A DNA stretch of 64,000 nucleotides from Caballeronia sp. Lep1P3 (GTDB lineage: Bacteria > Pseudomonadota > Gammaproteobacteria > Burkholderiales > Burkholderiaceae): contig NZ_CP084266.1 in assembly GCF_022879595.1 (NCBI RefSeq), forward strand, positions 930,001 to 994,000, read 5' to 3'. Positions within the stretch are counted from its first letter, which is position 1, and every line of letters begins with the position of its first letter. The notes beneath the pieces were generated by a model. The model was not told the origin of the DNA. It searched no databases and saw only the letters and a program-made list of their open reading frames with translations. Position numbers and translations under genes: made by a program. Below, piece after piece: positions 1 through 64,000 of this stretch.

Positions 1-419
1 CCGCCCAGCATCGCGCGCATCATCTTCGAAACCTGCGCGACGCCGCTCATTCCCTGCGCGCCCTTCGTGCCGATGCGCTTGCCGTTCGCATCGAACTGGG
101 AGACGCCTGCGTCGGTGATGACGAACGTCGCTTTGTACGGCGTCTGAATGCGCCAGATCACGCCGCGCTCCCGGTAAAACACGATCGTGCCCGTGCTGAC
201 GAGCGGCTGCTTCATCGCCGAAAGGGTTTGCGTCTGGGTGAACTGCGCGCGCACGCCCTTCGTCTGCGCGAGCCGCGATGCCACTTGCGAGACGAGCGCC
301 GCGTTGCCGTTCGCGTTTTGATCGGGCGCCGCTGCTTGAAGCGAACCGGCGTTCGCCGCCGGCAGCAGAACGGTGAATGCGGTGAATGCGCAGAGCGCGG
401 TGCGCGCGCAACGAAGCAT
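1..419 (-). CDS. LolA-like outer-membrane lipoprotein carrier, 3' part beyond window
   Basis: Partial gene running off the left edge. From the ATG at 419 the translation gives a signal peptide (basic start MLRCARTAL, a hydrophobic stretch, then PAANAG), followed by a mature part with VRAQFTQTQTLS, VSTGTIVFYRERGVIWRI and QTPYKATFVITDAG. The F-x-Q-x-(K/T) opening and the G-x-(I/F)-x-F-x-R-x-G-x-x-W-x-I pattern are typical of LolA/COG2834 proteins, periplasmic beta-barrel-like lipid or lipoprotein carriers. The start overlaps the stop of the thioesterase gene in an ATGA, so it is translationally coupled. LolA-like proteins are standard members of aryl-polyene operons, where they are thought to help move the polyene lipid to the outer membrane. 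Only about 139 residues are visible. Confidence 0.88.
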   Translation of the reverse strand, partial: MLRCARTALCAFTAFTVLLPAANAGSLQAAAPDQNANGNAALVSQVASRLAQTKGVRAQFTQTQTLSAMKQPLVSTGTIVFYRERGVIWRIQTPYKATFVITDAGVSQFDANGKRIGTKGAQGMSGVAQVSKMMRAMLG

Positions 420-862
420 CACTGACGCGACCATACGCGCTCCAGATTGTCGAACACGATGGACGGCGACACGAACTGCAACTCCTGCGTGGCCGCATCG
501 ACGGCGACCTGAATCGTGTAGCCCCTGGTCAGCCGCTCGCCCGTCACGCAATCGACGATTTCATAGCCGATCTTCAGCCGGTTTTCGTATTCGAGCAGTT
601 CCGTGCCGACCTCGACGCGCTGGCCGTATCGCGCGGGACGCACGTATTTCAGATGTGCCTCGACGATCGGCCACACATAGCCCGATGCCAGCATTTCGCC
701 GTAGTCGTAGTCGAAGGCGCGCAGCAGCGCCGCACGACCCACTTCGAAATACTTCAGATAGTGGCCATGCCAGCACACGTTCATCGCATCGACATCGTGA
801 AACGGCACTTCGACAATCGCGCTCGCCTTGAGCGTCTTTTTCTCTTGCATCGGTTCAGCCAT
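419..862 (-). CDS. Hotdog-fold acyl-CoA/ACP thioesterase (4-hydroxybenzoyl-CoA thioesterase type)
   Basis: 147 aa, the usual size of a single-hotdog thioesterase. The N-terminal motif VPFHDVDAMNVCWHGHYLKY matches the 4HBT signature, with the catalytic Asp in D-x-D-x-M-x-x-x-x-H-x-x-Y followed by FEVGRAALLRAF. The reaction is hydrolysis of an aromatic or polyenoyl thioester. It probably acts in the cytoplasm on the aryl-polyene chain or as an editing enzyme. The start overlaps the end of the upstream GT2/acyltransferase gene by 8 nt, and an internal ATG at 850 is an alternative start. Its stop overlaps the LolA-like gene (ATGA). The function is inferred from the family and the operon. Confidence 0.88.
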   Translation of the reverse strand: MAEPMQEKKTLKASAIVEVPFHDVDAMNVCWHGHYLKYFEVGRAALLRAFDYDYGEMLASGYVWPIVEAHLKYVRPARYGQRVEVGTELLEYENRLKIGYEIVDCVTGERLTRGYTIQVAVDAATQELQFVSPSIVFDNLERVWSRQ

Positions 863-2609
863 GACGCGTGCTTTCAGTGAGAGCGGACACGGATGCCGCC
901 GTCGGTTTGCCGGGACGCGCCCAGAAGTCGAAGAAGTTGAACCATTGATAAGGCGCCTTTCGGCAATAGTGTTCGAGACGCGACGCGTAGCGTTGCGCCC
1001 ACGCCGCGATGTGACTCGCCCGTTCGCGGCGCGGCAGCACGATGCGCTCGGCGAACGGTTCGAAGTACAAGCGATAGCGGCCAGCGCGTTCCTTCAGGCA
1101 GAAGAACAGATACACGGGACAGCCGAGCGCATGCGCGAGCACATACGGGCCTTGCGCGAACGGCGCGGTCGCCCCGAGAAAGCGCGCATCCGTCGTGCGC
1201 CCCGACTCGTGCGCCGGCACGCGGTCGCCGACGATCACGAGCAGTTCGCCCGCGTCGATGCGCGCCTGCATCATCATCGACGTTTCGGGGCCGAAATCGC
1301 CAACGTGAATCAGATGCTTCGCGAAGTCGCCGTTCGCCGACGACAGCACGCTGTTGAAGCGCTTCGCGTGCTCCGTGTACACGACGGCCGTGACCTTCGC
1401 GCGGCCGTTGCGCGCCGCGAGCGCGCGCGTCATTTCGAGGTTGCCCAGGTGCGCGCCTATCACGAGCGCGCCGCGTCCGCTTTCGACGAGCGCCTCGAAA
1501 GGCGCGGCATCGTCGAACACGGCTTCTTCCGTGCCGATGCGCCCCGACCACGCCGCGAGCTTGTCCAGCCCCGACTGCGCGAAGGCGAGCATCTGCCGAT
1601 ACGCGGAACGCCAGCCGGGACGCGGCGTGCGCTCGCCGGGCGCGGCCTGTTCGAGTTGCGCGAAATAGCGGTGCGAAGCCGCACGCGCGCTGCGCCCCGT
1701 CAGCAGGAAATAGCCGACGACGGGATGCAGCCACAGCCCGGTGAAACGCATGCCGAAGAGACGGCAACTGAGCGCGAGCAACGACATGCCGAAGCGGCTC
1801 CCGCGCTCCGCGACACGCCACCAGCCGGACTCGGCGCGCGCCGCGGCAGACGTTTTGCGCGGCATCAGCTTGTGCGCGAGAAGCATGGGCGAGCGCAGCA
1901 CCATGCCGCACGCGAGCCGCGTGTGGCTCGCGCTGATGCGAACGTTGTCCCACAGCACGTCGAAGTGCGAGACGCCGTCCGTCGCATAGGTGACGCGCGT
2001 CGGAATCGAGCGGAACGCAAGCCGCCGCCAGTGAAGCCGCACGAGAATCTCGATGTCGAAGTCCATGCGCGTGCCGAGCCGTACGCTGTCGATCAGCGCG
2101 CAGGCGGCATCGAGCGGATAGAGGCGAAAGCCGCACATCGAGTCGCGGATCGTGAACGACAGCGTTTCGATCCACACCCATACGTGCGTCAGATAGCGGC
2201 CATAGAGACGCGACTTGGGCACGCTTTCGTCGTAGACCGGGCGACCGAGGATGACCGCGCCCGGCTCCGCGCGCGCCGCGTCCAGAAAGCGCGGCACATC
2301 GCTGGCGTCATGCTGGCCGTCCGCGTCGATCTGCAATGCATGCGTATAACCCGCGCGCCGCGCCGCCCGCAGGCCCGCCATCACGGCGGCGCCCTTGCCG
2401 CCGTTCACGGGCAGACGCAGGAGCGTCATCTGCTTGCGGTAGTAGCAGGCGAGCTTTGCGAGCACGGCTTGCGTCGCCGCGTCGCTGCCGTCGTCGACGA
2501 CGAATATCGGCAGCCCATGCACCGAGAGCCGCGCGAGGGTATCGCCGATTGCGTCCTTATGGTTGTAGATCGGAACGACGATGCACGCCGCGATGTCCGC
2601 ACCGCTCAT
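855..2609 (-). CDS. Fusion of GT2 glycosyltransferase and lysophospholipid-type acyltransferase
   Basis: 584 aa from the ATG at 2609, chosen because it forms an ATGA with the upstream ligase gene; a longer in-frame start at 2645 would run deep into that gene. Residues 1-235 form a GT2 domain (CIVVPIYNHKDAIG, VVDDGSD, then QIDADGQHD with the DxD). The C-terminal half, about 290-560, is an LpxL/HtrB-like acyltransferase domain with a hydrophobic stretch and the variant motif GALVIGAHLGNLEMTRAL (H-x(4)-E type). This exact fusion occurs in aryl-polyene clusters and is thought to build the glycolipid-like anchor of the pigment at the inner membrane. Which sugar and which acyl group are used cannot be told from sequence. 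Confidence 0.88.
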   Translation of the reverse strand: MSGADIAACIVVPIYNHKDAIGDTLARLSVHGLPIFVVDDGSDAATQAVLAKLACYYRKQMTLLRLPVNGGKGAAVMAGLRAARRAGYTHALQIDADGQHDASDVPRFLDAARAEPGAVILGRPVYDESVPKSRLYGRYLTHVWVWIETLSFTIRDSMCGFRLYPLDAACALIDSVRLGTRMDFDIEILVRLHWRRLAFRSIPTRVTYATDGVSHFDVLWDNVRISASHTRLACGMVLRSPMLLAHKLMPRKTSAAARAESGWWRVAERGSRFGMSLLALSCRLFGMRFTGLWLHPVVGYFLLTGRSARAASHRYFAQLEQAAPGERTPRPGWRSAYRQMLAFAQSGLDKLAAWSGRIGTEEAVFDDAAPFEALVESGRGALVIGAHLGNLEMTRALAARNGRAKVTAVVYTEHAKRFNSVLSSANGDFAKHLIHVGDFGPETSMMMQARIDAGELLVIVGDRVPAHESGRTTDARFLGATAPFAQGPYVLAHALGCPVYLFFCLKERAGRYRLYFEPFAERIVLPRRERASHIAAWAQRYASRLEHYCRKAPYQWFNFFDFWARPGKPTAASVSALTESTRHG

Positions 2610-4321
2610 GTGCGCTCCCGATAGACGATCACGCCCGACGCGCACTCACGCGCGTCGAGCCGGTAAGCGAATTGCACGCGGCGCCGTGCGGCATCGTGAG
2701 TCAGTTGCAGGGCGAGCACCGCGCCGGGCGGCACGGGCGCCATGAACTTGAGACGATCCACGCTTTCGATGTCGCGCGCGCCCGCGACGAATTCGGCCGC
2801 GAGCCGGATCGCCCAGTCGAGCTGGACGACGCCGGGAAGGATCGGCAAGCCCGGAAAGTGGCCGGCGAAATGATGGAGCGCGTGCGGCACGCGGATGTCG
2901 CAGCAGACGGTGTCGCCGTCGCGCGCTTCCGAAAGCAGCTCGAAGCCTTCCGTGCGTGCGCCGAAGGCCGCCGCGACCGCCGCGACGGGCAGCTTGCCGC
3001 GCGCATCGAACGGCAACGCGCTTCGGAAGCGCCAGTGGCGCGGCAACAGCACGACATCGAAATAGGCAGCGAGATGACGACGCAAAGCCTTCGCGAGCGA
3101 TATGCGGCCAACGGCCATGAGCGCGGCGCGGCCCTCATCGCTCAACGCGACGAGCGCGCCGATTCGCTCGCGGGAAGTGCCGGAGAGCGGCACGGCGCAC
3201 GCTTGCCTCACATACGGATGCAGTGCGAGCCGCGTTTCGACTTCCGGCAGCGAGAGGCGCTTGCCGTCGAGCTTGACGACGCGGTCGAGACGGCCTTGCA
3301 GCCGGAAGCGGCCGTCGCCGTCGAAAGCGATGGCGTCGTCGGTGCGGTGCCAGTCGTCGTGGGCGAGATGCGGCGAGCGCACTTCGAGCGCGCCGTCGTC
3401 GGCACGCCGCACTTGCACGCCGCCGACTGGACGCCACGCGGACGTTTCGCTCTGCCTGCGCCACGCGATGCCGCCCGTTTCCGTGCTGCCGTAAATCTCG
3501 ATGGGCGCGTCGCCGAACACAGCCGCGTATGCGTGCGCGGCATCCGCCGCCAGCGGTCCGCCCGACGAGAAGAACGCGCGCGGCGCGGGCGCGAGCGCTG
3601 CAAAGCCGGGCAATTCCGTCCAGCGCGCGAGCTGCGCCGGCGACGACACCATCGCGGCCGCGCCGCATTGCGCGATGCGCGCCTGAACCTGCTGCGGTTC
3701 GACGCACAGCGCGCGGTCGAACGCGCGGCCCGCGGCGAGCGGCCACAGCACGCGAAAGAGCAGCCCGTAGATATGTCGATGCGGCACGCTCGCGAGGATC
3801 GTCGCGTCGCCGATCAGCGCGCCCCATTCGCGTTCGAGCGTGCGCACTTCGGCATCGAACTGGGCGAGCGTCTTGTGCACCGGCTTGGGCGCGCCGCTGC
3901 TGCCCGATGTGTGAAGCGTGAGCGGCGCGTGGGGATCGATGGCGAGTGCAAGTACGGCGGGCGCGGCGGGCGCACCCGCGCTGGCGCGTGCGGCCACGTC
4001 CGCGTCGGTCAGCACGGCATCGTAGGCACCCGAAAGATCGGCCAGATAGCCAGGCGCGGAACTCGCGGGAACCACAGGCTCGAAGCCGCATGCAAGGACG
4101 GCAAAGAGCGCGCATGCGAAGTCGAACGGATCGTCGATGCAAAGCGCGTAGCGACGCGCCTTTCCTTCGCGCAAGTCGAGCGCGAGCGAGAGGACGCGTG
4201 CGCGAAACGCGGCGTGCGTGATGATCGCGTCCGTTCCACTCGCCGACAGGTGGCGGTCGTCGCGGCAGACGGGCGTTTCGACATCGCGCGGTTCTGAAAG
4301 CAGTTGGTGCAGCGCGATCAT
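2606..4321 (-). CDS. AMP-dependent acyl-ACP/CoA ligase fused to a C-terminal FabA/FabZ-like dehydratase domain
   Basis: 571 aa from the ATG at 4321 (ATGA overlap with the membrane-protein gene). Residues 1-440 are an ANL-superfamily ligase: LTLHTSGSSGAPKPVHKTLA is the P-loop-like A3 motif, EIYGSTETGG the A5 motif, HRTDDAIAFDGDGRF the A7 motif, and RLDRVVKLDGKRLSLPEVE the hinge region. The last ~120 residues carry VPHALHHFAGHFPGLPILPG, the FabA/FabZ hotdog dehydratase motif with the active-site His and H-F-P-G-x-P-x-x-P-G. In aryl-polyene synthesis the ligase loads the aromatic starter onto an ACP, and a dehydratase makes the double bonds after each ketoreduction. The fusion places start and dehydration steps on one chain. 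In some relatives these are separate genes. Confidence 0.92.
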   Translation of the reverse strand: MIALHQLLSEPRDVETPVCRDDRHLSASGTDAIITHAAFRARVLSLALDLREGKARRYALCIDDPFDFACALFAVLACGFEPVVPASSAPGYLADLSGAYDAVLTDADVAARASAGAPAAPAVLALAIDPHAPLTLHTSGSSGAPKPVHKTLAQFDAEVRTLEREWGALIGDATILASVPHRHIYGLLFRVLWPLAAGRAFDRALCVEPQQVQARIAQCGAAAMVSSPAQLARWTELPGFAALAPAPRAFFSSGGPLAADAAHAYAAVFGDAPIEIYGSTETGGIAWRRQSETSAWRPVGGVQVRRADDGALEVRSPHLAHDDWHRTDDAIAFDGDGRFRLQGRLDRVVKLDGKRLSLPEVETRLALHPYVRQACAVPLSGTSRERIGALVALSDEGRAALMAVGRISLAKALRRHLAAYFDVVLLPRHWRFRSALPFDARGKLPVAAVAAAFGARTEGFELLSEARDGDTVCCDIRVPHALHHFAGHFPGLPILPGVVQLDWAIRLAAEFVAGARDIESVDRLKFMAPVPPGAVLALQLTHDAARRRVQFAYRLDARECASGVIVYRERT

Positions 4322-4980
4322 GACGTCTCCGCCCGCCGCGCACGCGGCAGGATCACGAGATAGCGCCACGCGATTTCGCCGGTGAGCAGTGCGCCGATCA
4401 GCGCATACGCGATCGCGCCGTTGTACAGCGACCATGCTTCGCGCGGCCAGTCGAGCGCGGTGTGAAGCGAGAACAGACCGTTCGCCGCGAAGAACGCGCA
4501 CCAGATTTGCGTGACGCGGCGCGTGTGACGCACTGCCGGCTCGCTGAGGTTCGGCGTGCGGATGCGCGCGAACTTCTCCACCATCGACGGACCGCGCACG
4601 AGCGTCGCGCCGAACGCGATTAGCAAGCCGAGGTTCACGAGAACGGGATAAATGCGTAGAAGACGCTCGCTGTCGGTCCACACGATGGCGGCCGACGCCG
4701 CGCTCAGCATGAACGCGACGGTCCAATCGACGAGCGTGAGCTTGCGAAGCGACGTACCCACCACGCCGGTGCCCACGCAACGCTGCAGCCAGATGAGCGC
4801 GAACAGCAGGCAGCCGACATAGCGCGGCGCGTTCCAGTACCAGCCGCACAGAATGGCGGCGGGATACGCGAGCTTGAACACGACGCCGAGCGCGAGCCGG
4901 GCCCACTTCGGCCCGCGCGCATCGGCCGCGTCCGATGCCGTCTGCGCGCCGTCCGGGATTCGAGCGGTCCGCTGCTGCAT
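4318..4980 (-). CDS. COG4648-type inner-membrane protein of the aryl-polyene operon
   Basis: 220 aa. About five hydrophobic segments can be seen (for example LALGVVFKLAYPAAILCGWYW, VAFMLSAASAAIVW, YPVLVNLGLLIAFGATLV and IWCAFFAANGLFSLHTALDW), so it is a polytopic inner-membrane protein. The motif VRGPSMVEKFARIR followed by LSEPAVRHTRRVTQIWC is characteristic of the small predicted membrane proteins found in aryl-polyene and related type II FAS-like clusters. It lies between the ligase/dehydratase gene (ATGA overlap) and an ACP gene, whose stop touches its start at 4980. No enzymatic role is established. It may hold the assembly complex at the membrane. Confidence 0.82.
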   Translation of the reverse strand: MQQRTARIPDGAQTASDAADARGPKWARLALGVVFKLAYPAAILCGWYWNAPRYVGCLLFALIWLQRCVGTGVVGTSLRKLTLVDWTVAFMLSAASAAIVWTDSERLLRIYPVLVNLGLLIAFGATLVRGPSMVEKFARIRTPNLSEPAVRHTRRVTQIWCAFFAANGLFSLHTALDWPREAWSLYNGAIAYALIGALLTGEIAWRYLVILPRARRAETS

Positions 4981-5237
4981 CAGTCCTGCGCTGCGAGCAG
5001 CGACTCGACGGCGGCAATGACGTCGCCCACCGTGCGGACCGACTTGAATTCCTCCGGCTTGATGCGGCGGCCCGTCATGTCCTGCAGCTTGATCGCGAGA
5101 TCGACCGCATCGATGCTGTCGAGATCGAGCTCTTCGAACAGATGCGCCTCGGGCGTCACGCGCTCGGGCGCAATGCCGAAGTTGTCTTCGAAGATGGCGC
5201 GAATGCGTTCAAGGATTTCGATATCGGTCACGGTCAT
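4980..5237 (-). CDS. Acyl carrier protein (second of pair)
   Basis: 85 aa, standard ACP length. The phosphopantetheine site is in ELDLDSIDAVDLAIKLQ, with Ser in the D-S-(I/L) motif at the start of helix 2, and the rest is acidic with short helices. The gene overlaps the preceding ACP gene by 4 nt. Two ACPs next to each other are usual in aryl-polyene clusters, one thought to take the starter and one the growing chain. It works in the cytoplasm with the ligase, ketosynthases and dehydratase. Which role this ACP has cannot be assigned from sequence. Confidence 0.92.
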   Translation of the reverse strand: MTVTDIEILERIRAIFEDNFGIAPERVTPEAHLFEELDLDSIDAVDLAIKLQDMTGRRIKPEEFKSVRTVGDVIAAVESLLAAQD

Positions 5238-5533
5238 TCCCCTTTCTGTGCAGTGTCGCCCGATGCGCGCGCAAGCTCGCGCTGGCTCGCGACCAGCGCG
5301 GCGAGCGTATCGATCGAACGGAAGTGCTCTCGCGTGCGCTCGTCGTTGGCCGCGATCGTCAGTTGATAGTGTTTGCGCAGCACGATGCCGATCTCGAGCG
5401 CGTCGATGGAATCGAGACCGACGCCGTCGGTGGAAAAGAGCGGCGCATCGTCGTCGATATCGGCGGGCGTCAGGTCTTCGAGATCGAGGGCTTCGATCAG
5501 AAGCTGTTTGATTTCAAGCTTTAAGGAATCCAT
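5234..5533 (-). CDS. Acyl carrier protein (first of pair)
   Basis: 99 aa. The phosphopantetheine attachment motif is GVGLDSIDALEIGIVL, preceded by the helix-1 region DSLKLEIKQLLIEALDLEDL and an acidic loop. It is slightly longer than the second ACP because of a C-terminal tail (RELARASGDTAQKGE). It overlaps the downstream ACP by 4 nt, and its start lies inside the end of the acyltransferase gene, indicating coupled translation. Confidence 0.92.
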   Translation of the reverse strand: MDSLKLEIKQLLIEALDLEDLTPADIDDDAPLFSTDGVGLDSIDALEIGIVLRKHYQLTIAANDERTREHFRSIDTLAALVASQRELARASGDTAQKGE

Positions 5534-6305
5534 GGTCGATCAGGTGCTGGGTAATGTGGGCTTCGAGCGCGTGAGTCAAGGTGCGCGCGGCGAGCGCGGG
5601 CGGATCGCCGGCAGCGGCGAGCGTGTCGGCGCCGACCGCGTCGAGGACGTTCACGCGCATGTGAAATGCGCGTTCGGGTATGTCGTGCCAGCGCATGCCT
5701 TTCGTGAAAACCGGGGGATCGCAGTTCATGAGCACGGGCAGGATCGGCGCGCCGGATTGCAACGCCATGTGCGCGAAGCCGCGCGAAAAGGCATGCAGCC
5801 GGTCGCGCGCGGGACTGCGCGTGCCTTCGGGGAAGATGATCATCGTGTAGCCGCGCGCCAGTTGCCGCGCGCCGGCATCGACAAGCTCGACGGGGTCCGC
5901 ATTGCTCACGTATTCCGCCGCCCGCATGACGCCCCAGAAGAACGGATTGCCCCAATGCGCGCTTTTCACGACGCAGCATGCGCGTGGCGTGAGCGACAGC
6001 AGCACCATGACGTCGAGCCAGGTCGGGTGATTGGCGACGACGATGGCCGCGCGCTTCGACTTGCGATCGAGCGCATCGGCGCCGCGCACGTCGAGCTTCA
6101 TCACGCGCACGGCGACGAGCACGGCGACGAGCGCGCGAAAGAACGCATGAATGATCGCGGCGATGATGCGCTGCTTCGACGCGCCATGCGGCCAGAGCCA
6201 CGCGAGCGGAAACACGATCAGCGAAAAGCCCAGCCCGCAGATGCCGAATGCGGTGAACGCAAGGGCCGTCGCGATGAAGCGCCAGTAACGATCAAGCGCC
6301 TTCAT
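5514..6305 (-). CDS. 1-acyl-glycerol-3-phosphate-type acyltransferase (PlsC/LPLAT family)
   Basis: 263 aa. The N-terminus has a strong membrane segment (FIATALAFTAFGICGLGFSLIVF). The acyltransferase block I is VVANHPTWLDVMVLLSL (H-x(4)-D), and block III is IIFPEGTRSPARDRLHAF (F-P-E-G-T-R-S). These are the hallmark PlsC motifs. It probably transfers the finished acyl or polyenoyl chain to a lipid acceptor at the cytoplasmic face of the inner membrane. It overlaps the ketosynthase-like gene by 14 nt and the ACP by 20 nt. LPLAT proteins of this type are standard in aryl-polyene operons. Confidence 0.9.
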   Translation of the reverse strand: MKALDRYWRFIATALAFTAFGICGLGFSLIVFPLAWLWPHGASKQRIIAAIIHAFFRALVAVLVAVRVMKLDVRGADALDRKSKRAAIVVANHPTWLDVMVLLSLTPRACCVVKSAHWGNPFFWGVMRAAEYVSNADPVELVDAGARQLARGYTMIIFPEGTRSPARDRLHAFSRGFAHMALQSGAPILPVLMNCDPPVFTKGMRWHDIPERAFHMRVNVLDAVGADTLAAAGDPPALAARTLTHALEAHITQHLIDHGFLKA

Positions 6306-6987
6306 GCCATCTCCACTGCCACGTCGATGCCGAGCCGCGCCATTCGGACGGCGCTTTCGCGTCGAGGCACTGCCGTATCGCCTCGCTCTGAGTCGCGGAC
6401 GGCGCGGCGAGCGTGTCTTCGACCGCTGCGAGGGCCGAGCGCGCGCATTCGAGCCGCCCTGTGCACGCGTGCGCGTCGAGCAGGATCGCGAGCGCGCCGC
6501 CCTCCACTTCCTCTTCTATCGCTCCGTAGGCGGCATCGGCGGGCTCGTCGGCATAGACGAGCAAAACGGGAGTCGAAGCGTCCGTCGCGTATTGCGCGTG
6601 GGCTTCGAGCAACGCGTAGCCGAGCGTCTCTGCACCCGCCGACACCGCGCTCGCCGGCGCGCGGTCGCCGCGCGCAATGCCGAATACGCCCGTCACTGCG
6701 TTGAGGACCGAAAGGCTGAAGGCAGTCGGCGAAACGGCTGCGTTCGCGTCGATGTCGTGAAGGATGTCGGTCGTGCGGCGCAGTTCGCCGTGCCGTGACG
6801 CGAAGATGAGGCGCACGGCGGGCAGCGTCGCGGCGCAGTCGTGCGCGACCTTGAGCGCGATGCGCGACAGCGCGCTGAGCCGGCGCCGCGTCATCGGTTC
6901 GATGAATCCGATATCGGGAGCGACGGCTGCGACCGCAGGCCAGAATGACCAGCGAGCAACCGGAATGGACCAATGCAGATCGGACAT
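6292..6987 (-). CDS. Beta-ketoacyl synthase-like protein (short, PF13723 type; likely non-catalytic)
   Basis: 231 aa, about half a normal ketosynthase. Residues 60-150 contain LIFASRHGELRRTTDILHDI, VSPTAFSLSVLNAVTGVFGIARG and a thiolase-like SAVSAGAETLGYALLEA. The region that would hold the nucleophile reads SAGAE rather than the usual active-site Cys. This matches the short 'ketoacyl-synt_2' proteins of aryl-polyene clusters, regarded as chain-length-factor-like partners of full ketosynthases. It is the first visible gene of the operon. The full ketosynthases, ketoreductase and exporter would be expected downstream of the window's left edge. Confidence 0.84.
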   Translation of the reverse strand: MSDLHWSIPVARWSFWPAVAAVAPDIGFIEPMTRRRLSALSRIALKVAHDCAATLPAVRLIFASRHGELRRTTDILHDIDANAAVSPTAFSLSVLNAVTGVFGIARGDRAPASAVSAGAETLGYALLEAHAQYATDASTPVLLVYADEPADAAYGAIEEEVEGGALAILLDAHACTGRLECARSALAAVEDTLAAPSATQSEAIRQCLDAKAPSEWRGSASTWQWRWHEGA

Positions 6988-7438
6988 ATCGCTTGTTCGC
7001 GCTTTTTAACTATCGACACCTTGGACGGACAACGGACGACCGCACGACGAGACGTGCCCGGTCCGGCGGTGGCCCACCGATACTTTTCTTAATGGAGAAG
7101 TGAACCGTCGGATTAACGGCACGAAGCGGCAACTATTTAGCGAAACCGCGAACGAGGCTGACGGCTCGCGCAGCGGTTCCGGTCGGCCGGGGGCGAATCA
7201 TACCGACCTTACAGCCGACAACAGAAGAAAATTGTGCCGGTTACGCGCGTTCGTCTCATCGACGCGACGCGCACGCGCCGGCTTGCACCGCGTCTGCGCC
7301 GAACGCGTCACGCGCGATGGCCGACGAAGAAGGCAAACGGATCTTCAAGCGCCCTACCCGAACCGCAGAGCACGAAAATAAAATCGCCCTCGCGGGCTTG
7401 CATGCGCCGGACGCGGTCTCTATAATGCGCGGCTTCAC
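6988..7438. other. Intergenic region upstream of the aryl-polyene operon and tRNA
   Basis: About 450 bases with no convincing gene. It must hold the promoter of the minus-strand aryl-polyene genes starting at 6987 and the plus-strand promoter of tRNA-Val. A plausible plus-strand -10-like TATAAT-type element lies at about 7421-7427 (ctataatg), roughly 12 bases before the tRNA. Short ORFs here have no recognisable protein character. Confidence 0.5.
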
Positions 7439-7515
7439 AGGCTCGTAGCTCAGCTGGTTAGAGCACCACCTTGACATGGTGGGGGTCGTTGGTTCGAGTC
7501 CAATCGAGCCTACCA
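7439..7515 (+). tRNA. tRNA-Val (anticodon GAC)
   Basis: A complete cloverleaf can be drawn: acceptor stem AGGCTCG (7439-7445) pairs with CGAGCCT (7505-7511); D stem GCTC/GAGC; anticodon stem CCACC/GGTGG around the loop TTGACAT, giving anticodon GAC (Val); T arm GTTGG-TTCGAGT-CCAAT. Discriminator A at 7512 and an encoded CCA at 7513-7515. Length is 77 nt. No duplicated tRNA 3' end or integrase is seen nearby, so it is not in use as an integration site in this window. Confidence 0.97.
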
Positions 7516-7531
7516 ACGCATAGCATCAAAC

Positions 7532-7568
7532 AAAACGCCGCGATTCATCATCGCGGCGTTTTGCTTTT
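7532..7568 (+). terminator. Rho-independent terminator after tRNA-Val
   Basis: Inverted repeat AACGCCGCGA (7534-7543) / TCGCGGCGTT (7551-7560) with a 7-nt loop, followed by TTGCTTTT. It sits 17 bases after the tRNA 3' end and fits as its terminator. Confidence 0.88.
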
Positions 7569-7610
7569 CTGCTTCATCGGCGCATCCGGCAAGCGCGTCT
7601 CGTGCGAACG

Positions 7611-7829
7611 CTAATCCCACATGTTCCGAAACGCCACGGCGGCGATCACCGGTACGGTGAGGACGAGCGGAATCGCGAAGTACGGCACTTCCAGATCCAC
7701 TTCCCAGCTATAAATCAGCCAACCCACGCCGATCGCGAGCGTCACGATGCCGACCAATGCCGAAAGAACATTGAGCGAGCGCGTCGACACGCGCCTGCGA
7801 GGCGTTTCCTTGCTTGAAGTAGGTTCCAT
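7611..7829 (-). CDS. Small two-TM membrane protein, function unknown
   Basis: 72 aa from the ATG at 7829; in-frame ATG at 7838 and GTG at 7844 are also possible, and none has a clear Shine-Dalgarno. A basic N-terminal stretch (KETPRRRVSTRSLN) is followed by two hydrophobic segments (VLSALVGIVTLAIGVGWLIYSW and FAIPLVLTVPVIAAVAF), so it is probably a small inner-membrane protein with both ends in the cytoplasm. It has no recognisable family motif. It stands alone between the tRNA terminator and the TonB receptor gene. Confidence 0.6.
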   Translation of the reverse strand: MEPTSSKETPRRRVSTRSLNVLSALVGIVTLAIGVGWLIYSWEVDLEVPYFAIPLVLTVPVIAAVAFRNMWD

Positions 7830-8034
7830 GATCGGCATGTGCACGCAAGCGCGAGGAATGTATGTTTGATTTTATACCGTCGAACCGGTGCTTGCGGTCG
7901 CACATTGGCAAGCTCAATCCGCGCCGATTGATAACGATTTCATGATTCACCAAGACGACGCCGCCGGACGAATACGTCGGCCGGCGGCGTTTGCACTGCA
8001 ATCAATCCGGCTCGGAGAGCGCCGGAAACGACGA

Positions 8035-10239
8035 TCAGAAATCCGTCGTCATCGAAAGAAGAACGGTGCGCGGCGCGCCCTGCGTCAGATATCCGCCGAT
8101 GGTCGAAGCCCAATAAGACTTGTTCGCGACATTCAGCACGCTCGCGCGGAAGGTCGTCGGCTTGCCGAAGACCACCGTCGCATAGCGCGCGCCGAGATCG
8201 AAGCGATCCCAGTGCGGAATCGACAGCGTGTTCGTCACATTCAGATACTGCGATCCAGTGTGAATCCAGCGCGCCGACACCGTGAGGCCGTTCAGCAGCG
8301 GCACGTCGTATTCCGCGTTCAGGTTGAACATGAAGGCCGGCACGCCGATAGGCATGTCGCCGTCCGTCGCAGTACTCCCCGTGTCGAGCTGAGATCCGTG
8401 GATGTACGTCGCGCCCGCGATCAGGCGCACGCCGCGCACCGGCTCGCCGTACACCGACGCCTCCACGCCGCGATGCCGCTCGCGCCCGTTATCGACGAAA
8501 AAGCCCGCCGCGTTCGTGTACGTCAGCGGCTTCTCGATCTGGAACAGCGCAAGCGACGCGCCGTATTTGCCGTTGTCGTATTTCGCGCCGACTTCGTATT
8601 GCTTCGACTTCTCGGGCGGCAGTTGCTCGCCGAAATTGACGGCCGTGTTCGGCGCGGAATCGCCGATGGTCAGCGCCTCGCTGCGGTTCGCAAAGAACGC
8701 CACGTTCTGCCACGGCTTCACGACGAGTCCGAAGAGCGGCGTGGTGATGGAATCGTTATAGGTGCGCGTCGGCTGGCCGGTGTAATCGAACGTGTCGGCG
8801 TGCAATTCCTGATAGCGCGCGCCGACCGTGAACAACACGCGATCGTTCAGGAAGCCTAATGTGTCCGACACGGATGCGCTTCTCAGCAGATTGAGCGCCG
8901 TGGTCTGCGGATCGCCGAGATTGCCGCCGGAGAACGTGGTCGCCGGATACGGGACCTGCGGCGTCGCATAGAGACTCGTCGGGAAGGAGCCGGAAAGCGT
9001 GTACGCCGACTGCGAATCGATGCGCACGATAGACGCCCCCGCCGTCACGAAATGCGAAACCGGACCGGTGTTGAAATGGCCGCGCACGCCTGCCTCGGCC
9101 GAACTTCCGTCTTCCTGATGCGGCACGCCGAGACGCGAGCCGGTGGTGCCCGCGTTGCCGACCGTCGGGGACGAATATTCGCCATGCTCGTTCGTGTGGC
9201 GCACGCCGCCCGTCACGTAGGCGGTCCAGCCCGGCAGAAAGTCGTATTCCGCGCGCAGGATGCCGACCGTATCCTCGATGGAACTGAAGCTCCACGTTTG
9301 CGCGTAGTTGTACGTGGCCGAGGGCGTCGCCGGAATGAAATCGCCGCTCACGTTGACGGTCGGGCGGCCACCGTTCACGCGCTCGCGCTGATACAGGAAG
9401 TCGCCGTAGAGACGCAGCTTGTCGCCGCGCCAGTCGAGCGAAACGGCGGTCGTATTGTCACGGCGATGTTCGCCGTCGATGCTCGTTTCGCCGTCGTGAT
9501 TCGCCTGATTCACGCGAATGCCGAACTGCCCTTCGCTGCCGAAGCGCCGGCCCACGTCCACATGCGCGCCGATCTCGCCCGACGCGGTGCCTTCCAGCGT
9601 CACGCGCGTGAGCGGCTTGTCGTCGGCCCGCTTCAACTGCAGGTTCAGACCGCCGCCGACCGCCGAGCCACCCGGCGACGCGCCGTTCAGAAACGCATTC
9701 GCGCCCTTGAACACATCGACGCGCTCGAGCGCATCGGTCGCGACGAGCTGACGCGGCGTGATGCCGTAGAGACCGTGGAGCGAAACGTCGTCGCCCTGCA
9801 ACTGGAATCCGCGAATGATGTACGTCTCCGCGAAGTTGCCGAAGCCGTAGGCGGTCCGCACGGCCGGATCGTTCGCGAGCACGTCGCCGATCGTGCGCGC
9901 CTGCTGATCCTCCATCAGCTTCGACGTGTAGGTGGTCATGCTGAACGGCACGTCGATGTTGCGCTGCTGGCCGAGCACGCCGAAGTCCGCGCCGCGCGCC
10001 ACCTGGCCGCCCGCGAACGTCGGCGCAAGCTCGCCCGGCAACGGCTCCTTCGACGCCTGCACCTTGACGGCCGGAAGCGTGCTGTCCGTGTTCGGGCTGG
10101 CGCTGGCCGCGTCGGGGCCGGCGGACTGAGCGTGCGCGGCGATGGAGAAGGCGGCGGCAATTGCCGCGACGATAGCGGCGCGAGGCGCGAGCGCCTTCGC
10201 AGGCGCGGCCTGCAAGGGATGCGAACGATGGGCGGGCAT
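8035..10239 (-). CDS. TonB-dependent siderophore receptor
   Basis: 734 aa from the ATG at 10239, which places a classical signal peptide at the N-terminus (PRAAIVAAIAAAFSIAAHAQ); an in-frame TTG at 10299 would add 20 unlikely residues. Plug domain at about 60-190: VPFSMTTYTSKLMEDQQART, the TonB plug pattern ANDPAVRTAYGFGNFAETYI followed by IRGFQ, and ERVDVFKGANAFLNG with GGGLNLQLKRA. A ~22-strand barrel follows, ending in VLLSMTTDF with the C-terminal Phe typical of outer-membrane barrels. It resembles FhuA/FpvA-class ferric-siderophore receptors (TIGR01783 type). The ligand cannot be deduced because no siderophore synthesis gene is nearby. A Fur-like box lies upstream. Confidence 0.93.
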   Translation of the reverse strand: MPAHRSHPLQAAPAKALAPRAAIVAAIAAAFSIAAHAQSAGPDAASASPNTDSTLPAVKVQASKEPLPGELAPTFAGGQVARGADFGVLGQQRNIDVPFSMTTYTSKLMEDQQARTIGDVLANDPAVRTAYGFGNFAETYIIRGFQLQGDDVSLHGLYGITPRQLVATDALERVDVFKGANAFLNGASPGGSAVGGGLNLQLKRADDKPLTRVTLEGTASGEIGAHVDVGRRFGSEGQFGIRVNQANHDGETSIDGEHRRDNTTAVSLDWRGDKLRLYGDFLYQRERVNGGRPTVNVSGDFIPATPSATYNYAQTWSFSSIEDTVGILRAEYDFLPGWTAYVTGGVRHTNEHGEYSSPTVGNAGTTGSRLGVPHQEDGSSAEAGVRGHFNTGPVSHFVTAGASIVRIDSQSAYTLSGSFPTSLYATPQVPYPATTFSGGNLGDPQTTALNLLRSASVSDTLGFLNDRVLFTVGARYQELHADTFDYTGQPTRTYNDSITTPLFGLVVKPWQNVAFFANRSEALTIGDSAPNTAVNFGEQLPPEKSKQYEVGAKYDNGKYGASLALFQIEKPLTYTNAAGFFVDNGRERHRGVEASVYGEPVRGVRLIAGATYIHGSQLDTGSTATDGDMPIGVPAFMFNLNAEYDVPLLNGLTVSARWIHTGSQYLNVTNTLSIPHWDRFDLGARYATVVFGKPTTFRASVLNVANKSYWASTIGGYLTQGAPRTVLLSMTTDF

Positions 10240-10381
10240 GAATCGGGGAGAGTCGGTGATGGTCGATGCGGTCTGGTTCTCCGTCCGGCGCCGAGGCAAT
10301 TGGGCGCATCCGGGCGGCGTTTCCGGTCGCTGCCGCCGCGCAAAACGCAGCGCACGACCGTTAGCGAGCGATTCTAGCGTA

Positions 10382-10400
10382 AATGCGAGTCGTTATCATT
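10382..10400. promoter_or_regulatory. Fur-like box between the TonB receptor and the sterol-desaturase gene
   Basis: The 19-base site AATGCGAGTCGTTATCATT matches the common Burkholderia/Pseudomonas Fur-box form AATGCGAATnATTATCATT at nearly all positions. It lies 143 bases upstream of the receptor start on the minus strand, where iron repression of a siderophore receptor is expected. It is also 172 bases upstream of the plus-strand gene at 10573. Confidence 0.75.
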
Positions 10401-10572
10401 CAAGAATGCGACGCTTTGCGAATACGCAACGTTTTGCGCAAGAGCCGCGCGTTCTGCGAACCGCGTTCGACGGCACGCGCTGATGGCGACATCGCATGAA
10501 ACAAGTTGCGCGTGGTTTTTAACGCGGCGGATGGCTACATTGGGCACATCGCAAATCAACGATGAGCCAATC

Positions 10573-11484
10573 ATGGAACTGATCGAAAAGGTATCGATGT
10601 ACGTGCTGTTCGTCGTGCTCGCGGCGTCGATGGCCGAAGCATTCGTCCTGCATCGCCAATACAAGGGAACCGGCAAGGCGTTCGACTGGCACGAAGTCTG
10701 GATCTCGCTCGCCGATCTCGTCGGCCGCAAGCTGCTTGCGTTTCTGCCGCTCTCCATCGCCACGCCGGTGTTTGCTTTCGCGTGGGAGCATCGCGTCCAC
10801 ACGGTGACGAGCAATACGCTGCTCACCGTGCTGCTGCTCTTCGTCGGCATGGAGTTCTGCTACTACTGGTATCACCGCGCATCGCACACCATCCGGTTTT
10901 TCTGGGCGACGCATGCGGTCCATCATTCGCCGAACCAGTTGACGCTTTCGTCGGCGTATCGCCTCGGCTGGACGACGAAAATCGCGGGCGCGGCGATGTT
11001 TTTCACGCCGATCGTCTGGCTCGGCATCAAGCCCGAAGTGGTGCTCGCCGCGCTGTCCATCAACCTGCTCTACCAGTTCTGGCTGCACGCCACCTGGATT
11101 CCGAAGCTCGGCTGGCTCGAGTACGTGTTCAACACGCCTTCGGCGCACCGCGTGCATCACGCATCGAACGCCGCTTATCTGGATGCGAACTTCGGCGGCG
11201 TGCTGATCGTCTTCGATCGTCTCTTCGGCACGTATGTCGAGGAACGCGCCGACGAACCGTGCCGCTACGGCCTGACGACGCCGACGACATCGCGCAATCC
11301 GCTCGTCGTCGAGATGGAACACTGGGTGAGTCTCGCGCGGGATGTCGTGAACGCGAAAAGCGTGACCAATGCGGTCGGCTTCCTGCTGCGACCGCCGGGC
11401 TGGCTCCCCGACGGCGAAGGAGAAACCACGGAAGCATTGCAGAAGCGCGCGAAGCGCCGCGCTGACGCGATGGAAGCGTCGTAA
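10573..11484 (+). CDS. Sterol desaturase / fatty acid hydroxylase family di-iron membrane protein
   Basis: 303 aa from the ATG at 10573; earlier in-frame starts give a tail without family character. The His-box pattern of this superfamily is clear: HRASH at about residue 101, HAVHHSP at about 115, and HRVHHASN at about 193. Hydrophobic segments flank the boxes (VLFVVLAASMAEAFVL, LLAFLPLSIATPVFAF, LLTVLLLFVGMEFCYYWY, IAGAAMFFTPIVWLG). These enzymes use a di-iron centre and O2 to hydroxylate or desaturate lipids at the inner membrane. The substrate is unknown. It is transcribed away from the siderophore receptor and ends in a strong terminator. Confidence 0.9.
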   Translation: MELIEKVSMYVLFVVLAASMAEAFVLHRQYKGTGKAFDWHEVWISLADLVGRKLLAFLPLSIATPVFAFAWEHRVHTVTSNTLLTVLLLFVGMEFCYYWYHRASHTIRFFWATHAVHHSPNQLTLSSAYRLGWTTKIAGAAMFFTPIVWLGIKPEVVLAALSINLLYQFWLHATWIPKLGWLEYVFNTPSAHRVHHASNAAYLDANFGGVLIVFDRLFGTYVEERADEPCRYGLTTPTTSRNPLVVEMEHWVSLARDVVNAKSVTNAVGFLLRPPGWLPDGEGETTEALQKRAKRRADAMEAS

Positions 11485-11500
11485 TACAAGGGGTTTGAAG

Positions 11501-11534
11501 AGGAAGGCGGGTCTTCCGATCCGCCTTCCTGTTT
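11501..11534 (+). terminator. Terminator of the sterol-desaturase-family gene
   Basis: Perfect 10-bp stem AGGAAGGCGG (11501-11510) / CCGCCTTCCT (11521-11530) with a 10-nt loop and a short GTTT tail. It lies 17 bases after the stop at 11484 and just before the convergent small gene ending at 11540. Confidence 0.75.
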
Positions 11535-11539
11535 GGCTA

Positions 11540-11731
11540 TCAGAAGGTGACCGTCTGATTGATGATTTGCTGACCGTTGACGGTGATAACCGACGTTGCC
11601 GTTCCGGTTTGCGTAACGGTGGGCGCGGACGGCGTGATCGCGCCGCCGGACGGGAAGCCGGTGCTGCCGGCTTTCGTGGCGCCGCCCGCGATATGCGCGC
11701 AATCCAGCGTGTTTCGTTCGATTCGGTGCAT
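11540..11731 (-). CDS. 63-aa peptide with double-glycine-like leader (candidate secreted peptide)
   Basis: Start at 11731 is supported by GAGGA 11 bases upstream. The first 17 residues, MHRIERNTLDCAHIAGG, look like a double-glycine leader (L-D-x-x-x-I-x-G-G, as in colicin V-type precursors). The remaining 46 residues are small and polar, with no Lys or Arg after position 20 and many Gly, Ser, Thr and Ala, ending in VNGQQIINQTVTF. No peptidase-containing ABC transporter is visible nearby, so export by the C39 route is inference only. An alternative is a small surface-exposed or structural peptide. A longer in-frame start at 11866 gives a tail without such character. Confidence 0.5.
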   Translation of the reverse strand: MHRIERNTLDCAHIAGGATKAGSTGFPSGGAITPSAPTVTQTGTATSVITVNGQQIINQTVTF

Positions 11732-11781
11732 TGTGGAAGTCCTCTTTTCGATGAGTTCGGGCCATGTGGCCACGCAGCGCA

Positions 11782-11805
11782 CGAGACGCAAAAAATCACG
11801 TCTCG
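11782..11805. promoter_or_regulatory. 7-bp inverted repeat upstream of the 63-aa peptide gene
   Basis: CGAGACG (11782-11788) and CGTCTCG (11799-11805) form a perfect inverted repeat with a 10-base AT-rich spacer, starting 51 bases upstream of the peptide start. It could be an operator or a hairpin in the leader. The rest of the ~300-base stretch 11732-12040 shows no gene. Confidence 0.3.
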
Positions 11806-12039
11806 CGCTTGTTTCCCGCTCCACTGGCCGCGCGCCCAAAACGCGAGCCCGAGCGATCTCCATCATAAGTCGCGGGCGTATCGCACATCTTCGTCAAATG
11901 TCCTAAATATACTTTCCCGTAAGCACCGATCAGGCGAGTTCTGGCGGCGATTCGGGCAAAGCGTCTGCTGCCGCGCATCGTTACAGTCGGAGAGCGCGCC
12001 GCGCGATGCGCCGGGTCGAGGCAGCGCTTTTCAGCGGTT

Positions 12040-12400
12040 CAGAGTCCCACTGCCATCGCGCGTCGGGGCTATTGGTGGTGCATTTGCTCGTCAACGGCAT
12101 CCAGCATGAAAGCGAATCATGCACATGACAGCGGGCGGAAGCGACGAACAAGTATTCGTGGCCGTATGCAACGAAGGCGATCCGATTCCCGAGCGCGCGA
12201 TGCGCGCGCTCTTCGATCCGCTCACGCGAACCTGCACGCCGCCGGAAAAGCGCGGCGCGGCGGCCGGGCTTGCATATCTGCGAGTGCATCGCCCGGCTTC
12301 AAGGCGTGACGATCGACGTGAAATTCAACACGCGCGACCACGTTCACGGTGACGCTTCCCCGTGCGCCTTTGCCGTCTGCGTAGGAAGACCGCGCAGTGC
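12040..12400 (+). pseudogene. Remnant of a sensor histidine kinase ATPase domain
   Basis: Three short stretches in different frames together spell the C-terminal part of a HATPase_c domain. First, a decayed N-box (VVHLLVNGIQHE, about 12074-12110). Second, VFVAVCNEGDPIPERAMRALFDPLTR (G1/F-box region, open from 12119). Third, after a frameshift near 12265, GLHICECIARLQGVTIDVKFN (G2 region). After another shift near 12345 the ending FTVTLPRA appears. No H-box or sensor part remains. The order matches a real kinase, so this is a fossil rather than chance. It lies convergent to a response-regulator gene, possibly its former partner. Confidence 0.65.
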
Positions 12401-12421
12401 GTCACATCGACGACTGGCGGC

Positions 12422-13054
12422 TCACCCGCAGCGCACGACGCCGCACTGTCCGACGAGCGTCAATACGTTCTTGACGAGGCTGTCGTAGAGCACCTGCGCG
12501 TCGCGAGGGTCCGCGCCGGCTTCGCGAATCACATCCAGCCGATTCTTCTGCTGCCGCATGAGTTCGACGCCGCGGCGGATCATGCGCGCATAGGCATGCG
12601 CCCTGACGTTCGCCGCACAACGCGCGCCCGCGCTGCCGCCCGGCGCGGCGGCCAGTTCGCCGGCAACATCGGCCGCATGGGCGTGGCCGTCGAATGCGGC
12701 AGCCGGCTTCGCGCCCGTCATGCGATCGAGCAGCGCCACCAGATTCGCCGGATCGACGGGCTTGCGCAGCATCGCCACGACAGGCACCGCCGTGCTCCTT
12801 ATCGCGCCGGACATGAGCAGGATCGGCACATCCCACAACTCGGGCAGACTTTTGAGAATTCGAACCATCTCGCGGCCATCCACGAGCGGCATGTTGACGT
12901 CCGACACGATTGCATCGGGCGTGCGGTGCATCGCGGCATGCAGGCCTTCCAGCCCATCGGCGGCTACCGTCACGGCATGGCCGCAATCGGTCAGCAGCGC
13001 TTGCATGGCATCGCGAAGCAAGGGGTCATCGTCGATCAGAAGAACGTGGCTCAT
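12422..13054 (-). CDS. Response regulator with receiver domain and short helical C-terminus
   Basis: 210 aa. Residues 1-118 form a receiver domain: VLLIDDDPLLRDAMQ with the acidic pocket, AIVSDVNMPLVDGREM with the phospho-accepting Asp, ILLMSG with the conserved Ser in the Thr/Ser position, and LRKPVDP with the conserved Lys. The rest (about 120-210) is Ala-rich and helical with no DNA-binding domain recognised, so the output may be protein contact only. It is next to a dead histidine-kinase fragment and a CheB-type gene, suggesting a broken or rewired two-component module. Confidence 0.85.
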   Translation of the reverse strand: MSHVLLIDDDPLLRDAMQALLTDCGHAVTVAADGLEGLHAAMHRTPDAIVSDVNMPLVDGREMVRILKSLPELWDVPILLMSGAIRSTAVPVVAMLRKPVDPANLVALLDRMTGAKPAAAFDGHAHAADVAGELAAAPGGSAGARCAANVRAHAYARMIRRGVELMRQQKNRLDVIREAGADPRDAQVLYDSLVKNVLTLVGQCGVVRCG

Positions 13055-13214
13055 AACGCAAATCCAGGCAGTCGTATCCGGTCAAGCACTGCGCGTTCCT
13101 GTTACGCAAGCGCGGCGTCGACGGATAAAACGACTCTTCGGGCCGCACGCACGCTCGGCCCGCCACGTGAAGATGATCGAGCGACGCGCGGCTTGTCCCG
13201 CGCATCGGATGCTT

Positions 13215-14204
13215 TCAGGGCAGCGGCGCCTGCAACGCCGCGCGCAGGATGTCGGCGAGCTTTTCGTTCTCGTCGATGCGCGTCTGCTCCCGCGCCACCT
13301 CGTCGCTGCTGCCGGCGCGCTGCGCCCAGCGTTGCCGCTCGCGCGCGAAGATGATGCGCTCGTGGACCGCGCGAATCGCCGCCCAGATCGTATCCTCGGT
13401 GCTCTTCGCGCTGCCCTCTTCGAGCGACAGGCTCGAGAACGCATGCCCCGTGTGGCAGCGATAGCGCACGGGATGTTCGTCGTGCAGCCGCCAGAGCACG
13501 CCGCTGCATTGGGGACACGTAAGCGCGGAGCGCTCGCCGATCTGATCCAGTTCCTGCGGCTCGGCCACGCCTTTTTCCGCGATGCGCGCCTCTATGTCGA
13601 GATCCGTTCGGATTGTCACCGTCGCCTCCTCGCGTCGCTGCGCCCCGTTCACGGCTGATTGAATCGCGTGTGCGAGCTGTTCCGGTCTCGCGATCGCATC
13701 TGCCCGCGTGGCGACCAATGCGCTGTGCGGCATCGATGGCGCCTCGCACTCGGCGGGGTCCTGGACGATGCAATAGCCGCCGCGCGCCTGCACTGCGGCA
13801 AGTCCGGCCGATCCGTCGTCGAGATCGCCGCTCAACACCACGCCGGCCACCCGCGGCCCGTACTCGATCGCGGCGGACCGGAACAGCGGGTCGGCCGCAG
13901 GCCTCGCGAAATTTTCCGTCGCGGAATCCAGCAAGCACAGCGCGCCGCCGCGCAGTACCATGTGACGGTCCGGCGGCGCCACGTATATCTGGCCGCTTTT
14001 CAGCCGTTCGCCGTGCTTCGGGTGACACGCGGGCAGCTTGCCCCATCGCGAAAGCATCTCCGGCAGAACGCTGGGATGCCGTCCGATATGCACCACGATG
14101 CACACGGCAGCGGGCAGATCCGCCGGAAGCGCCGCAACGAGCGTTCTCAGAACCGGGATTGCGCCGCGCGATGCCGCGATGACTACGACGTGTCGATGGC
14201 CCAT
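13215..14204 (-). CDS. CheB-type methylesterase domain protein with C-terminal zinc-ribbon-like tail
   Basis: 329 aa from the ATG at 14204, supported by GGAGGG seven bases upstream; an in-frame start at 14435 would run through the divergent small gene. Residues 1-185 are a CheB catalytic domain: VVVIAASRGAIPVLRTLV (serine site S-x-G), VVHIGRHPSVLPEML (His), KSGQIYVAPPDRHMVL and GVVLSGDLDDGSAGLAAVQ (Asp). There is no N-terminal receiver domain, unlike chemotaxis CheB. The C-terminal part has CPQCSGVLW and RYRCHTGHAF, a C-x2-C...C-x2-G-H pattern likely to bind zinc, followed by a helical end. Such proteins occur outside chemotaxis clusters and may act on the neighbouring hybrid kinase. Confidence 0.85.
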   Translation of the reverse strand: MGHRHVVVIAASRGAIPVLRTLVAALPADLPAAVCIVVHIGRHPSVLPEMLSRWGKLPACHPKHGERLKSGQIYVAPPDRHMVLRGGALCLLDSATENFARPAADPLFRSAAIEYGPRVAGVVLSGDLDDGSAGLAAVQARGGYCIVQDPAECEAPSMPHSALVATRADAIARPEQLAHAIQSAVNGAQRREEATVTIRTDLDIEARIAEKGVAEPQELDQIGERSALTCPQCSGVLWRLHDEHPVRYRCHTGHAFSSLSLEEGSAKSTEDTIWAAIRAVHERIIFARERQRWAQRAGSSDEVAREQTRIDENEKLADILRAALQAPLP

Positions 14205-14269
14205 AAACCCTCCTGCGGTGATTGCAGCAATTCGCGAACCATCGCGCCACGAAAAGCAGGCGCCCCACC

Positions 14270-14503
14270 GTGACGACCCTTGAAGAAGAGCTCGCAAGAC
14301 TGCACCAAGCGGACAGGCATATCGACGAAGCCAACAAGCGCATCGCGTCACAGCGAAAATTCGTGGCCTCGATGAGCGGCAGCGAAGCAGAAAGGGCGAG
14401 CGCGGAAGACCTGCTGACGACGATGTGCGCGACACTGGACCAGTTCAACCGGCACCGGGAGGAAATCCTCGACACTATCCGACGGCTTCGGCACCCGATC
14501 TGA
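14270..14503 (+). CDS. Small coiled-coil protein, function unknown
   Basis: 77 aa from the GTG at 14270 (VTTLEEELARLHQADRHIDE). An in-frame ATG at 14222 is possible but adds residues without character. It is fully helical and charged with heptad-like Leu/Ile spacing (LEEELARLHQADRHIDEANKRI, LTTMCATLDQFNRHREEILD). It is divergent from the CheB-type gene, 65 bases away, and ends before the large hybrid kinase (convergent). No family is recognised. It may be a small partner of the signalling proteins around it. Confidence 0.6.
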   Translation: MTTLEEELARLHQADRHIDEANKRIASQRKFVASMSGSEAERASAEDLLTTMCATLDQFNRHREEILDTIRRLRHPI

Positions 14504-14580
14504 CGAACGGCTGGCGGGTCCTGCGGCGAGCCGGCAAGCGCGTCAGTCCCAGTGAAAGCATAGGCGCTGCTCGCGCGCGC

Positions 14581-17500
14581 TCATTGCTCCGCCGCCGGCG
14601 AACCGCTTCGCCCCGCGAGCGCGGCCAGCGTCTCGAGCAACTGGCCGAATTCGAGCGGCTTGGGCAGATGCGCGTCGAAGCCCGCGTCTTTCGCCGCCTG
14701 CACGTCTTCCTCGCGGCTGTGTCCGGTGAAGGCGACCGCCGCGACGCTCGCCCAGCGCGGGTCGGCGCGCATGCGCTTCATCAGCTCGTAGCCGTCCATG
14801 CCGGGCAGCGAGATGTCCGACAGCACGATGTCGATCGTCTGGTCCGGTCCGACTTCCAGCGCTTCCGGCCCCGTCGTCGCCGCGACGACGGACGCGCCTT
14901 CCAGTTCCAGCAGCGTGCCGAGCGAGGCAGCCGCCTGCCGGTCGTCCTCGACAAGGAGAATGCGCAGGCCCGCGATCGCGCGGCCCGATCCAGCCTGGCG
15001 CTTGTCCACGGCATGCTCGTCGATGGCCCTGGGGAGCCAGACACTCAGCGCCGTGCCGTGACCGAGACCGCCCGAATGCGCGCTCACGCGTCCGCCCTGC
15101 ATCTCGACAAGCTGCTTGACGAGCGCGAGACCGATGCCGAGACCGGTGCGTGACCGGTCGGGCGCGCCCTGGCGGAACATGTCGAAGATGAACGGCAACG
15201 TGCCGCTGTCGATGCCCTGCCCGCTGTCCACGACATCGATGCGATGCATGCGCCCTTCCTGCGTGAGCCGAAGCTCGATACGCCCCCCCGAGTCGGTGAA
15301 CTTGAGCGCGTTGGACACGAGATTCCAGATGATCTGTTCGCAGCGCGTCGCATCGGCGAGCACGATGGCCGGCCGCGTCGGAAAATCGGTGACGAGCGTG
15401 ACGCCGCGCGAATGCGCGTCCTGCTCGACGGTGTCCGCCACGCTCGAAAGCACCTGGGTCAGGTCGAGGCGGGTCAGCTTGAGGGACAGCTTGCCCGTCT
15501 GGACACGCGACCAGTCGAGCAGGTCGTCGATGATCTGCGCCTGGCTGCGGATTGCCTGCCGGATCCACCACGACGCATCCCGCACGGCCTGTATGTCGCG
15601 CGTTTCGGGCAGGCGCGGAAGAATCTCCGCCTTCACGCCGATCAGATTGAGCGGGTGCTTGAGTTCGTGCGACAACACCGCGATGAATTCGTCCTTGAGC
15701 TGGCTCGAACTCAGCGCCTGCTCGCGCGCCGCCTGCTCCTTCGCGAGCGCTTCCTGACTGGCTTCTTCGTGCAGCTTGCGCCCGGTCAGATCGCGCGCGA
15801 TTTTTGCGAAGCCGGTGAAGGATGCGTCCTGAATCGGCGTGACGACGCCGCTGCAATAGATGCGCCGCCCGTCTTTCGTCCGGTGCCAGCGCTCGTCGTC
15901 GGCGCGGCCTTCCTTCGCCGCGGTGCTGCGCTCGTGCGCCGGGACCATCGCCTGACGGTCGTTCTGTTCGTAGATGAACTCGATGTCGCGGCCAAGCACT
16001 TCCGCTTCGCGATAGCCGAAGATGTCCTCGGCCCCCGCGTTCCAGCTCACGACGGTGCCCGTGCTATCGAAAATAATGATCGCGTAGTCTTTCGTGGACT
16101 GCGCGACGAGCCGCAGCCGCTGCTCGTTGAGCCGCGCCGCTTCCTCGGCCTGATGGCGCGCGGTGACGTCGATGAGCGTGATGACCGCGCCGTCGATGTG
16201 ATCGTCCGCCGTGCGGTACGGCAGAAGCCGCATCAGATACCAGCGGCCCGCTTCGCTCTCGATCTCCCGCTCGGTCAGCTTCAGCGACTGGAACGACTGC
16301 CGCACGTCGTCTCCGAGCGACGGATAGCGCAGCGAATGGCGAATATCGAAGAGCGAGCGGCCGAGATCGGTGTCGATCAGCTTGAAGATGGCCGTCGCGC
16401 TCGGCGTGAAGCGCTTCACGCGGATTTCCTTGTCCACGAACACGGTCGCGATCTCGCTCGACGCGATGATATTGTGCAGGTCGTCGTTCGCCTTGGCCGT
16501 ATCCTCGATGCGCGCCTGCATTTCTGCATTGGCCGTCGTCAGTTCCTCGTTGACGGATTGCAGCTCTTCCTTGCTGCTCTCGAGTTCCTCGGAAGTCGAG
16601 CGCAGTTCCTCGTTGATGGCCTGAAGCTCTTCGTTCGATGCCTTCAGCTCTTCGAGCGAAGTCTCGTACTGCTCGATGACCGTCGCCAGTTGCTCCCGGC
16701 TGTGCTGCAACTCGTGTTCGAGCTGCGCGAGCACGGGGTTCTGGCCGTCCTCCGCGCCGTGATCCTCGGTCATGTGACCGGCGACTTCGTCGAAGACGAT
16801 GAGCAGATATTCGGAATTGGCGACCTGATCGAAAAACGGACGCACGGTCATGTTGATCCACGACACGCGGTCATCGTGCTCCCGTTTCACGCGCCGCGCC
16901 TCGACGCTCGTGCCCGTTTGCAGCGCGCGGAAGATCGCGGTGCGCAGGTCCAGACGCAACTCCGGAAGCACGAGCGCGACGATGTTGCTCGTCGGCTCGC
17001 CGCCGCCGTGCCGCAGGAAGCGGCCCGCGTTGTCCGACAGATGCAGGATGTTCGATTCGCGGTCCACGATCACGCTCGGCGGCGCATAGCTTTCGAGCGC
17101 GCGCTGATGCAGTTCGGAGAACGAGAAGCTGCGCTGCGCGGGCGTGGGCGGCGGCTGCGTGGGCGCGGCGCTCAGGTGCCGCTCGTCGAGTCTGCGCGCG
17201 CTCGCATGAATGAGCGGCGGAAACTCGATGGCCGGTTTCGCGCGATGCCCCACGGCTTTCGCGCGGTAAATGCGGAACTTCTTGTCGACGATGACGAAGA
17301 GGTCGTCGGCGGCATCGGCGGATTCGGCGGTGCCGAGAAAAAGATAGCCGCCCGGACGCAGCGCGAAGTGGAAAAGTTCGAGAATCTGCCGCTGCACGCC
17401 GCGCTCCAGATAAATGAGCACGTTGCGGCACGAAATCAGATCGAGGTGCGAAAAAGGCGGATCGCGCATGAGGCTGTGCGCGGCGAACAGGATGCGCTCG

Positions 17501-18750
17501 CGCACGGCCTTCGTGATGCGGAACTGCCCGCTCTCCTTGGTGAAATAGCGTTGCAGCAGGTCGGCGGGAACATCGTTCGCAATGGTCGACGGATACGCGC
17601 CCATGCGCGCGCGCGCGATCGCCGCGTCGTCGATATCGGTCGCGAAAATCTGGATGGACTGGCTGGACGATGCCGCGTCGCGCGCCTGTGCGAGTTGCAG
17701 CGAAATGGAATACGCTTCCTCGCCGGTCGCGCAGCCCGCAACCCACACGCGCACCTGCGCATCGGTCGATTGCGCATTGAAGAGCTTGCCGATGACTTCG
17801 CGCGAGAGGACGTCGAACGCCTCGCGGTCGCGGAAGAATTGCGTCACGCCGATCAGCATGTCGGCGAGCAGCGCGGTGGATTCCTCAGGCGTCGCCCGCA
17901 GAAAGTCGCGGTACGCCGGCAGGTCGCGCTGATTGTTGATCTGCATGCGCCGCTCGACGCGCCTCAGCACGGTCGCGCGCTTATACGCGCGAAAATCGTG
18001 GCCTGTCCGCACGCGCAGGTGCATCAGGATGTCGGCGAGCGCGCGCTCGGGCAGGTCGGCGCCGGCGTGACGGCCTTCGCTCGCCGCTTCGGGCGTTTCT
18101 TCCTCCTCGATCCGCATGAGCTGCGCCGCGCTGCACAAATCGAGCAGCCGCTGCGGCAGTTCGGCCGCCGGCAGCACGATATCGATCTGATCGGTCGCGA
18201 TGGCGTGCTGCGGCATGTCGGGGTGCGCGGCGTCGTTCGGGTCCTGCGCGAGCGTGATGCCGCCCGCTTCCTTGATGCGGCTCAGTCCCGCCGCGCCGTC
18301 CGAGCCGGAACCCGACAACAGGATGCCCACGGCGTTCGACCCGTGCGCTTGCGCCAGCGTGCGAAAAAAGCGATCGATCGTGAGCGGCGGGCGATCCGAC
18401 GTGCTGCGCTCGCTGACTCGCAGGCAACCATCGGACATTTCGAGCTGCTTGCCCGGCGCGATGACGTAGACATGATTTTTTTCGATGGGAAGTGTCGACA
18501 TCACTTGATGCACCGGCATCGTGGTCACGCGCTCCACGATGGCGTCGATGTGGCTCAGATGCTGCGCCGACAAGTGCAGGATGACGACGAACGCCATGTC
18601 CATGCTGGCCGGCGCGTTCTCGAAGAACGTCTGCACGGCCTCGACGCCGCCCGCTGACGCGCCGATGCCGACGATTGGGAACGGTAGGTCGCTCGGCACC
18701 GTGTTCGATTGATCGTCGGACGTGGTCCGCGACGACTGCTCGCTTGTCAT
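14581..18750 (-). CDS. CheB-CheR-PAS-histidine kinase-receiver hybrid protein
   Basis: 1389 aa. Domains in order: CheB methylesterase (about 24-210; VGIGASAGGVEAVQTFF, VVILHLSAQHLSHIDAIVE, GILLSGSGSDGAAGLS); CheR methyltransferase (about 225-500; MLIGVTQFFRDREAFD, VWVAGCATGEEAYSISLQL, DLISCRNVLIYL); a PAS region near 555; a long coiled coil (about 665-750, repeated EELKASNEELQAINEEL-type heptads); PAS domains (about 755-1000, with WHRTKDGRRIYCSGVVTPIQ); HisKA (FIAVLSHELKHPLNLIGVKAE) and HATPase_c (NLVSNALKFTD, GLGIGLALVKQLVEMQGG); and a C-terminal receiver (LRILLVEDDRQAAAS, VLSDISLPGMDGYEL). No membrane segment is seen, so it is probably cytoplasmic. Such fusions appear in many proteobacteria and link methylation-like control to a phosphorelay. 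The signal is unknown. Confidence 0.93.
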   Translation of the reverse strand: MTSEQSSRTTSDDQSNTVPSDLPFPIVGIGASAGGVEAVQTFFENAPASMDMAFVVILHLSAQHLSHIDAIVERVTTMPVHQVMSTLPIEKNHVYVIAPGKQLEMSDGCLRVSERSTSDRPPLTIDRFFRTLAQAHGSNAVGILLSGSGSDGAAGLSRIKEAGGITLAQDPNDAAHPDMPQHAIATDQIDIVLPAAELPQRLLDLCSAAQLMRIEEEETPEAASEGRHAGADLPERALADILMHLRVRTGHDFRAYKRATVLRRVERRMQINNQRDLPAYRDFLRATPEESTALLADMLIGVTQFFRDREAFDVLSREVIGKLFNAQSTDAQVRVWVAGCATGEEAYSISLQLAQARDAASSSQSIQIFATDIDDAAIARARMGAYPSTIANDVPADLLQRYFTKESGQFRITKAVRERILFAAHSLMRDPPFSHLDLISCRNVLIYLERGVQRQILELFHFALRPGGYLFLGTAESADAADDLFVIVDKKFRIYRAKAVGHRAKPAIEFPPLIHASARRLDERHLSAAPTQPPPTPAQRSFSFSELHQRALESYAPPSVIVDRESNILHLSDNAGRFLRHGGGEPTSNIVALVLPELRLDLRTAIFRALQTGTSVEARRVKREHDDRVSWINMTVRPFFDQVANSEYLLIVFDEVAGHMTEDHGAEDGQNPVLAQLEHELQHSREQLATVIEQYETSLEELKASNEELQAINEELRSTSEELESSKEELQSVNEELTTANAEMQARIEDTAKANDDLHNIIASSEIATVFVDKEIRVKRFTPSATAIFKLIDTDLGRSLFDIRHSLRYPSLGDDVRQSFQSLKLTEREIESEAGRWYLMRLLPYRTADDHIDGAVITLIDVTARHQAEEAARLNEQRLRLVAQSTKDYAIIIFDSTGTVVSWNAGAEDIFGYREAEVLGRDIEFIYEQNDRQAMVPAHERSTAAKEGRADDERWHRTKDGRRIYCSGVVTPIQDASFTGFAKIARDLTGRKLHEEASQEALAKEQAAREQALSSSQLKDEFIAVLSHELKHPLNLIGVKAEILPRLPETRDIQAVRDASWWIRQAIRSQAQIIDDLLDWSRVQTGKLSLKLTRLDLTQVLSSVADTVEQDAHSRGVTLVTDFPTRPAIVLADATRCEQIIWNLVSNALKFTDSGGRIELRLTQEGRMHRIDVVDSGQGIDSGTLPFIFDMFRQGAPDRSRTGLGIGLALVKQLVEMQGGRVSAHSGGLGHGTALSVWLPRAIDEHAVDKRQAGSGRAIAGLRILLVEDDRQAAASLGTLLELEGASVVAATTGPEALEVGPDQTIDIVLSDISLPGMDGYELMKRMRADPRWASVAAVAFTGHSREEDVQAAKDAGFDAHLPKPLEFGQLLETLAALAGRSGSPAAEQ

Positions 18751-19192
18751 CCTGCTTCCTCATTTGCTCGTGCTTGGCGGCCGGCGAGACGAACCGCATC
18801 GGTCCGGCGCGGCGTGGGCATGTTGTCTCAAAGCGCTCGCAAGCTGCTTCGTGCCTGCGTCATCTTTCGTGCCGGCTGCCTGTGCTGCAGCGCCTCGGGG
18901 AATCCCGGCTCTCGCCGCAGACGCGATCATGGCCATATTCCGCGCCACTCGCAAGTGTGGGTCCAGAGCGTGCGGCATCGGCCCGGAAAGAAGTGCGAAA
19001 GCCGTCGTAGCGGTAGATGGCGCCGCGCGCGCTTTCCGGCACTGCCGACTGCATGCAGTTTAGACTCTAGACGAATCGGCGCGGCTCCCAAAGCCCGGGC
19101 GATTGCTCAAGCGTTTGGCGCCGATGAGGAATGGAAAAAGAACGTTCGATCGGATGCTGAAGCGCGCGGGGGAGCGCTCCCGGCTCTCCAGT
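18751..19192. other. Intergenic region between hybrid kinase and wecB-like gene
   Basis: About 440 bases. It must contain the promoter of the minus-strand hybrid kinase (start 18750) and the 3' end region of the wecB-like gene. No terminator hairpin, RNA gene or convincing ORF could be found by eye. Confidence 0.45.
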
Positions 19193-20338
19193 TCATGCTT
19201 CCGCCTGCAGCAAAGCCTCGTTTGCAACTGTGCCTCGCGCAAGCGCGTTCTCCAGGATAGAAACGATTCGGTGCGCTGCGTGGCCGTCGCCGAACGGCGA
19301 TGCGCCCGTCGCCATCCGGCGGTAATCGTCTCTGCTGGAAAGTAGCGTCTGTGCGCGCTCGACGATCCGCCTCGTGTCCGTGCCGACGAGTTCGGCCACG
19401 CCGAAGGAGATGGCTTCGGCGCGCTCCGTCTCCTCGCGCAGCACGAGCACCGGCTTGCCGAGCGCGGGCGCTTCTTCCTGCACGCCGCCGGAATCGCTCA
19501 TGACGAAATAGGACGCATCCATCGCCGAAATGAACGACAGGTAGTCGAGCGGCTCGCACAGCGCCGCCCGCGGATGGTCCGCGAGCACCGCCCGCACCAC
19601 CGCCGATACGTTCGGGTTCGGATGCACCGGGAATACGACATCGAGATCGGGATTGGCGTCGAGAAGTTCGCGAACGGCAAGGCAGATCCGCGCGAGCGGT
19701 TCGCCGAAGTTTTCGCGCCGGTGCGTCGTGACGAGCACCATGCGCCGGCCGGCGGCTACGGCGCGCGGTGCGGCCTGCGGTCTGGTGCGCGCGTCCAGCA
19801 GCGCGTCGATGACCGTGTTGCCCGTCAGGAAGACGGACTCCGGCCGCACGCCTTCATTGAGCAGATTGTCCGCAGCCGATTGCGTCGGGGCAAAGTGCCA
19901 GTCCGTCAGACGCGCCGTGAGCACGCGGTTCATCTCCTCGGGAAACGGGTTGCGCATGTCGCCGGTTCTGAGGCCCGCTTCGACGTGCCCCACCGGGATA
20001 CGGTGATAGAACGCGACGAGCGATGCCGCGAGCACGCTCGTCGTATCGCCTTGCACGAGAACCGCGCTCGGCTTCGCTTCCTTCAGCACGTCGTCGAGAG
20101 ACAGTGTGAGCCGCGCGGTCAGTTCGCTAAGTTCCTGATTGGGACGCATCAAATTCAGATCGTAGTCCGGAACGATACCGAAGATATCGAGCATCTGGTC
20201 GAGCATCTCGCGATGCTGCGCCGTCACCACGACCACCGGCCTCAGCGTTCGCGACGCGCGCAGCGCATGCACGAGGGGCGCCATTTTCACCGCTTCGGGG
20301 CGCGTTCCGAACACCACAGCGACATCCAGTTTTTTCAC
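19193..20338 (-). CDS. wecB: UDP-N-acetylglucosamine 2-epimerase (WecB family)
   Basis: 381 aa from the GTG at 20338, preceded by AAGGAAAA. It shows the family pattern throughout: VAVVFGTRPEAVKMAPLVHA, VVTAQHREMLDQMLDIFGI, VLVQGDTTSVLAASLVAFYH, VGHVEAGLRTGDMRNPFPEE (catalytic region), VTTHRRENFG and SDSGGVQEEAPALGKPVLVLR. It converts UDP-GlcNAc to UDP-ManNAc in the cytoplasm for polysaccharide or enterobacterial-common-antigen-like synthesis. It follows the GNAT gene after 107 bases on the same strand and probably belongs to the surface-polysaccharide block. No UDP-ManNAc dehydrogenase is adjacent. Confidence 0.93.
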   Translation of the reverse strand: MKKLDVAVVFGTRPEAVKMAPLVHALRASRTLRPVVVVTAQHREMLDQMLDIFGIVPDYDLNLMRPNQELSELTARLTLSLDDVLKEAKPSAVLVQGDTTSVLAASLVAFYHRIPVGHVEAGLRTGDMRNPFPEEMNRVLTARLTDWHFAPTQSAADNLLNEGVRPESVFLTGNTVIDALLDARTRPQAAPRAVAAGRRMVLVTTHRRENFGEPLARICLAVRELLDANPDLDVVFPVHPNPNVSAVVRAVLADHPRAALCEPLDYLSFISAMDASYFVMSDSGGVQEEAPALGKPVLVLREETERAEAISFGVAELVGTDTRRIVERAQTLLSSRDDYRRMATGASPFGDGHAAHRIVSILENALARGTVANEALLQAEA

Positions 20339-20445
20339 GAGTTCTTTTTCCTTATCGCCGACCTGGGTCCTGCCTCGGTTATCGGCCTTTTGATTCGCTG
20401 CTGAAGTGAGACTTCAGTGAAACCAGAGCGCAACCGCGCGCGGCG

Positions 20446-21144
20446 TCACGGATTGTCCGAACGTCGTTCCCGTCCGGCGAACACCATGCGCGTCGAACGA
20501 AGCGCCGCCGGCAGCGCGCGGGCGCGCTTGCCCGCGCGCGCGACAGCGGCAAACCCGAGGCGTTCATAAAGCGCCCTTGCCGCGTGATTGGTGTCTAGTA
20601 CATCCAGCACCAGTTGCCTGTCATCGCCAACGCCGAACGCGCTGGTTCCCATGGCATGCCGGAAAAGCGCGCTGAAGACGCCCCGGCTGCGGGCCGTGGC
20701 CACTGTCGCGCAATGCGCGATCAGCGTCTGGCCTCGCGCGGGCTTCGGCAATTCACGTTCGAGAATGAGCCCGCGCAGCAATATCGGAATGGCGCGTCGC
20801 GGGCCGAAGAAGCGCACGAGCGCCCACGCGATGTGCGGATCGTCCCAGAGGATCGCGCGGCCGTCGTGCGCGGCCAGCACGCCGGCAACGACGCCGCGCG
20901 CATTCACGGCGACCCGATGCCGCCGCCACGAAAAGCGTCCTGCCGACGAACGGAACGCCGATTCCAGGAACGCGATGCGCGCGCCGGACGGCACGCCGAG
21001 GAAATACTCGAACTCGCGCTCGCCCGATGCGTGGATGAGCGGCGCGCACTGCGCGGCGTCCTCGATGCGCGCGCGACGGAACGCCAGCCGGCCGACATCC
21101 AGGTCATCGGCAGCTTCGAGCGCATCGTCGGGTGCCGTGGTCAT
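20446..21144 (-). CDS. GNAT-family acyltransferase
   Basis: 232 aa from the ATG at 21144, which forms an ATGA with the wcbT stop; the longer open frame upstream lies inside wcbT. GNAT features are visible near the C-terminus: an acetyl-CoA-type loop VATARSRGVFSALFRHAM, LDVLDTNHAARALYERLGFAAVAR (motif B with the final Tyr), and an N-terminal LAFRRARIEDAAQCAPLI opening. It likely transfers an acyl group to an amine. Coupling to the WcbT-type enzyme suggests that the amine is on the lipid or sugar intermediate of the capsule anchor, but the substrate is unknown. Confidence 0.82.
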   Translation of the reverse strand: MTTAPDDALEAADDLDVGRLAFRRARIEDAAQCAPLIHASGEREFEYFLGVPSGARIAFLESAFRSSAGRFSWRRHRVAVNARGVVAGVLAAHDGRAILWDDPHIAWALVRFFGPRRAIPILLRGLILERELPKPARGQTLIAHCATVATARSRGVFSALFRHAMGTSAFGVGDDRQLVLDVLDTNHAARALYERLGFAAVARAGKRARALPAALRSTRMVFAGRERRSDNP

Positions 21145-22463
21145 CGGCCTGCGATCCGCGCGAGCGTCGCAACAGTGCGGCTGATCTGCTCCGGCTCGTG
21201 CGTCGAGCAGATGAAAAAGCGCAGGCGCGCCGCCTTCTCCTCGACGGCCGGATAGAAGATCGGCTGGACATTGATGCCTTCGTCGAACATCGCGTTGGAC
21301 CATTGCGCCGCCCTGACCGAACTGCCGGTGATGATCGGCACGACTGCGAAGCCCGCGCTCTCGCCGGTGTCGAAACCGGCCTCGCGCGCTTCCGTCAGAA
21401 ACTGCCGCCCGCGCGCCTGAAGCTGTGTCACGCGCTGCGGCTCCTCGATCAGACGTTCGAGCGCCGCAAGCGACGCTTCGGCGAGCGTGGGCGCGAGCCC
21501 GACGCTGTACAGGAAGCCCGGTGCGAGATAACGCAGCATGTCGACGAGCGGCTCGCACCCGGCGATGAACCCGCCGCATCCCGCGAGCGTCTTGCTCATC
21601 GTGCCCATCCACAAGTCGACGGCGTCCGACGCCACGCCGCAGTGCTCACGAATGCCCTTGCCGGTGGCACCGAGCACGCCGAGCGAATGCGCTTCATCGA
21701 CCATCAGGAACGCGCCGTGACGCTCCTTGACCTCGACGAAACGCGCGAGGTCGGGGAAGTCGCCGTCCATGCTGTACAGGCCTTCGATGGCGATCAGCAC
21801 GTGCCGGTACTCGCGCCGCACCCGCGTGAGAAGTTCGTCGAGCGCCTGCCAGTCGTTGTGCGGGAAGCCGAGGCGCTTCGCGCCGCTCAGTTGCGCGCCT
21901 TGCACGATGCTGTTGTGCGCGCGCGCGTCGTGCACGATCAGGTCGCCCGGTCCGAAGAGCGCGCCGATCACGGTTACGTTGGTCGCATGGCCGCTCACGA
22001 ACGCGACGCAGTCCTCCGCTTCGTAGAACGAGGCGAGCGCCTTTTCGAGCGCGCGCTGCACGGGCCGCTCGCCCGCGACGATCCGGCTCGCCGACGCGGA
22101 CGTGCCGTAGCGGTCGATCGCCGCTTTCGCGCGCCCCGACACAGCCGCGTCCCCCGAAAGCCCGAGGTAGTTGTAACTCGCGAAGTTGATGTATTCGCGT
22201 CCGTCGATGAAAGTCGTCGCGCCCGCGACGCCGTCGTGCACTCGAAAAAACGGCGAGCCGACGCGCAGCTTGTCGCCCATCTCGCGCATGATCTTCACTT
22301 GCTGATACTGCGGCATCGATTCGAACCGGCTCCGCGCCGGGAGCGTCTCTGCGCGAGCCGCGCCGGGCACGCCGGGCGCCGCGGCCTCTTCGGTCGCGCG
22401 GTCCAGTTGCCGTTTCAAAGCTTTCGCCGCGAGTTGCTGGCGAAGATGTTCCCCGAGTCCCAT
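21141..22463 (-). CDS. wcbT: WcbT-like PLP enzyme of the alpha-oxoamine synthase family
   Basis: 440 aa. A helical N-terminal tail of ~45 residues precedes the AOS core: YINFASYNYLGLSGD, GTSASASRIVAGERPVQRALE, FVSGHATNVTVIGALF, LIVHDARAHNSIVQGAQLSG, MVDEAHSLGVLG and MGTMSKTLAGCGGFIAG, where the SKT Lys binds PLP. These enzymes (BioF, KBL, serine palmitoyltransferase) condense an acyl thioester with an amino acid and release CO2. B. pseudomallei WcbT, in the capsule I cluster, is of this type. Here it probably takes the acyl chain made by WcbR from its ACP and makes an amino-ketone lipid (inference). It lies 34 bases after the LpxC-like gene and is coupled to the GNAT gene. Confidence 0.88.
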   Translation of the reverse strand: MGLGEHLRQQLAAKALKRQLDRATEEAAAPGVPGAARAETLPARSRFESMPQYQQVKIMREMGDKLRVGSPFFRVHDGVAGATTFIDGREYINFASYNYLGLSGDAAVSGRAKAAIDRYGTSASASRIVAGERPVQRALEKALASFYEAEDCVAFVSGHATNVTVIGALFGPGDLIVHDARAHNSIVQGAQLSGAKRLGFPHNDWQALDELLTRVRREYRHVLIAIEGLYSMDGDFPDLARFVEVKERHGAFLMVDEAHSLGVLGATGKGIREHCGVASDAVDLWMGTMSKTLAGCGGFIAGCEPLVDMLRYLAPGFLYSVGLAPTLAEASLAALERLIEEPQRVTQLQARGRQFLTEAREAGFDTGESAGFAVVPIITGSSVRAAQWSNAMFDEGINVQPIFYPAVEEKAARLRFFICSTHEPEQISRTVATLARIAGR

Positions 22464-22497
22464 GTCCGTTCCTTTTTATCGGCGTGCGCCCGGCGCA

Positions 22498-23442
22498 TCA
22501 GGCCACCGCGTCCGCCCACTCCCACGCGCCGTCCGTGCCGAGCAGCGCGGCGAGCAGGCGGTAGTTCATTTCGTGGCTCGGCCGCGTCGCGCAGATGCGG
22601 CCCAGCAGCGGCGCGCCCGCGAGCGCGAGATCGCCGACGAGATCGAGCACGCGATGCCGCACGAATTCATCGGGCTGGCGCAGGCCGCCGACCACCCGCT
22701 TGCCGACGATCGCCGCCGTGCACGAAAGCCGCGCGCCGCGCAGGATCGGCATGCGCGTGAGATAGCCCGCGACGATGGCGGGCACCGCCCACTTGATCTG
22801 CCCGTAGGAGCGCGAGGACGCGATCTCGCCGGCGAAGCTCGCCGGCGTGATGAGGCCCCTCCAGCGCATGTCGCCGAAGCCCATGTGATCGTCGTTGCGC
22901 ACGCTCATTTCGTAGTGCTCCGCAGGTTCGGCGCGCATTTCGCGACGCGCCGCTCCCTCGCCGTCGACGACGCTCACGGGCTTGAGCACACGCAAGAAGC
23001 GCTTCGGGCGCGCGATCGCCACGCGGCCGCAGGCGCGGATCGCATCGATCCACGGCTGCCCACTGCCGTCGAGAATCGGCACCTCTTCCGCGTCGAGTTC
23101 GACGATCGCGTGATCGATCTCACACGCGAGCAACGAGGCGAGCAGATGCTCGACGGTACGCACCGCCATGCCGTCTTGCGCGCGCAGCATCGTGCAAAGC
23201 GGCTGGCCGTGGCGCAATGCGGGACTGGCCGCGAGCGTCCCCAGTTCGCGCCCGCCGCGCATGCGCCGGAACACGATGCCGTGCCGCTCGCATGCGATCG
23301 CGACCGGCAGGATCCGCACGTTCACGCGCCTGCCGGTATGCAGGCCGTGCCCCGATAGTTCCAGCGGCCTCGCGAGCGTCCCTTCCTTCGCGTGCCAGCC
23401 TGAGGGCAGCTTCACTCGGCCAACGCCGGTGTCGACTCGCAT
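22498..23442 (-). CDS. wcbS: LpxC-like deacetylase (WcbS position in wcb capsule operon)
   Basis: 314 aa, normal LpxC length. It contains ELSGHGLHTGRRVNVRI and CTMLRAQDGMAVRTVEHLLASLLA, where the EH of VEHLLAS corresponds to catalytic Glu78/His79 of E. coli LpxC. It also has VPILDGSGQPWIDAI, a degenerate middle region (MRWRGLITPASFAGEIASSRSYG) and the metal site DEFVRHRVLDLVGDLAL with SHEMNYRLLAALL. All zinc and acid-base positions appear kept, so it is likely active. It overlaps the PKS gene end by 31 bases and is not in an lpx/fts/mur context, so it is a dedicated paralogue. The substrate is unknown; a deacetylation step on the capsule anchor sugar is an inference. The wcbS label rests on gene order and is less certain. 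Confidence 0.82.
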   Translation of the reverse strand: MRVDTGVGRVKLPSGWHAKEGTLARPLELSGHGLHTGRRVNVRILPVAIACERHGIVFRRMRGGRELGTLAASPALRHGQPLCTMLRAQDGMAVRTVEHLLASLLACEIDHAIVELDAEEVPILDGSGQPWIDAIRACGRVAIARPKRFLRVLKPVSVVDGEGAARREMRAEPAEHYEMSVRNDDHMGFGDMRWRGLITPASFAGEIASSRSYGQIKWAVPAIVAGYLTRMPILRGARLSCTAAIVGKRVVGGLRQPDEFVRHRVLDLVGDLALAGAPLLGRICATRPSHEMNYRLLAALLGTDGAWEWADAVA

Positions 23443-26400
23443 GTTGCGGCTCCCCGATTCTCTTGTTGTTGATTGCGTTGCAGCAGTGCGCGCGCGTCGT
23501 CGTCATCGAGCGCATGCTGTGCGGCGAGCGCCGCGAGCTGTTCGTCCTGTCCGGCGCCGGCATCGCCCGCGCCGGTCACGCGTTCCCCGAGCATGTCGAC
23601 GATGCGCGCGGCAAGCGTATGAACGGTTGCGCCTTCCGCGATCGCCATGATCGACAGCTTCACGCCGAAGGTTTCCTCGACGGCCATGCCGAGTTCCATG
23701 CCCATCAGCGAGTCCATTCCGAGATCGAGCACGGACCGGTCCCCTTCAATGCGCTCGGGCGACATGTGCAGGATGCGTGCGATCTGGCCGCGCAGCGCCG
23801 TTTCGACGAGCGCGACGGCCTGCCCCGGCGCAAGCGTGCGCAACTGCTCGAGCAGCACGACGTCCTCGCTTGCCGTCTCAGCCGCGCCGCCCGTTTGCAG
23901 CGCCGCGTAGCGCCGCGCGGTCGCGGCCGGCATGCCGCGGGCGATCGCGCGCCAGTCGAGCCGCACCACCGCTTCGCCGGCGCGCCCCATGGCCAGTGTG
24001 CGTTCGAGCGCGGACATCGCTTCGTCGGATGTGATCGATGCACCGCCGATGCGCGCCTGCAGCGCCTCCCGCGTCTCGCTGTTCGCCGCGAGAAAGCCGA
24101 CATCCTCGATCGGCCCCCACGCCATGAATGCCGCAGGTAGCCCGGCCGCCCGGCGATGCCCGACGAGCGCCTCGAGGAAGCTGTTCGCTGCGACATACGC
24201 GCCCTGGCCGGGATTGCCGAGAAACGTCGTGGCCGACGAATACAGCACGAAGAAATCGAGCGCGCACTGCCTCGTCGCGCGATGCAGGTTCCAGGCGCCG
24301 GCGACCTTCGGCGCGAGCACGGCCGAAAAACGCGCGTCGTCGATATTGCGCAATAGGCCGTCGTCGATATGCATCGCCGAATGCAGCACGCCCTTGAGCG
24401 GCGTGCCGCGCCGCTCGATCGCGTCGATCAGTGCGTCGAGCGCCGCGTCGTCGGCGACATCGCATGCCGCGACCGACACCGTCACGCCGTCTTCGTCGCG
24501 CCAGCGGTCCACTTGCGCCTGCTTGCGGGCATCGAGCGCACCGCTGCGGCTCGCGAGCGTCAGGTAGCGCGCGCCGCGCGCGATCATCCAGCGCGCGGTG
24601 GCGAAGCCGAGTCCGCCCGTTCCGCCGACGATCAGATAGGCCGCGTCCGGGTTCAGCGCGAAACTCGGCTGCGCGACCCCGCGCGTCGGCGCGGGCGTGC
24701 CGGCCGGATACGTGACGAGCACCTTGCCGATCTGCCGCGCCTGCTGCATGTAGCGGAACGCCTGCTCCGCACGCGCGGCGGGAAACGCGCGATACGGCAG
24801 CGGATGCAGCGCGCCGCTCGCGAAGAGCGCCACGACTTCCTGAAAGAGGCGCGTCGTGAGTTCGGGCAGCACGCCCATCAACTGGTCCGCGTCGATGCCG
24901 AAGTAGCTGATGTTGTTGCGGAACGGCCGCAATCCGATCTGGCTGTTCTCGTAGAAATCCCGCTTGCCGAGTTCGAGGAAACGTCCGAACGGACGCAGCG
25001 TGTCGATGCTTCGCACCATCGCTTCGCCCGCGAGCGAATTGAGCACGATATCGACGCCCTCGCCGTTCGTGCGCGCCCGGATTTCATCGGTGAAGGCGAG
25101 GCTGCGCGAGTCGAAAACGTGGTCCGCGCCGAGCAGACGCACGAATTCGCGCTTTTCGTCGCTGCCGGCCGTCACGAACACTTGCGCGCCGAGATGCCGC
25201 GCAATCTGGATCGCCGCGATCCCCACGCCCCCCGCGCCGCCGTGAACGAGCACGCGCTCGCCGCGTCGCAGCCGCGCGAGTTCGCACAGCGCGTAATACG
25301 CGGTGAAGAACGTCGTCGGGATCGTTGCGGCTGCCTCGAAGCTCATGCCTTCGGGCTTGCGCGCGATGGCGCTCGCGCGGGTGTAGACGCGCGAGGCGAA
25401 AGAGGCGGGCGCGAAGCCGAGCACGGCATCACCCGGCGACCAGCCTTCGACGTCCGCGCCGACCCGCACGACGCGGCCCGACAACTCCATACCGATGGTC
25501 GCGCCGGCGAAACCCGTCTCGACCGCTTCGTCGGAGAGCAGGCCCATCGAATACATCACGTCGCGGAAATTGAGGCCGGTCGCGACCGGCTCGATCTCCA
25601 CTTCGCCGGGTCCCGGCTCGCGCGCGGAAAGGCTGAACCATTCGAGGTTGCGCAGCGATCCCGGCATGTCGAAGGCCAGGAACGCGTGCGCCGCGTGCGG
25701 CGCGACGTTGCCCCGCGCTTCGGCTTCCTGCGCCGGCAGCATGCGCGGCAAGTAGCGGCCGCCCGGCGCGAGCAGCACTTCTTCTTCGCCGTCATCGTCG
25801 ACGAGCGTGCGCGACAGTTCCGACACCGCCTCTTCCCCGGACGGATCGACGTCGATCAGGCGCATGGCGAGCGCCGGATGCTCGTTCGCGGCGACGCGGC
25901 CCAAACCCCACAGCGTCGCCTGTTCGGGATGGAGTGCCGGCGCGCCCTCGAACGGCGCACCGCCGCGCGTCACGACGCACAGTTGCACGCGCTCCGCGAG
26001 CCCGGCGGCATCCAGTTCGCGCACGAGCGCCGCGAGCGCGTTCGCGCCGCCTTGCTGTGCGCGCATGATGTCGGCGGAACCCGCGTCGCCGTGGGTTGCG
26101 TGCGGCGCCACGAACGCGATGTGCGCGCGTTGCTGCCCGCTCACGCGCGAGACCCAGGCGGCGGCATCGCGAACGCGCGCGGTCTCGACGCGGCAGCCGA
26201 TGCGCGTCAGTTCACCCGACAACGCGGCCGCGAACGCGTCGCCTGCTTCGTGCGCGACGAGCCACTGCGCGCCGTCGCCCCGAAGCTCGACGCGCTGTTG
26301 TGCGGCAGCCGGTTTGCGCGCGAGCACGACCGTCGGCGCGCCTTCGAGGTCGGCGTCGCCTTCCAGATGGCGCACGATGTCCGTGAAGCCCGCGCGCCCG

Positions 26401-29400
26401 CAGAGCGCGAGTATCGCGGACGGCGCGAGCGTCGCGTGCGTCCGATCCGCGATGTCATCATCGTCAGCGCCGCTCGCGCTGAACACGATGTCGGCGAAAC
26501 GGCTGCCGCGCGCCTCCGCGATCACGACGATGCCGCCCGGCGCGAGCCGCTCGACGATGGCCGCGAGCGCCGCAAGCGGGTCCGCCTGCGCGCCGAGCAG
26601 CCGGTTCGCGACGATCACGTCGAACGGTGCGTCGTCGCCGCTGCGCGCGAGCGCGCCGCCTGCATCCAGCGCAAGCGTGCGGATGACGGCGCGGCCTTCC
26701 GCCTCGAAACCGGCAAGCTGCTGCTGCGTGCCGGCGAGCGTGTATTCGCAACGTCCCGGCGCCGCGTCGATATCGAGCGGCTGCAGCACGTCGCCGCCCG
26801 GCGCGCCGATTTCCAGCACGCGCAGGCGGCGCGCCTGCGGCCAAGCGGCGACCGCCTCGCCGATGCACGCGGCGAGCATCGCGCGCGCATGCGCCCACGT
26901 CGGCGACGCATCGAAGAACTGTTCGACGAGACTGCGGCCCGTCGACGAAAGCAGCGCGGCGGACGATCCATCGCCATCGCGCAGCACGCGCGGCAGCGCC
27001 GCACCGGCATGCGCGAGCAAGGTCAGCTCCGCGACGTGCGCGGGCGACGCCGCCAGCACGTCGCGCCACAGCGCATCGCGCGGGGGCATCGCGGCGCAGG
27101 TCGCGTCGGCGCGCACGAGACGCTCGCCATCGCGATAAGCGAGACCGTCTTCGACGACGATCTGCGCGAGCCGCGCTGCGAGCCGTCCGTTCGACCACGC
27201 GGGCAGCGCCGGCTGCGCGAACGCGTCGAGCGCATCGAGCGCTTCCAGCGCGTGCAGGCCCGCGAGCACGTCGAGAATCGGCAGCATCTCGTTCAGATGA
27301 CGCGCGCGCTCGGCGCCTTCCTCGCGGGAGCCGACACGCGCACTCGCCCGTTGCGCGAGCGCCGCGGGGGACGGCAGCGCGGCGGCGTCGAGGCCGTCGC
27401 GCAAGGGCAGGGCTTCGAGCGCATAGGCGAAGCGCGCGGGCGCACCCTGACGCGCGGCCAGATCGACGCGACGGAAGCGGCACGCCGACAGACGCGCGAC
27501 GATCGCGCCGCCTTCATCGAGAAACGAGAACGACGCGACGATCGAATGTGGACTGCGCCGATGCACGCGCGCGAGCACGCGCCGCACGCGATCGCCGCGC
27601 AGGAAATCGACGCGGCCGATCTGCACCGGCACGAACGCCGCCCGCGCATCCGCTGCCGATGCGCCCTTCGCGCGCAGCACGGCGAACAGACGATGAAAGC
27701 CCGCGTCCATCAGTGCGGGATGCAGCAGGAAGTCCGCGAGCGCGTTCGCGCCGTTCGGTGCGGCGGGCGCTTCCAGTTCGGCGAGCGCATCGTCGCCGCA
27801 GACCCGCACGGTTTGAACCCAGCGGAACGCGGGACCGTATGCGAGGCCGAGCGCGGCGGTGCTCGCGTAGAGCGCGTCGCCGGACACGTCCGCGCGGGCG
27901 TCGGCATTCGCGAACGCCGCGGTATCCGCGATGCTGTCGGCGCGAAGCGTATTGCCGCTTTCGAGCAGACGCCCCGTCACGTTCAGATTCCAGGCGCCGT
28001 TGCTCATGCGCTCGCGCGTTTCGATAGTGAAAGACGCGGTGCGCGCATCGACGATCAGCCGGAACACTTTCGCGTGCTGCGGCTGGAACACCACCGGCAT
28101 GCGGATTTCGATGTTCTCGACGGCCGCATCCGGCTTGCCGAAGAACACGCGCGCTGCGGCCAGCGCCATTTCGACGTAGCCCGCGCCCGGAAACGCGACG
28201 CCGCCATCGACGACGTGATCGGCGAGCATCGGCACGCGCTGCGGATCGAGCTGGTTTTCCCAGGCGAACGCGTGTTCGTGCAGCCGGTAGCCGAGCAGCG
28301 GATGGTCCGCGCGCCGGTTCACGAGGTTGTGGCCCTCCGCGCTCGCTTCGAGCCAATACCGCTCGCGCTGCCACGGATAAGTCGGCAAGGCGGCGATCGG
28401 GGCGGGCGGCACCAGCCGCTCCAGATCGACGCGCGCTCCGTGCGCGACCGCGCTCAGCACGGCATGCGCGAGCATCTCGGCGGTGTCGTGCTGGCGCTTG
28501 AGCGTCGGGACGATCGCGCCCGGCTGCCTGAGCGCGTCGAGCGTCTGCTTGACGTAGGTGCGAAGGATGGAATGCGGCGCGATTTCGATGAAGACGCGCA
28601 CGCCATCGTTCGCAAGACGCGCGATGGCATCGCCGAAACGCACCGGCTCGCGGATATTGCGCCACCAGTAGCCAACGTCCAGTTCCGTGCCGGGCAGGAT
28701 GTCGCCCGTGACCGTCGACACGAACGGGACGTCGCCGTCGCGCGGGGCAAGCCCGGCGAGGCCGTCGCGCACGAAAGGCTCGATGCCGTCCATGAGGCTG
28801 CTATGGAACGCGTAGTCGAGATCGAGCATCTGGAAAAACTGGCCGCCGCGCGCGATGGCTGCGCCGAGCGTCTGCAGCGCGTCGGGCGCGCCGGCGAGCG
28901 TCACGCTCTCCGGGCTGTTGCTTCCCGCCACGTCGACGATGCCGCCGATATCGAACTCCGCGATCAGCTCGCGCGCCGCCGCCTCGCCGATGCCCGCCGC
29001 CGCCATTCTGCCGGTGCCGCGCGTCAGCGCCTGCGCCGCGCTGCGAATGCGGATGACGCGCACGGCTTCTTCCAGCGTCAGCGCGCCGCAGGCCCACGCC
29101 GCCGCGATCTCGCCGACGCTGTGGCCGACCGTCGCATCGAAACGCACGCCACGCGTATCGAGCACGCGCGTGATGCCGACCTGCATTGCAAACAGCAGCG
29201 GCTGCGCGTTTTCCGTCGCCGCGAGCCATTGCGCGCCGACGCCCTCGCACATCGCCGCAACCAGCGATGCGCTGCCGTCCGCGCGCCACAGGGCGTCGAC
29301 TTCGTCCATCGCGGCGCGGAACACGGCGTCCTGCGCGTAGAGCTGCTTGCCCATGCCGGCCCATTGACTGCCGTTGCCCGCGTAGACGAACGCGACGCGC

Positions 29401-31019
29401 GCGTCCATCTCGGCGGTTTGCGCCTGCGCGATGCATGACGGCAGCGCGCGATCCGAGGCTTCGGCGAGCGCGGCGAGCGCTTCGCGACCCGCATCGGCAT
29501 TCGCCGGCGCGACGACCGCGCGATGTTCGAGCCACTGGCGGCGTCGCGCGGCGCTGGCCGCGAGCGCGGACCATTGCGCGCCTCTATCGAGACGCGCGAG
29601 ATAGCCTGCGGCGAGCGCGGCGAGCGCAGCCGGCGAGCGCGCGGCAAGCACGAGCGGCGGCAGCGGCGCATCCCCGACCGCGGCGCGTTCTGTGCCGGAC
29701 GCGCTCGCATCGGATGCGCGCGCCGCTTCTGTCAGCACGACGTGCGCGTTCGTGCCGCCAAAGCCGAACGAGTTGACGCCGACCGCGAGCGGTTCGTCCT
29801 CGCGCGCGGCAAGCGGCGTAAAGCGGTCCACCACGCGCAGACGCCCGCCTTCGAAATCGATGGCCGGATTCGGCGCTTCGAAATGCAGCGAGCGCGGCAC
29901 CGCGCGATGCTTCAGGCAAAGGACCGCCTTCAGCAGACCGGCCATGCCGGACGCGGTTTCCAGGTGTCCGATATTGCTTTTCACCGAGCCGATCAAAAGC
30001 GGGTCCGTCGAAGGACGCCCGCCCGACACGGCGTCGATGAGCGCACGCGCCTCGATCGGATCGCCGACCGCGGTCCCGGTGCCATGCGCCTCGAGATATG
30101 CGAGCGCGCGCGGATCGACGCCCGCACGGCGATAGACCGTGCGCAGCAGGTCTGCCTGCGTCGCCGATGCGGGCACGTTGATGCCGCCGTGCGAATGGCC
30201 GTCGGAGTTCACGCCCGAGCCGGCGATCACGGCGTGGATCGTGTCGCCGTCCGCGAGCGCCCGCTCGAGCGGCTTCAGCAGCACGAACGCGCCGCCTTCC
30301 GAGCGGACGTAACCGTCGCCCGTCGCGTCGAAAGCGCGGCAGCGTCCGCGTGGCGAAAGCATCGACGCCTTCGAGAAACTCACGAAGCCGAACGGATGCA
30401 GCAGCAGGTTCACCCCGCCCGCGAGCGCCATTTCCGTCTCACCGGACTGCAACGCCTGCACGGCCTGATGAAGCGCGACGAGCGACGACGAGCAGGCGGT
30501 ATCGACCGACATGCTCGGGCCGCGCAAATCGAAGAGATACGACACGCGGTTCGACGCGATGCTCAGCGCATTGCCGGTGGCCGAATACGGATCGACGGAA
30601 TTGAGGTCGTCCATCGTGCGGTTGCCGTAGTCCATCGTCGCGACGCCGACGTACACGCCGCAGTCGCGGCCACGCATCGCCGCCGGGCGCACGCCCGCGT
30701 CCTCGAAGGCTTCCCACGCGAGTTCGAGCAGAAGCCGCTGTTGCGGGTCCATCTGCGTCGCCTCGCGCGGCGAGATGCCGAAGAAGGCGGCGTCGAAGCC
30801 CGCGACGTCGTCGAGCACGCCAGCCGAGAACGTGTAGCTCTTGCCCGCCTCGCGCTTCGACGGATGCTGATAGAACGATGTCCCGAAGCGCTCCGCCGAA
30901 ATCGTGGTCACGGCGTCGCGCTCGTCGCAGAGCAACTGCCAGAAGTCGTCGGGCCGGTTCACTCCGCCGGGAAAGCGGCACGCCATCCCGATAATTGCAA
31001 TCTTTTTATCCGTCATCAT
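23412..31019 (-). CDS. wcbR: WcbR-like type I polyketide / fatty acid synthase
   Basis: 2535 aa from the ATG at 31019 (ATGA overlap with wcbQ); an in-frame start at 31157 would lie inside that gene. Domains: KS 5-430 (VDTACSSSL Cys176, EAHGTGT, NIGHLE), AT about 543-840 (GHSVGE Ser634), DH about 905-1190 (HVVDGGVAFPG), a methyltransferase-like but probably degenerate stretch (LRVLEIGAPGGDVLQPL), ER (LVHGGAGGVGIAAIQIARHL), KR (YLIVGGTGGLGFATARWM, then YSSATTFLGNPGQGAYVAAN) and ACP (DLGMDSLMGME, Ser about 2437). No thioesterase is present. A fully reducing single module used iteratively would make a saturated acyl chain. In B. pseudomallei WcbR is required for capsule and is thought to make its lipid anchor. 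The chain probably leaves via the WcbT-type enzyme. Confidence 0.94.
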   Translation of the reverse strand: MMTDKKIAIIGMACRFPGGVNRPDDFWQLLCDERDAVTTISAERFGTSFYQHPSKREAGKSYTFSAGVLDDVAGFDAAFFGISPREATQMDPQQRLLLELAWEAFEDAGVRPAAMRGRDCGVYVGVATMDYGNRTMDDLNSVDPYSATGNALSIASNRVSYLFDLRGPSMSVDTACSSSLVALHQAVQALQSGETEMALAGGVNLLLHPFGFVSFSKASMLSPRGRCRAFDATGDGYVRSEGGAFVLLKPLERALADGDTIHAVIAGSGVNSDGHSHGGINVPASATQADLLRTVYRRAGVDPRALAYLEAHGTGTAVGDPIEARALIDAVSGGRPSTDPLLIGSVKSNIGHLETASGMAGLLKAVLCLKHRAVPRSLHFEAPNPAIDFEGGRLRVVDRFTPLAAREDEPLAVGVNSFGFGGTNAHVVLTEAARASDASASGTERAAVGDAPLPPLVLAARSPAALAALAAGYLARLDRGAQWSALAASAARRRQWLEHRAVVAPANADAGREALAALAEASDRALPSCIAQAQTAEMDARVAFVYAGNGSQWAGMGKQLYAQDAVFRAAMDEVDALWRADGSASLVAAMCEGVGAQWLAATENAQPLLFAMQVGITRVLDTRGVRFDATVGHSVGEIAAAWACGALTLEEAVRVIRIRSAAQALTRGTGRMAAAGIGEAAARELIAEFDIGGIVDVAGSNSPESVTLAGAPDALQTLGAAIARGGQFFQMLDLDYAFHSSLMDGIEPFVRDGLAGLAPRDGDVPFVSTVTGDILPGTELDVGYWWRNIREPVRFGDAIARLANDGVRVFIEIAPHSILRTYVKQTLDALRQPGAIVPTLKRQHDTAEMLAHAVLSAVAHGARVDLERLVPPAPIAALPTYPWQRERYWLEASAEGHNLVNRRADHPLLGYRLHEHAFAWENQLDPQRVPMLADHVVDGGVAFPGAGYVEMALAAARVFFGKPDAAVENIEIRMPVVFQPQHAKVFRLIVDARTASFTIETRERMSNGAWNLNVTGRLLESGNTLRADSIADTAAFANADARADVSGDALYASTAALGLAYGPAFRWVQTVRVCGDDALAELEAPAAPNGANALADFLLHPALMDAGFHRLFAVLRAKGASAADARAAFVPVQIGRVDFLRGDRVRRVLARVHRRSPHSIVASFSFLDEGGAIVARLSACRFRRVDLAARQGAPARFAYALEALPLRDGLDAAALPSPAALAQRASARVGSREEGAERARHLNEMLPILDVLAGLHALEALDALDAFAQPALPAWSNGRLAARLAQIVVEDGLAYRDGERLVRADATCAAMPPRDALWRDVLAASPAHVAELTLLAHAGAALPRVLRDGDGSSAALLSSTGRSLVEQFFDASPTWAHARAMLAACIGEAVAAWPQARRLRVLEIGAPGGDVLQPLDIDAAPGRCEYTLAGTQQQLAGFEAEGRAVIRTLALDAGGALARSGDDAPFDVIVANRLLGAQADPLAALAAIVERLAPGGIVVIAEARGSRFADIVFSASGADDDDIADRTHATLAPSAILALCGRAGFTDIVRHLEGDADLEGAPTVVLARKPAAAQQRVELRGDGAQWLVAHEAGDAFAAALSGELTRIGCRVETARVRDAAAWVSRVSGQQRAHIAFVAPHATHGDAGSADIMRAQQGGANALAALVRELDAAGLAERVQLCVVTRGGAPFEGAPALHPEQATLWGLGRVAANEHPALAMRLIDVDPSGEEAVSELSRTLVDDDGEEEVLLAPGGRYLPRMLPAQEAEARGNVAPHAAHAFLAFDMPGSLRNLEWFSLSAREPGPGEVEIEPVATGLNFRDVMYSMGLLSDEAVETGFAGATIGMELSGRVVRVGADVEGWSPGDAVLGFAPASFASRVYTRASAIARKPEGMSFEAAATIPTTFFTAYYALCELARLRRGERVLVHGGAGGVGIAAIQIARHLGAQVFVTAGSDEKREFVRLLGADHVFDSRSLAFTDEIRARTNGEGVDIVLNSLAGEAMVRSIDTLRPFGRFLELGKRDFYENSQIGLRPFRNNISYFGIDADQLMGVLPELTTRLFQEVVALFASGALHPLPYRAFPAARAEQAFRYMQQARQIGKVLVTYPAGTPAPTRGVAQPSFALNPDAAYLIVGGTGGLGFATARWMIARGARYLTLASRSGALDARKQAQVDRWRDEDGVTVSVAACDVADDAALDALIDAIERRGTPLKGVLHSAMHIDDGLLRNIDDARFSAVLAPKVAGAWNLHRATRQCALDFFVLYSSATTFLGNPGQGAYVAANSFLEALVGHRRAAGLPAAFMAWGPIEDVGFLAANSETREALQARIGGASITSDEAMSALERTLAMGRAGEAVVRLDWRAIARGMPAATARRYAALQTGGAAETASEDVVLLEQLRTLAPGQAVALVETALRGQIARILHMSPERIEGDRSVLDLGMDSLMGMELGMAVEETFGVKLSIMAIAEGATVHTLAARIVDMLGERVTGAGDAGAGQDEQLAALAAQHALDDDDARALLQRNQQQENRGAATCESTPALAE

Positions 31020-32608
31020 GCTGGGCACTGCTGTAGTGTTTCTCGCGAAGGTGTGACGACGCAGCGCGGCTGCTTCATCGCGCGGCGTATGGCAAAGCCG
31101 AGATCCTCGACGCGCGCGTGCCGCTGCGCGCCCCCATCGTCCGCGAAGTTGCGCCACACGAAGTAGTCGCTATGGACGGGCTCGACGCCGAGCGCGTCGA
31201 ACACCGATGTCATGGCGGGAACGTGGTCGCCGTAGAAGCAGAGCACGGTCGGCCGTTCCCGTTGTTTGAGGTAATCCGTGAGCTTGCCGATCATCGCGTC
31301 CGCGTGTTCGACGTGCCGGAGATAGGCGGTCAGATCCCGCCAGCGCGCATCGTCGCCGAGTGTGTGCCGCGCGGCCGATTCGCCCGGCGCCACCGCTTCG
31401 AGATGCAGCGGGCCGTGATTTTCCATCGTGATCGCGAACGCGAAGAGCGGCTCGCTGGCTGACTCGTCGAGCAAGGCGATGAGCGCATCCGCGACCGATG
31501 CGTCGCCGACATACGGACCGACGCGCGGCGCATCGCCGAACGCACGTATGTCGCAAAAGCGGTCGAACTGCATGAAGCGCAGCGCACGGCGCCGGCCGAA
31601 GAAATCGCCGTAGTACGGATGCACCGCGCACGTCCGGTATCCGCCGCGCTTGAACCACGCGGCAAGCGATGCCGTCGCGCGGCGCACGTACATGTACGGA
31701 TAGAAGCGCGAGTAACCGAGCGCGTCCGATGCGAGGCCGGTCAGCATCGCGAATTCGCTGCGCATGGTGTTCGCGCCCCACGCGGGCACCGTCAGCCGCC
31801 CGTGTTCGAGCGCCTCGTCTTTGATGCGATCCAGATGCGCGTAAGGCGCCGACAGGACGAAATCGCCGAGCCGCCGCGCGTCGAACCACGATTCGCTCTG
31901 AATGACGATGACATCGGGACACGCACCGGCGTCCGGGCGGCCCTGCGAAAGCGGCGCGGCATCGGCGGCGCGCGCGAAGGCTTCCCGCTCGGTGCGTCGC
32001 ATGCCGTTCAACAGATACGCGACGAAAGTGGCGAAGAAACCGAACGCCTGCTGATCGGCCATCGGAGTGAGCGACAGCGCAAGACGACGCGACAGGACGA
32101 GCGCGAACGCCCCGCAGGCAATGGCGACAAGCGCCGCGACGCATCGAACGGTCGCGCTCGCCGCATCTTCGAGCAGAAAGCCGGTTGCCGCCGCCGTCAC
32201 GCCCGCGACGATGCCCGCGACCTTGCCGGCGCTCAGAAATGGCAGATAAAGGCGCGGGTGCGAGAACGCCTGACTGAAAAGGCTGAGATCGGTGAATACG
32301 AAAGGCTCGCGCAGCGACTCGAATTTCGCGTTGCTGATGACGGCGAGGAGCGCGATCCACGCGAGCGCAGCGCACGCCGAGAACACGGGCCGCGCGGTGA
32401 GCGCGAGCGCGCAGCCCGCGACGACCGCGACGGCCGAAGCGTGCAGCGCCATCGCCGCGAACGGACGACGAAGCGAGCACCGCGGCACCGCGATGGCCTC
32501 GACGCCAAAAGAGAGCGCGACCGTCGCGGCCGCCAGAGCGGATGCGGCGAGCACGTCACATGTCCCGGCGAGGGAGAAGCGACATGCGGCCGAGGATGGC
32601 ATCGGCAA
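31016..32608 (-). CDS. wcbQ: WcbQ-like membrane sulfatase/phosphoglycerol-transferase-type protein
   Basis: 530 aa. The N-terminal third has several hydrophobic segments (VLAASALAAATVALSFGVEAI, ALHASAVAVVAGCALALTA, ACAALAWIALLAVIS, VAGIVAGVTAAATGFLLEDAA, CVAALVAIACGAFALVLS). The C-terminal part is an alkaline-phosphatase/sulfatase-superfamily domain (DVIVIQSESWFDARRLGDF, MRSEFAMLTGLASDALGYS, FAFAITMENHGPLHLEA, VLCFYGDHVPAMTSVFDAL). It resembles LTA synthase-type phosphoglycerol or phosphoethanolamine transferases working on the periplasmic face. The nucleophile lies in the NTMRSE region. The start overlaps the SDR gene by 53 bases, with a slightly shorter start at 32602 possible. A decorating role on the capsule or its anchor is inferred from the operon. 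Confidence 0.8.
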   Translation of the reverse strand: MPMPSSAACRFSLAGTCDVLAASALAAATVALSFGVEAIAVPRCSLRRPFAAMALHASAVAVVAGCALALTARPVFSACAALAWIALLAVISNAKFESLREPFVFTDLSLFSQAFSHPRLYLPFLSAGKVAGIVAGVTAAATGFLLEDAASATVRCVAALVAIACGAFALVLSRRLALSLTPMADQQAFGFFATFVAYLLNGMRRTEREAFARAADAAPLSQGRPDAGACPDVIVIQSESWFDARRLGDFVLSAPYAHLDRIKDEALEHGRLTVPAWGANTMRSEFAMLTGLASDALGYSRFYPYMYVRRATASLAAWFKRGGYRTCAVHPYYGDFFGRRRALRFMQFDRFCDIRAFGDAPRVGPYVGDASVADALIALLDESASEPLFAFAITMENHGPLHLEAVAPGESAARHTLGDDARWRDLTAYLRHVEHADAMIGKLTDYLKQRERPTVLCFYGDHVPAMTSVFDALGVEPVHSDYFVWRNFADDGGAQRHARVEDLGFAIRRAMKQPRCVVTPSRETLQQCPA

Positions 32609-33341
32609 GAGCGGCGGGAAAGAGCCGCAGCAGCTTCATGCCGAAGGCGAGGCTGAACGGAAACGCGATCTCGACGCGCCGCAGCGACAGACGCTTGCGG
32701 ATATGGAGCGCAGCCCTCTCCGGCGTCCACATGAAGGGCTTGCTGCCTGGGAAGACGTCGCTCATTGCGGTTCGCACGAAACCCGGCATCACGACCGAGA
32801 CGCCGATGCCGTCGCGCGCGAGCAGCGGGCGCACGGAATCGCACCAGGCGACGAGCGCCGCCTTGCTCACGCAGTACGCCGGCGAAATAGCCATGCCGCG
32901 CAGCCCGGCGAGCGAGCTGACGAGCGCGAGCTGGCCGCGCCGGCGCGCGCGCATGCGCTCGATGACAGGGAGCACCGTGTTCAGCGCGCCATAGAGATTG
33001 GTATCGACGATGGCAGCAGTCCGCTCGATGTCTTCCCAATCATCAGGTGACCTAAGCGTACTTGCAATGCCGGCATTCGCGATCACGAGATCGACGGGAT
33101 GCCGCGCATCGAAATCGAGCATCCAGCGGGCAAGCGCGGCCTGATCGCGCACGTCGATGGAAGCGCTAACGACATCCGCTCCGCGCGCGCGGCACGCCGC
33201 CGCGACCGAATCGATGCGTTCCGCATCACGGCCGATCAATCCGAGCGTGACACCGGGCACGGCATAGCACGACGCCAGCGCGCGGCCCAGGCCGGCGCTC
33301 GCGCCCGTGATGACGATGGTTCGCGGCTTGTCTGCGTTCAC
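32556..33341 (-). CDS. wcbP: WcbP-like short-chain dehydrogenase/reductase
   Basis: 261 aa, usual SDR size. Cofactor motif TIVITGASAGLGRALA (T-G-x3-G-x-G), VIANAGIAST (N-A-G), catalytic Ser in LALVSSLAG and YCVSKAALVAW with the Y-x3-K pair. The C-terminal tail is basic and hydrophobic (VEIAFPFSLAFGMKLLRLF), which may touch the membrane. It is the first gene of the wcbP-Q-R-S-T block. In the sequence PKS, AOS condensation, reduction, an SDR fits the reduction of a 3-keto amino-lipid (compare 3-ketosphinganine reductase), but this is inference. Confidence 0.87.
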   Translation of the reverse strand: MNADKPRTIVITGASAGLGRALASCYAVPGVTLGLIGRDAERIDSVAAACRARGADVVSASIDVRDQAALARWMLDFDARHPVDLVIANAGIASTLRSPDDWEDIERTAAIVDTNLYGALNTVLPVIERMRARRRGQLALVSSLAGLRGMAISPAYCVSKAALVAWCDSVRPLLARDGIGVSVVMPGFVRTAMSDVFPGSKPFMWTPERAALHIRKRLSLRRVEIAFPFSLAFGMKLLRLFPAALADAILGRMSLLPRRDM

Positions 33342-33687
33342 CTGCCTTCCCCGAATGCGGACACCATTGGCTCCCCACTATCTCAAAAAATGCACTTGAA
33401 GTTTTATGCGTATCCGGCATGCAGCGTTATGCACCGCCCAATACGCGAGTTCGAAAAGCGCGGTTAATCAACGACGAAGCCGGATCGCAGAGCGCTTAGG
33501 AGACCTGAAAACAGTAATAGGAGCAACGCGAGAAAGCGCGCGAATATGACCGCGCCCGACTCGACCCGCGCTACGGGCAAAGACCCAGCCTCGCCGCCTG
33601 CATTTCCTGTCACAATTTTACACAAATATATTATGCGACCGCTACATTTACCTTGCACTGTGTCGTTCCCGCCACGCGCATCCGGCA
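33342..33687. other. Intergenic region upstream of wcbP
   Basis: 346 bases without a credible gene; a short minus-strand ORF at 33464-33688 has no family character. It holds a clearly AT-rich tract at about 33603-33635, unusual for this genome, which on the minus strand offers TAAAAT- and TATATT-like -10 candidates and may be the wcb operon promoter. It also follows the stop of the polysaccharide operon only on its far side, so it separates the two minus-strand operons. Confidence 0.45.
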
Positions 33688-35220
33688 TTAATTTCCGGCG
33701 TCCTGCTGACCGACAAAAGACGAATCACGCTTCTTCTCGATGACCGGAACCGGCTTCATGCGACGCCTTTCCTGCCAGGCCCAACGCAGCACCATTCCGA
33801 AGCCGACGCATACGGTCCCGTTGAGCGGAATTAGAAAATAATTGCCTCGGTCAAGCGCTACATACGTCGCGAAAAGCGAATAGAAAAAGGTGAATAGTTC
33901 GCCCGCGAGCAAAACCGCGTTGATGCGCGGCATCAGTTGGCGATATGCGTCCTTGCCTTTGGGCGTGCGGTGGAATTCGCTATAGACGCCGAAAAGCGCC
34001 CGCACGCCGCCCGCGAAGTAATACCAGGCCATCGGCAAAAACATCGCGATATAGCGATAGGTATCCCAAAGCGTGTGCGCGATGCTGCGCCTGTCGTCGA
34101 GCCGGGCGCCCTTGCGCGCGCCGAACGCATTGCCCAGCGCCCATATCGCGACGAGCACGAAGAACGCGAGCGCAGCCCAGTGAATGCCGGGGCCATCGAG
34201 ATGAACGAGAAAGGTGAGCGGCAGACTCAGCATCACGAGAACGTGGATCGAGGCGAGCAGCACGGAGGAGAACATCACCGAAATGGCGTGCAGGCGTTTC
34301 ATCATCGGCATGCGCTGCGACAGCATTTGACCGACGTGCTTGAATCCGCTGTGAATCAGACCGCGTCCCCATCGTTCGCGTTGAATGCGGAACGCACTGA
34401 TGGTCTCGGGCAATATCGACATGGATACGACATCGCGCAGATACGCGTATTTCCATTCGCCGAATTGCGCGCGATAACCGAGGTCCACGTCCTCCGTAAC
34501 CGTGGACGCATTCCAGCCGCCCAACGCATCCACGCACGTCTTGCGCCATACGCACGAGCTTCCGCTGAGAGAAGCCATATCGCCGTCCTCGCTCAGTCCC
34601 ACGGTGACATATTGCTGATGGCCCATTTCCATCGCCTGAAAGCGCGTGAGAAACGATGCATCTTGATTCTCGTATCCGATTCCCGTTTGAAGAAAGCCGA
34701 GCTTCAGGTCCTTGAAACACGGAATCGTCTTCTGCAGAAAGTCGGCGGGCGGAATGAAATCCGCGTCGAAAATGGCAAAGAATTCGCCCGACGACTGCTG
34801 AATGCCGTAGACGAGATTGCCCGCCTTGAAGCCGGTGCGCTTTGGCCGCCTGATGAAACGAATCGACACGCCCTCGCGCGCATAATGGTCGACCTTCGCC
34901 TTCGCGAGTCTCGATGTCGCGTCCGAGGAATCGTCGAGCACGAGAATCTGGAGCGCATCGGATGGGTAATCCAGATGGCACACGGCGTCGATCAAGCGCT
35001 CGACGACATCCGCCTCGTTGCACACGGGCAGCAAAACGCTCACCGGCGGATGAAACGGTTCTTCGCATTCGCCCGCGAGCCGCGCGTACTCAGTCAGCTT
35101 GCGCCGTTCCACCTTGCGCGAGATGAGCAGAACGCGCAATTCGAGCAGCACGTATAACGCGAAATAGGCGACCACCAGCAGAAATACGAGCTGGGCAAAA
35201 TAGGAAAGAAGCGCGAGCAT
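33688..35220 (-). CDS. Membrane GT2 glycosyltransferase (cellulose synthase-like)
   Basis: 510 aa from the ATG at 35220, with GAAGGAACGG upstream; the longer open frame overlaps the preceding gene. An N-terminal membrane segment (LLSYFAQLVFLLVVAYFALYVLLELRV) is followed by a processive GT2 core: VSVLLPVCNEADVVERLIDAV, LVLDDSSDAT, FFAIFDADFIPPADFL (DxD), VTEDVDLGYRAQ (TED) and QRERWGRG (Q-x-x-R-W). Four to five C-terminal membrane segments follow (MFSSVLLASIHVLVMLSLPL, WAALAFFVLVAIWALGN, IAMFLPMAWYYFAGGV, AVLLAGELFTFFYSLFATYV). It likely polymerises a beta-linked glycan and moves it across the inner membrane. It is the last gene of the ugd operon, 13 bases after its neighbour. Confidence 0.9.
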   Translation of the reverse strand: MLALLSYFAQLVFLLVVAYFALYVLLELRVLLISRKVERRKLTEYARLAGECEEPFHPPVSVLLPVCNEADVVERLIDAVCHLDYPSDALQILVLDDSSDATSRLAKAKVDHYAREGVSIRFIRRPKRTGFKAGNLVYGIQQSSGEFFAIFDADFIPPADFLQKTIPCFKDLKLGFLQTGIGYENQDASFLTRFQAMEMGHQQYVTVGLSEDGDMASLSGSSCVWRKTCVDALGGWNASTVTEDVDLGYRAQFGEWKYAYLRDVVSMSILPETISAFRIQRERWGRGLIHSGFKHVGQMLSQRMPMMKRLHAISVMFSSVLLASIHVLVMLSLPLTFLVHLDGPGIHWAALAFFVLVAIWALGNAFGARKGARLDDRRSIAHTLWDTYRYIAMFLPMAWYYFAGGVRALFGVYSEFHRTPKGKDAYRQLMPRINAVLLAGELFTFFYSLFATYVALDRGNYFLIPLNGTVCVGFGMVLRWAWQERRRMKPVPVIEKKRDSSFVGQQDAGN

Positions 35221-35233
35221 CGTGACCGTTCCT

Positions 35234-36319
35234 TCAGATCCCCACGACGCCGCAGACTTCTTCCAGCCGATGCGCCCACGTATGGTTCTGCCGCACATAG
35301 CTCGCGCCCGCCTTGGCGCGTTCGAGGTCGGCGTGCGAAGGACCGTGACGCAGGCGCGCGAACAGTTCACGCGCTTCCTCGGGCGTGTTCACGACATGGC
35401 AGAAGTCGCGGAAATACTTGTCGACGGCGCGGCTCGGATTCGTCACCGCGATGCCGCCGCACGCCAGAATTTCGACGAGGCGGCGAGAGAACATCGTCTC
35501 GGACGCCGTGACTGAGTTCACGTTGATCGACACTACATGCGACTTGTAGACCTGCGCGGTTTCGCGATGCGGCACCTTGCCGTGCAGATGCAAGTGACCC
35601 TTCTTCGGGAAGCGGAACTCGAAGTGACGCGACAGGCGATCGTGATGCCGGTCGTACACGTTCAGACGCATCTGGCTGTGCTCGCAGGTATCGAACATCA
35701 TGTCGAGAAAACGCCTGCGCTCGTTGAGAATGCACCGGTAATAACTGCCTGTGAAGCACGCCTCGTTGCGCGTGAAATTGAAGTCCGAAAAGCTGTGCGA
35801 TGCCGGCTGATACGGCATGACGAGCGTATTCACCGGCACATGCGCGGGCACCTGCCGGCGATAACGCTCGACGCAGTCCTTGTCGGTCGTGAAGACATAG
35901 TCGAAGCGCTTCGCCACGTCGATGAAGGCCTCGAAGAAAGGACCGTCATCCTTGTTCCAGAAGACGGTCGGGATGCCCGCGTTGCGCGCGAAATCGACGA
36001 GCCGAAAAATCGTGACCGGACGGCTCAGGCGCATGAGCCGCGACTGCTTCGCGAGCTCGTAGCGCCAGCTGCCGTCGACGCCATGAAACGCGGATTCGAC
36101 AAAGATTAGATCCGGCTTCCATTCGTGAATCACGTTCTCGTAATTCGAAGGCGTCAGCACGCGGATGCGGCATTCCGCCGAGAGACAGTCGGCGGTGAAG
36201 TAATCGGAGACGAGCGCGATTTTCAGGCGGCCGAAACGCCCCGCATGCTCGACGTCCTCCGCGACTTTCGGATAGTCGTAGACGAGTGAGCCCAGCTTTC
36301 TGATGACCCTGCCAACCAT
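35234..36319 (-). CDS. Glycosyltransferase, CgeB/GT1-like
   Basis: 361 aa. The C-terminal region has the GT-B arrangement VNSVTASETMFSRRLVEILACGGIAVTNPSRAVDKYF, with the E-x7-E-like donor-binding segment. The N-terminal part (KIALVSDYFTADCLSAECRIRVL, KPDLIFVESAFHG, GIPTVFWNKDD, FDYVFTTDKDCVERYRRQV) is typical of CgeB/DUF3880-type glycosyltransferases. It is probably a cytoplasmic retaining enzyme adding one sugar in the polysaccharide unit. It sits between two other glycosyltransferase genes with gaps of 7 and 13 bases. Donor and acceptor are unknown. Confidence 0.8.
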   Translation of the reverse strand: MVGRVIRKLGSLVYDYPKVAEDVEHAGRFGRLKIALVSDYFTADCLSAECRIRVLTPSNYENVIHEWKPDLIFVESAFHGVDGSWRYELAKQSRLMRLSRPVTIFRLVDFARNAGIPTVFWNKDDGPFFEAFIDVAKRFDYVFTTDKDCVERYRRQVPAHVPVNTLVMPYQPASHSFSDFNFTRNEACFTGSYYRCILNERRRFLDMMFDTCEHSQMRLNVYDRHHDRLSRHFEFRFPKKGHLHLHGKVPHRETAQVYKSHVVSINVNSVTASETMFSRRLVEILACGGIAVTNPSRAVDKYFRDFCHVVNTPEEARELFARLRHGPSHADLERAKAGASYVRQNHTWAHRLEEVCGVVGI

Positions 36320-36326
36320 TCAATCC

Positions 36327-37640
36327 TCACGCCGCACTGTCAGGCAGTGCGTTGATCACGAAATCCCGCCAGCAGCGCTCGGTCGACGCGTACTGCCTTG
36401 CACGCGCGCCGAGCGCATGAAGCGCCGATGCATCGGCGAGCGCCGTCTGAATCGTGCGCGCCAGATCCGCCGCATCGCCCGCCTTGAAAAACCAGCCCGC
36501 CGGATCACGCCCCATCTCGTCGCGAAACACGGGCAAATCCGGAACGATGACTGGCTTGCCCATTGCGAGCGCTTCCACCATCTTTATTGGCGGCACAATT
36601 TCGCAAACCTTGAATGGTTTTCGCGGAATACAGACGAGCGCAAAGCGGCTGACCGCCTCGCGCGCCTTCTCCGGCGACGTCCGTCCATGAAATTGCACGC
36701 GCTCGGACAACCCCAGGCGTCGAACCTGAGCCTCGAGCGCGGGGCGCGCTTCGCCGTCGCCGACGAGTTCCACTTTCACCGGATGCCCTCGACGGGCGAG
36801 GACGGCGACGGCATCGATCAGCGTGTCGAGTCCTTCGTAAGCGAGCAACGATCCTGCATAGCCGATGGTGTGCGGGTCCGCGACATCGGACGCCAAAGGC
36901 ACGATGCGCGCCGGATCCACGCAATTGGGCAACAGAAAGATGCGCTCTTTCGGAATGCCCCAGCGATCGCGCGCAAACCGTCCGAGCTGTTGCGAGATGA
37001 CGAACAGCTTGTCCGCATGACGCGCGACGAGACCTTCGAGCTGCAAGCCTTGCGTGAAGCCTTGACGGCGCTCGTACTCGGGCGTGCGCGAGATGCGAGT
37101 GAGTTCCCACAGGCCCCGCATTTCATATTGGAACGGAATTCCGAGCCGTCTCGCCGCAAGCAGCGCCGGCAGCGCGTTGACGTGATTCGAGGCTGCATGA
37201 ATGACGGCGACCTCATGCTCACGCGCACGCTGCGCGATGACGTGCGCCGCCTGCATCGCATAGAGCAGCACCGGACGATTGTTGCGAGGCGCTGCGGCGT
37301 GCAGATATCGAACGCCTCCGACTTGCGTTTCGCTCGCGATGGCATTGCGCTGTCGGTCGAAACGGTCCCCGGGATAGCCCGGTCTCGTCAATGCGTGCAC
37401 GCGCCCGCCCACTGACGCGATCGCCTGAACGACCTCGTGCGTGCGCGTCGTATAACCGCTCGTGTGATACGGCAACGCGCTCGCGGCCACGTAAAGCATG
37501 CTGTTCGCCTGCGCGACGAAAGGCGTCGCGGTGGCGCGCTGCCTCGCCTTGCGATCCAGCGCACCGACGGTCAGCCAGCGGCTAAGCGCAAGATACGGCT
37601 CGCTCGCGAGTGTCGACAGGGAATCGCACAAGGCGCTCAT
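36327..37640 (-). CDS. GT4-family glycosyltransferase
   Basis: 437 aa from the ATG at 37640, overlapping the stop of the deacetylase gene (TGATG). GT-B fold signs: the N-terminal SALPYHTSGYTTRTHEVVQAIA (acceptor loop G-G/S-x-x), VAVIHAASNHVNALPALLAA, FVISQQLGRFARDRWGIPKE, IGYAGSLLAYEGLDTLIDAV, and VCIPRKPFKVCEIVPPIKMVEALAMGKPVIV, carrying the E-x7-E motif of GT4. A cytoplasmic retaining transferase is expected. The longer in-frame ORF upstream lies within the deacetylase gene and was rejected. The role in this polysaccharide is by operon context. Confidence 0.88.
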   Translation of the reverse strand: MSALCDSLSTLASEPYLALSRWLTVGALDRKARQRATATPFVAQANSMLYVAASALPYHTSGYTTRTHEVVQAIASVGGRVHALTRPGYPGDRFDRQRNAIASETQVGGVRYLHAAAPRNNRPVLLYAMQAAHVIAQRAREHEVAVIHAASNHVNALPALLAARRLGIPFQYEMRGLWELTRISRTPEYERRQGFTQGLQLEGLVARHADKLFVISQQLGRFARDRWGIPKERIFLLPNCVDPARIVPLASDVADPHTIGYAGSLLAYEGLDTLIDAVAVLARRGHPVKVELVGDGEARPALEAQVRRLGLSERVQFHGRTSPEKAREAVSRFALVCIPRKPFKVCEIVPPIKMVEALAMGKPVIVPDLPVFRDEMGRDPAGWFFKAGDAADLARTIQTALADASALHALGARARQYASTERCWRDFVINALPDSAA

Positions 37641-38611
37641 CAGCGCGCGCTCCCGGCTTGCTGCAACTCGGCCTGCGCGATATCGGCCGTATGCGCCGTC
37701 TTGATCTTGCCGCGCGCGTGAAGGTCCAGAAACTCCGCGGTGGTAATGACGTCGTAGTCCTTCGTCAACCGCGCGAGAAGTTTTCGATAGCCTTCTATGC
37801 GCTGATCGTCGCGATAGGTGGCGTGCCCGTTCTCGTCCCAGTAAAGCAGGGACCACGAGTGCAGCAGAAAAATCGACATTGCGGGACTGCCGCTGAAGGC
37901 GTCGAAGAGCAGCTTGCCCCACCACGGACGGAAACGGAAGTAAGGCGATTCGGGGTACGTCAGGCGCGCCCACCACTCGTCCTTTCCGACCTTCGGCAGG
38001 ATCTTCTTTTCGGTCATCGGCACTTCGATCACGCCGTTCGACCATGCGAACGGCATATTGGTCGGCTCGCTCCAGACGCACTGGTTAGCGTGCACGGCGC
38101 ACATCGAGTTATTGAACGAAAGCGGCACGCCGGCGGATTTCAGCGCGCGAATAGTATCGGCGTTCCAGCGAAAAGAGCCTGCGCGATGCGCGAGCACGGG
38201 CTTGCCGGTCTCCCTAGAAATCAGATCGCCGAAATGCCGGATGACGAATTCGGCGCGCGCTTCGTCGGTGTATTGATTCATGTACTGCGGACGGCGTGCG
38301 AGTCCGTGTTCGGCCCAGAACGAATCGGGCAGATATTCCGGATGCGTGTGAAGCTGGACATCCTGGCCGGCGTCGTTGAGCCAGCGGACCACTTCCTTCG
38401 TCTCATCCAGATACGACCACGCCCCGCACTGATCGACGAAATAGACGTGCTTGGCGCCGAATTCGTCGCCGATGGAAGCCATCTCTCCGATGCCCGCACG
38501 GCCATTTTCGTGCACGCCCCACATGAGGCGCTTGACGTGATCGTGCGTTGCGCGCTTGGGCAACGCCTCGGTGTCCACGGTCAGCATGGCATAGCGATTC
38601 TTTTGCATCAT
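37640..38611 (-). CDS. Polysaccharide deacetylase-like protein (NodB-related fold)
   Basis: 323 aa from the first of two adjacent ATGs at 38611 (ATGA overlap with the unknown gene). It opens with YAMLTVDTEALPKRA, containing the T-V-D-T-E variant of the TFDD metal motif. It continues with DVQLHTHPEYLPDSFW (H-T-H, metal ligands) and VLAHRAGSFRWNADTIRALKS (R-A-G-S-x-R, catalytic region), and ends with a His-containing MSIFLLHSWSLL. These are the positions of carbohydrate esterase 4-like deacetylases. It lacks a signal peptide, so it may act on a lipid-linked precursor in the cytoplasm. The exact substrate is unknown. Confidence 0.83.
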   Translation of the reverse strand: MMQKNRYAMLTVDTEALPKRATHDHVKRLMWGVHENGRAGIGEMASIGDEFGAKHVYFVDQCGAWSYLDETKEVVRWLNDAGQDVQLHTHPEYLPDSFWAEHGLARRPQYMNQYTDEARAEFVIRHFGDLISRETGKPVLAHRAGSFRWNADTIRALKSAGVPLSFNNSMCAVHANQCVWSEPTNMPFAWSNGVIEVPMTEKKILPKVGKDEWWARLTYPESPYFRFRPWWGKLLFDAFSGSPAMSIFLLHSWSLLYWDENGHATYRDDQRIEGYRKLLARLTKDYDVITTAEFLDLHARGKIKTAHTADIAQAELQQAGSAR

Positions 38612-39165
38612 TTCCGCTTCGGTTTTAGCAGTGCGCTCCACTCCGTCTCGCTTGCGAGTCCGGCGTTTAGCGGCACTGCGCGTGCATCGCGATAGCGCCA
38701 CGCAAGATAGGCGCGTTTTCTTTCGCGGTAAGAGCGACCTTCGCCGCCTAGGGCCGGAACGTATTCGACGAGCCAGCCGAGACGCGAGAAATAGGCGAAG
38801 TCGGCGACGTCGGTGACGAGCACCGGTACGTATGCGCTATCCCGTGTTAGCCGCGTCGCAATGCTCTTGCATGCGTTGCGCAATTCGTCGCGATCGGCGT
38901 CCAGCGCCCAGATCAACAAAATCTTCGCGTCTTCGCGTGCGCTTGCGTGCTTGAGGCTAGGCCGCCACGGATAGTCCGTCACATGCGGCGACATCAAGCC
39001 GAGCGTCGACAGGATGAATCTCGCGCGCCGCCAAACGCGTTCCTTGAATGACGACGGTGGCTTCTTCACCAGCAAGTCATGGCGCGTGAGCAAATCCCAT
39101 TCGGGCTTAGCAGCAAGCGCGCGCAATTCGCGTCTTAGTGCCCGCGTGTCAGCGATGATGTTCAA
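38608..39165 (-). CDS. Conserved-looking protein of unknown function in the ugd polysaccharide operon
   Basis: 185 aa from the TTG at 39165, strongly supported by GAGGAGGC six bases upstream; the ATG start at 39213 lies deeper in the upstream gene with no Shine-Dalgarno. The sequence is soluble and basic (ALRRELRALAAKPEWDLLTRHDLL, PSSFKERVWRRARF, YPWRPSLKHASAREDAKILLIWALD, YVPVLVTDVADFAYFSRLGWLVEYVPAL) with several Trp and aromatic residues. No catalytic motif is recognised. The middle hints at a Rossmann-like alpha/beta fold. It overlaps both neighbours, so it is made together with the glycosyltransferases and deacetylase. Confidence 0.72.
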   Translation of the reverse strand: MNIIADTRALRRELRALAAKPEWDLLTRHDLLVKKPPSSFKERVWRRARFILSTLGLMSPHVTDYPWRPSLKHASAREDAKILLIWALDADRDELRNACKSIATRLTRDSAYVPVLVTDVADFAYFSRLGWLVEYVPALGGEGRSYRERKRAYLAWRYRDARAVPLNAGLASETEWSALLKPKRK

Positions 39166-40273
39166 CGCTTGCCTCCTCGCCGGCCAACAAGCGGAATATC
39201 GCGTCGGCCGCAAGCGAAGCGCCGTTCATCTTCACGCGTGTGCGACTCGATTGCCCGACATTCGTCATCGCAAGCAATTGCTCGACGGCGCGCCTGCGCT
39301 CAACGTGCGTCTCGCACGCGGAGACGACAGCCGGAATATTTTCCGCGACCATCTGCGCGCGGCGCGGTTGGTCATCCGCCAATTGTGCGTTTGGAACGAT
39401 TAGCGCGGGAACGCGCGACTGGACTACTTCGCAGCATGTGTTGTATCCGGCCGCGCCGACAAAAGCATCGAACGCACGAAGGTATCGTGCAAGCGGATAA
39501 ACCGAAATGGGACGCACGCCGGCCGGCAGTTCAACGTCACGCACGGAGATCGGCGCGCGCGCCCAGACGATATCGAATCCCGTCGCCTTGAATGCGTCGA
39601 TCAAACCGTGTCCGATGCCAGCGACGTCTTTCAGATTTCCCGGCCCCAGCGAGAACAGCACAAGGCGGCCTTCGGGCGGCAGCCCAAGCGCTTGCCTGGC
39701 TTCGGCGCGATCAAGAAGCTCATCGTCCTCGAGCAGGCATACCGGCGGCACGGCCACTCGTTTTCCGCGTCCGGCCAATCGTGATTCGCAGTGAACGGCG
39801 CCCAGTTCGCCAGGCTGAATGACGAGATCGAACGACGATTCATCGACCGGAACGGATTTGCCATCTGCCTTTAGCAAGCCGCGATTGGACCAGACGAGCG
39901 CGGGCGACCCATACGCTTGGCATGCCGCGAAAAATCCCTGAAACGGCCATGTTCCGTCGAATACGATGGCATGCGGCCGCACGCGCTCGAGCATCATGCC
40001 GAAGCGGATCGCCAGTTCGCTGTTCCATGCGAACGTCGAACTTTCCGACCAATAATGCGAGACGAAATAGTCGGCTTCGAAACCCATTTCTTCGATGATT
40101 TCGATTGCCGACGCAAGCGAGAAGAAAAACGGCCGAGCCCGCCCCTGCAGACGACGCGCGTATGCGAGGCAACGATTGAGATGGCCCATTCCAGAGCCAT
40201 TCACGTTGAAAAAGAGGATGCGCGGCGCTGCGGCGTTGAATTGCGCCTCGAGCGGCGAGCTTGATGCGGTCAT
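39149..40273 (-). CDS. MurG-like glycosyltransferase (GT-B, undecaprenyl/UDP-sugar type)
   Basis: 374 aa. The N-terminal glycine motif [21 protein letters not shown] resembles the G-G-T-G-G-H loop of MurG/GT28 enzymes in its G-x-G-M-G-H form. The C-terminal part [19 protein letters not shown] and [28 protein letters not shown] carries the G-Y-N-x3-E donor-binding motif. It probably transfers a sugar from a nucleotide donor in the cytoplasm. It starts inside the ugd stop (ATGA) and overlaps the next gene, whose TTG start at 39165 lies inside it. Confidence 0.82.
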
Positions 40274-41439
40274 GCGTCCCCGCCAAAGAGATCGCGCGTA
40301 TAGACCTTGTCGGCGACATCAGTGAGTTCGCTGGTGATCCGGTTTGCCACGATGACATCGGCGCTGCGCTTGAACTCCAGCAGGTCCTTGACGACGTGCG
40401 AATTGAAGAAGGTCGAGTCGTGCAAGGCCGGCTCATAGACAATGACTTCAACGCCTTTCGCCTTGATGCGTTTCATCACGCCCTGAATGCTCGATGCGCG
40501 GAAATTGTCCGAACCGGCTTTCATGACGAGCCGATAAATGCCGACCACTTTCGGACGCCGCTTGAGCACGCTTTCGGCAATGAAATCCTTGCGCGTGCTA
40601 TTCGATTCCACGATCGCGTGGATCAGGTTCTGCGGCACGTCCTGATAGTTGGCCAGCAGTTGCTTCGTGTCCTTGGGCAGACAGTAACCGCCATAGCCGA
40701 AGCTCGGGTTGTTATAGTGCGCGCCCACGCGCGGATCGAGACAAACGCCGTTGATGATTTGATGCGGGTCGAGACCGTGCTGCGCGGCGTAAGTGTCGAG
40801 CTCGTTGAAATACGCAACGCGCATCGCGAGGTACGTATTGGCAAAGAGCTTGATGGCCTCCGCCTCCGTGCTGCCGGTAAATAGCGTCGGAATGTCTTCC
40901 TTTTCCGCGCCTTGCTTCAGCACATTCGCGAAGGTTCTCGCGCGTTCGGAATTCTCTCCGACGACGATGCGCGACGGATGCAGATTGTCGTATAGCGCCT
41001 TGCCTTCGCGAAGAAATTCCGGCGAAAAAATGAGCCTGTCGGTATCGAATTCAGCGCGCATGCGCTCCGTGTAGCCGACAGGAATCGTCGATTTGATGAC
41101 CATCACCGCCTTGCAATTGATGGCCATGACATCGCGGACGACGGCCTCGATCGAGCGCGTGTTGAAGTATTTCGTCTCGGGATCGTAGTCGGTCGGCGTC
41201 GCAATGATGACGAAGTCGGCGTCCGCGTAGGCATCTTCCTTGTCCAGCGTCGCTCGGAAGTTCAAGCGCTTATGGCGCAGGAAGTCCTCGATCTCGACAT
41301 CTTCGATCGGGGATTGCTTGCGGTTGAGCATCGACACCTTTTCGGGGACGATGTCCAAGGCGACGACTTCGTGGTGTTGCGCGAGCAGGACCGCGAGAGA
41401 AAGGCCGACGTAGCCGGTGCCGGCGATTGTGATTTTCAC
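40270..41439 (-). CDS. ugd: UDP-glucose 6-dehydrogenase
   Basis: 389 aa from the GTG at 41439 with AAGGACG upstream; the longer open frame adds residues unlike the family. It matches E. coli Ugd closely along its length: [20 protein letters not shown] (NAD site), [70 protein letters not shown] and [16 protein letters not shown] with the catalytic Cys, ending [15 protein letters not shown]. It oxidises UDP-glucose to UDP-glucuronate with two NAD+. It is the first gene of a seven- to eight-gene polysaccharide operon, so the glycan probably contains glucuronate or a derived sugar. Confidence 0.96.
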
Positions 41440-42009
41440 TTTAACGTCCTTATAGGGATCGCGTTCAAGAAGCCGGACATCGACTCCCGATCCGATGAAT
41501 GTTCTGATCAAGCTAATGCGCCAAAGCTCAACGCGTAAATTTCCCGAACGAAGCACCGCGGCCCGAACATGCTCGGTTTCGCCGGCGGAGCCTGGGTCTG
41601 TCTGCTGAATGCGATAGCATCATGGCGTCCTCAGTCTCCGCTGCATGCTGTAATACGGCAGCCCCAACGCTTTCTGGAAGGCAAGAATAAAGAACGATTC
41701 CTCACGTGATCTGTATAGGAACGCTTGATTTGACGCTTGCCGCGTCGCTTCGCGATACCTTTTGCCGGATCTCGGGGAAACACGAATCCAGTGCTCGAAG
41801 CATCAAGTCGTTCTGCCCTCGCTTTACATTACCAATCCACAGCGCGGTCGCCTGAGTCCCCGGTATATGCGCAAGCTTGAAACTGCTGTCCTTCACAATC
41901 CGAATCTTAGTCCCCTTCAGCACTGCCATGCCCCAGAACCACAAATCATCTCCGCTAGGGCAGACGCTCATGAACGCATTCTGGTCTACGGCAAGTTCGT
42001 ACAAACTTC

Positions 42010-43419
42010 GGCTCTTTTGAAAGCGGAGTGGGTAACGGCCTTCAGCGGGCATGCGAGTTGAAGGCGGAGAAGTCCAGTTTGCCTGCGATGAGAAACAGGA
42101 CCGTTCGCATGGTTTCGAAGCGAGCGTATCCGCGTGCCTTGCGTTTGGCGGCCTGAAACAGTCCGTTGATGGCTTCGATGAAGCCGTTGGTCTGGCGGGT
42201 CTGGGTCCAGGCGACGATGCCGTCGAAGTGCCGGCGAATCAATCGCACCACGTCCTTCATTGGTTCGACCTTCGAGCGCATGACGTTGGTGCACCACTGT
42301 TGCAACATTTCGGAGACGACATTGATTTGCTTGCGCTCGAGAATCTCACGCAGTTGCTCGCGATACAGCCAGGCGCGGGCCGTGCGGCTGGTGGTGTACT
42401 GACTGATAAGCGCCTCGAGGTCGGTCAGTTGGGCCAGATTGAGTTTGTTCGCGTCTTTCAGCAGTATCCAGCGCATGCCTTTAAGTTCCGGGTCGACCTT
42501 CTGTTGTTGCCGACGCACTGTATCGAGCGCCTTGGACGCGTGCGCGACGACGTGAAACTTGTCGAAGGTCAGCCGCGCATTGGGTAGATGTTCGTCGACG
42601 CCCTTGATGAAAGCCGGCGACATGTCGATGCTGACCGAGCCGACCTGCTCGGGCTTGCCGCCGTGTTGGCCCAGATAGGCGGCGAAGCGTTCAATCGTGC
42701 TGGCATCCTTGCCGGTTGTTACGAACACGACCCGCCGCGCCTGCATGTCGGCAACCAGTGTCAGATACTCATGACCGCGCCGGTACGAGGTTTCGTCAAT
42801 CGCCACCATCGTCACATCCGACAGGTCCGCCGACGCGAGCGCCAGTTCCACATAGCGCGAGCAGATGGCGTGAACCCGGTGCCACGACAAGTTGACGATG
42901 CGCGCCACGGCAGCAAACGGCATCTGCTGAGCGAGCATCAGCACGAGCGCCTCGAACAGCAACGTGAAGCCGCTGAGTTGGCCGACCCAATCAGGTTCCA
43001 CCAACCGTACCGAGCCGTCCGGCAAGCGCACGCGCGGCACCCGTACTTCCAGATAGCACTCGTGCTGGAAGAAATTCAGATGGCGCAGACGCTTGATTTG
43101 CGTGTCGTGCACCGGATGCTCGCCGGCGACGCTGGCATAACCGAACCGGCTGCCCGCGACGAAGTCCACGGCAATCGTGAGCTGGCGTTTGCCGGCATCA
43201 AAGTCGACGCTTTGTACATACCACGGGGCCTTGATTCCCAGAGCGGCTTCAAACAGTTGGTTCGTCATTGTTCGTTTCGTCTTGCATGGTTGGTTGCAGC
43301 ATTCTGCCGCAACCAGCCATGACTCAGCTTATCGAATCAGTGCGCCTCAAGGGTTCCCTGCGCCGAGCTTACGCTCGCCCTTGACCCGCCAAACCACCCA
43401 CTGAGAATTCAAAAGAGGC
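42010..43419 (-). mobile_element. ISL3-family insertion sequence, copy 1
   Basis: 1410 bp. Terminal inverted repeats of about 24 bp: GGCTCTTTTGAAAGCGGAG at the left end, and GCCTCTTTTGAATTCTCAG reading inward from the right end, both continuing TGGGT. It is flanked by a perfect 8-bp target duplication CAAACTTC (42002-42009 and 43420-43427), the length usual for ISL3. The sequence appears identical to the copy at 48911-50320 over the full length (offset 6901). Insertion is within a GT2-like gene. Confidence 0.95.
42042..43268 (-). CDS. ISL3-family transposase (copy 1)
   Basis: 408 aa, usual ISL3 size. It contains an N-terminal zinc-finger-poor region, then VTMVAIDETSYRRGHEYLTLV (first catalytic Asp/Glu region), SVSIDMSPAFIKGVDEHLPN (D-M-S-P motif of ISL3/transposase_12), FDKFHVVAHASKALDTVRR and the distal TNGFIEAINGLFQAAKRKARGY with the catalytic Glu. 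It is intact, with no internal stops, and the predicted protein is identical to the second copy. It catalyses movement of its own IS. Confidence 0.95.
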   Translation of the reverse strand: MTNQLFEAALGIKAPWYVQSVDFDAGKRQLTIAVDFVAGSRFGYASVAGEHPVHDTQIKRLRHLNFFQHECYLEVRVPRVRLPDGSVRLVEPDWVGQLSGFTLLFEALVLMLAQQMPFAAVARIVNLSWHRVHAICSRYVELALASADLSDVTMVAIDETSYRRGHEYLTLVADMQARRVVFVTTGKDASTIERFAAYLGQHGGKPEQVGSVSIDMSPAFIKGVDEHLPNARLTFDKFHVVAHASKALDTVRRQQQKVDPELKGMRWILLKDANKLNLAQLTDLEALISQYTTSRTARAWLYREQLREILERKQINVVSEMLQQWCTNVMRSKVEPMKDVVRLIRRHFDGIVAWTQTRQTNGFIEAINGLFQAAKRKARGYARFETMRTVLFLIAGKLDFSAFNSHAR

Positions 43420-44181
43420 CAAACTTCCGGGTGGATAAAGCACCCCGCCACATCCTGTGAATATATAGTCGAACGAAGACGTCCCGCGTTGAATGCACTT
43501 GTCCCAAGCGCCATATGAATCGAAGTTGCCGCTGTCGGCCAAGGACACGCGATGCGCCCGGTGGCAGACAATTGCCCCCGGCTCTTGGATATGAGTGGTC
43601 ATCAACTGGGCCAGCCAGCTTGGCTCATAAAGGATATCGTCGTCAGCAGTGACAATTATGTTGTCGGGATAACGTGCCAAAGTCGGTATCAATTTCTTGT
43701 ATGGCCCGATATCTTCGCACCACCCGATCGAGAACTTCTCACTCTTCAACTGGAGCAATTGGGGAGGGAGATCTTCTTCTCCTCCAGGAAACTGCTCCTT
43801 TGCCAACCATAACAAAATCTTCTCAGGCTTGAAGCTTTGAACCATCAGACTTCTGACCGTCTCTGCCACGGCGCAAATTCTTGCGGGATACGATGTCAGT
43901 GACACAATGACATCCCGCCCGAAAAGTTCGCTAAAGATGTCAAACTTGCTTCTGGCGACGCAGTCGATGCCGGCAGACTTCAAGTCTGACGCGTCGGCAT
44001 CCAACTTTCCAAGGCATAACAGAATAGTCGCGTAAAACGCCTTATGCCCGAGTTCACTTGCCAACCGGTGATACAGCCTCAAAGCTCCTTCGAAGTCGCC
44101 AGTGCGGTAAGCCTGATACGCCTTATTGATCACATCGCTTCTCATGCATGAACCCGCCAACGGAAGGGTCAGCCACCGGCG

Positions 44182-44885
44182 TCATTTCTTAACGACGAAG
44201 CTGAACTGACCGCAAAAATGTAGCTTCCTGTGGTTGATATTTCGCAGACTCTCTCTTTCACTCAGCAGGACTGATTCGATTTCAGCGTTCCGAGGCGATT
44301 CACTTATGAAGTAATCGTTGAACTCTGGCGACCTATCTCGGAAAGCCCTTTCCATTAGAGTGAAGCCATCGATGCCCGGCCGCAACGCCAGCAAGATCAG
44401 GCCAGCGTCTTCCACGAGCCGCTTGAACCCATAAACCGTAAAGTTCCAGAAGCTGAACGAATGATAGGGCTCGAACTCTGCCCGACGAAAAGTCCGCCTG
44501 GCTTTAGTACGCGTGCGATCTCCATGACCGCGACGTCCGGCTTGTGGACATGCTCGAGGGCCTGGTCGGTGTAAACACATTCGTAACTTTCATCCGGCAA
44601 CGGAAAGTTGTAGCCATTGTAAGTAATGAATTCACCATCAGCGCGTTTTCTTTTGTCGACCTCCGGCGAGGAAGCGACATCGAGGCCCGACCATCGCGCC
44701 TCGGGAAGCAGATCACGGAACAGGTCGATGGAGCGGCCGTCGCCGCACCCGAAGTCCAGGACATTTGCCGGGCGAAAGCCGCTTTTCACGAGTGCCTGCA
44801 TGCATTGAGAAGCGCTCGTTTGTCGGCAGTGGTCGCTGGGAATCGCGTCGCCAAGCAGGTTGGCCAGATAGGCTGGAGACGTCAT
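44182..44885 (-). pseudogene. SAM-dependent methyltransferase, frameshifted
   Basis: The 5' part (from the ATG at 44885, ATGA overlap with the large GT gene) gives a class I methyltransferase: VLDFGCGDGRSIDLFRDLLP (motif I), WSGLDVASSPE, YECVYTDQALEHVHKPDVAV and ARVLKPGGLFVGQ. At about 44475-44485 the frame breaks. The continuation in the next frame reads EFEPYHSFSFWNFTVYGFKR and VEDAGLILLALRPGIDGFTL, then runs to 44182, exactly what a UbiE/UbiG-like capsule methyltransferase should contain. The joined product would be about 234 aa. A single-base change would cause this. A sequencing error is possible, but surrounding genes are broken too. Confidence 0.82.
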
Positions 44886-47383
44886 AACTTCCCCCCCTGT
44901 TCCGTCTTGGGGAAGATTGACATCCGATCAGAAGCATCGAACTCACCAGCGAACGAACCGTCTGGCCGAATGCCACGAATGCGAGCAAGAAGGGCATCGC
45001 GCGCACCGAAGTATTCGCCGAAGAATGTAAGGATTTCCGCAAACACTCGATCATTCACTCCTTGAAAGACATTCTCGCGCCACAGCCCAACAGCTTGGGA
45101 TCCCTCGATTTGCTTGAAACCTGCGACCGTCTGCGGCATTCTCACCGGGTAACCACTTGCAGTTGTCCACGCTTTCAGCCACAGGTCATCGCCATGCCAG
45201 CATGTTGCGGCGACGGCGTCGGCATCGAAAGCACGTGCGGGAACAGCGCCCGGCGGGTAAAGCACGCCGCCGATACCGGTGGGCAGAAGCTGGTAGGTAG
45301 GTCTGCCACGCAGATAGCGATAGTCATACAGCCAGCCATCATAAGAGCGCAACTCGCCACTTTTGCGGAAGAGGACAAGATTTGCGCGGTTGCAGATGAT
45401 TGCGCGGGGGTCTTCCCGGTGCGCGTTGACGAGCGTCTCCACAAGGTTCGGTTCGTAAATAACGTCGTCGTCTACCGTGATGATCAGCGCCGTTGGGAAT
45501 TGCCGCATGGCATAGAAGTACTTCTTGTGCGGTCCCAGGTCGCCCTCGACCCAATGAATGCGAAAGTCCTTGCCGACCAGAGCAAGCAGTTCCGCAGGCA
45601 AGTCGGCGTCGAGTTTGGGGAATTGATCCTTAGACAACCAGAGTTGCACTTGGCTGGGCACCATCGTCTGCTTGAGCAGAGACGCGACGCACGCTGCACT
45701 GGTGCCCATCCTCGGGGGATACGACGTCATCGACACGATTACTTCGGGAAGCGGCTGCTTCTTTGCTGCCTCAACAAGGGCGTTTGTTTGCCCGAGCATT
45801 GGGGAGGCGGTGTCGAATGACGGACCCTTCGCAATTCGCCGCGAAAACAGCCCGTCCAGGTCGCGACAATGCGCGTCCATGCCAGCGTACTCATCGTACT
45901 GCCGACGCGATGCAGCCCCCATGGCAACTAATTCGGTCTCCTCAAGGTCGATGAACGCTATCATCGCGTCTCGTAGTGCCGCAATGTTCCCAGACTCAAC
46001 AATGCGACCGCTGGCATCGTCGATGAGGTACTTCGCACCGACATTCGTCGACACAATAACGGGTTTCGACAGCATTGCACCTTCGATAGCTACCAGGGAA
46101 AATGATTCGTCCCGCGAGGCCACGACAACGGTATCCATACGCGAAATCAGGCCAATTTTTTCGCCTTCGTCTTCGATCAGGCCATGAAAATGAATTCCCG
46201 GATCACCGTCAGCGAGACTGAAAACGTACGAAGCGAAGCTCGTACCGCTATTGATGAAGCCGCCGGCAAAATGGAGTTCGGCGCGATCACGATACGTCTG
46301 CGGCATCGATCGGTAGGCCATGATGAACAAGTCGTAGCCCTTGCGGTACTCGATAGTCCCAAGCTGGACGAATTTGTGCTTACCGCCACTGCGAGGCGTG
46401 TATGGCAAGGCAAGGCCTGATCGGTCCTCGGTACTGTTTGGAACAACTTCAATTGGACCGTCCGAAAATTTTCGAATTGCCGCAGCTGCGTACTCACTGA
46501 CGCAAACGATGTTCTGATTGGACTTCAATGTGACAGCGCGCTCGGCGTTGCCATGGACGAAATCCGGAAGATTCGTCGCCTCGCGGACGTACCAGACGAC
46601 CGGAAAAGCCCGCTCCAAGCAACGCACATAGCGGTCAGTGACAACCGTATTGCAGACGGCTAACTTTACGCCGCTAGCAATCAACCCCTTTATGCGTTTT
46701 TCAGCGACCTTGGCATCAACGATCTCGACGGGAATACCGAGCCTCTTGAACTCTTGCTCGAAGTTCCCCGCCTTGGCAGACCAGACTAAGGGCGCATAAC
46801 CAAGCGAAATCGCGACCTTACATATGCGCAACAAGCTATGTAGTGCCCCGGTATATATCAGTTCTGGCGTGACAAAAAGAATCCGTCCATTGATGGCATC
46901 GACGGTCTCGACAAGCGGCACGTCCTGCTTGAATTCGCTGAACAGGTCGCCGAAATCACGGAACACTGATTTGCCGAAAAGCACAGGCGCGGCGTCGTAG
47001 AGAAAATCTTTGTAAACATCGAACGTATAACGGTTCTGCTTGATGGACAACCAGAGCGGAGTGATAGCGACGTAACCGGACACCGGGCGGATGTCCCGAT
47101 GGGGACCGGAATAACCCAGATATTCCCCGATGAAATCGAGTATGCCGTGCTGCATTGCCTTGATTTGCACCGCATTTTGCGGCACGTTCGATCCCCGCAA
47201 CACAACGGGTTCCCCGGCCGCGTCGAAGCCATAGCCCACCACTGACGCATTCGCTTCGGTGAATAAGTACTCAAGCGGATGACGCGTCCGGTCTTGCTTT
47301 TCCTGTGTCAGCGCGACCCCGCCCGGATAAAACCGTCGGGTCGTATCCATGTCCGCCATCGGGGAGTAAAGGAGCGTCTGCAC
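44882..47383 (-). pseudogene. 3' part of a giant HAD/GT gene: HAD C-terminal tail + GT4 + GT2-like domains
   Basis: 833 codons from a GTG at 47383; the open frame runs up to about 47485 at the IS edge. Residues 1-150 are not a start domain but the C-terminal tail of COG5610-type capsular HAD proteins (HPLEYLFTEANASVVGYGFD, ITPLWLSIKQNRYTFDVYKD, FGDLFSEF). About 165-490 is a GT4 domain (ILFVTPELIYTGALHSLLRI, VWYVREATNLPDF, FVQLGTIEYRKGYDLFIMA, DESFSLVAIEGAMLSKPVIV). About 545-830 is a GT2-like domain (EVIVSMTSYPPRMG, ALIITVDDDVIYEPNLVETL, GIGGVLYPPGAVP, WHGDDLWLKAW). It may still be expressed from the GTG, but the upstream part lies beyond an IS5-family element at 47486-48597. It couples to the methyltransferase (ATGA). 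Confidence 0.75.
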
Positions 47384-47485
47384 AATGCGTTTCGAGGCGC
47401 ATGCGACAGGCGTGGACGAAGACTCGTTGTAAACAGTATGCGTTGGAGCTCCACTTTCCCTCGCGCAAGCCTGTCGATTGCTGAA

Positions 47486-48597
47486 TTAGGTCACCACGTC
47501 GATGCGGTTAAGAGGTTGTGACTTTTAGCAAGGACATGAAGGCCACGTTCATCTGGCGGCCTCTCTACGAGTGGCGTAGCGCGTTGCGCATCATCCATAG
47601 ATTGCCCAACGCAAACAACGTAGTGATTTGAGCGGTATTCTTCGCCAGCCCCCGGTATCGCGTCTTCGTGTAGCCAAATTGTCGTTTGAGTATTCGGAAA
47701 GGATGCTCAACCTTCGCCCGAATACCAGCCTTCAGCCTTTCAATCTTGTCGTATATCGCGTCGACAGGGTCGTCTAGATTCAGTTTCCTGCGCTTGCTGG
47801 GCCGCATTGCAACGTGCCATCGGGCCGAACCCGCTTGCTCACGCTTTTCGATGCCCTGGTATGCGGCGTCGGCATAAACACTCGTCTCCTCCCCGTGCAA
47901 CAACGCATGTGCCACATTGATGTCGTGCACGTTAGCTGCCGTGCCGATGACCGTGTGAACCAAGCCTGATTCTGCGTCCACGCCCACGTGGGCTTTCATG
48001 CCGAAGTACCAGTTGCGGCCTTTCTGAGTCGACTGCATCTCGGGATCGCGTGTGCCCGAGCCGTTCTTGGTCGAGCTGGGCGCCGCGACCAACGTGGCAT
48101 CGACGGCCGATCCCGCCTTGAGCATCAATCCCTTGTCGCGCAATATCTCATTGACCACCGCCAGGATTTGCGCAGCGATCCCATGTGCTTCGAGCAGGTG
48201 CCTAAACCGCAGGATGGTCGTTTCATCCGGGAGGCGGGTCATCGCGCCGTCGAGACCCGCGAACTCCCGATACAGCGGCACATCGTAGAGGGCCTCTTCC
48301 ATCGCTGGATCCGACAGACTAAACCATTGTTGCAGGAAGTGAATATGCAACATCGTCGCGATTGGAAAAGGAGGACGTCCGGCTTTGCCCTTTGGATAGT
48401 GCGGCTCGATCAACTCGATCAATCTTGACCATGGCACCACTCGTCTCATCTCGTCCAAAAACTCCCGCTTACGCGTTCGCTTGGTCGAAAGGTTCAAACC
48501 GAGATGAAGTTGCGTCATCACAATGCCTCCATGTCTGTAACGTCAATAGTAGCATTCCTAATCGATGCCATGACAGGGTTACGCAGAGTTTCCTAAA
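47486..48597 (-). mobile_element. IS5-family insertion sequence (318-aa transposase)
   Basis: About 1.1 kb; ends placed by eye. Both ends read inward from a TTAGG motif (47486-47490 on plus; 48597-48593 on minus), followed by weakly matching sequence. The transposase gene lies nearly centred with 76-79 bases on each side. A clean target duplication was not found, so the exact ends are uncertain. It separates the middle fragment of the HAD gene (ending ...GFISAYV) from its continuation (FSNRQACARES...). Confidence 0.75.
47565..48521 (-). CDS. IS5-family transposase
   Basis: 318 aa, apparently intact. N-terminal DUF772-like region (FLDEMRRVVPWSRLIELIEPHYPKG, RPPFPIATMLHIHFLQQWFS, YREFAGLD, LPDETTILRFRHLLE). 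DDE domain: AGSAVDATLVAAPSSTKN (first Asp), HVGVDAESGLVHTVIGTAANVHD, SVYADAAYQGIEKR (second Asp), then IRAKVEHPFRILKRQFGYTKTRYRGL (Y-R-E-like final acidic box with Glu in VEHPFR). This is the IS5/IS1031-type layout. Confidence 0.93.
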   Translation of the reverse strand: MMTQLHLGLNLSTKRTRKREFLDEMRRVVPWSRLIELIEPHYPKGKAGRPPFPIATMLHIHFLQQWFSLSDPAMEEALYDVPLYREFAGLDGAMTRLPDETTILRFRHLLEAHGIAAQILAVVNEILRDKGLMLKAGSAVDATLVAAPSSTKNGSGTRDPEMQSTQKGRNWYFGMKAHVGVDAESGLVHTVIGTAANVHDINVAHALLHGEETSVYADAAYQGIEKREQAGSARWHVAMRPSKRRKLNLDDPVDAIYDKIERLKAGIRAKVEHPFRILKRQFGYTKTRYRGLAKNTAQITTLFALGNLWMMRNALRHS

Positions 48598-48910
48598 CAT
48601 ACGCACTGATGAATCCCTCGGACACTGCGTTCGTCACTTGCTCGCTTCGGCTTGTGCACATAAGTGCGCCGAAGACTTCAGGCGCCGCATCGGCGAGCTT
48701 AGACTGAACGAAATGGCGCAGGCTAGAAATACACGTTCCACTCCAGCCGATGTCGACAACCAGGACCCGTTTCGCATCACCGATTGCCTTGCTAAAGTAT
48801 TGCGTCGCCGCAGCAACGCTTTCGGCGAGATGCGCCTCGACGATGCCCTTGTGCACCCAGAAAAAATCTTCCAATCGACGCTTATTCGCGCTTGCTGGGA
48901 AAAGAAATTT
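48596..48910 (-). pseudogene. Middle fragment of the giant HAD/GT gene between ISL3 copy 2 and the IS5-family element
   Basis: Encodes FLFPASANKRRLEDFFWVHK, AATQYFSKAIGDAKRVLVVD, IGWSGTCISSLRHFVQSKL and ends GFISAYV at the IS edge. 'VVDIGWSGT' is the hallmark of the second conserved block of COG5610-type capsule HAD proteins. Removing ISL3 copy 2 and one 8-bp duplication joins this segment in frame with the 5' fragment (FDIDKF-LFPAS). Confidence 0.85.
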
Positions 48911-50320
48911 GGCTCTTTTGAAAGCGGAGTGGGTAACGGCCTTCAGCGGGCATGCGAGTTGAAGGCGGAGAAGTCCAGTTTGCCTGCGATGAGAAACAGG
49001 ACCGTTCGCATGGTTTCGAAGCGAGCGTATCCGCGTGCCTTGCGTTTGGCGGCCTGAAACAGTCCGTTGATGGCTTCGATGAAGCCGTTGGTCTGGCGGG
49101 TCTGGGTCCAGGCGACGATGCCGTCGAAGTGCCGGCGAATCAATCGCACCACGTCCTTCATTGGTTCGACCTTCGAGCGCATGACGTTGGTGCACCACTG
49201 TTGCAACATTTCGGAGACGACATTGATTTGCTTGCGCTCGAGAATCTCACGCAGTTGCTCGCGATACAGCCAGGCGCGGGCCGTGCGGCTGGTGGTGTAC
49301 TGACTGATAAGCGCCTCGAGGTCGGTCAGTTGGGCCAGATTGAGTTTGTTCGCGTCTTTCAGCAGTATCCAGCGCATGCCTTTAAGTTCCGGGTCGACCT
49401 TCTGTTGTTGCCGACGCACTGTATCGAGCGCCTTGGACGCGTGCGCGACGACGTGAAACTTGTCGAAGGTCAGCCGCGCATTGGGTAGATGTTCGTCGAC
49501 GCCCTTGATGAAAGCCGGCGACATGTCGATGCTGACCGAGCCGACCTGCTCGGGCTTGCCGCCGTGTTGGCCCAGATAGGCGGCGAAGCGTTCAATCGTG
49601 CTGGCATCCTTGCCGGTTGTTACGAACACGACCCGCCGCGCCTGCATGTCGGCAACCAGTGTCAGATACTCATGACCGCGCCGGTACGAGGTTTCGTCAA
49701 TCGCCACCATCGTCACATCCGACAGGTCCGCCGACGCGAGCGCCAGTTCCACATAGCGCGAGCAGATGGCGTGAACCCGGTGCCACGACAAGTTGACGAT
49801 GCGCGCCACGGCAGCAAACGGCATCTGCTGAGCGAGCATCAGCACGAGCGCCTCGAACAGCAACGTGAAGCCGCTGAGTTGGCCGACCCAATCAGGTTCC
49901 ACCAACCGTACCGAGCCGTCCGGCAAGCGCACGCGCGGCACCCGTACTTCCAGATAGCACTCGTGCTGGAAGAAATTCAGATGGCGCAGACGCTTGATTT
50001 GCGTGTCGTGCACCGGATGCTCGCCGGCGACGCTGGCATAACCGAACCGGCTGCCCGCGACGAAGTCCACGGCAATCGTGAGCTGGCGTTTGCCGGCATC
50101 AAAGTCGACGCTTTGTACATACCACGGGGCCTTGATTCCCAGAGCGGCTTCAAACAGTTGGTTCGTCATTGTTCGTTTCGTCTTGCATGGTTGGTTGCAG
50201 CATTCTGCCGCAACCAGCCATGACTCAGCTTATCGAATCAGTGCGCCTCAAGGGTTCCCTGCGCCGAGCTTACGCTCGCCCTTGACCCGCCAAACCACCC
50301 ACTGAGAATTCAAAAGAGGC
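48911..50320 (-). mobile_element. ISL3-family insertion sequence, copy 2
   Basis: 1410 bp, seemingly identical to copy 1 and in the same orientation. It is flanked by a perfect 8-bp target duplication AGAAATTT (48903-48910 and 50321-50328). Inserted in the giant HAD/GT gene. Excision restores the open frame. Two identical direct copies 6.9 kb apart could recombine and delete 42.0-48.9 kb. Confidence 0.95.
48943..50169 (-). CDS. ISL3-family transposase (copy 2)
   Basis: 408 aa with the same predicted protein as copy 1, including AIDETSYRRGHEYLTLV, SIDMSPAFIKGVDEHLP and NGFIEAINGLFQAAKRKARG. It is intact, so either copy could supply transposase for both. Confidence 0.95.
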   Translation of the reverse strand: MTNQLFEAALGIKAPWYVQSVDFDAGKRQLTIAVDFVAGSRFGYASVAGEHPVHDTQIKRLRHLNFFQHECYLEVRVPRVRLPDGSVRLVEPDWVGQLSGFTLLFEALVLMLAQQMPFAAVARIVNLSWHRVHAICSRYVELALASADLSDVTMVAIDETSYRRGHEYLTLVADMQARRVVFVTTGKDASTIERFAAYLGQHGGKPEQVGSVSIDMSPAFIKGVDEHLPNARLTFDKFHVVAHASKALDTVRRQQQKVDPELKGMRWILLKDANKLNLAQLTDLEALISQYTTSRTARAWLYREQLREILERKQINVVSEMLQQWCTNVMRSKVEPMKDVVRLIRRHFDGIVAWTQTRQTNGFIEAINGLFQAAKRKARGYARFETMRTVLFLIAGKLDFSAFNSHAR

Positions 50321-52356
50321 AGAAATTTGTCGATGTCGAACGCCTCGAGATGCTCGATGAGACAGGCAAAGCCGGTCTCGACGAGGAGCTGCTCGATCGA
50401 CCTCGAGTTGTTCGATTCGCGAAACCAACGAAAAAACGAACGATTGATGAAATCACCGTAGTTGCGGTCTATCGTCAGGCCTAGGATCGCGTAGCGCGAA
50501 ATACCGACATATTCGCTTGCCGTCGCGCCATAGTACTGCCGATAGGCTTTCGAGATAACGTCGCAGTCGCGGCCAAGGAAAAGAATCTTGTCAATCGCCT
50601 TCTCGCGGACGGTTCTTTCGATGAACTCACAGTATCCCAGGGTAAGAATGCCGCCAACCCGGAAACCGTGGCTGTAATGAAGACCTTTGTCCCAAACGCC
50701 GGTCCCCATAAAATTGTTGATAACGGCCCGGTAGAAGCTACCAGCCAGGTTATCCATATCATTCTCTCGAATGAAGCAACGCTGATCCGCGCTGTAGATC
50801 GCCGAGATGCCAGCTTCAACAGATTTCTCAACATCAGCCGTGTAGACATCGCCAACATGGACGATCGAATGCTGCTGACCGTATTCGTCCAGTAGCACCT
50901 TTTGAAGCGTGCCGTCCCCTTTACGCTTTTTGTGCTCGTTTGAAAGGTATATCTTAGCGAAGCCGTCATATCCGCACTTAGCGAGCATCTCATCAAGCAC
51001 GCCATGCGGCAGATACATGTCACTCATGAAGACGAGCGTTTTCCCCATTGCCTTGAGACGATCGAAAACTGCCTTGATGTAGGCGTTGGGCCGACATAGT
51101 TCGATCTCCAAGTCCGCCTCAGCTTGCTCCCATTTCCTATCCACGCCGTAACGCCACTCAAGCACTTCGTAGATTTCGCCCAGCGTCACCTCTCGTGTGC
51201 CAAGCATTCGGTCGTTCACCGACCGAGCGTACGCCTCGGCCTGCTTCCGGATTGTCATGAACTCGCTGATACCCGAGCGGGCGGCGAGAATTCGGAAAAC
51301 ATCAGCGGGCTTCTCGACCGTGCGGTGAATCGCCGTATCGAAGACGTCGAACGATATCAGTTCGTAGCGAGCAAGCTCCGAGAACAAGTCATCAATAGAT
51401 AGTCGCCCCGGGTATTCCGGATTGACGAAATATGGCAGTTCTTGACTTACCCGATGGTCTGCATTGGGCCGGACATCAGCAGGTACTACTTGGACAGGTT
51501 GCAGGTCAATTTGAGTATCGACCGCCTCTTTGTGATGCTCATTCCTTCCAGAAAACGGAAGACGCTGCTCAACTTCATTCTGGCGGAAATATCTCGCGTC
51601 GTGGCGCAACTGATCTGCCTGACGTGCTTCAGATTCGCTGAAAGATGTATTCGGTGGCAGGATGTCCAACATCGCTTCCGCTTCGACGTAGTTTTCTGCA
51701 TCGTGTAGCCGAAACGCGAGCCACTTCAGGCGATACGGTTTAGGATCAAGAGCATATGCACGATGCGCTGCATCCGCAGCATATGCATACGCACCGTCGT
51801 TCATCAATTGACGAGCCAGAACCGTATACGCACTGGCCTGCACAGCCGGTAAAGCGGAAGCTTCGGCCAGCAGCTTCTCGACTGCGACGAACCCACCGTG
51901 CCGATACGCGGCGACGACCTTCTTAAAGTCTTTTCCGCCGAGCGACTTGGGAGGGACTTGCCGGCTCGATCCCCACCAAATCTTCCCCAACTTAGCCGGC
52001 ATCGAAAGCAGTCCGCCAGGCGAGCCTACACCTTGGACCAAGATGTCGCCCAACTTGACATTGAGTGCATTCTGAGCCTCAAGTCGATGTATTTTTCTCT
52101 GTGTCTCGACTAAGGCTCGCAAGCGCCGGTTTTCAGCTAGAACCTCTGTCCGTTCGTCACCTACCGTCCACTCATCTTGTACCGAGGTGCCTTGCAACTC
52201 CTCAGATTTGATGTTTTCACGCTCTTGATGACGCCGATAGTGACGCTCCAACTCTTGCTGCACGTGATGAACTTGCCGAAGCAAGAGATCGTTTTCTTGC
52301 GTCAGGTCCTTGAGCCTAGATTCAAGGTTTGTTTGAATGTTCTCGTTGGCAGTCAT
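50321..52356 (-). pseudogene. 5' part of the giant HAD/GT gene (coiled coil, TPR-like region, HAD domain)
   Basis: From the ATG at 52356 (AAGAAG upstream). Residues 1-110 are a coiled coil (LESRLKDLTQENDLLLRQVH, TEVLAENRRLRALVETQRKI). About 160-260 is TPR-like (YTVLARQLMNDGAYAYAADAAHRAYALDP). From about 345 there is a HAD-type hydrolase: YELISFDVFDTAIHRTVEKP (D-x-D nucleophile region), KTLVFMSDMYLPHGVLDEML and IVHVGDVYTADVEKSVEAG. Such COG5610 proteins are found in capsule loci and are often fused to glycosyltransferases. The frame is broken by ISL3 copy 2 at 50320. Upstream, the frame is also open into the IS5-family transposase gene, giving an artificial 1211-aa ORF. Confidence 0.85.
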
Positions 52357-52370
52357 CTTGATCTTCTTTA

Positions 52371-54002
52371 GTCTCACCTGCAAAATTCGATCTCGCTCGC
52401 GCGTGCTCCCGAGTGGTCGATCGGGGCGCAGTCCCACCTTTCCATCTCGGACGGTCGCGCGGGGCGCGAACAAGGCTTCGGGCGAGTCTTTGAACCAGCA
52501 GCGCAGCCACGCAAGAACAAAAAATATGGGCGCAAGCCCCAGGCGGACGATGGCGCGCAACAGCCAGCGCAAGTTGTAGCCCGCCGCGCACAACACTGCG
52601 TGTAACGCGTCGCCGATTTGCCCTTTTAGCCAGCAACGCCGCATGCCGTGCTCCTGTTTTACGTGCCCGATGATCGGCTCGATCGCTTGGCGGCGCTTTA
52701 ACCACTTTCGCTGCGTACTGCTTAGCGCCTTGTGTTTACCTCGATGAATCAGCTGCACCGGCGCAACATCGGCATCCACACCGCGAAATCCGAGGTCGGC
52801 CAGCACGATCTTCGGCGTCGGCGTGCCCGGCAAATCCTGCAGCAAGATGTTCGTTTGTTCAAGTTGCGCGGCCAGCGTGTGCCCGTCGTAAGGGTTGCCT
52901 GCAAACGAGCGCGCACCGACGATCAGACCCTGCTTCTCCGTGATCGCGAGACTGACTTTGACACCGAATTCGTAGGGCTGGCGGGCCTTGCCTTTGGATA
53001 TGCATTCCACTTCTGGCGCGTGAAGCGCGTAGAGTTTGTGCTTGTCCTTCGCACGCTGACGGCAGATACGCCAGGCGCGCTCCAGCCAGATTCGCAAGGA
53101 TGCCTGTTGCTCAGCGGATGCACCCGATAATTTGCGTTCGATGTCACGCAGCAATCGTCCGAGTATCGTGCGCTGACGCTTGAGCACCCGGCGCAGACGC
53201 TTGAACTGTTTGGCATGCGCATAGCCGCCTGCCCGGCGACGCAACTGTTTCCCCTCGCGCTGGTAGGTCTGCTTGAGCGTCAGTCCGGCGCGTTGGGCGA
53301 GCCTTGCGAGTTTTCCTCGTGCAACCTCCAGCAAGCGGCTGTCAGTCGGGTAGGCAATTGCTTTCTCCTGGACCGTCGTATCGACAATCACGCGCTCGAA
53401 CTCGGCCGGCCTTACGGCTTTCATTTGCACGGCCGCCGCAATTGTTGTCGCGAGCATCTCCTCGACGCCGGCTTCGCCCAGCGCCTGCCGAAAGCGCACG
53501 AGGTTGGTCGGATCGCATGGCAGGCGCGGCTGGAAATAGTCCTCGCCGCAGAAGTACTGGAAGTACACGTCTTGTGCCCAGCGCTCGCAAACCGACTCAT
53601 CACTTTCGTTGTATGCGTGCTTCAGGTAGAGCAGTCCGACCATCAGCCGGGTCGACAGGCGCGGACGTCCGGCAGCGCTATGGCCCGCGCCCGCCAGCTT
53701 GGGCGCCGTGCCGAACAGATCAACCTCTGCGCTCAGCCGGCCTTCGCGAGCACGCCGCTCGAAGATCGGTGTCAACGTCGCTTCTATCGACGTCCAGGGC
53801 ATTCGGTTAGCCAGTACGGCCAGCGGGTGCCGCAAATCGATCATTGCATCCAGGCGGCTGCGGAAGAAATCCGGTGTGCTCATCGGCGCTTCTCACTCCC
53901 AGAACATAGGCCAATTCCATATTGGAACTGGGAGTTCCGCAACCCTCTGTTTGCACCTATTACCACGCAGCGCCTGGCTTCACGGCATTCTGCAAGACCG
54001 AC
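52371..54002 (-). mobile_element. IS5-family insertion sequence (IS1478-like), ~1.6 kb
   Basis: Ends placed by similarity of the two termini: left TAGTCTCACCTGCAAAAT (from 52369) and, reading inward from the right, TAGTCGGTCTTGCAGAAT (from 54004), 14 of the first 21 bases equal. TA occurs at both edges and may be a 2-bp target duplication. It sits between the truncated wcbD-like gene and the start of the giant HAD/GT gene. Because most of the wcbD-like gene is missing, a deletion next to the IS must have occurred. Confidence 0.78.
52372..53883 (-). CDS. IS5-family transposase (IS1478-like)
   Basis: About 504 codons within the IS. N-terminal DUF772 region (FFRSRLDAMIDLRHPLAVLA, RPRLSTRLMVGLLYLKHAYN, YFQYFCGEDYFQPRLPCDPT, LVRFRQALGEAGVEEML) and DDE domain (ERVIVDTTVQEKAIAYPTDS, PYEFGVKVSLAITEKQGLIV, KIVLADLGFRGVD, RQAIEPIIGHVKQEHGMRR). 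It lacks its own stop inside the IS: the frame continues through the IS edge into the downstream capsule gene. It may still be functional, as the catalytic region is intact. Confidence 0.88.
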
Positions 54003-54313
54003 TACTGAGTCAGCCATAGCTGATCGCTGCTATTCGGATTGCTGGCTCCGCCGAGTCCAGCAATCGTCGGCGGAAGACTAATGCGCGGACCACTCACCTG
54101 ATCCGTTCGTTGGACGACTACAATGGCGTTGGAAACGTACCGTTCGGACGCAAAAAAGAGCCAATAAGGAACCGACAGAATCGTGAAGGCGATGACAAGT
54201 CGCACGAGCAACTTAAAAATCCTGACTGAAAAGAGCGCGTCCTTGCATCGACCGGAGAGCGTGCGCAATCCGGAAATCACGCCCGACTTCGCGGGCAACA
54301 ATGACTCATTCAT
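54002..54313 (-). pseudogene. Truncated KpsE/WcbD-like capsule export inner-membrane protein
   Basis: Only 103 codons of a protein normally ~370-400 aa. The start (ATG 54313, ATGA overlap with wzt) and the N-terminal layout are right: a cytoplasmic basic region, a membrane segment (LLVRLVIAFTILSVPYWLFF), then ASERYVSNAIVVVQRTDQVSG, as in polysaccharide co-polymerase-like KpsE proteins. It stops after SDQLWLTQ at a TAG at the IS border. The periplasmic coiled coil and second membrane segment are gone. KpsE-type proteins span the periplasm and link the ABC transporter to the outer-membrane channel. Confidence 0.85.
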
Positions 54314-54972
54314 GCGAGAAGATTATCCTTATATGCTTTCAAGCCATCCTGGAGATCGTCGAACCAGTGAGCTTGGCCATTGTTGATCCAGATAGCCGAC
54401 TTACAGAACTTTTCAAGTGTATGCTCGTCGTGAGAAACCATGACCACGCTTGCCTGGTCTGCCTTAGATCTGAAAGCCTCAGCGGCCTTCTTTCTGAATT
54501 TCGCGTCTCCAGCCGCGGTCACTTCGTCAGAGATATACACGTCGAAATTGAAAGCCAAAGACATCGCAAACTGCAGACGCGAGCGCATGCCCGACGAGTA
54601 AGTCTGCACGGGTTGATCGAAAGCAGCTCCCAGTTCAGCGAAGTCTTGGATAAAAGCAAGGCGATCGGCAAGTTCATCCTGATGACCGTGAATCCGACAC
54701 ACAAATTTTGCATTTTGCCGCCCGGTTAATGTACCTTCTAACCCGGCTCCCCCCATAGGCCACGAAACCTGGCACCGCCGGTGGACGCGTCCCTTGGTCG
54801 GAAAGTCGATTCCACCAATAATCCGCAGCAACGTCGATTTACCGGCGCCATTTCTTCCTATCAAGGCGACACTGCGTCGCGACGGAATTGCGATGTTGAC
54901 TCCCCTTAGAATCCATCTTCCCGCCCCGCTTTCACCCCAGTAACGTTTGTGAACGTCTTCGACGACTATCAT
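54310..54972 (-). CDS. wzt: Capsule ABC exporter ATP-binding subunit (Wzt/KpsT type)
   Basis: 220 aa, the short KpsT-type length without a carbohydrate-binding extension. Walker A is LIGRNGAGKSTLLRIIGG, the signature motif YSSGMRSRLQFAMSLAF, Walker B DVYISDEVTAAGD and the switch His VVMVSHD. It powers export of a lipid-linked polysaccharide with the membrane subunit encoded directly upstream (4-nt overlap). The gene is intact and overlaps the truncated wcbD-like gene. Confidence 0.95.
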   Translation of the reverse strand: MIVVEDVHKRYWGESGAGRWILRGVNIAIPSRRSVALIGRNGAGKSTLLRIIGGIDFPTKGRVHRRCQVSWPMGGAGLEGTLTGRQNAKFVCRIHGHQDELADRLAFIQDFAELGAAFDQPVQTYSSGMRSRLQFAMSLAFNFDVYISDEVTAAGDAKFRKKAAEAFRSKADQASVVMVSHDEHTLEKFCKSAIWINNGQAHWFDDLQDGLKAYKDNLLA

Positions 54973-55784
54973 CGCGTCACCAATTTTTTGGAGAATCGCT
55001 TATATAACATGAGCCCCAGAAGCAATAGTCCTAACGCCCATGCATAGATATATCCAAGGCTTACGCCTTTGAGTCCGATGTAATTGGGGTAGTAACCCAA
55101 ACGCATGAGTTCCACCCCGTCGACGACCGGATTTGCAACAGCGATGTACTGGTACGGTTCTGGCACGAACGTCGACAGCGGAACCAACGCCCCTGACATA
55201 TAGTAAAGCGGGAGATAAAGAATTTTGAAAACGTGGTCGATTTCAGGAACGAATCGCATTGCTACCGAAGTGACCAGACCAAGACCTAGCCCTAACAGCC
55301 ATAGCGCGGAAACCGCACCCAATAGCAGCAACGGATCTTGCGGAAGCCAGACCGGATTCTGCGTGTTCTGCGTTATACCATGCCCGGACATGACCACCAG
55401 CGCCATGATCACGATAGAGATCGGTACCATCAGAAACAGTTCGAGCGTTGCGCGTACGATCGCGACATCGAACGGCTTTACTTGTCGATAAGCGAAAAAG
55501 GCCCGGTTCGAATCGACTCCATGCAACACTTGTGTCCACGTGCGGCGCCAAAGCAGGAATCCAATGAAACCGGCCACGATGAACATATTGATCCCCATTC
55601 CACCGACTTGGTGAATGTGGAATGTCACGAATCCGAATGCATGCAATGCGATATACATTATCGGTTCGATCAATAACCACAACCACGCAGCGCGCGCTTC
55701 GAACAGACGATCAAGCGCTTCGCGCAAGAAAATTGCGCGCCAGACCGAGCACGTGATCTCAAATGGCGTCCGAATCTTGGTCAT
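54969..55784 (-). CDS. wzm: Capsule ABC exporter membrane subunit (Wzm/KpsM type)
   Basis: 271 aa, ABC-2 type. Six hydrophobic segments can be seen, among them WLLIEPIMYIALHAFGFVTF, INMFIVAGFIGFLLWRRTW, TLELFLMVPISIVIMALVVM, LLLGAVSALWLLGLGLGLVT and YIYAWALGLLLLGLMLYKRF, with the conserved end PVVDGVELMR...Y. It forms the inner-membrane channel with the Wzt protein. Intact. It starts six bases after the wza 3' fragment's stop, so it would have been expressed as part of a wza-wzm-wzt-wcbD operon. With wza disrupted, its promoter is unclear. Confidence 0.94.
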   Translation of the reverse strand: MTKIRTPFEITCSVWRAIFLREALDRLFEARAAWLWLLIEPIMYIALHAFGFVTFHIHQVGGMGINMFIVAGFIGFLLWRRTWTQVLHGVDSNRAFFAYRQVKPFDVAIVRATLELFLMVPISIVIMALVVMSGHGITQNTQNPVWLPQDPLLLLGAVSALWLLGLGLGLVTSVAMRFVPEIDHVFKILYLPLYYMSGALVPLSTFVPEPYQYIAVANPVVDGVELMRLGYYPNYIGLKGVSLGYIYAWALGLLLLGLMLYKRFSKKLVTR

Positions 55785-55790
55785 ACGCCG

Positions 55791-56152
55791 TCACTGAAAA
55801 TCATGAGTAAAGGTCACCGTCGGATCGGCCACCATTACGACATAAGTGAGGAACTTCCGGAACTCCGCCCCTGGCGAATTCGCGACGTAAATGACGTCGT
55901 GATTCTGGATCGGGAAATTCTGCGTGACGAAAAACGCCGCTGGATCGCGCAAATTGATTTCATACACCACTGGAACCTTCCCATTGCTAGCCTTGACCGA
56001 CGGATCAAGACTGCTCACCAGCGCTGCGTCTTCAAAGCGGAATACGAAAATTCCGCGTGCGTCCGCGCGACCGTCATTCAGACCGCCCGACCGAGCCAGC
56101 GCCTGCGCCAGCGATATCCCCTGTGCTTCAAACGGTTCTGTCTCGTCGTTCT
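55791..56152 (-). pseudogene. 3' fragment of the wza/wcbC-like export gene
   Basis: About 120 codons without a start: NDETEPFEAQGISLAQALAR, SGGLNDGRADARGIFVFRFE, then YEINLRDPAAFFVTQNFPIQ and NHDVIYVANSPGAEFRKFL, the standard C-terminal domain of Wza/KpsD-type outer-membrane export lipoproteins. The 5' part lies 5.7 kb away at 61855-62703 and ends at the matching point (LGATGKNDEIPF). The recombinase element at about 56153-61865 separates the two. Confidence 0.9.
56141..56152. repeat. att-like direct repeat, left end of the recombinase element
   Basis: TCTCGTCGTTCT, repeated exactly at 61866-61877. On the minus strand it reads AGAACGACGAGA and encodes the ND-E of the wza junction on both sides. 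Similarity continues imperfectly (CCGTTT-GAAG) beyond it. Next to it, TGTAAAGATTG (56152-56162) faces an inverted counterpart at 61827-61837. Confidence 0.65.
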
Positions 56153-56383
56153 GTAAAGATTGCTAGCGGCGGACGACAGCACTAAGTGGAAGCCGGTTGA
56201 GGGTCGAGTAATCGTCAACTTTGTCGGGGCTTACGCTGCTTTTATCATCGCCGCTCATATTCCCCGGGTCTGTAGTTAAGCTCAATTGTCCAGCGTAAAA
56301 TTTCTAGATCCATAGGAATACTTATGTCTCTGAGCGATTTTTGCACTGGCTTTTCGCTTCGATGCCACGACAGGTACGGGGCC

Positions 56384-56803
56384 CTACCGTCTCTCTTGCC
56401 CGTCAATAGGCTTGTCGAACTCTTCGATGCTCAGACCGCGCCGCGAGCAGTGGTATGCAATGCGCTGCCATCGCTCGAGCCATACTTGCTCCAGGACCTC
56501 AAATTGACTGAGACGCTCACGCAGGCTTTGAATCGTCTGGTCAAGCTGGTGGAGCTCACCGTAGGTCGATCGCGATCCGGAAGAAGGTCTGCGGGTGGCC
56601 AAAGCGCGTTTGGCCGACTGGTAGGCGTTCGCGATGGCCCGATGGCGGCTTAACGCCTGCCGGGTGAAGCCCGAGAACGCCTCGATGCGCTCCCACGTCA
56701 GCTTTTTACCGAACTCGCCGTCTTGCCAGCGTTGGATTTTGGCAATGATGCTGGCTGCCTTCAGTTCATTGATTTTTGAGTTGGCACGGATCGACTTACC
56801 CAT
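56384..56803 (-). CDS. Small GinD/TnpC-like protein of the recombinase element
   Basis: 139 aa, overlapping the third recombinase gene by 8 bases. It is helical and basic (INELKAASIIAKIQRWQDGE, TWERIEAFSGFTRQALSRHR with a helix-turn-helix look, HQLDQTIQSLRERLSQFEVL coiled coil). Small proteins of this type (DUF6262 / Tn554 TnpC-like) follow the recombinases in GInt and Tn554-like elements and influence recombination direction or frequency. The assignment rests mainly on position and size. Confidence 0.7.
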   Translation of the reverse strand: MGKSIRANSKINELKAASIIAKIQRWQDGEFGKKLTWERIEAFSGFTRQALSRHRAIANAYQSAKRALATRRPSSGSRSTYGELHQLDQTIQSLRERLSQFEVLEQVWLERWQRIAYHCSRRGLSIEEFDKPIDGQERR

Positions 56804-58793
56804 TGCTCCCTCCCTCGATGTAGCGCACCAGATCCGCTTCAGTGAATCCGAGCGTCGTCAATTGGCCCATCAACTGCTCGTACCTTGACTGCAGATGGGT
56901 GAACCAGTCCGGCGCCACTAGCCCCTCCTTTGCGCGCTTCCCGGCCGTCTCGAGACTGATCCTGACGACTGCTGCCTGCCTTTTGAGTTCGTCAGCACGC
57001 TCGACGTCCGCCTCCCGCCAGACGTAGTCATCGCAGTCGACCGTGCACCGCAGATGATGCGGACACGGCGACATCTGGAAGTCGTGCAGGCACATGCCTG
57101 TGCCGACGTCGTGTACGGCGTGTACTCGTGCTAAGACAAACATTTGGGCGCGATCCGCGGGAAGCGCTCTTGCGGTGTCGACTACCGCTCCTTTCATGTG
57201 GCCGCCGAAGATCTCTTTCCGCACTTGCGCCGCTTGCTCGACAGGCGTCAAGTGGTGATAGGCCTTCGTATCCGCCGTATGCTTGCGACCGAACCATTTG
57301 GTTTGAACAAGCTCGGGCGTGCCGCCTTCGTCCAGCAGATGATTCAGGAAGTGACGGAAGCCATGGGAGCGGATATCGATACACGTGCCGTCACTATTCA
57401 CCATCTGATGACGCTCGAAGATCGACGCACATCCGGACCGGCCGCTCAGGAAATCGCTGACGTTCTGATAGGTAATTGGTCGCGCCGCGTATGTGAGGGT
57501 TGTCTTTCTCCCGCGGTGCATCTGATTGGTGTACACCACACAAAGCGCTTCATGCAACGCGAGCCCAGAGCCCGCCGCGCCCCATATCGCAGGCTTCGTC
57601 CAGTGATCCCGGGTCAGCCCCTTCAGCAAATCGGCTCGGTGAACCCGTATTAGTCCCCCTACCCGCCGATACGGAATGTGTCGGGTCTGCAGAAACTGCG
57701 CGACGTTTCTGCTCCGCAGACCGAGCACCGAAGGCAACACGGCGCTATCGAACTCGCTGGCGCAAGAACCATTGGCTAGCAACTCACCGGTCTCGTGATA
57801 GCGTCGCGCCACACAGCGTGCCGCTTGTGTGGCTGAGTGGAGTTCTTCTAGGACCTCTTCGACGAGTTTCTCCGTCTCCGTCAGCAAAGGCTTGTGCGTC
57901 CAATCGACGGTGACATCATCTGCCCGTCCTTTTAGACGCGCGTACCGCAGCGTTTTACTGCCGTCCTTAGCGACCGAAACCGGCCTTTCTGGAAGCGTCA
58001 GCGCTTCTCCAACGCGCAAGCCCGTACACGTCATGAGCGTCGCGATCAGCACCAAGATGCGATCGGCACTGGTAGGATCCGTCGGCGGGGCACCCCGCGG
58101 AACACATCGGTAGAGCGCACCGATGGCTTGGATGGCCTGTTCATCCGGAAGGCGGCTGCGAACAGCGATGCTCTCACCGTCGATTGGCTTGCGGCCGTCG
58201 GAGAGGAAGCGCGGGCGTATTTTTCGGCGGTAACGCCAGTCAAGCCGCTGCCGGCACAAGCCGTTGCGGTCGAGCATGTCGGCAAACTCTTCGATGTATC
58301 CGACTACCTTGTATGCCGATGACTCGCGCTCGCGTCCAAAGAGTTCCGCCGCGGCGACATCAAGGTTGTCGGCGCTCAGTTCGCCGATTTCGTATCCTTT
58401 ATCGGCCAAAGCCTCATGAACGTATCGTGTCGCTCGCACGAACACCATATGGTTCATTGCGGATTGACCGCGCTGACGATGTCGCACGCAGACCAGAGAC
58501 TTCACCACATCGCCAAACGGACCTTCGAACGCCCGTCCCGCTTCGCCCGGTCGAAAGCTATGCCGCGTGAACAGAAGCCTTTGTACAGGCCTGTCAGCGT
58601 TATAGCCACGTGTGCGATGACGGTACGCGTCAGAAACGTCCCAAATCGCGCACTCCCATGCAACGCCCGAGAAGGGCATGTTTTTCTGCGCCTCCGCGAT
58701 CAGCGCCGCCCGGTTGACCAGCCAGTTCTCGGAAGGCGCCACAATCGCAGAACGCGGTGCTGCCATAGACTTACGTCTTCTGGCGGTTTCCAT
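56796..58793 (-). CDS. Tyrosine recombinase 3 of the element (GinC-like)
   Basis: 665 aa from the ATG at 58793, preceded by GGAGG nine bases upstream; an in-frame start at 58829 lacks a ribosome site. Catalytic residues: Arg in LMTCTGLRVGEALTLPER, His-x-x-Arg in DIRSHGFRHFLNHLL, the Trp/His position in VQTKWFGRKHTADTKAYHHL with the final Tyr. After the catalytic domain, a Cys/His cluster (CLHDFQMSPCPHHLRCTVDC) may bind zinc. It is larger than ordinary integrases (~400 aa), as expected for this element class. It overlaps genes on both sides. Confidence 0.88.
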   Translation of the reverse strand: METARRRKSMAAPRSAIVAPSENWLVNRAALIAEAQKNMPFSGVAWECAIWDVSDAYRHRTRGYNADRPVQRLLFTRHSFRPGEAGRAFEGPFGDVVKSLVCVRHRQRGQSAMNHMVFVRATRYVHEALADKGYEIGELSADNLDVAAAELFGRERESSAYKVVGYIEEFADMLDRNGLCRQRLDWRYRRKIRPRFLSDGRKPIDGESIAVRSRLPDEQAIQAIGALYRCVPRGAPPTDPTSADRILVLIATLMTCTGLRVGEALTLPERPVSVAKDGSKTLRYARLKGRADDVTVDWTHKPLLTETEKLVEEVLEELHSATQAARCVARRYHETGELLANGSCASEFDSAVLPSVLGLRSRNVAQFLQTRHIPYRRVGGLIRVHRADLLKGLTRDHWTKPAIWGAAGSGLALHEALCVVYTNQMHRGRKTTLTYAARPITYQNVSDFLSGRSGCASIFERHQMVNSDGTCIDIRSHGFRHFLNHLLDEGGTPELVQTKWFGRKHTADTKAYHHLTPVEQAAQVRKEIFGGHMKGAVVDTARALPADRAQMFVLARVHAVHDVGTGMCLHDFQMSPCPHHLRCTVDCDDYVWREADVERADELKRQAAVVRISLETAGKRAKEGLVAPDWFTHLQSRYEQLMGQLTTLGFTEADLVRYIEGGSNG

Positions 58794-60414
58794 GGGCATG
58801 AGCCTCCACCGTCCGCACCACCTGAGCAACCGCGTAAATCACTTCATCAAGCTGCACGGCGACGCGTGTCCCATACCGTTGAGCACGCACGTCGCGGCCC
58901 TCAATCAGGGCATCCAGTACGGCTCCGTGATTCGCTTGTCGATAAGGCTGGAACTTTGCACAGACGTAACAAGAGAACGGAGGATCCAGCGCGCACAGAC
59001 CGCTTTGACCGCAGGCGCCTATATCCACTGGCGCAATGGCCGCCATATCGCCAACAAAGACGACGCGCTTGTCCGGACGGCCACCGTTAACGGCATGCTC
59101 ACCGGATCCGACGATCTTGCCCCTGAACAGGTCCATCAGCGGACTGAGCTTCAAAGCTGCCGCACGATCGAGGATACGGGTCATGCGTCTGCCCTTGAGC
59201 GCGTAGTAGACGTGAACGTGCCGTGTATCGGAATGGTCGAGCATCGTCGCCAACACGGCTCTCGAAACTCCCAACTCGACCATGGCCGTCGCGAACGTGT
59301 AACGGAGTCGACGTCCGCTGATCCAGATCGGACGCAAGGTCCGCGGCGAGATCAGGCCCATGCGTCGTGCGAAGTCGCTTACGTGTTGGCAGAACCTTGT
59401 GGATGTCAGGTGATATGCGAACTCACCCATATCCGTGCCTTGATGCCACTTATCTATTTGGTCTCGCATGAAGAGCGGTCTGGGACGATGACCGCAATCG
59501 AGCGTTTTGTTGACCTCGATCAATTGCTGCAGCACTTTGAGCAATTCGTCGCTCACCGGCTCTTGCACGAACGCCTGCCGTGCGCCGCAGCCCCGCTTCT
59601 TTATTCTAGGAATCGCAAGCACCCACTGAGGCGGTACGTCGAACCCTTGGAGCAAATTGCTCAAATCGGTCTCACGCAGCAAGCAGAAGTTGGCCGGGTT
59701 GCGTCCATACGCGAGGCAGAGGGCTACCGCTGCGCGCTGCATGACGTCGACGCGCTTCATTGATGTGTCCTCGTTCAGCGCGCGACGTAAAAGCGTCACC
59801 TCAACGTCCCACAGTGGTCCTTGATCTTCGTCTTCTAGGTCCACTGCCAGCCGGGAAGGCGGCACCGGTACCTGAATCTCGTCGAGTTCCCGTGCAAACT
59901 GTTCATCGAAGCCTAGGCATGCAAGCATTTCGGCACACCAGACATACCACCTGCGAACGACATAGAAATGCGTGAGTTGTTTGTGTTCACGGAGGACCTG
60001 CACTGCATGCTTGATAAGCGCGCTTAACGCGGGTCGCAAAACTCTTGGTTCGTCAATATCTGCCAGACGCTGCCATAAACCGGCCTGCGTCGGAGAGACG
60101 ATCTCCTGGCTTCTGCCGCTTGCTCCGCTCAGCGCGCTTGCCGTCGACTCCGCAGCAATCGAAACGGTGATGCCCGACTTCTGAGTCAGAAGCATGATCA
60201 CCCAACGCCGCAGTGCATAGTTCACGATGATGTTGCCGACTGCAAGGCGCGACCAGTCCATTGAAACGTGTTTCGACGCGACGTTGCATCGCCACACGTC
60301 ACCTTCAAGGCTCACTCGCCTGCCATCACGATCGACTACGCCTTCGGGCAATAAGGGCAGCCCATAGCGCTGCAAGTGCACCCGCATCGCTCGATTCACC
60401 TCTTGGTTAGTCAC
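58771..60414 (-). CDS. Tyrosine recombinase 2 of the element (GinB-like)
   Basis: 547 aa, ATGA overlap with recombinase 1. Integrase features: Arg in ALCLAYGRNPANFCLLRETD, the H-x-x-R box replaced by SGRRLRYTFATAMVELGV (His position reads Arg), LATMLDHSDTRHVHVYYAL with the distal His and Tyr. A C-terminal Cys-rich piece (CGQSGLCALDPPFSCYVCAK) may bind metal. The altered box suggests reduced catalysis or a structural role, unless the class tolerates it. Confidence 0.86.
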   Translation of the reverse strand: MTNQEVNRAMRVHLQRYGLPLLPEGVVDRDGRRVSLEGDVWRCNVASKHVSMDWSRLAVGNIIVNYALRRWVIMLLTQKSGITVSIAAESTASALSGASGRSQEIVSPTQAGLWQRLADIDEPRVLRPALSALIKHAVQVLREHKQLTHFYVVRRWYVWCAEMLACLGFDEQFARELDEIQVPVPPSRLAVDLEDEDQGPLWDVEVTLLRRALNEDTSMKRVDVMQRAAVALCLAYGRNPANFCLLRETDLSNLLQGFDVPPQWVLAIPRIKKRGCGARQAFVQEPVSDELLKVLQQLIEVNKTLDCGHRPRPLFMRDQIDKWHQGTDMGEFAYHLTSTRFCQHVSDFARRMGLISPRTLRPIWISGRRLRYTFATAMVELGVSRAVLATMLDHSDTRHVHVYYALKGRRMTRILDRAAALKLSPLMDLFRGKIVGSGEHAVNGGRPDKRVVFVGDMAAIAPVDIGACGQSGLCALDPPFSCYVCAKFQPYRQANHGAVLDALIEGRDVRAQRYGTRVAVQLDEVIYAVAQVVRTVEAHAHGNRQKT

Positions 60415-61622
60415 GAGGGGCTTCCTTGCGCCTGTCTAAAGAGCGCGCTTTGATATGCCAGGCTGATTTCGGACGACTCCTTGCGGATCGCGGCCTCAAT
60501 ATACGGTCTGACGGATTCAGCTGAACGCCATCCAAAGAAGTACATCATGTTCCGGGTCACACGCTCATCGTCGAGACCGTTTGCCAGGCCGGTCAAACGG
60601 AATTCGGTCGCACAGGTACTGCGCAGTCGATGCGGATGCAAGTGCTCTAACTCGGGATGCAAAGCGCCAACCTGGCTTAGGAGCTCGTTGACGCGGACAA
60701 GACTCATCGGGCGGCCACTTCTGCTCAAGAACAGAAACGGCGTGCGGGCTGCCCCGGGTACGCGTCGACGCGATTGGCAGATGTAGTCATTGAGGTATCG
60801 CGCTAGAGAACAGTCACACGGTACATGACGTGGCTCGGTCTTTACCTGCGGTTCATTGAGCCGCGGATCGTCTGGATCGTCGGGTGCTCGCGCGATCCGA
60901 AGTTGCGGATCGTTCCGCGACAGTAAGCAATCCGAAACACGAAGCTTGAGCAACTCGCCACGCCGCATGCCTAGCGTTCCTAGCAGCAGGACGATCAGAT
61001 AGTTGCGCTGCCGATACGTCGCTTTCCATGGATTTTCATCAGCATCCGGATGGCAGACTTGCAGAAGTCGGTGCAGTTGTTGATGCGATAACGGTGCTGC
61101 ATGCTTGGCAGAAGGCCTGCCCGCCTGAGCAAGTGAAGCGAAGCATCGCTGTGTCAGCGCCACTCTCGCCCGGATGTCCGTGATTTCGGGGGCGCCTACT
61201 GGCAACGTTGACATCACGCCTTCTAGGTGCCATATGATGCACTTTGCGACGACGTTCAGCCTAAACCCTAACGTACTCGGCGAGACGACAAGCTTGGTTA
61301 CCTTCCCGGACGTTGGGGCGCTGCGTCGCAACCAGGGGTATAAACGGCTTACGATTTCGTCCTGGCTGAGACCTTGTCCTGAAACGAGTCGTGCCCGTAA
61401 AGGGAAGTTTTCGCTCACCGACCATGCCCAGAGCTGGCCGAGAACGTATAACGTCTTGACGAGACTGTTCGCCGAGAGCCGCAACCGCAAGCGCTTGATC
61501 AAGTAGACGTTGATCCAGGGAACGGGCTGTCGATCCGCATCCAACAAGATGGGTAGACGTTCGCCTCCTGACTGTCTAACCAGCACAACGTGAAACTGAG
61601 CGCCCATGGACGCCTCCCTCAC
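60411..61622 (-). CDS. Tyrosine recombinase 1 of the element (GinA-like)
   Basis: 403 aa. Catalytic residues: Arg in LLLGTLGMRRGELLKLRVSD, H-x-L-R in HPHRLRSTCATEFRLTG, Trp in place of the second His (YFFGWRSAESVRPYIEA) and Tyr in the same stretch. An N-terminal SAM-like core-binding region precedes it (NSLVKTLYVLGQLWAWSVSE). It is the first gene of the four-gene operon. Its upstream region (61623-61854) carries a terminator for incoming wza transcription. Confidence 0.9.
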   Translation of the reverse strand: MREASMGAQFHVVLVRQSGGERLPILLDADRQPVPWINVYLIKRLRLRLSANSLVKTLYVLGQLWAWSVSENFPLRARLVSGQGLSQDEIVSRLYPWLRRSAPTSGKVTKLVVSPSTLGFRLNVVAKCIIWHLEGVMSTLPVGAPEITDIRARVALTQRCFASLAQAGRPSAKHAAPLSHQQLHRLLQVCHPDADENPWKATYRQRNYLIVLLLGTLGMRRGELLKLRVSDCLLSRNDPQLRIARAPDDPDDPRLNEPQVKTEPRHVPCDCSLARYLNDYICQSRRRVPGAARTPFLFLSRSGRPMSLVRVNELLSQVGALHPELEHLHPHRLRSTCATEFRLTGLANGLDDERVTRNMMYFFGWRSAESVRPYIEAAIRKESSEISLAYQSALFRQAQGSPS

Positions 61623-61802
61623 GGATGCGATCTCAACGCAGGCTAAGTTTACGACTTTTTATGGCGATGCCGGTGGGTTTCGTCTCGATGCGCTTCGCGA
61701 GTGGACTTCACTGCCATGTACCGCATTAAAAAAGTCCGGGGCCGCGGTGCCCCTTCGTTCAAGGTTGCAGTCTATTGACCTTCGCAACCTAAATAGAAAA
61801 AG

Positions 61803-61825
61803 AAAAACCCCGCACTAAGGCGGGG
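61803..61825 (-). terminator. Strong minus-strand terminator at the right end of the recombinase element
   Basis: On the minus strand CCCCGC-CTTAGT-GCGGGG (61825-61808) is followed by TTTTT and more T's. It lies about 30 bases after the stop of the wza 5' fragment, so transcription entering from the capsule promoter should end here before reaching the recombinases and the genes beyond. Confidence 0.85.
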
Positions 61826-61854
61826 TCGATCTTTACACTCTCGGTTACGGAACT

Positions 61855-62703
61855 TCAAAACGGAATCTCGTCGTTCTTGCCCGTCGCGCCGAGCACCGAA
61901 AAAGTCAGCGGCTGGAAAAGCGCCGTCACTACGTCGCCCGGCTCAAGCCGCACATTTTGCTTAGGATCTCGAATCACCGAGTCCAACGCCATGGTCGCCG
62001 TAGTATCCCTGCGTGACAGCTGGACGGCCATATGGCTAACCGATTGCTTCAGTCCGCCAGCAAAGGCTAGCGCATCCAGCAGACGCTCCCCTTTTGGCGT
62101 GAGCGGCATCATGGAACTGGTGTTCACTTCGCCGACGATCGTGACATTCGACGCATTGTTCTTCGTCACTCTGACGAGCACTTGAGGCTGGTTCGCCTTG
62201 CCTTTGAGATGGCTGACGATGGTGCCCTCGATCTGCTCCGCCGTGCGTCCTGCAACATTCACGCGGCCGGCAAACGGAATCGTGACAGTGCCATCGGCGG
62301 CTACCATTTGGGTCGGCAGCGTGACACTGGTCGAACCGCCCGAGCCAAGTGAGGGCAACGATACCGGCGCCGCCGAACCGAACAGCATCGCGGGCGGCGT
62401 TTCCCAGATCGTCACTTCAATCACATCACCGGGACCGATCTCGTAGGTATTCGTCGTCTTACTCGCGAACGTGTTCGAAAAGCGCCCCAGCTGTTTCGCT
62501 TTCGCGAGTCCGCGCGCCAGCACATCGTTGACGTCCACCAACTGAATGCCTTCGATGCGTCCAGAGTCGTGCTGCTCGAGTACCTGCTCACGACTCGCTC
62601 CTGACGCCGGGATCCAATCCGGAAAGGTTCCACACCCCGACAGACACAAAGTTGCTAGAGCCCAGACCAACGAGACTTTCTTCTTTATCGAGCTTGACAT
62701 CAT
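61855..62703 (-). pseudogene. 5' part of the wza/wcbC-like polysaccharide export lipoprotein gene
   Basis: 282 codons from adjacent ATGs at 62703/62700 with AGAAGAAC upstream. Lipoprotein signal: KKVSLVWALATLCLSGCG, with the Cys of the L-S-G-C lipobox. Then TYEIGPGDVIEVTIWETPPA (poly_export domain), VTIPFAGRVNVAGRTAEQIE, VRVTKNNASNVTIVGEVNTS and MPLTPKGERLLDALAFAGGL (SLBB domain). It ends LGATGKNDEIPF at a stop provided by the inserted element; the native protein would continue with the 55791-56152 fragment (total about 400 aa). It forms the outer-membrane exit channel for capsule in intact loci. Confidence 0.9.
61866..61877. repeat. att-like direct repeat, right end of the recombinase element
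   Basis: TCTCGTCGTTCT, identical to 56141-56152. It lies inside the last codons of the wza 5' fragment. Confidence 0.65.
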
Positions 62704-63750
62704 GTTCTTCTACTATCTAATCCGCCGATGTGGTCTAAGTGCTCAAAACAAGGACGCCGACTTCCTGCACGCGAACTCACTGATTCGAAAGCGGAGTCCC
62801 TCGTCGCGGCAGCCATATCGGCTCGCGCTGGACCTCCGCAACCACGAGAAATAAGTCCCGCACCGTCAGCGATAGCGCGGCAAGAATCAACGACAACGAT
62901 TCTTTTCCAAGGAGCTTGACATCGAGTTCTTCTTCTGCCGTTATGCCGCAGAACATAAAATGTCCGGAGTGCCGCCATTCATCCAAATGTCGGCGGCATC
63001 ATTCAATTCGCCACTTTGCGACGCGCCGCGCTCTTGAGATACAGCGATTCCCCGAAACTAATCCTTTCTCGACGACAGCAAGCACTCTAAGGGAGCGCGC
63101 TCATGGTCAATTGCGGGAACTGAGGATTTGTTGCACGTCTTTTCGAGCTTTAGAGCATCTCTCGGCGTAGGCGGTTTGGTCGAATTCGACCAGCCGCAAT
63201 CCCCCTTAGAACGAAAATGGAGCGCAGCAGAACCCCGGGAACGTAACGAACTCTTCGAGCACGCGCACCGCCCAAGCATTTCTTAGCAAGTATTTTTTGC
63301 CGAACCGCGCCCCCGCACAGAGCGCGTCATCTCAAAAAACGGACGCCATTATGGCACGCTTTTAAGTGTCTGCTGTGTGATTTGCTGATTGCGCAACACT
63401 GCCGGCTTGAGTCGGGAAAAATTTCCTGGGCGGTGCAGAACTTCGAGGGGCAGTACCAAACGCTGAAGCGATGTGTGAACGCGTCCCGTGACTGACTAGG
63501 CTCGCCAGATAGAAGCTTGACTTTCCAAGAAGTGGCTTCTCTGTTATCTGGCGTTCGATTCGCTGAAGTCTGAAAGAAACTCCATTGAAGCGGTGAACGC
63601 CCCTAGCGATATGCGTCGCTTAGAGCGGAAGAGCCGTTAGGCCAAAAGCGCAAGAAACGTGAATAGTTCAGCGCTGTCGCTCTTAACGGGTAATGGCGAC
63701 GTCTTAACCATTCTCGCGGCGACGCTCAAGCGCGCTGCGCCGATTCGCAG
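62704..63750. other. Long non-coding stretch upstream of the wza-like gene
   Basis: About 1.05 kb with no convincing intact gene and lower GC than the left half of the window. It must hold the capsule export promoter. A decayed echo of the wza start is visible: GAGCTTGACATC followed by GTTCTTCT occurs at the wza start (62691 onward) and again near 62911. The minus-strand translation there (LDVKLLGKESLSLILAALSL) resembles the wza signal peptide. No RNA gene or JUMPStart-like element was found by eye. Confidence 0.5.
63177..63192. repeat. Perfect 16-bp palindrome
   Basis: TGGTCGAATTCGACCA, a perfect palindrome in the capsule-side non-coding region, about 480 bases upstream of the wza start. 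It could be an operator for a dimeric regulator. No other copy was noticed. Confidence 0.35.
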
Positions 63751-64000
63751 CTACTCACGCTCGACGAACTCGCAGTTCGTTGCACGCGTCGCCATCGTGA
63801 TTCTCTCTTCTATGCGCAAAACAGCCATTCCAATGCCCGCCCATATCACTTCGCGCATGCGTTTGATTAACGCGAGCGACAGCGCACTTTCACCATCAAT
63901 ACCGAACGCAGCCGAAAGCGTAACGATCGCCACCTCCTGCACCCCAAGACCCGCGGGCGCGACGAACGCAGCGTTGCGGACCGCCTGCACGAGCGCTTCG
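63751..64000 (-). CDS. HpnL / lysylphosphatidylglycerol synthase-type membrane protein, C-terminal part
   Basis: Partial gene whose start lies beyond the right edge; 83 codons are visible. The segment NAAFVAPAGLGVQEVAIVTL followed by SAAFGIDGESALSLALIKRM and REVIWAGIGMAVLRIEE matches the P-A-G-L-G-(V/G)-x-E motif and the K-R-x-R-E near the last membrane helix of the UPF0104/LPG-synthase membrane family, which includes HpnL. It is an inner-membrane protein probably handling lipids. Hopanoid linkage cannot be judged without the neighbours. Confidence 0.8.
   Translation of the reverse strand, partial: EALVQAVRNAAFVAPAGLGVQEVAIVTLSAAFGIDGESALSLALIKRMREVIWAGIGMAVLRIEERITMATRATNCEFVERE

What the first reader, a model, noticed from the sequence alone, without database searches (positions are those of the whole stretch)
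56153..61865. Cargo-free GInt-like element splitting the capsule export gene wza
Three large overlapping tyrosine recombinase genes (403, 547, 665 aa) and a 139-aa helical gene make up the whole 5.7-kb insertion. The gene set matches the ginABCD recombination module known from GInt islands (established knowledge), but here no cargo is carried. The element sits inside a coding gene, with both halves of wza recognisable at its edges. It offers a minimal model of this recombinase class.
Basis: partly seen in the sequence, partly recalled or inferred. Interest (0 to 1): 0.75.

Follow-up and report, generated by a model that had tools for sequence, protein, structure and literature searches.

The report
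Cargo-free GInt in capsule gene wza
A small mobile DNA element made of four recombination genes and no passenger genes, of a kind whose relatives mostly insert at the end of the ssb gene, has here landed inside a capsule export gene at a spot that resembles the end of ssb.

Summary
Four genes (ginA-ginB-ginC-ginD) fill a 5,728-bp insertion (56130-61857, one core copy included) that splits wza, and all four proteins belong to the published GInt class. New here: (1) Borders. Both lie at a 6-nt core, CCGTTT; the neighbouring 12-nt repeat is probably not the crossover. (2) Target. Of 75 related operons, 53 start directly behind ssb, and the core is the P-F codons of the SSB tail. The five relatives of its own clade whose site could be read sit behind ssb. 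The wza junction differs from the chromosomal ssb end at 3 of 18 positions; only 17 places in the 6.18-Mb genome are that close. The chromosomal ssb is unoccupied. So this looks like an ssb-directed GInt in a secondary site; truncated Wza now ends NDEIPF-stop, like SSB. (3) It is not the only cargo-poor GInt: Paraburkholderia mimosarum has a 6.0-kb one (ginC broken) at a plasmid ssb site where Burkholderia aenigmatica holds an 18.1-kb one. Recombination activity is not shown, and the secondary-site reading rests on one insertion. Verdict: a real, cargo-less variant of a known element class, apparently caught off target.

The parts
56130..56135 (-). distal core copy (CCGTTT on the minus strand); wza continues beyond it
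   Evidence: conserved distal ends of five clade relatives run up to this point; coordinates
56136..56383 (-). short 3' end of the element (248 nt, GC 0.496), with inward arm CTTTACA at 56152-56158
56384..56803 (-). ginD, small protein (139 aa) with the family motif LTW..(x)..TRQAL
   Evidence: 72 bits to an HMM of 66 GinD ORFs of the survey; alignment A4
56796..58793 (-). ginC, tyrosine-recombinase-like (665 aa from ATG)
58771..60414 (-). ginB, tyrosine recombinase (547 aa)
60411..61622 (-). ginA, tyrosine recombinase (403 aa; possible ATG start at 61607)
61806..61827 (-). terminator-like hairpin with T run just behind the grafted stop codon; same place in the clade relatives
   Evidence: 6 such sites found, 6.0 expected in shuffles, so the scan alone says little; conservation in L029-L032 and L034
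61831..61837 (-). arm TGTAAAG of the proximal end, inverted relative to CTTTACA at 56152-56158
61855..61857 (-). stop codon TGA supplied by the element; truncated Wza ends ..NDEIPF
61858..61863 (-). proximal core copy (CCGTTT); 61858-61875 matches the chromosomal ssb end at 15 of 18 positions
61855..62703 (-). wza N-terminal part (282 aa with the new ending)
55791..56129 (-). wza C-terminal part, intact to its stop

Best explanation
[quoted passage not shown] Its recombination operon ginABCD plus two short ends of about 0.25 kb make up the whole element. Its relatives insert at the 3' end of ssb, with a 6-nt exchange inside the two codons (P-F) before the ssb stop; the element brings a stop and a terminator, so that SSB keeps its tail. 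Here the same machinery used a look-alike inside wza of a Caballeronia, leaving a core copy CCGTTT at each border and splitting the gene. Shown: gene set, borders by comparison, likeness of the site to ssb, ssb position of relatives, no cargo. Inferred: that the exchange happens in the core, that the four proteins are active, that wza is inactivated, that the site was chosen for its likeness to ssb.
For: Homology and order: GinC relatives in 18 of 299 family genomes and 80 fetched loci of 161 found; 73 of those 80 show ginA, ginB and ginC, in that order, the other 7 lacking ginA or ginA and ginB. GinD fits the GinD HMM. Site: 53 of 75 operons start behind an ssb-type tail, with five more likely ones among the other 22. 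Clade: L029, L030, L031, L034 and L033/L061 lie behind ssb, two of them with extra DNA between ssb and ginA. Ends: the distal end ..ACAGAA|CCGTTC or close variants is shared by L029, L031, L032, L033, L034 and the window. Look-alike: the 18-nt ssb end occurs within 3 mismatches at 17 places in 6.18 Mb, chromosomal ssb and the wza junction among them; reversed-pattern control 1. Frame: with the exchange in CCGTTT both wza flanks line up with four intact homologues; with it in the 12-nt repeat the C flank would hold one codon more.
Against: One insertion only; no second case of this clade in wza. Two genomic places are closer to the ssb end than wza (2 mismatches) and are not used. GInts with other sites are known (ABC transporter gene, PMC5385486), so a changed specificity rather than a miss is possible. 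The direct-repeat scan does not single out the window: five other loci reach its score of 12 and controls reach 13. The distal pattern tried first gave 3 hits against 1.5 expected. No activity data.
Confidence: 0.82

Rival explanations
1. The element belongs to a GInt lineage whose specificity has shifted to wza; this is its proper site, not a miss.
For: GInts with non-ssb sites exist (PMC5385486), and 15 of 75 loci here show no ssb-tail motif in the upstream stretch searched, some of them cut by contig ends.
Against: Its nearest relatives whose site could be read lie at ssb; among 299 family genomes no other close GinC relative was seen in wza, though flanks were inspected only for part of the 18 positives.
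Confidence: 0.1
2. It is a remnant: a former GInt with cargo that lost its cargo by deletion and is now stuck.
For: Relatives carry up to 18.5 kb behind ginD; several of them have broken gin genes.
Against: All four ORFs are open, catalytic positions of GinA and GinC are kept, and both ends are intact; both wza halves show no decay. Cargo loss before insertion cannot be excluded.
Confidence: 0.25
3. It is a RIT element or another trio transposon rather than a GInt.
For: Three adjacent overlapping tyrosine recombinases and no cargo, as in RITs.
Against: Sizes 403/547/665 aa with a fourth gene; RITs have three of 315-410 aa and 34-bp inverted ends (PMC10214605, passages). The own genome's RIT-like trio scores at most 24 bits against the ginA HMM and is not hit by the ginC HMM. 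None of the 25 inverted-repeat pairs shown (of 80) joins the two ends.
Confidence: 0.02

Closest known systems
[quoted passage not shown] 2017, PMC5385486)
   Same: ginABCD operon at one end, short AT-richer other end (0.2-0.4 kb in the paper, 0.25 kb here), imperfect direct repeats, 6-nt exchange, ssb as frequent site
   Different: no cargo (published range 2.5 to at least 70 kb), position inside a non-ssb coding gene
Tn6571/Tn6488 type transposons (ginABCD; PMC10121019 and PMC8865565, passages)
   Same: another name used for ginABCD elements
   Different: not compared by sequence here
Strand-biased circularizing integrative elements, SE (PMC10214605, abstract, one section and passages)
   Same: four-gene module with two large recombinases, a recombinase-like protein and a small protein; 6-bp footprint
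   Different: gene order intA-tfp-intB-srap; the authors find SE and GInt proteins in separate clusters; SE sequences not compared here
RIT elements (PMC3414803, passages)
   Same: three overlapping tyrosine recombinases, no cargo, about 3.5 kb
   Different: no fourth gene, smaller recombinases, inverted ends
Tn554
   Same: site-specific, tnpA-tnpB-tnpC; GinD reported as TnpC counterpart (PMC5385486, PMC10214605)
   Different: two recombinases; not compared by sequence here

Membership tests
GInt | ginABCD operon: three tyrosine-recombinase-like genes and one small gene, in that order | tested here: met
   No GInt named in the 2017 paper was at hand as a direct reference; Pseudomonas cerasi (L154), close to the P. 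syringae GInts at ssb, served indirectly
GInt | cargo region between ginD and the 3' end (2.5 to at least 70 kb in the paper) | tested here: not met
   248 nt between ginD stop and distal core. The authors define GInts by the operon, so this is taken as a variant
GInt | short, AT-rich 3' end of 0.2-0.4 kb | tested here: met
   248 nt, GC 0.496 against 0.578 for the element
GInt | flanking imperfect direct repeats of 10-17 nt and 6-nt exchange | tested here: met
   core CCGTTT at both borders and AGAACGACGAGA beside both; the exchange itself is inferred
GInt | excision as a circle, all four genes needed | not testable with these tools
   needs PCR or read mapping
RIT element | three recombinases of 315-410 aa only | tested here: not met
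   403/547/665 aa plus ginD
RIT element | 34-bp terminal inverted repeats | tested here: inconclusive
   none among the 25 of 80 inverted pairs shown
SE | intA-tfp-intB-srap sequences | not tested
   no SE reference fetched

The most novel reading that the evidence does not exclude
GInts of this clade are built around the end of SSB: the 6-nt exchange falls in the P-F codons of the SSB tip, and the element carries the following stop and terminator. A cargo-free copy can therefore behave like a small transposon that grafts an SSB-like ending, stop and terminator onto any gene holding a look-alike, and the cargo-free form may be the basic form from which cargo islands are built at ssb.
Probability: 0.35. 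Interest if true: 0.65.

Novelty: new variant of a known kind. Interest (0 to 1): 0.5.

Why it matters
It gives a natural counterpart, with exact borders, to the synthetic minimal GInt; a concrete rule for the preferred site (the coding end of ssb); and an end motif, although the 2017 paper reported no common feature in the 3' end. It also shows how a site-specific island can break a surface-polysaccharide gene. The rule can be tested directly with short sites in a laboratory strain.

Tried and rejected
Megablast of the element against plasmids: no match. Direct-repeat scan for cargo-free copies: not informative; the window's score of 12 is reached by five other loci and exceeded in controls. 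First distal pattern: 3 hits, 1.5 expected, though the control stretches can hold true ends. A second pattern (core followed by a stop) gave 15 hits against 0.5 in simple shuffles; some of the 15 look weak (L100, L149), and the window and P. mimosarum do not match it because host sequence without a stop follows the core. The 12-nt repeat as crossover: rejected because relatives' conserved distal end continues past it to the core and because of the extra codon. Promoter/terminator scan: counts no better than shuffles. RIT and Xer membership: rejected. Literature on cargo-free or misplaced GInts: searches listed none in the held open library; most listed papers were seen as listing only, and supplementary tables could not be opened. 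A GinD HMM leaving out clade members was run, but its score was cut from my print and is not used.

Full report
What is there. The window lies on contig C2 of a 6.18-Mb, six-contig genome. Its genus in the tool's grouping contains G238, whose contig C18 has the same length (156,138) as a named Caballeronia temeraria contig found with the same gene, so the host is taken to be a Caballeronia (inference). On the minus strand four genes follow each other with short overlaps: ginA 60411-61622, ginB 58771-60414, ginC 56796-58793 and ginD 56384-56803. They lie between the N-part of wza (61855-62703) and its C-part (55791-56129), both open. The C-part is followed by a capsule-type ABC permease (54969-55784) and ATPase (54310-54972).

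Class. Pfam gives Phage_integrase for A and B and a sub-threshold match for C; D has no family above cut-off. GinC relatives occur in 18 of 299 genomes of the family and in 82 plasmid records. A scan of genome contigs with a GinC alignment found 161 relatives, of which 80 loci were kept. HMMs of A, B and C show all three genes, in that order, in 73 of the 80; the other 7 lack A, or A and B, where a contig end or distance may be the reason. An HMM of 66 GinD ORFs scores 72 bits on the window's GinD (the 66 include one member of its clade). In a GinA tree the 77 gin sequences form one group (support 0.928 with midpoint root), apart from the own genome's RIT-like trio and two Xer-like proteins, which do not form one group among themselves. 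The window's clade (Paraburkholderia sp. D15, G273, P. mimosarum, B. aenigmatica, Cupriavidus agavae) has support 1.0 in GinA; for GinB and GinC the same neighbours appear, not all of them represented. Only one gin operon was found in the own genome.

Site. The nearest relatives on plasmids sit next to ssb. In 75 loci with A, B, C and at least 150 nt upstream (window and four duplicates left out; the rest are not all independent, for example L117/L120 and L138/L141), 53 have an ORF ending in an SSB-type tail directly before ginA, at a median of 138 nt. Of the other 22, five show the same tail-like ending under a laxer search, one (L120) follows the distal end of another GInt, and one (L134) has the core in a different context; 15 gave no hit, some being cut by contig ends. 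In the 53, the six bases before the stop are CC[GAT]TT[CT] or a close form, and a [TG]GTAAA arm follows within 60 nt in 21 of 53 against 1.4 in shuffles. In the window's clade the sequence behind the ssb stop is shared: TTCC-GTAA..TGTAAAGATC and a terminator-like hairpin. The window has the same sequence behind CCGTTT-TGA at wza.

Borders. Distal ends were found by likeness to the window's: window, L034, L029, L031, L032 and L033 end in A(A/T)AGAA-type arms followed by CCGTTC, CCGTTT or, in L032, CCCTTC. This puts the window's distal border at 56130-56135 and the proximal one at 61858-61863. The 12-nt repeat AGAACGACGAGA (56141-56152 and 61866-61877) lies beside the core; placing the exchange there would leave one codon too many in the C flank compared with the four intact homologues. 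The published model has 6-nt staggered cuts (PMC5385486, legend of figure 4). I give the core as most likely, not as proven.

Look-alike. The 18 bases at the proximal junction (61858-61875, contiguous in the window) match the chromosomal ssb end at 15 of 18. In the own genome 17 places, both strands, lie within 3 mismatches of that ssb end, the ssb itself and the wza junction among them; the reversed pattern has 1. With a degenerate 21-nt pattern only ssb (0 mismatches) and the wza junction (1) are within one mismatch, 13 more have three, none two; the control has 8. There the last bases at wza come from the element. The chromosomal ssb is followed by ordinary DNA, with no gin genes; the plasmid ssb on C5 has an altered ending.

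Cargo. Behind ginD the element runs 0.25 kb in the window, about 0.54 kb in P. mimosarum, 1.5 kb in G276, 5.4 kb in C. agavae, 12.6 kb in B. aenigmatica and 18.5 kb in G273. The P. mimosarum end has no recognised gene, but one 111-codon open frame. That its border is right is backed by backbone genes: a primase-like gene and further plasmid genes follow it, with counterparts behind the B. aenigmatica element at 27 to 76% identity. So the same kind of place holds a 6.0-kb and an 18.1-kb element (lengths). The P. mimosarum ginC has an in-frame TAG. An Azonexus metagenome contig (L105) has an end motif 0.24 kb behind ginD, but its ginA runs into the contig start. Other distances from the second pattern range from 0.75 to 8.3 kb.

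Proteins. In alignments of 77 GinA, R220, K261, H331 and R334 are invariant, and W365 and Y374 are kept in 76. In 82 GinC, R272, R492 and Y524 are invariant, K300 is kept in 80 and H489 in 81. In 81 GinB the position of the first catalytic arginine is R in 74 and N in 7, the window among these. [quoted passage not shown] The alignments here do not bear that out, but they are sequence alignments only.

How it most likely works. GinABC with GinD exchange strands in the 6-nt core between the circular element and a host site. At ssb the host keeps its tail because the core is the last two codons and the element adds stop and terminator. In wza the same act ends the protein after NDEIPF and separates the last 112 codons. 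Loss of Wza function is inferred, not shown.

Judgement. This is a real, well-bounded, cargo-less variant of a known class in an unusual place. The strongest new points are the tie between core and SSB tail and the look-alike in wza. The weakest is that the off-target reading rests on one insertion and on no activity data.

Noticed in passing
window 52300-54313: A transposase-bearing stretch (DUF772 and DDE_Tnp_1) adjoins a 103-aa N-terminal piece of a BexC/CtrB/KpsE-type export gene (54002-54313): apparently a second lesion in the same capsule export operon.
   Followed up: partly
own genome C1:769160-771589 (L060): Three adjacent tyrosine recombinases (355, 336, 452 codons), RIT-like, only weakly alike to gin (14-24 bits to ginA HMM).
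   Followed up: partly
own genome C5:168384 (L062): The plasmid ssb lacks the usual end: its frame reads on past DDIPF for a dozen residues.
   Followed up: no
L030 15517-16854: A group II intron reverse transcriptase gene lies between ssb and ginA in Paraburkholderia sp. D15, where the ssb/element border would be.
   Followed up: no
L033 about 9015-9080; L120 upstream of ginA: Distal ends followed at once by a second proximal-type end: tandem GInts or traces of them.
   Followed up: no
GinB and GinC alignments: GinC keeps R, K, H, R and Y almost without exception, while the window clade's GinB has N at the usual first arginine; this differs from published statements on GinC.
   Followed up: partly
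L061 887-2731: In G276 about 1.2 kb lie between the ssb stop and ginA, and ginB is interrupted by a few kb.
   Followed up: no
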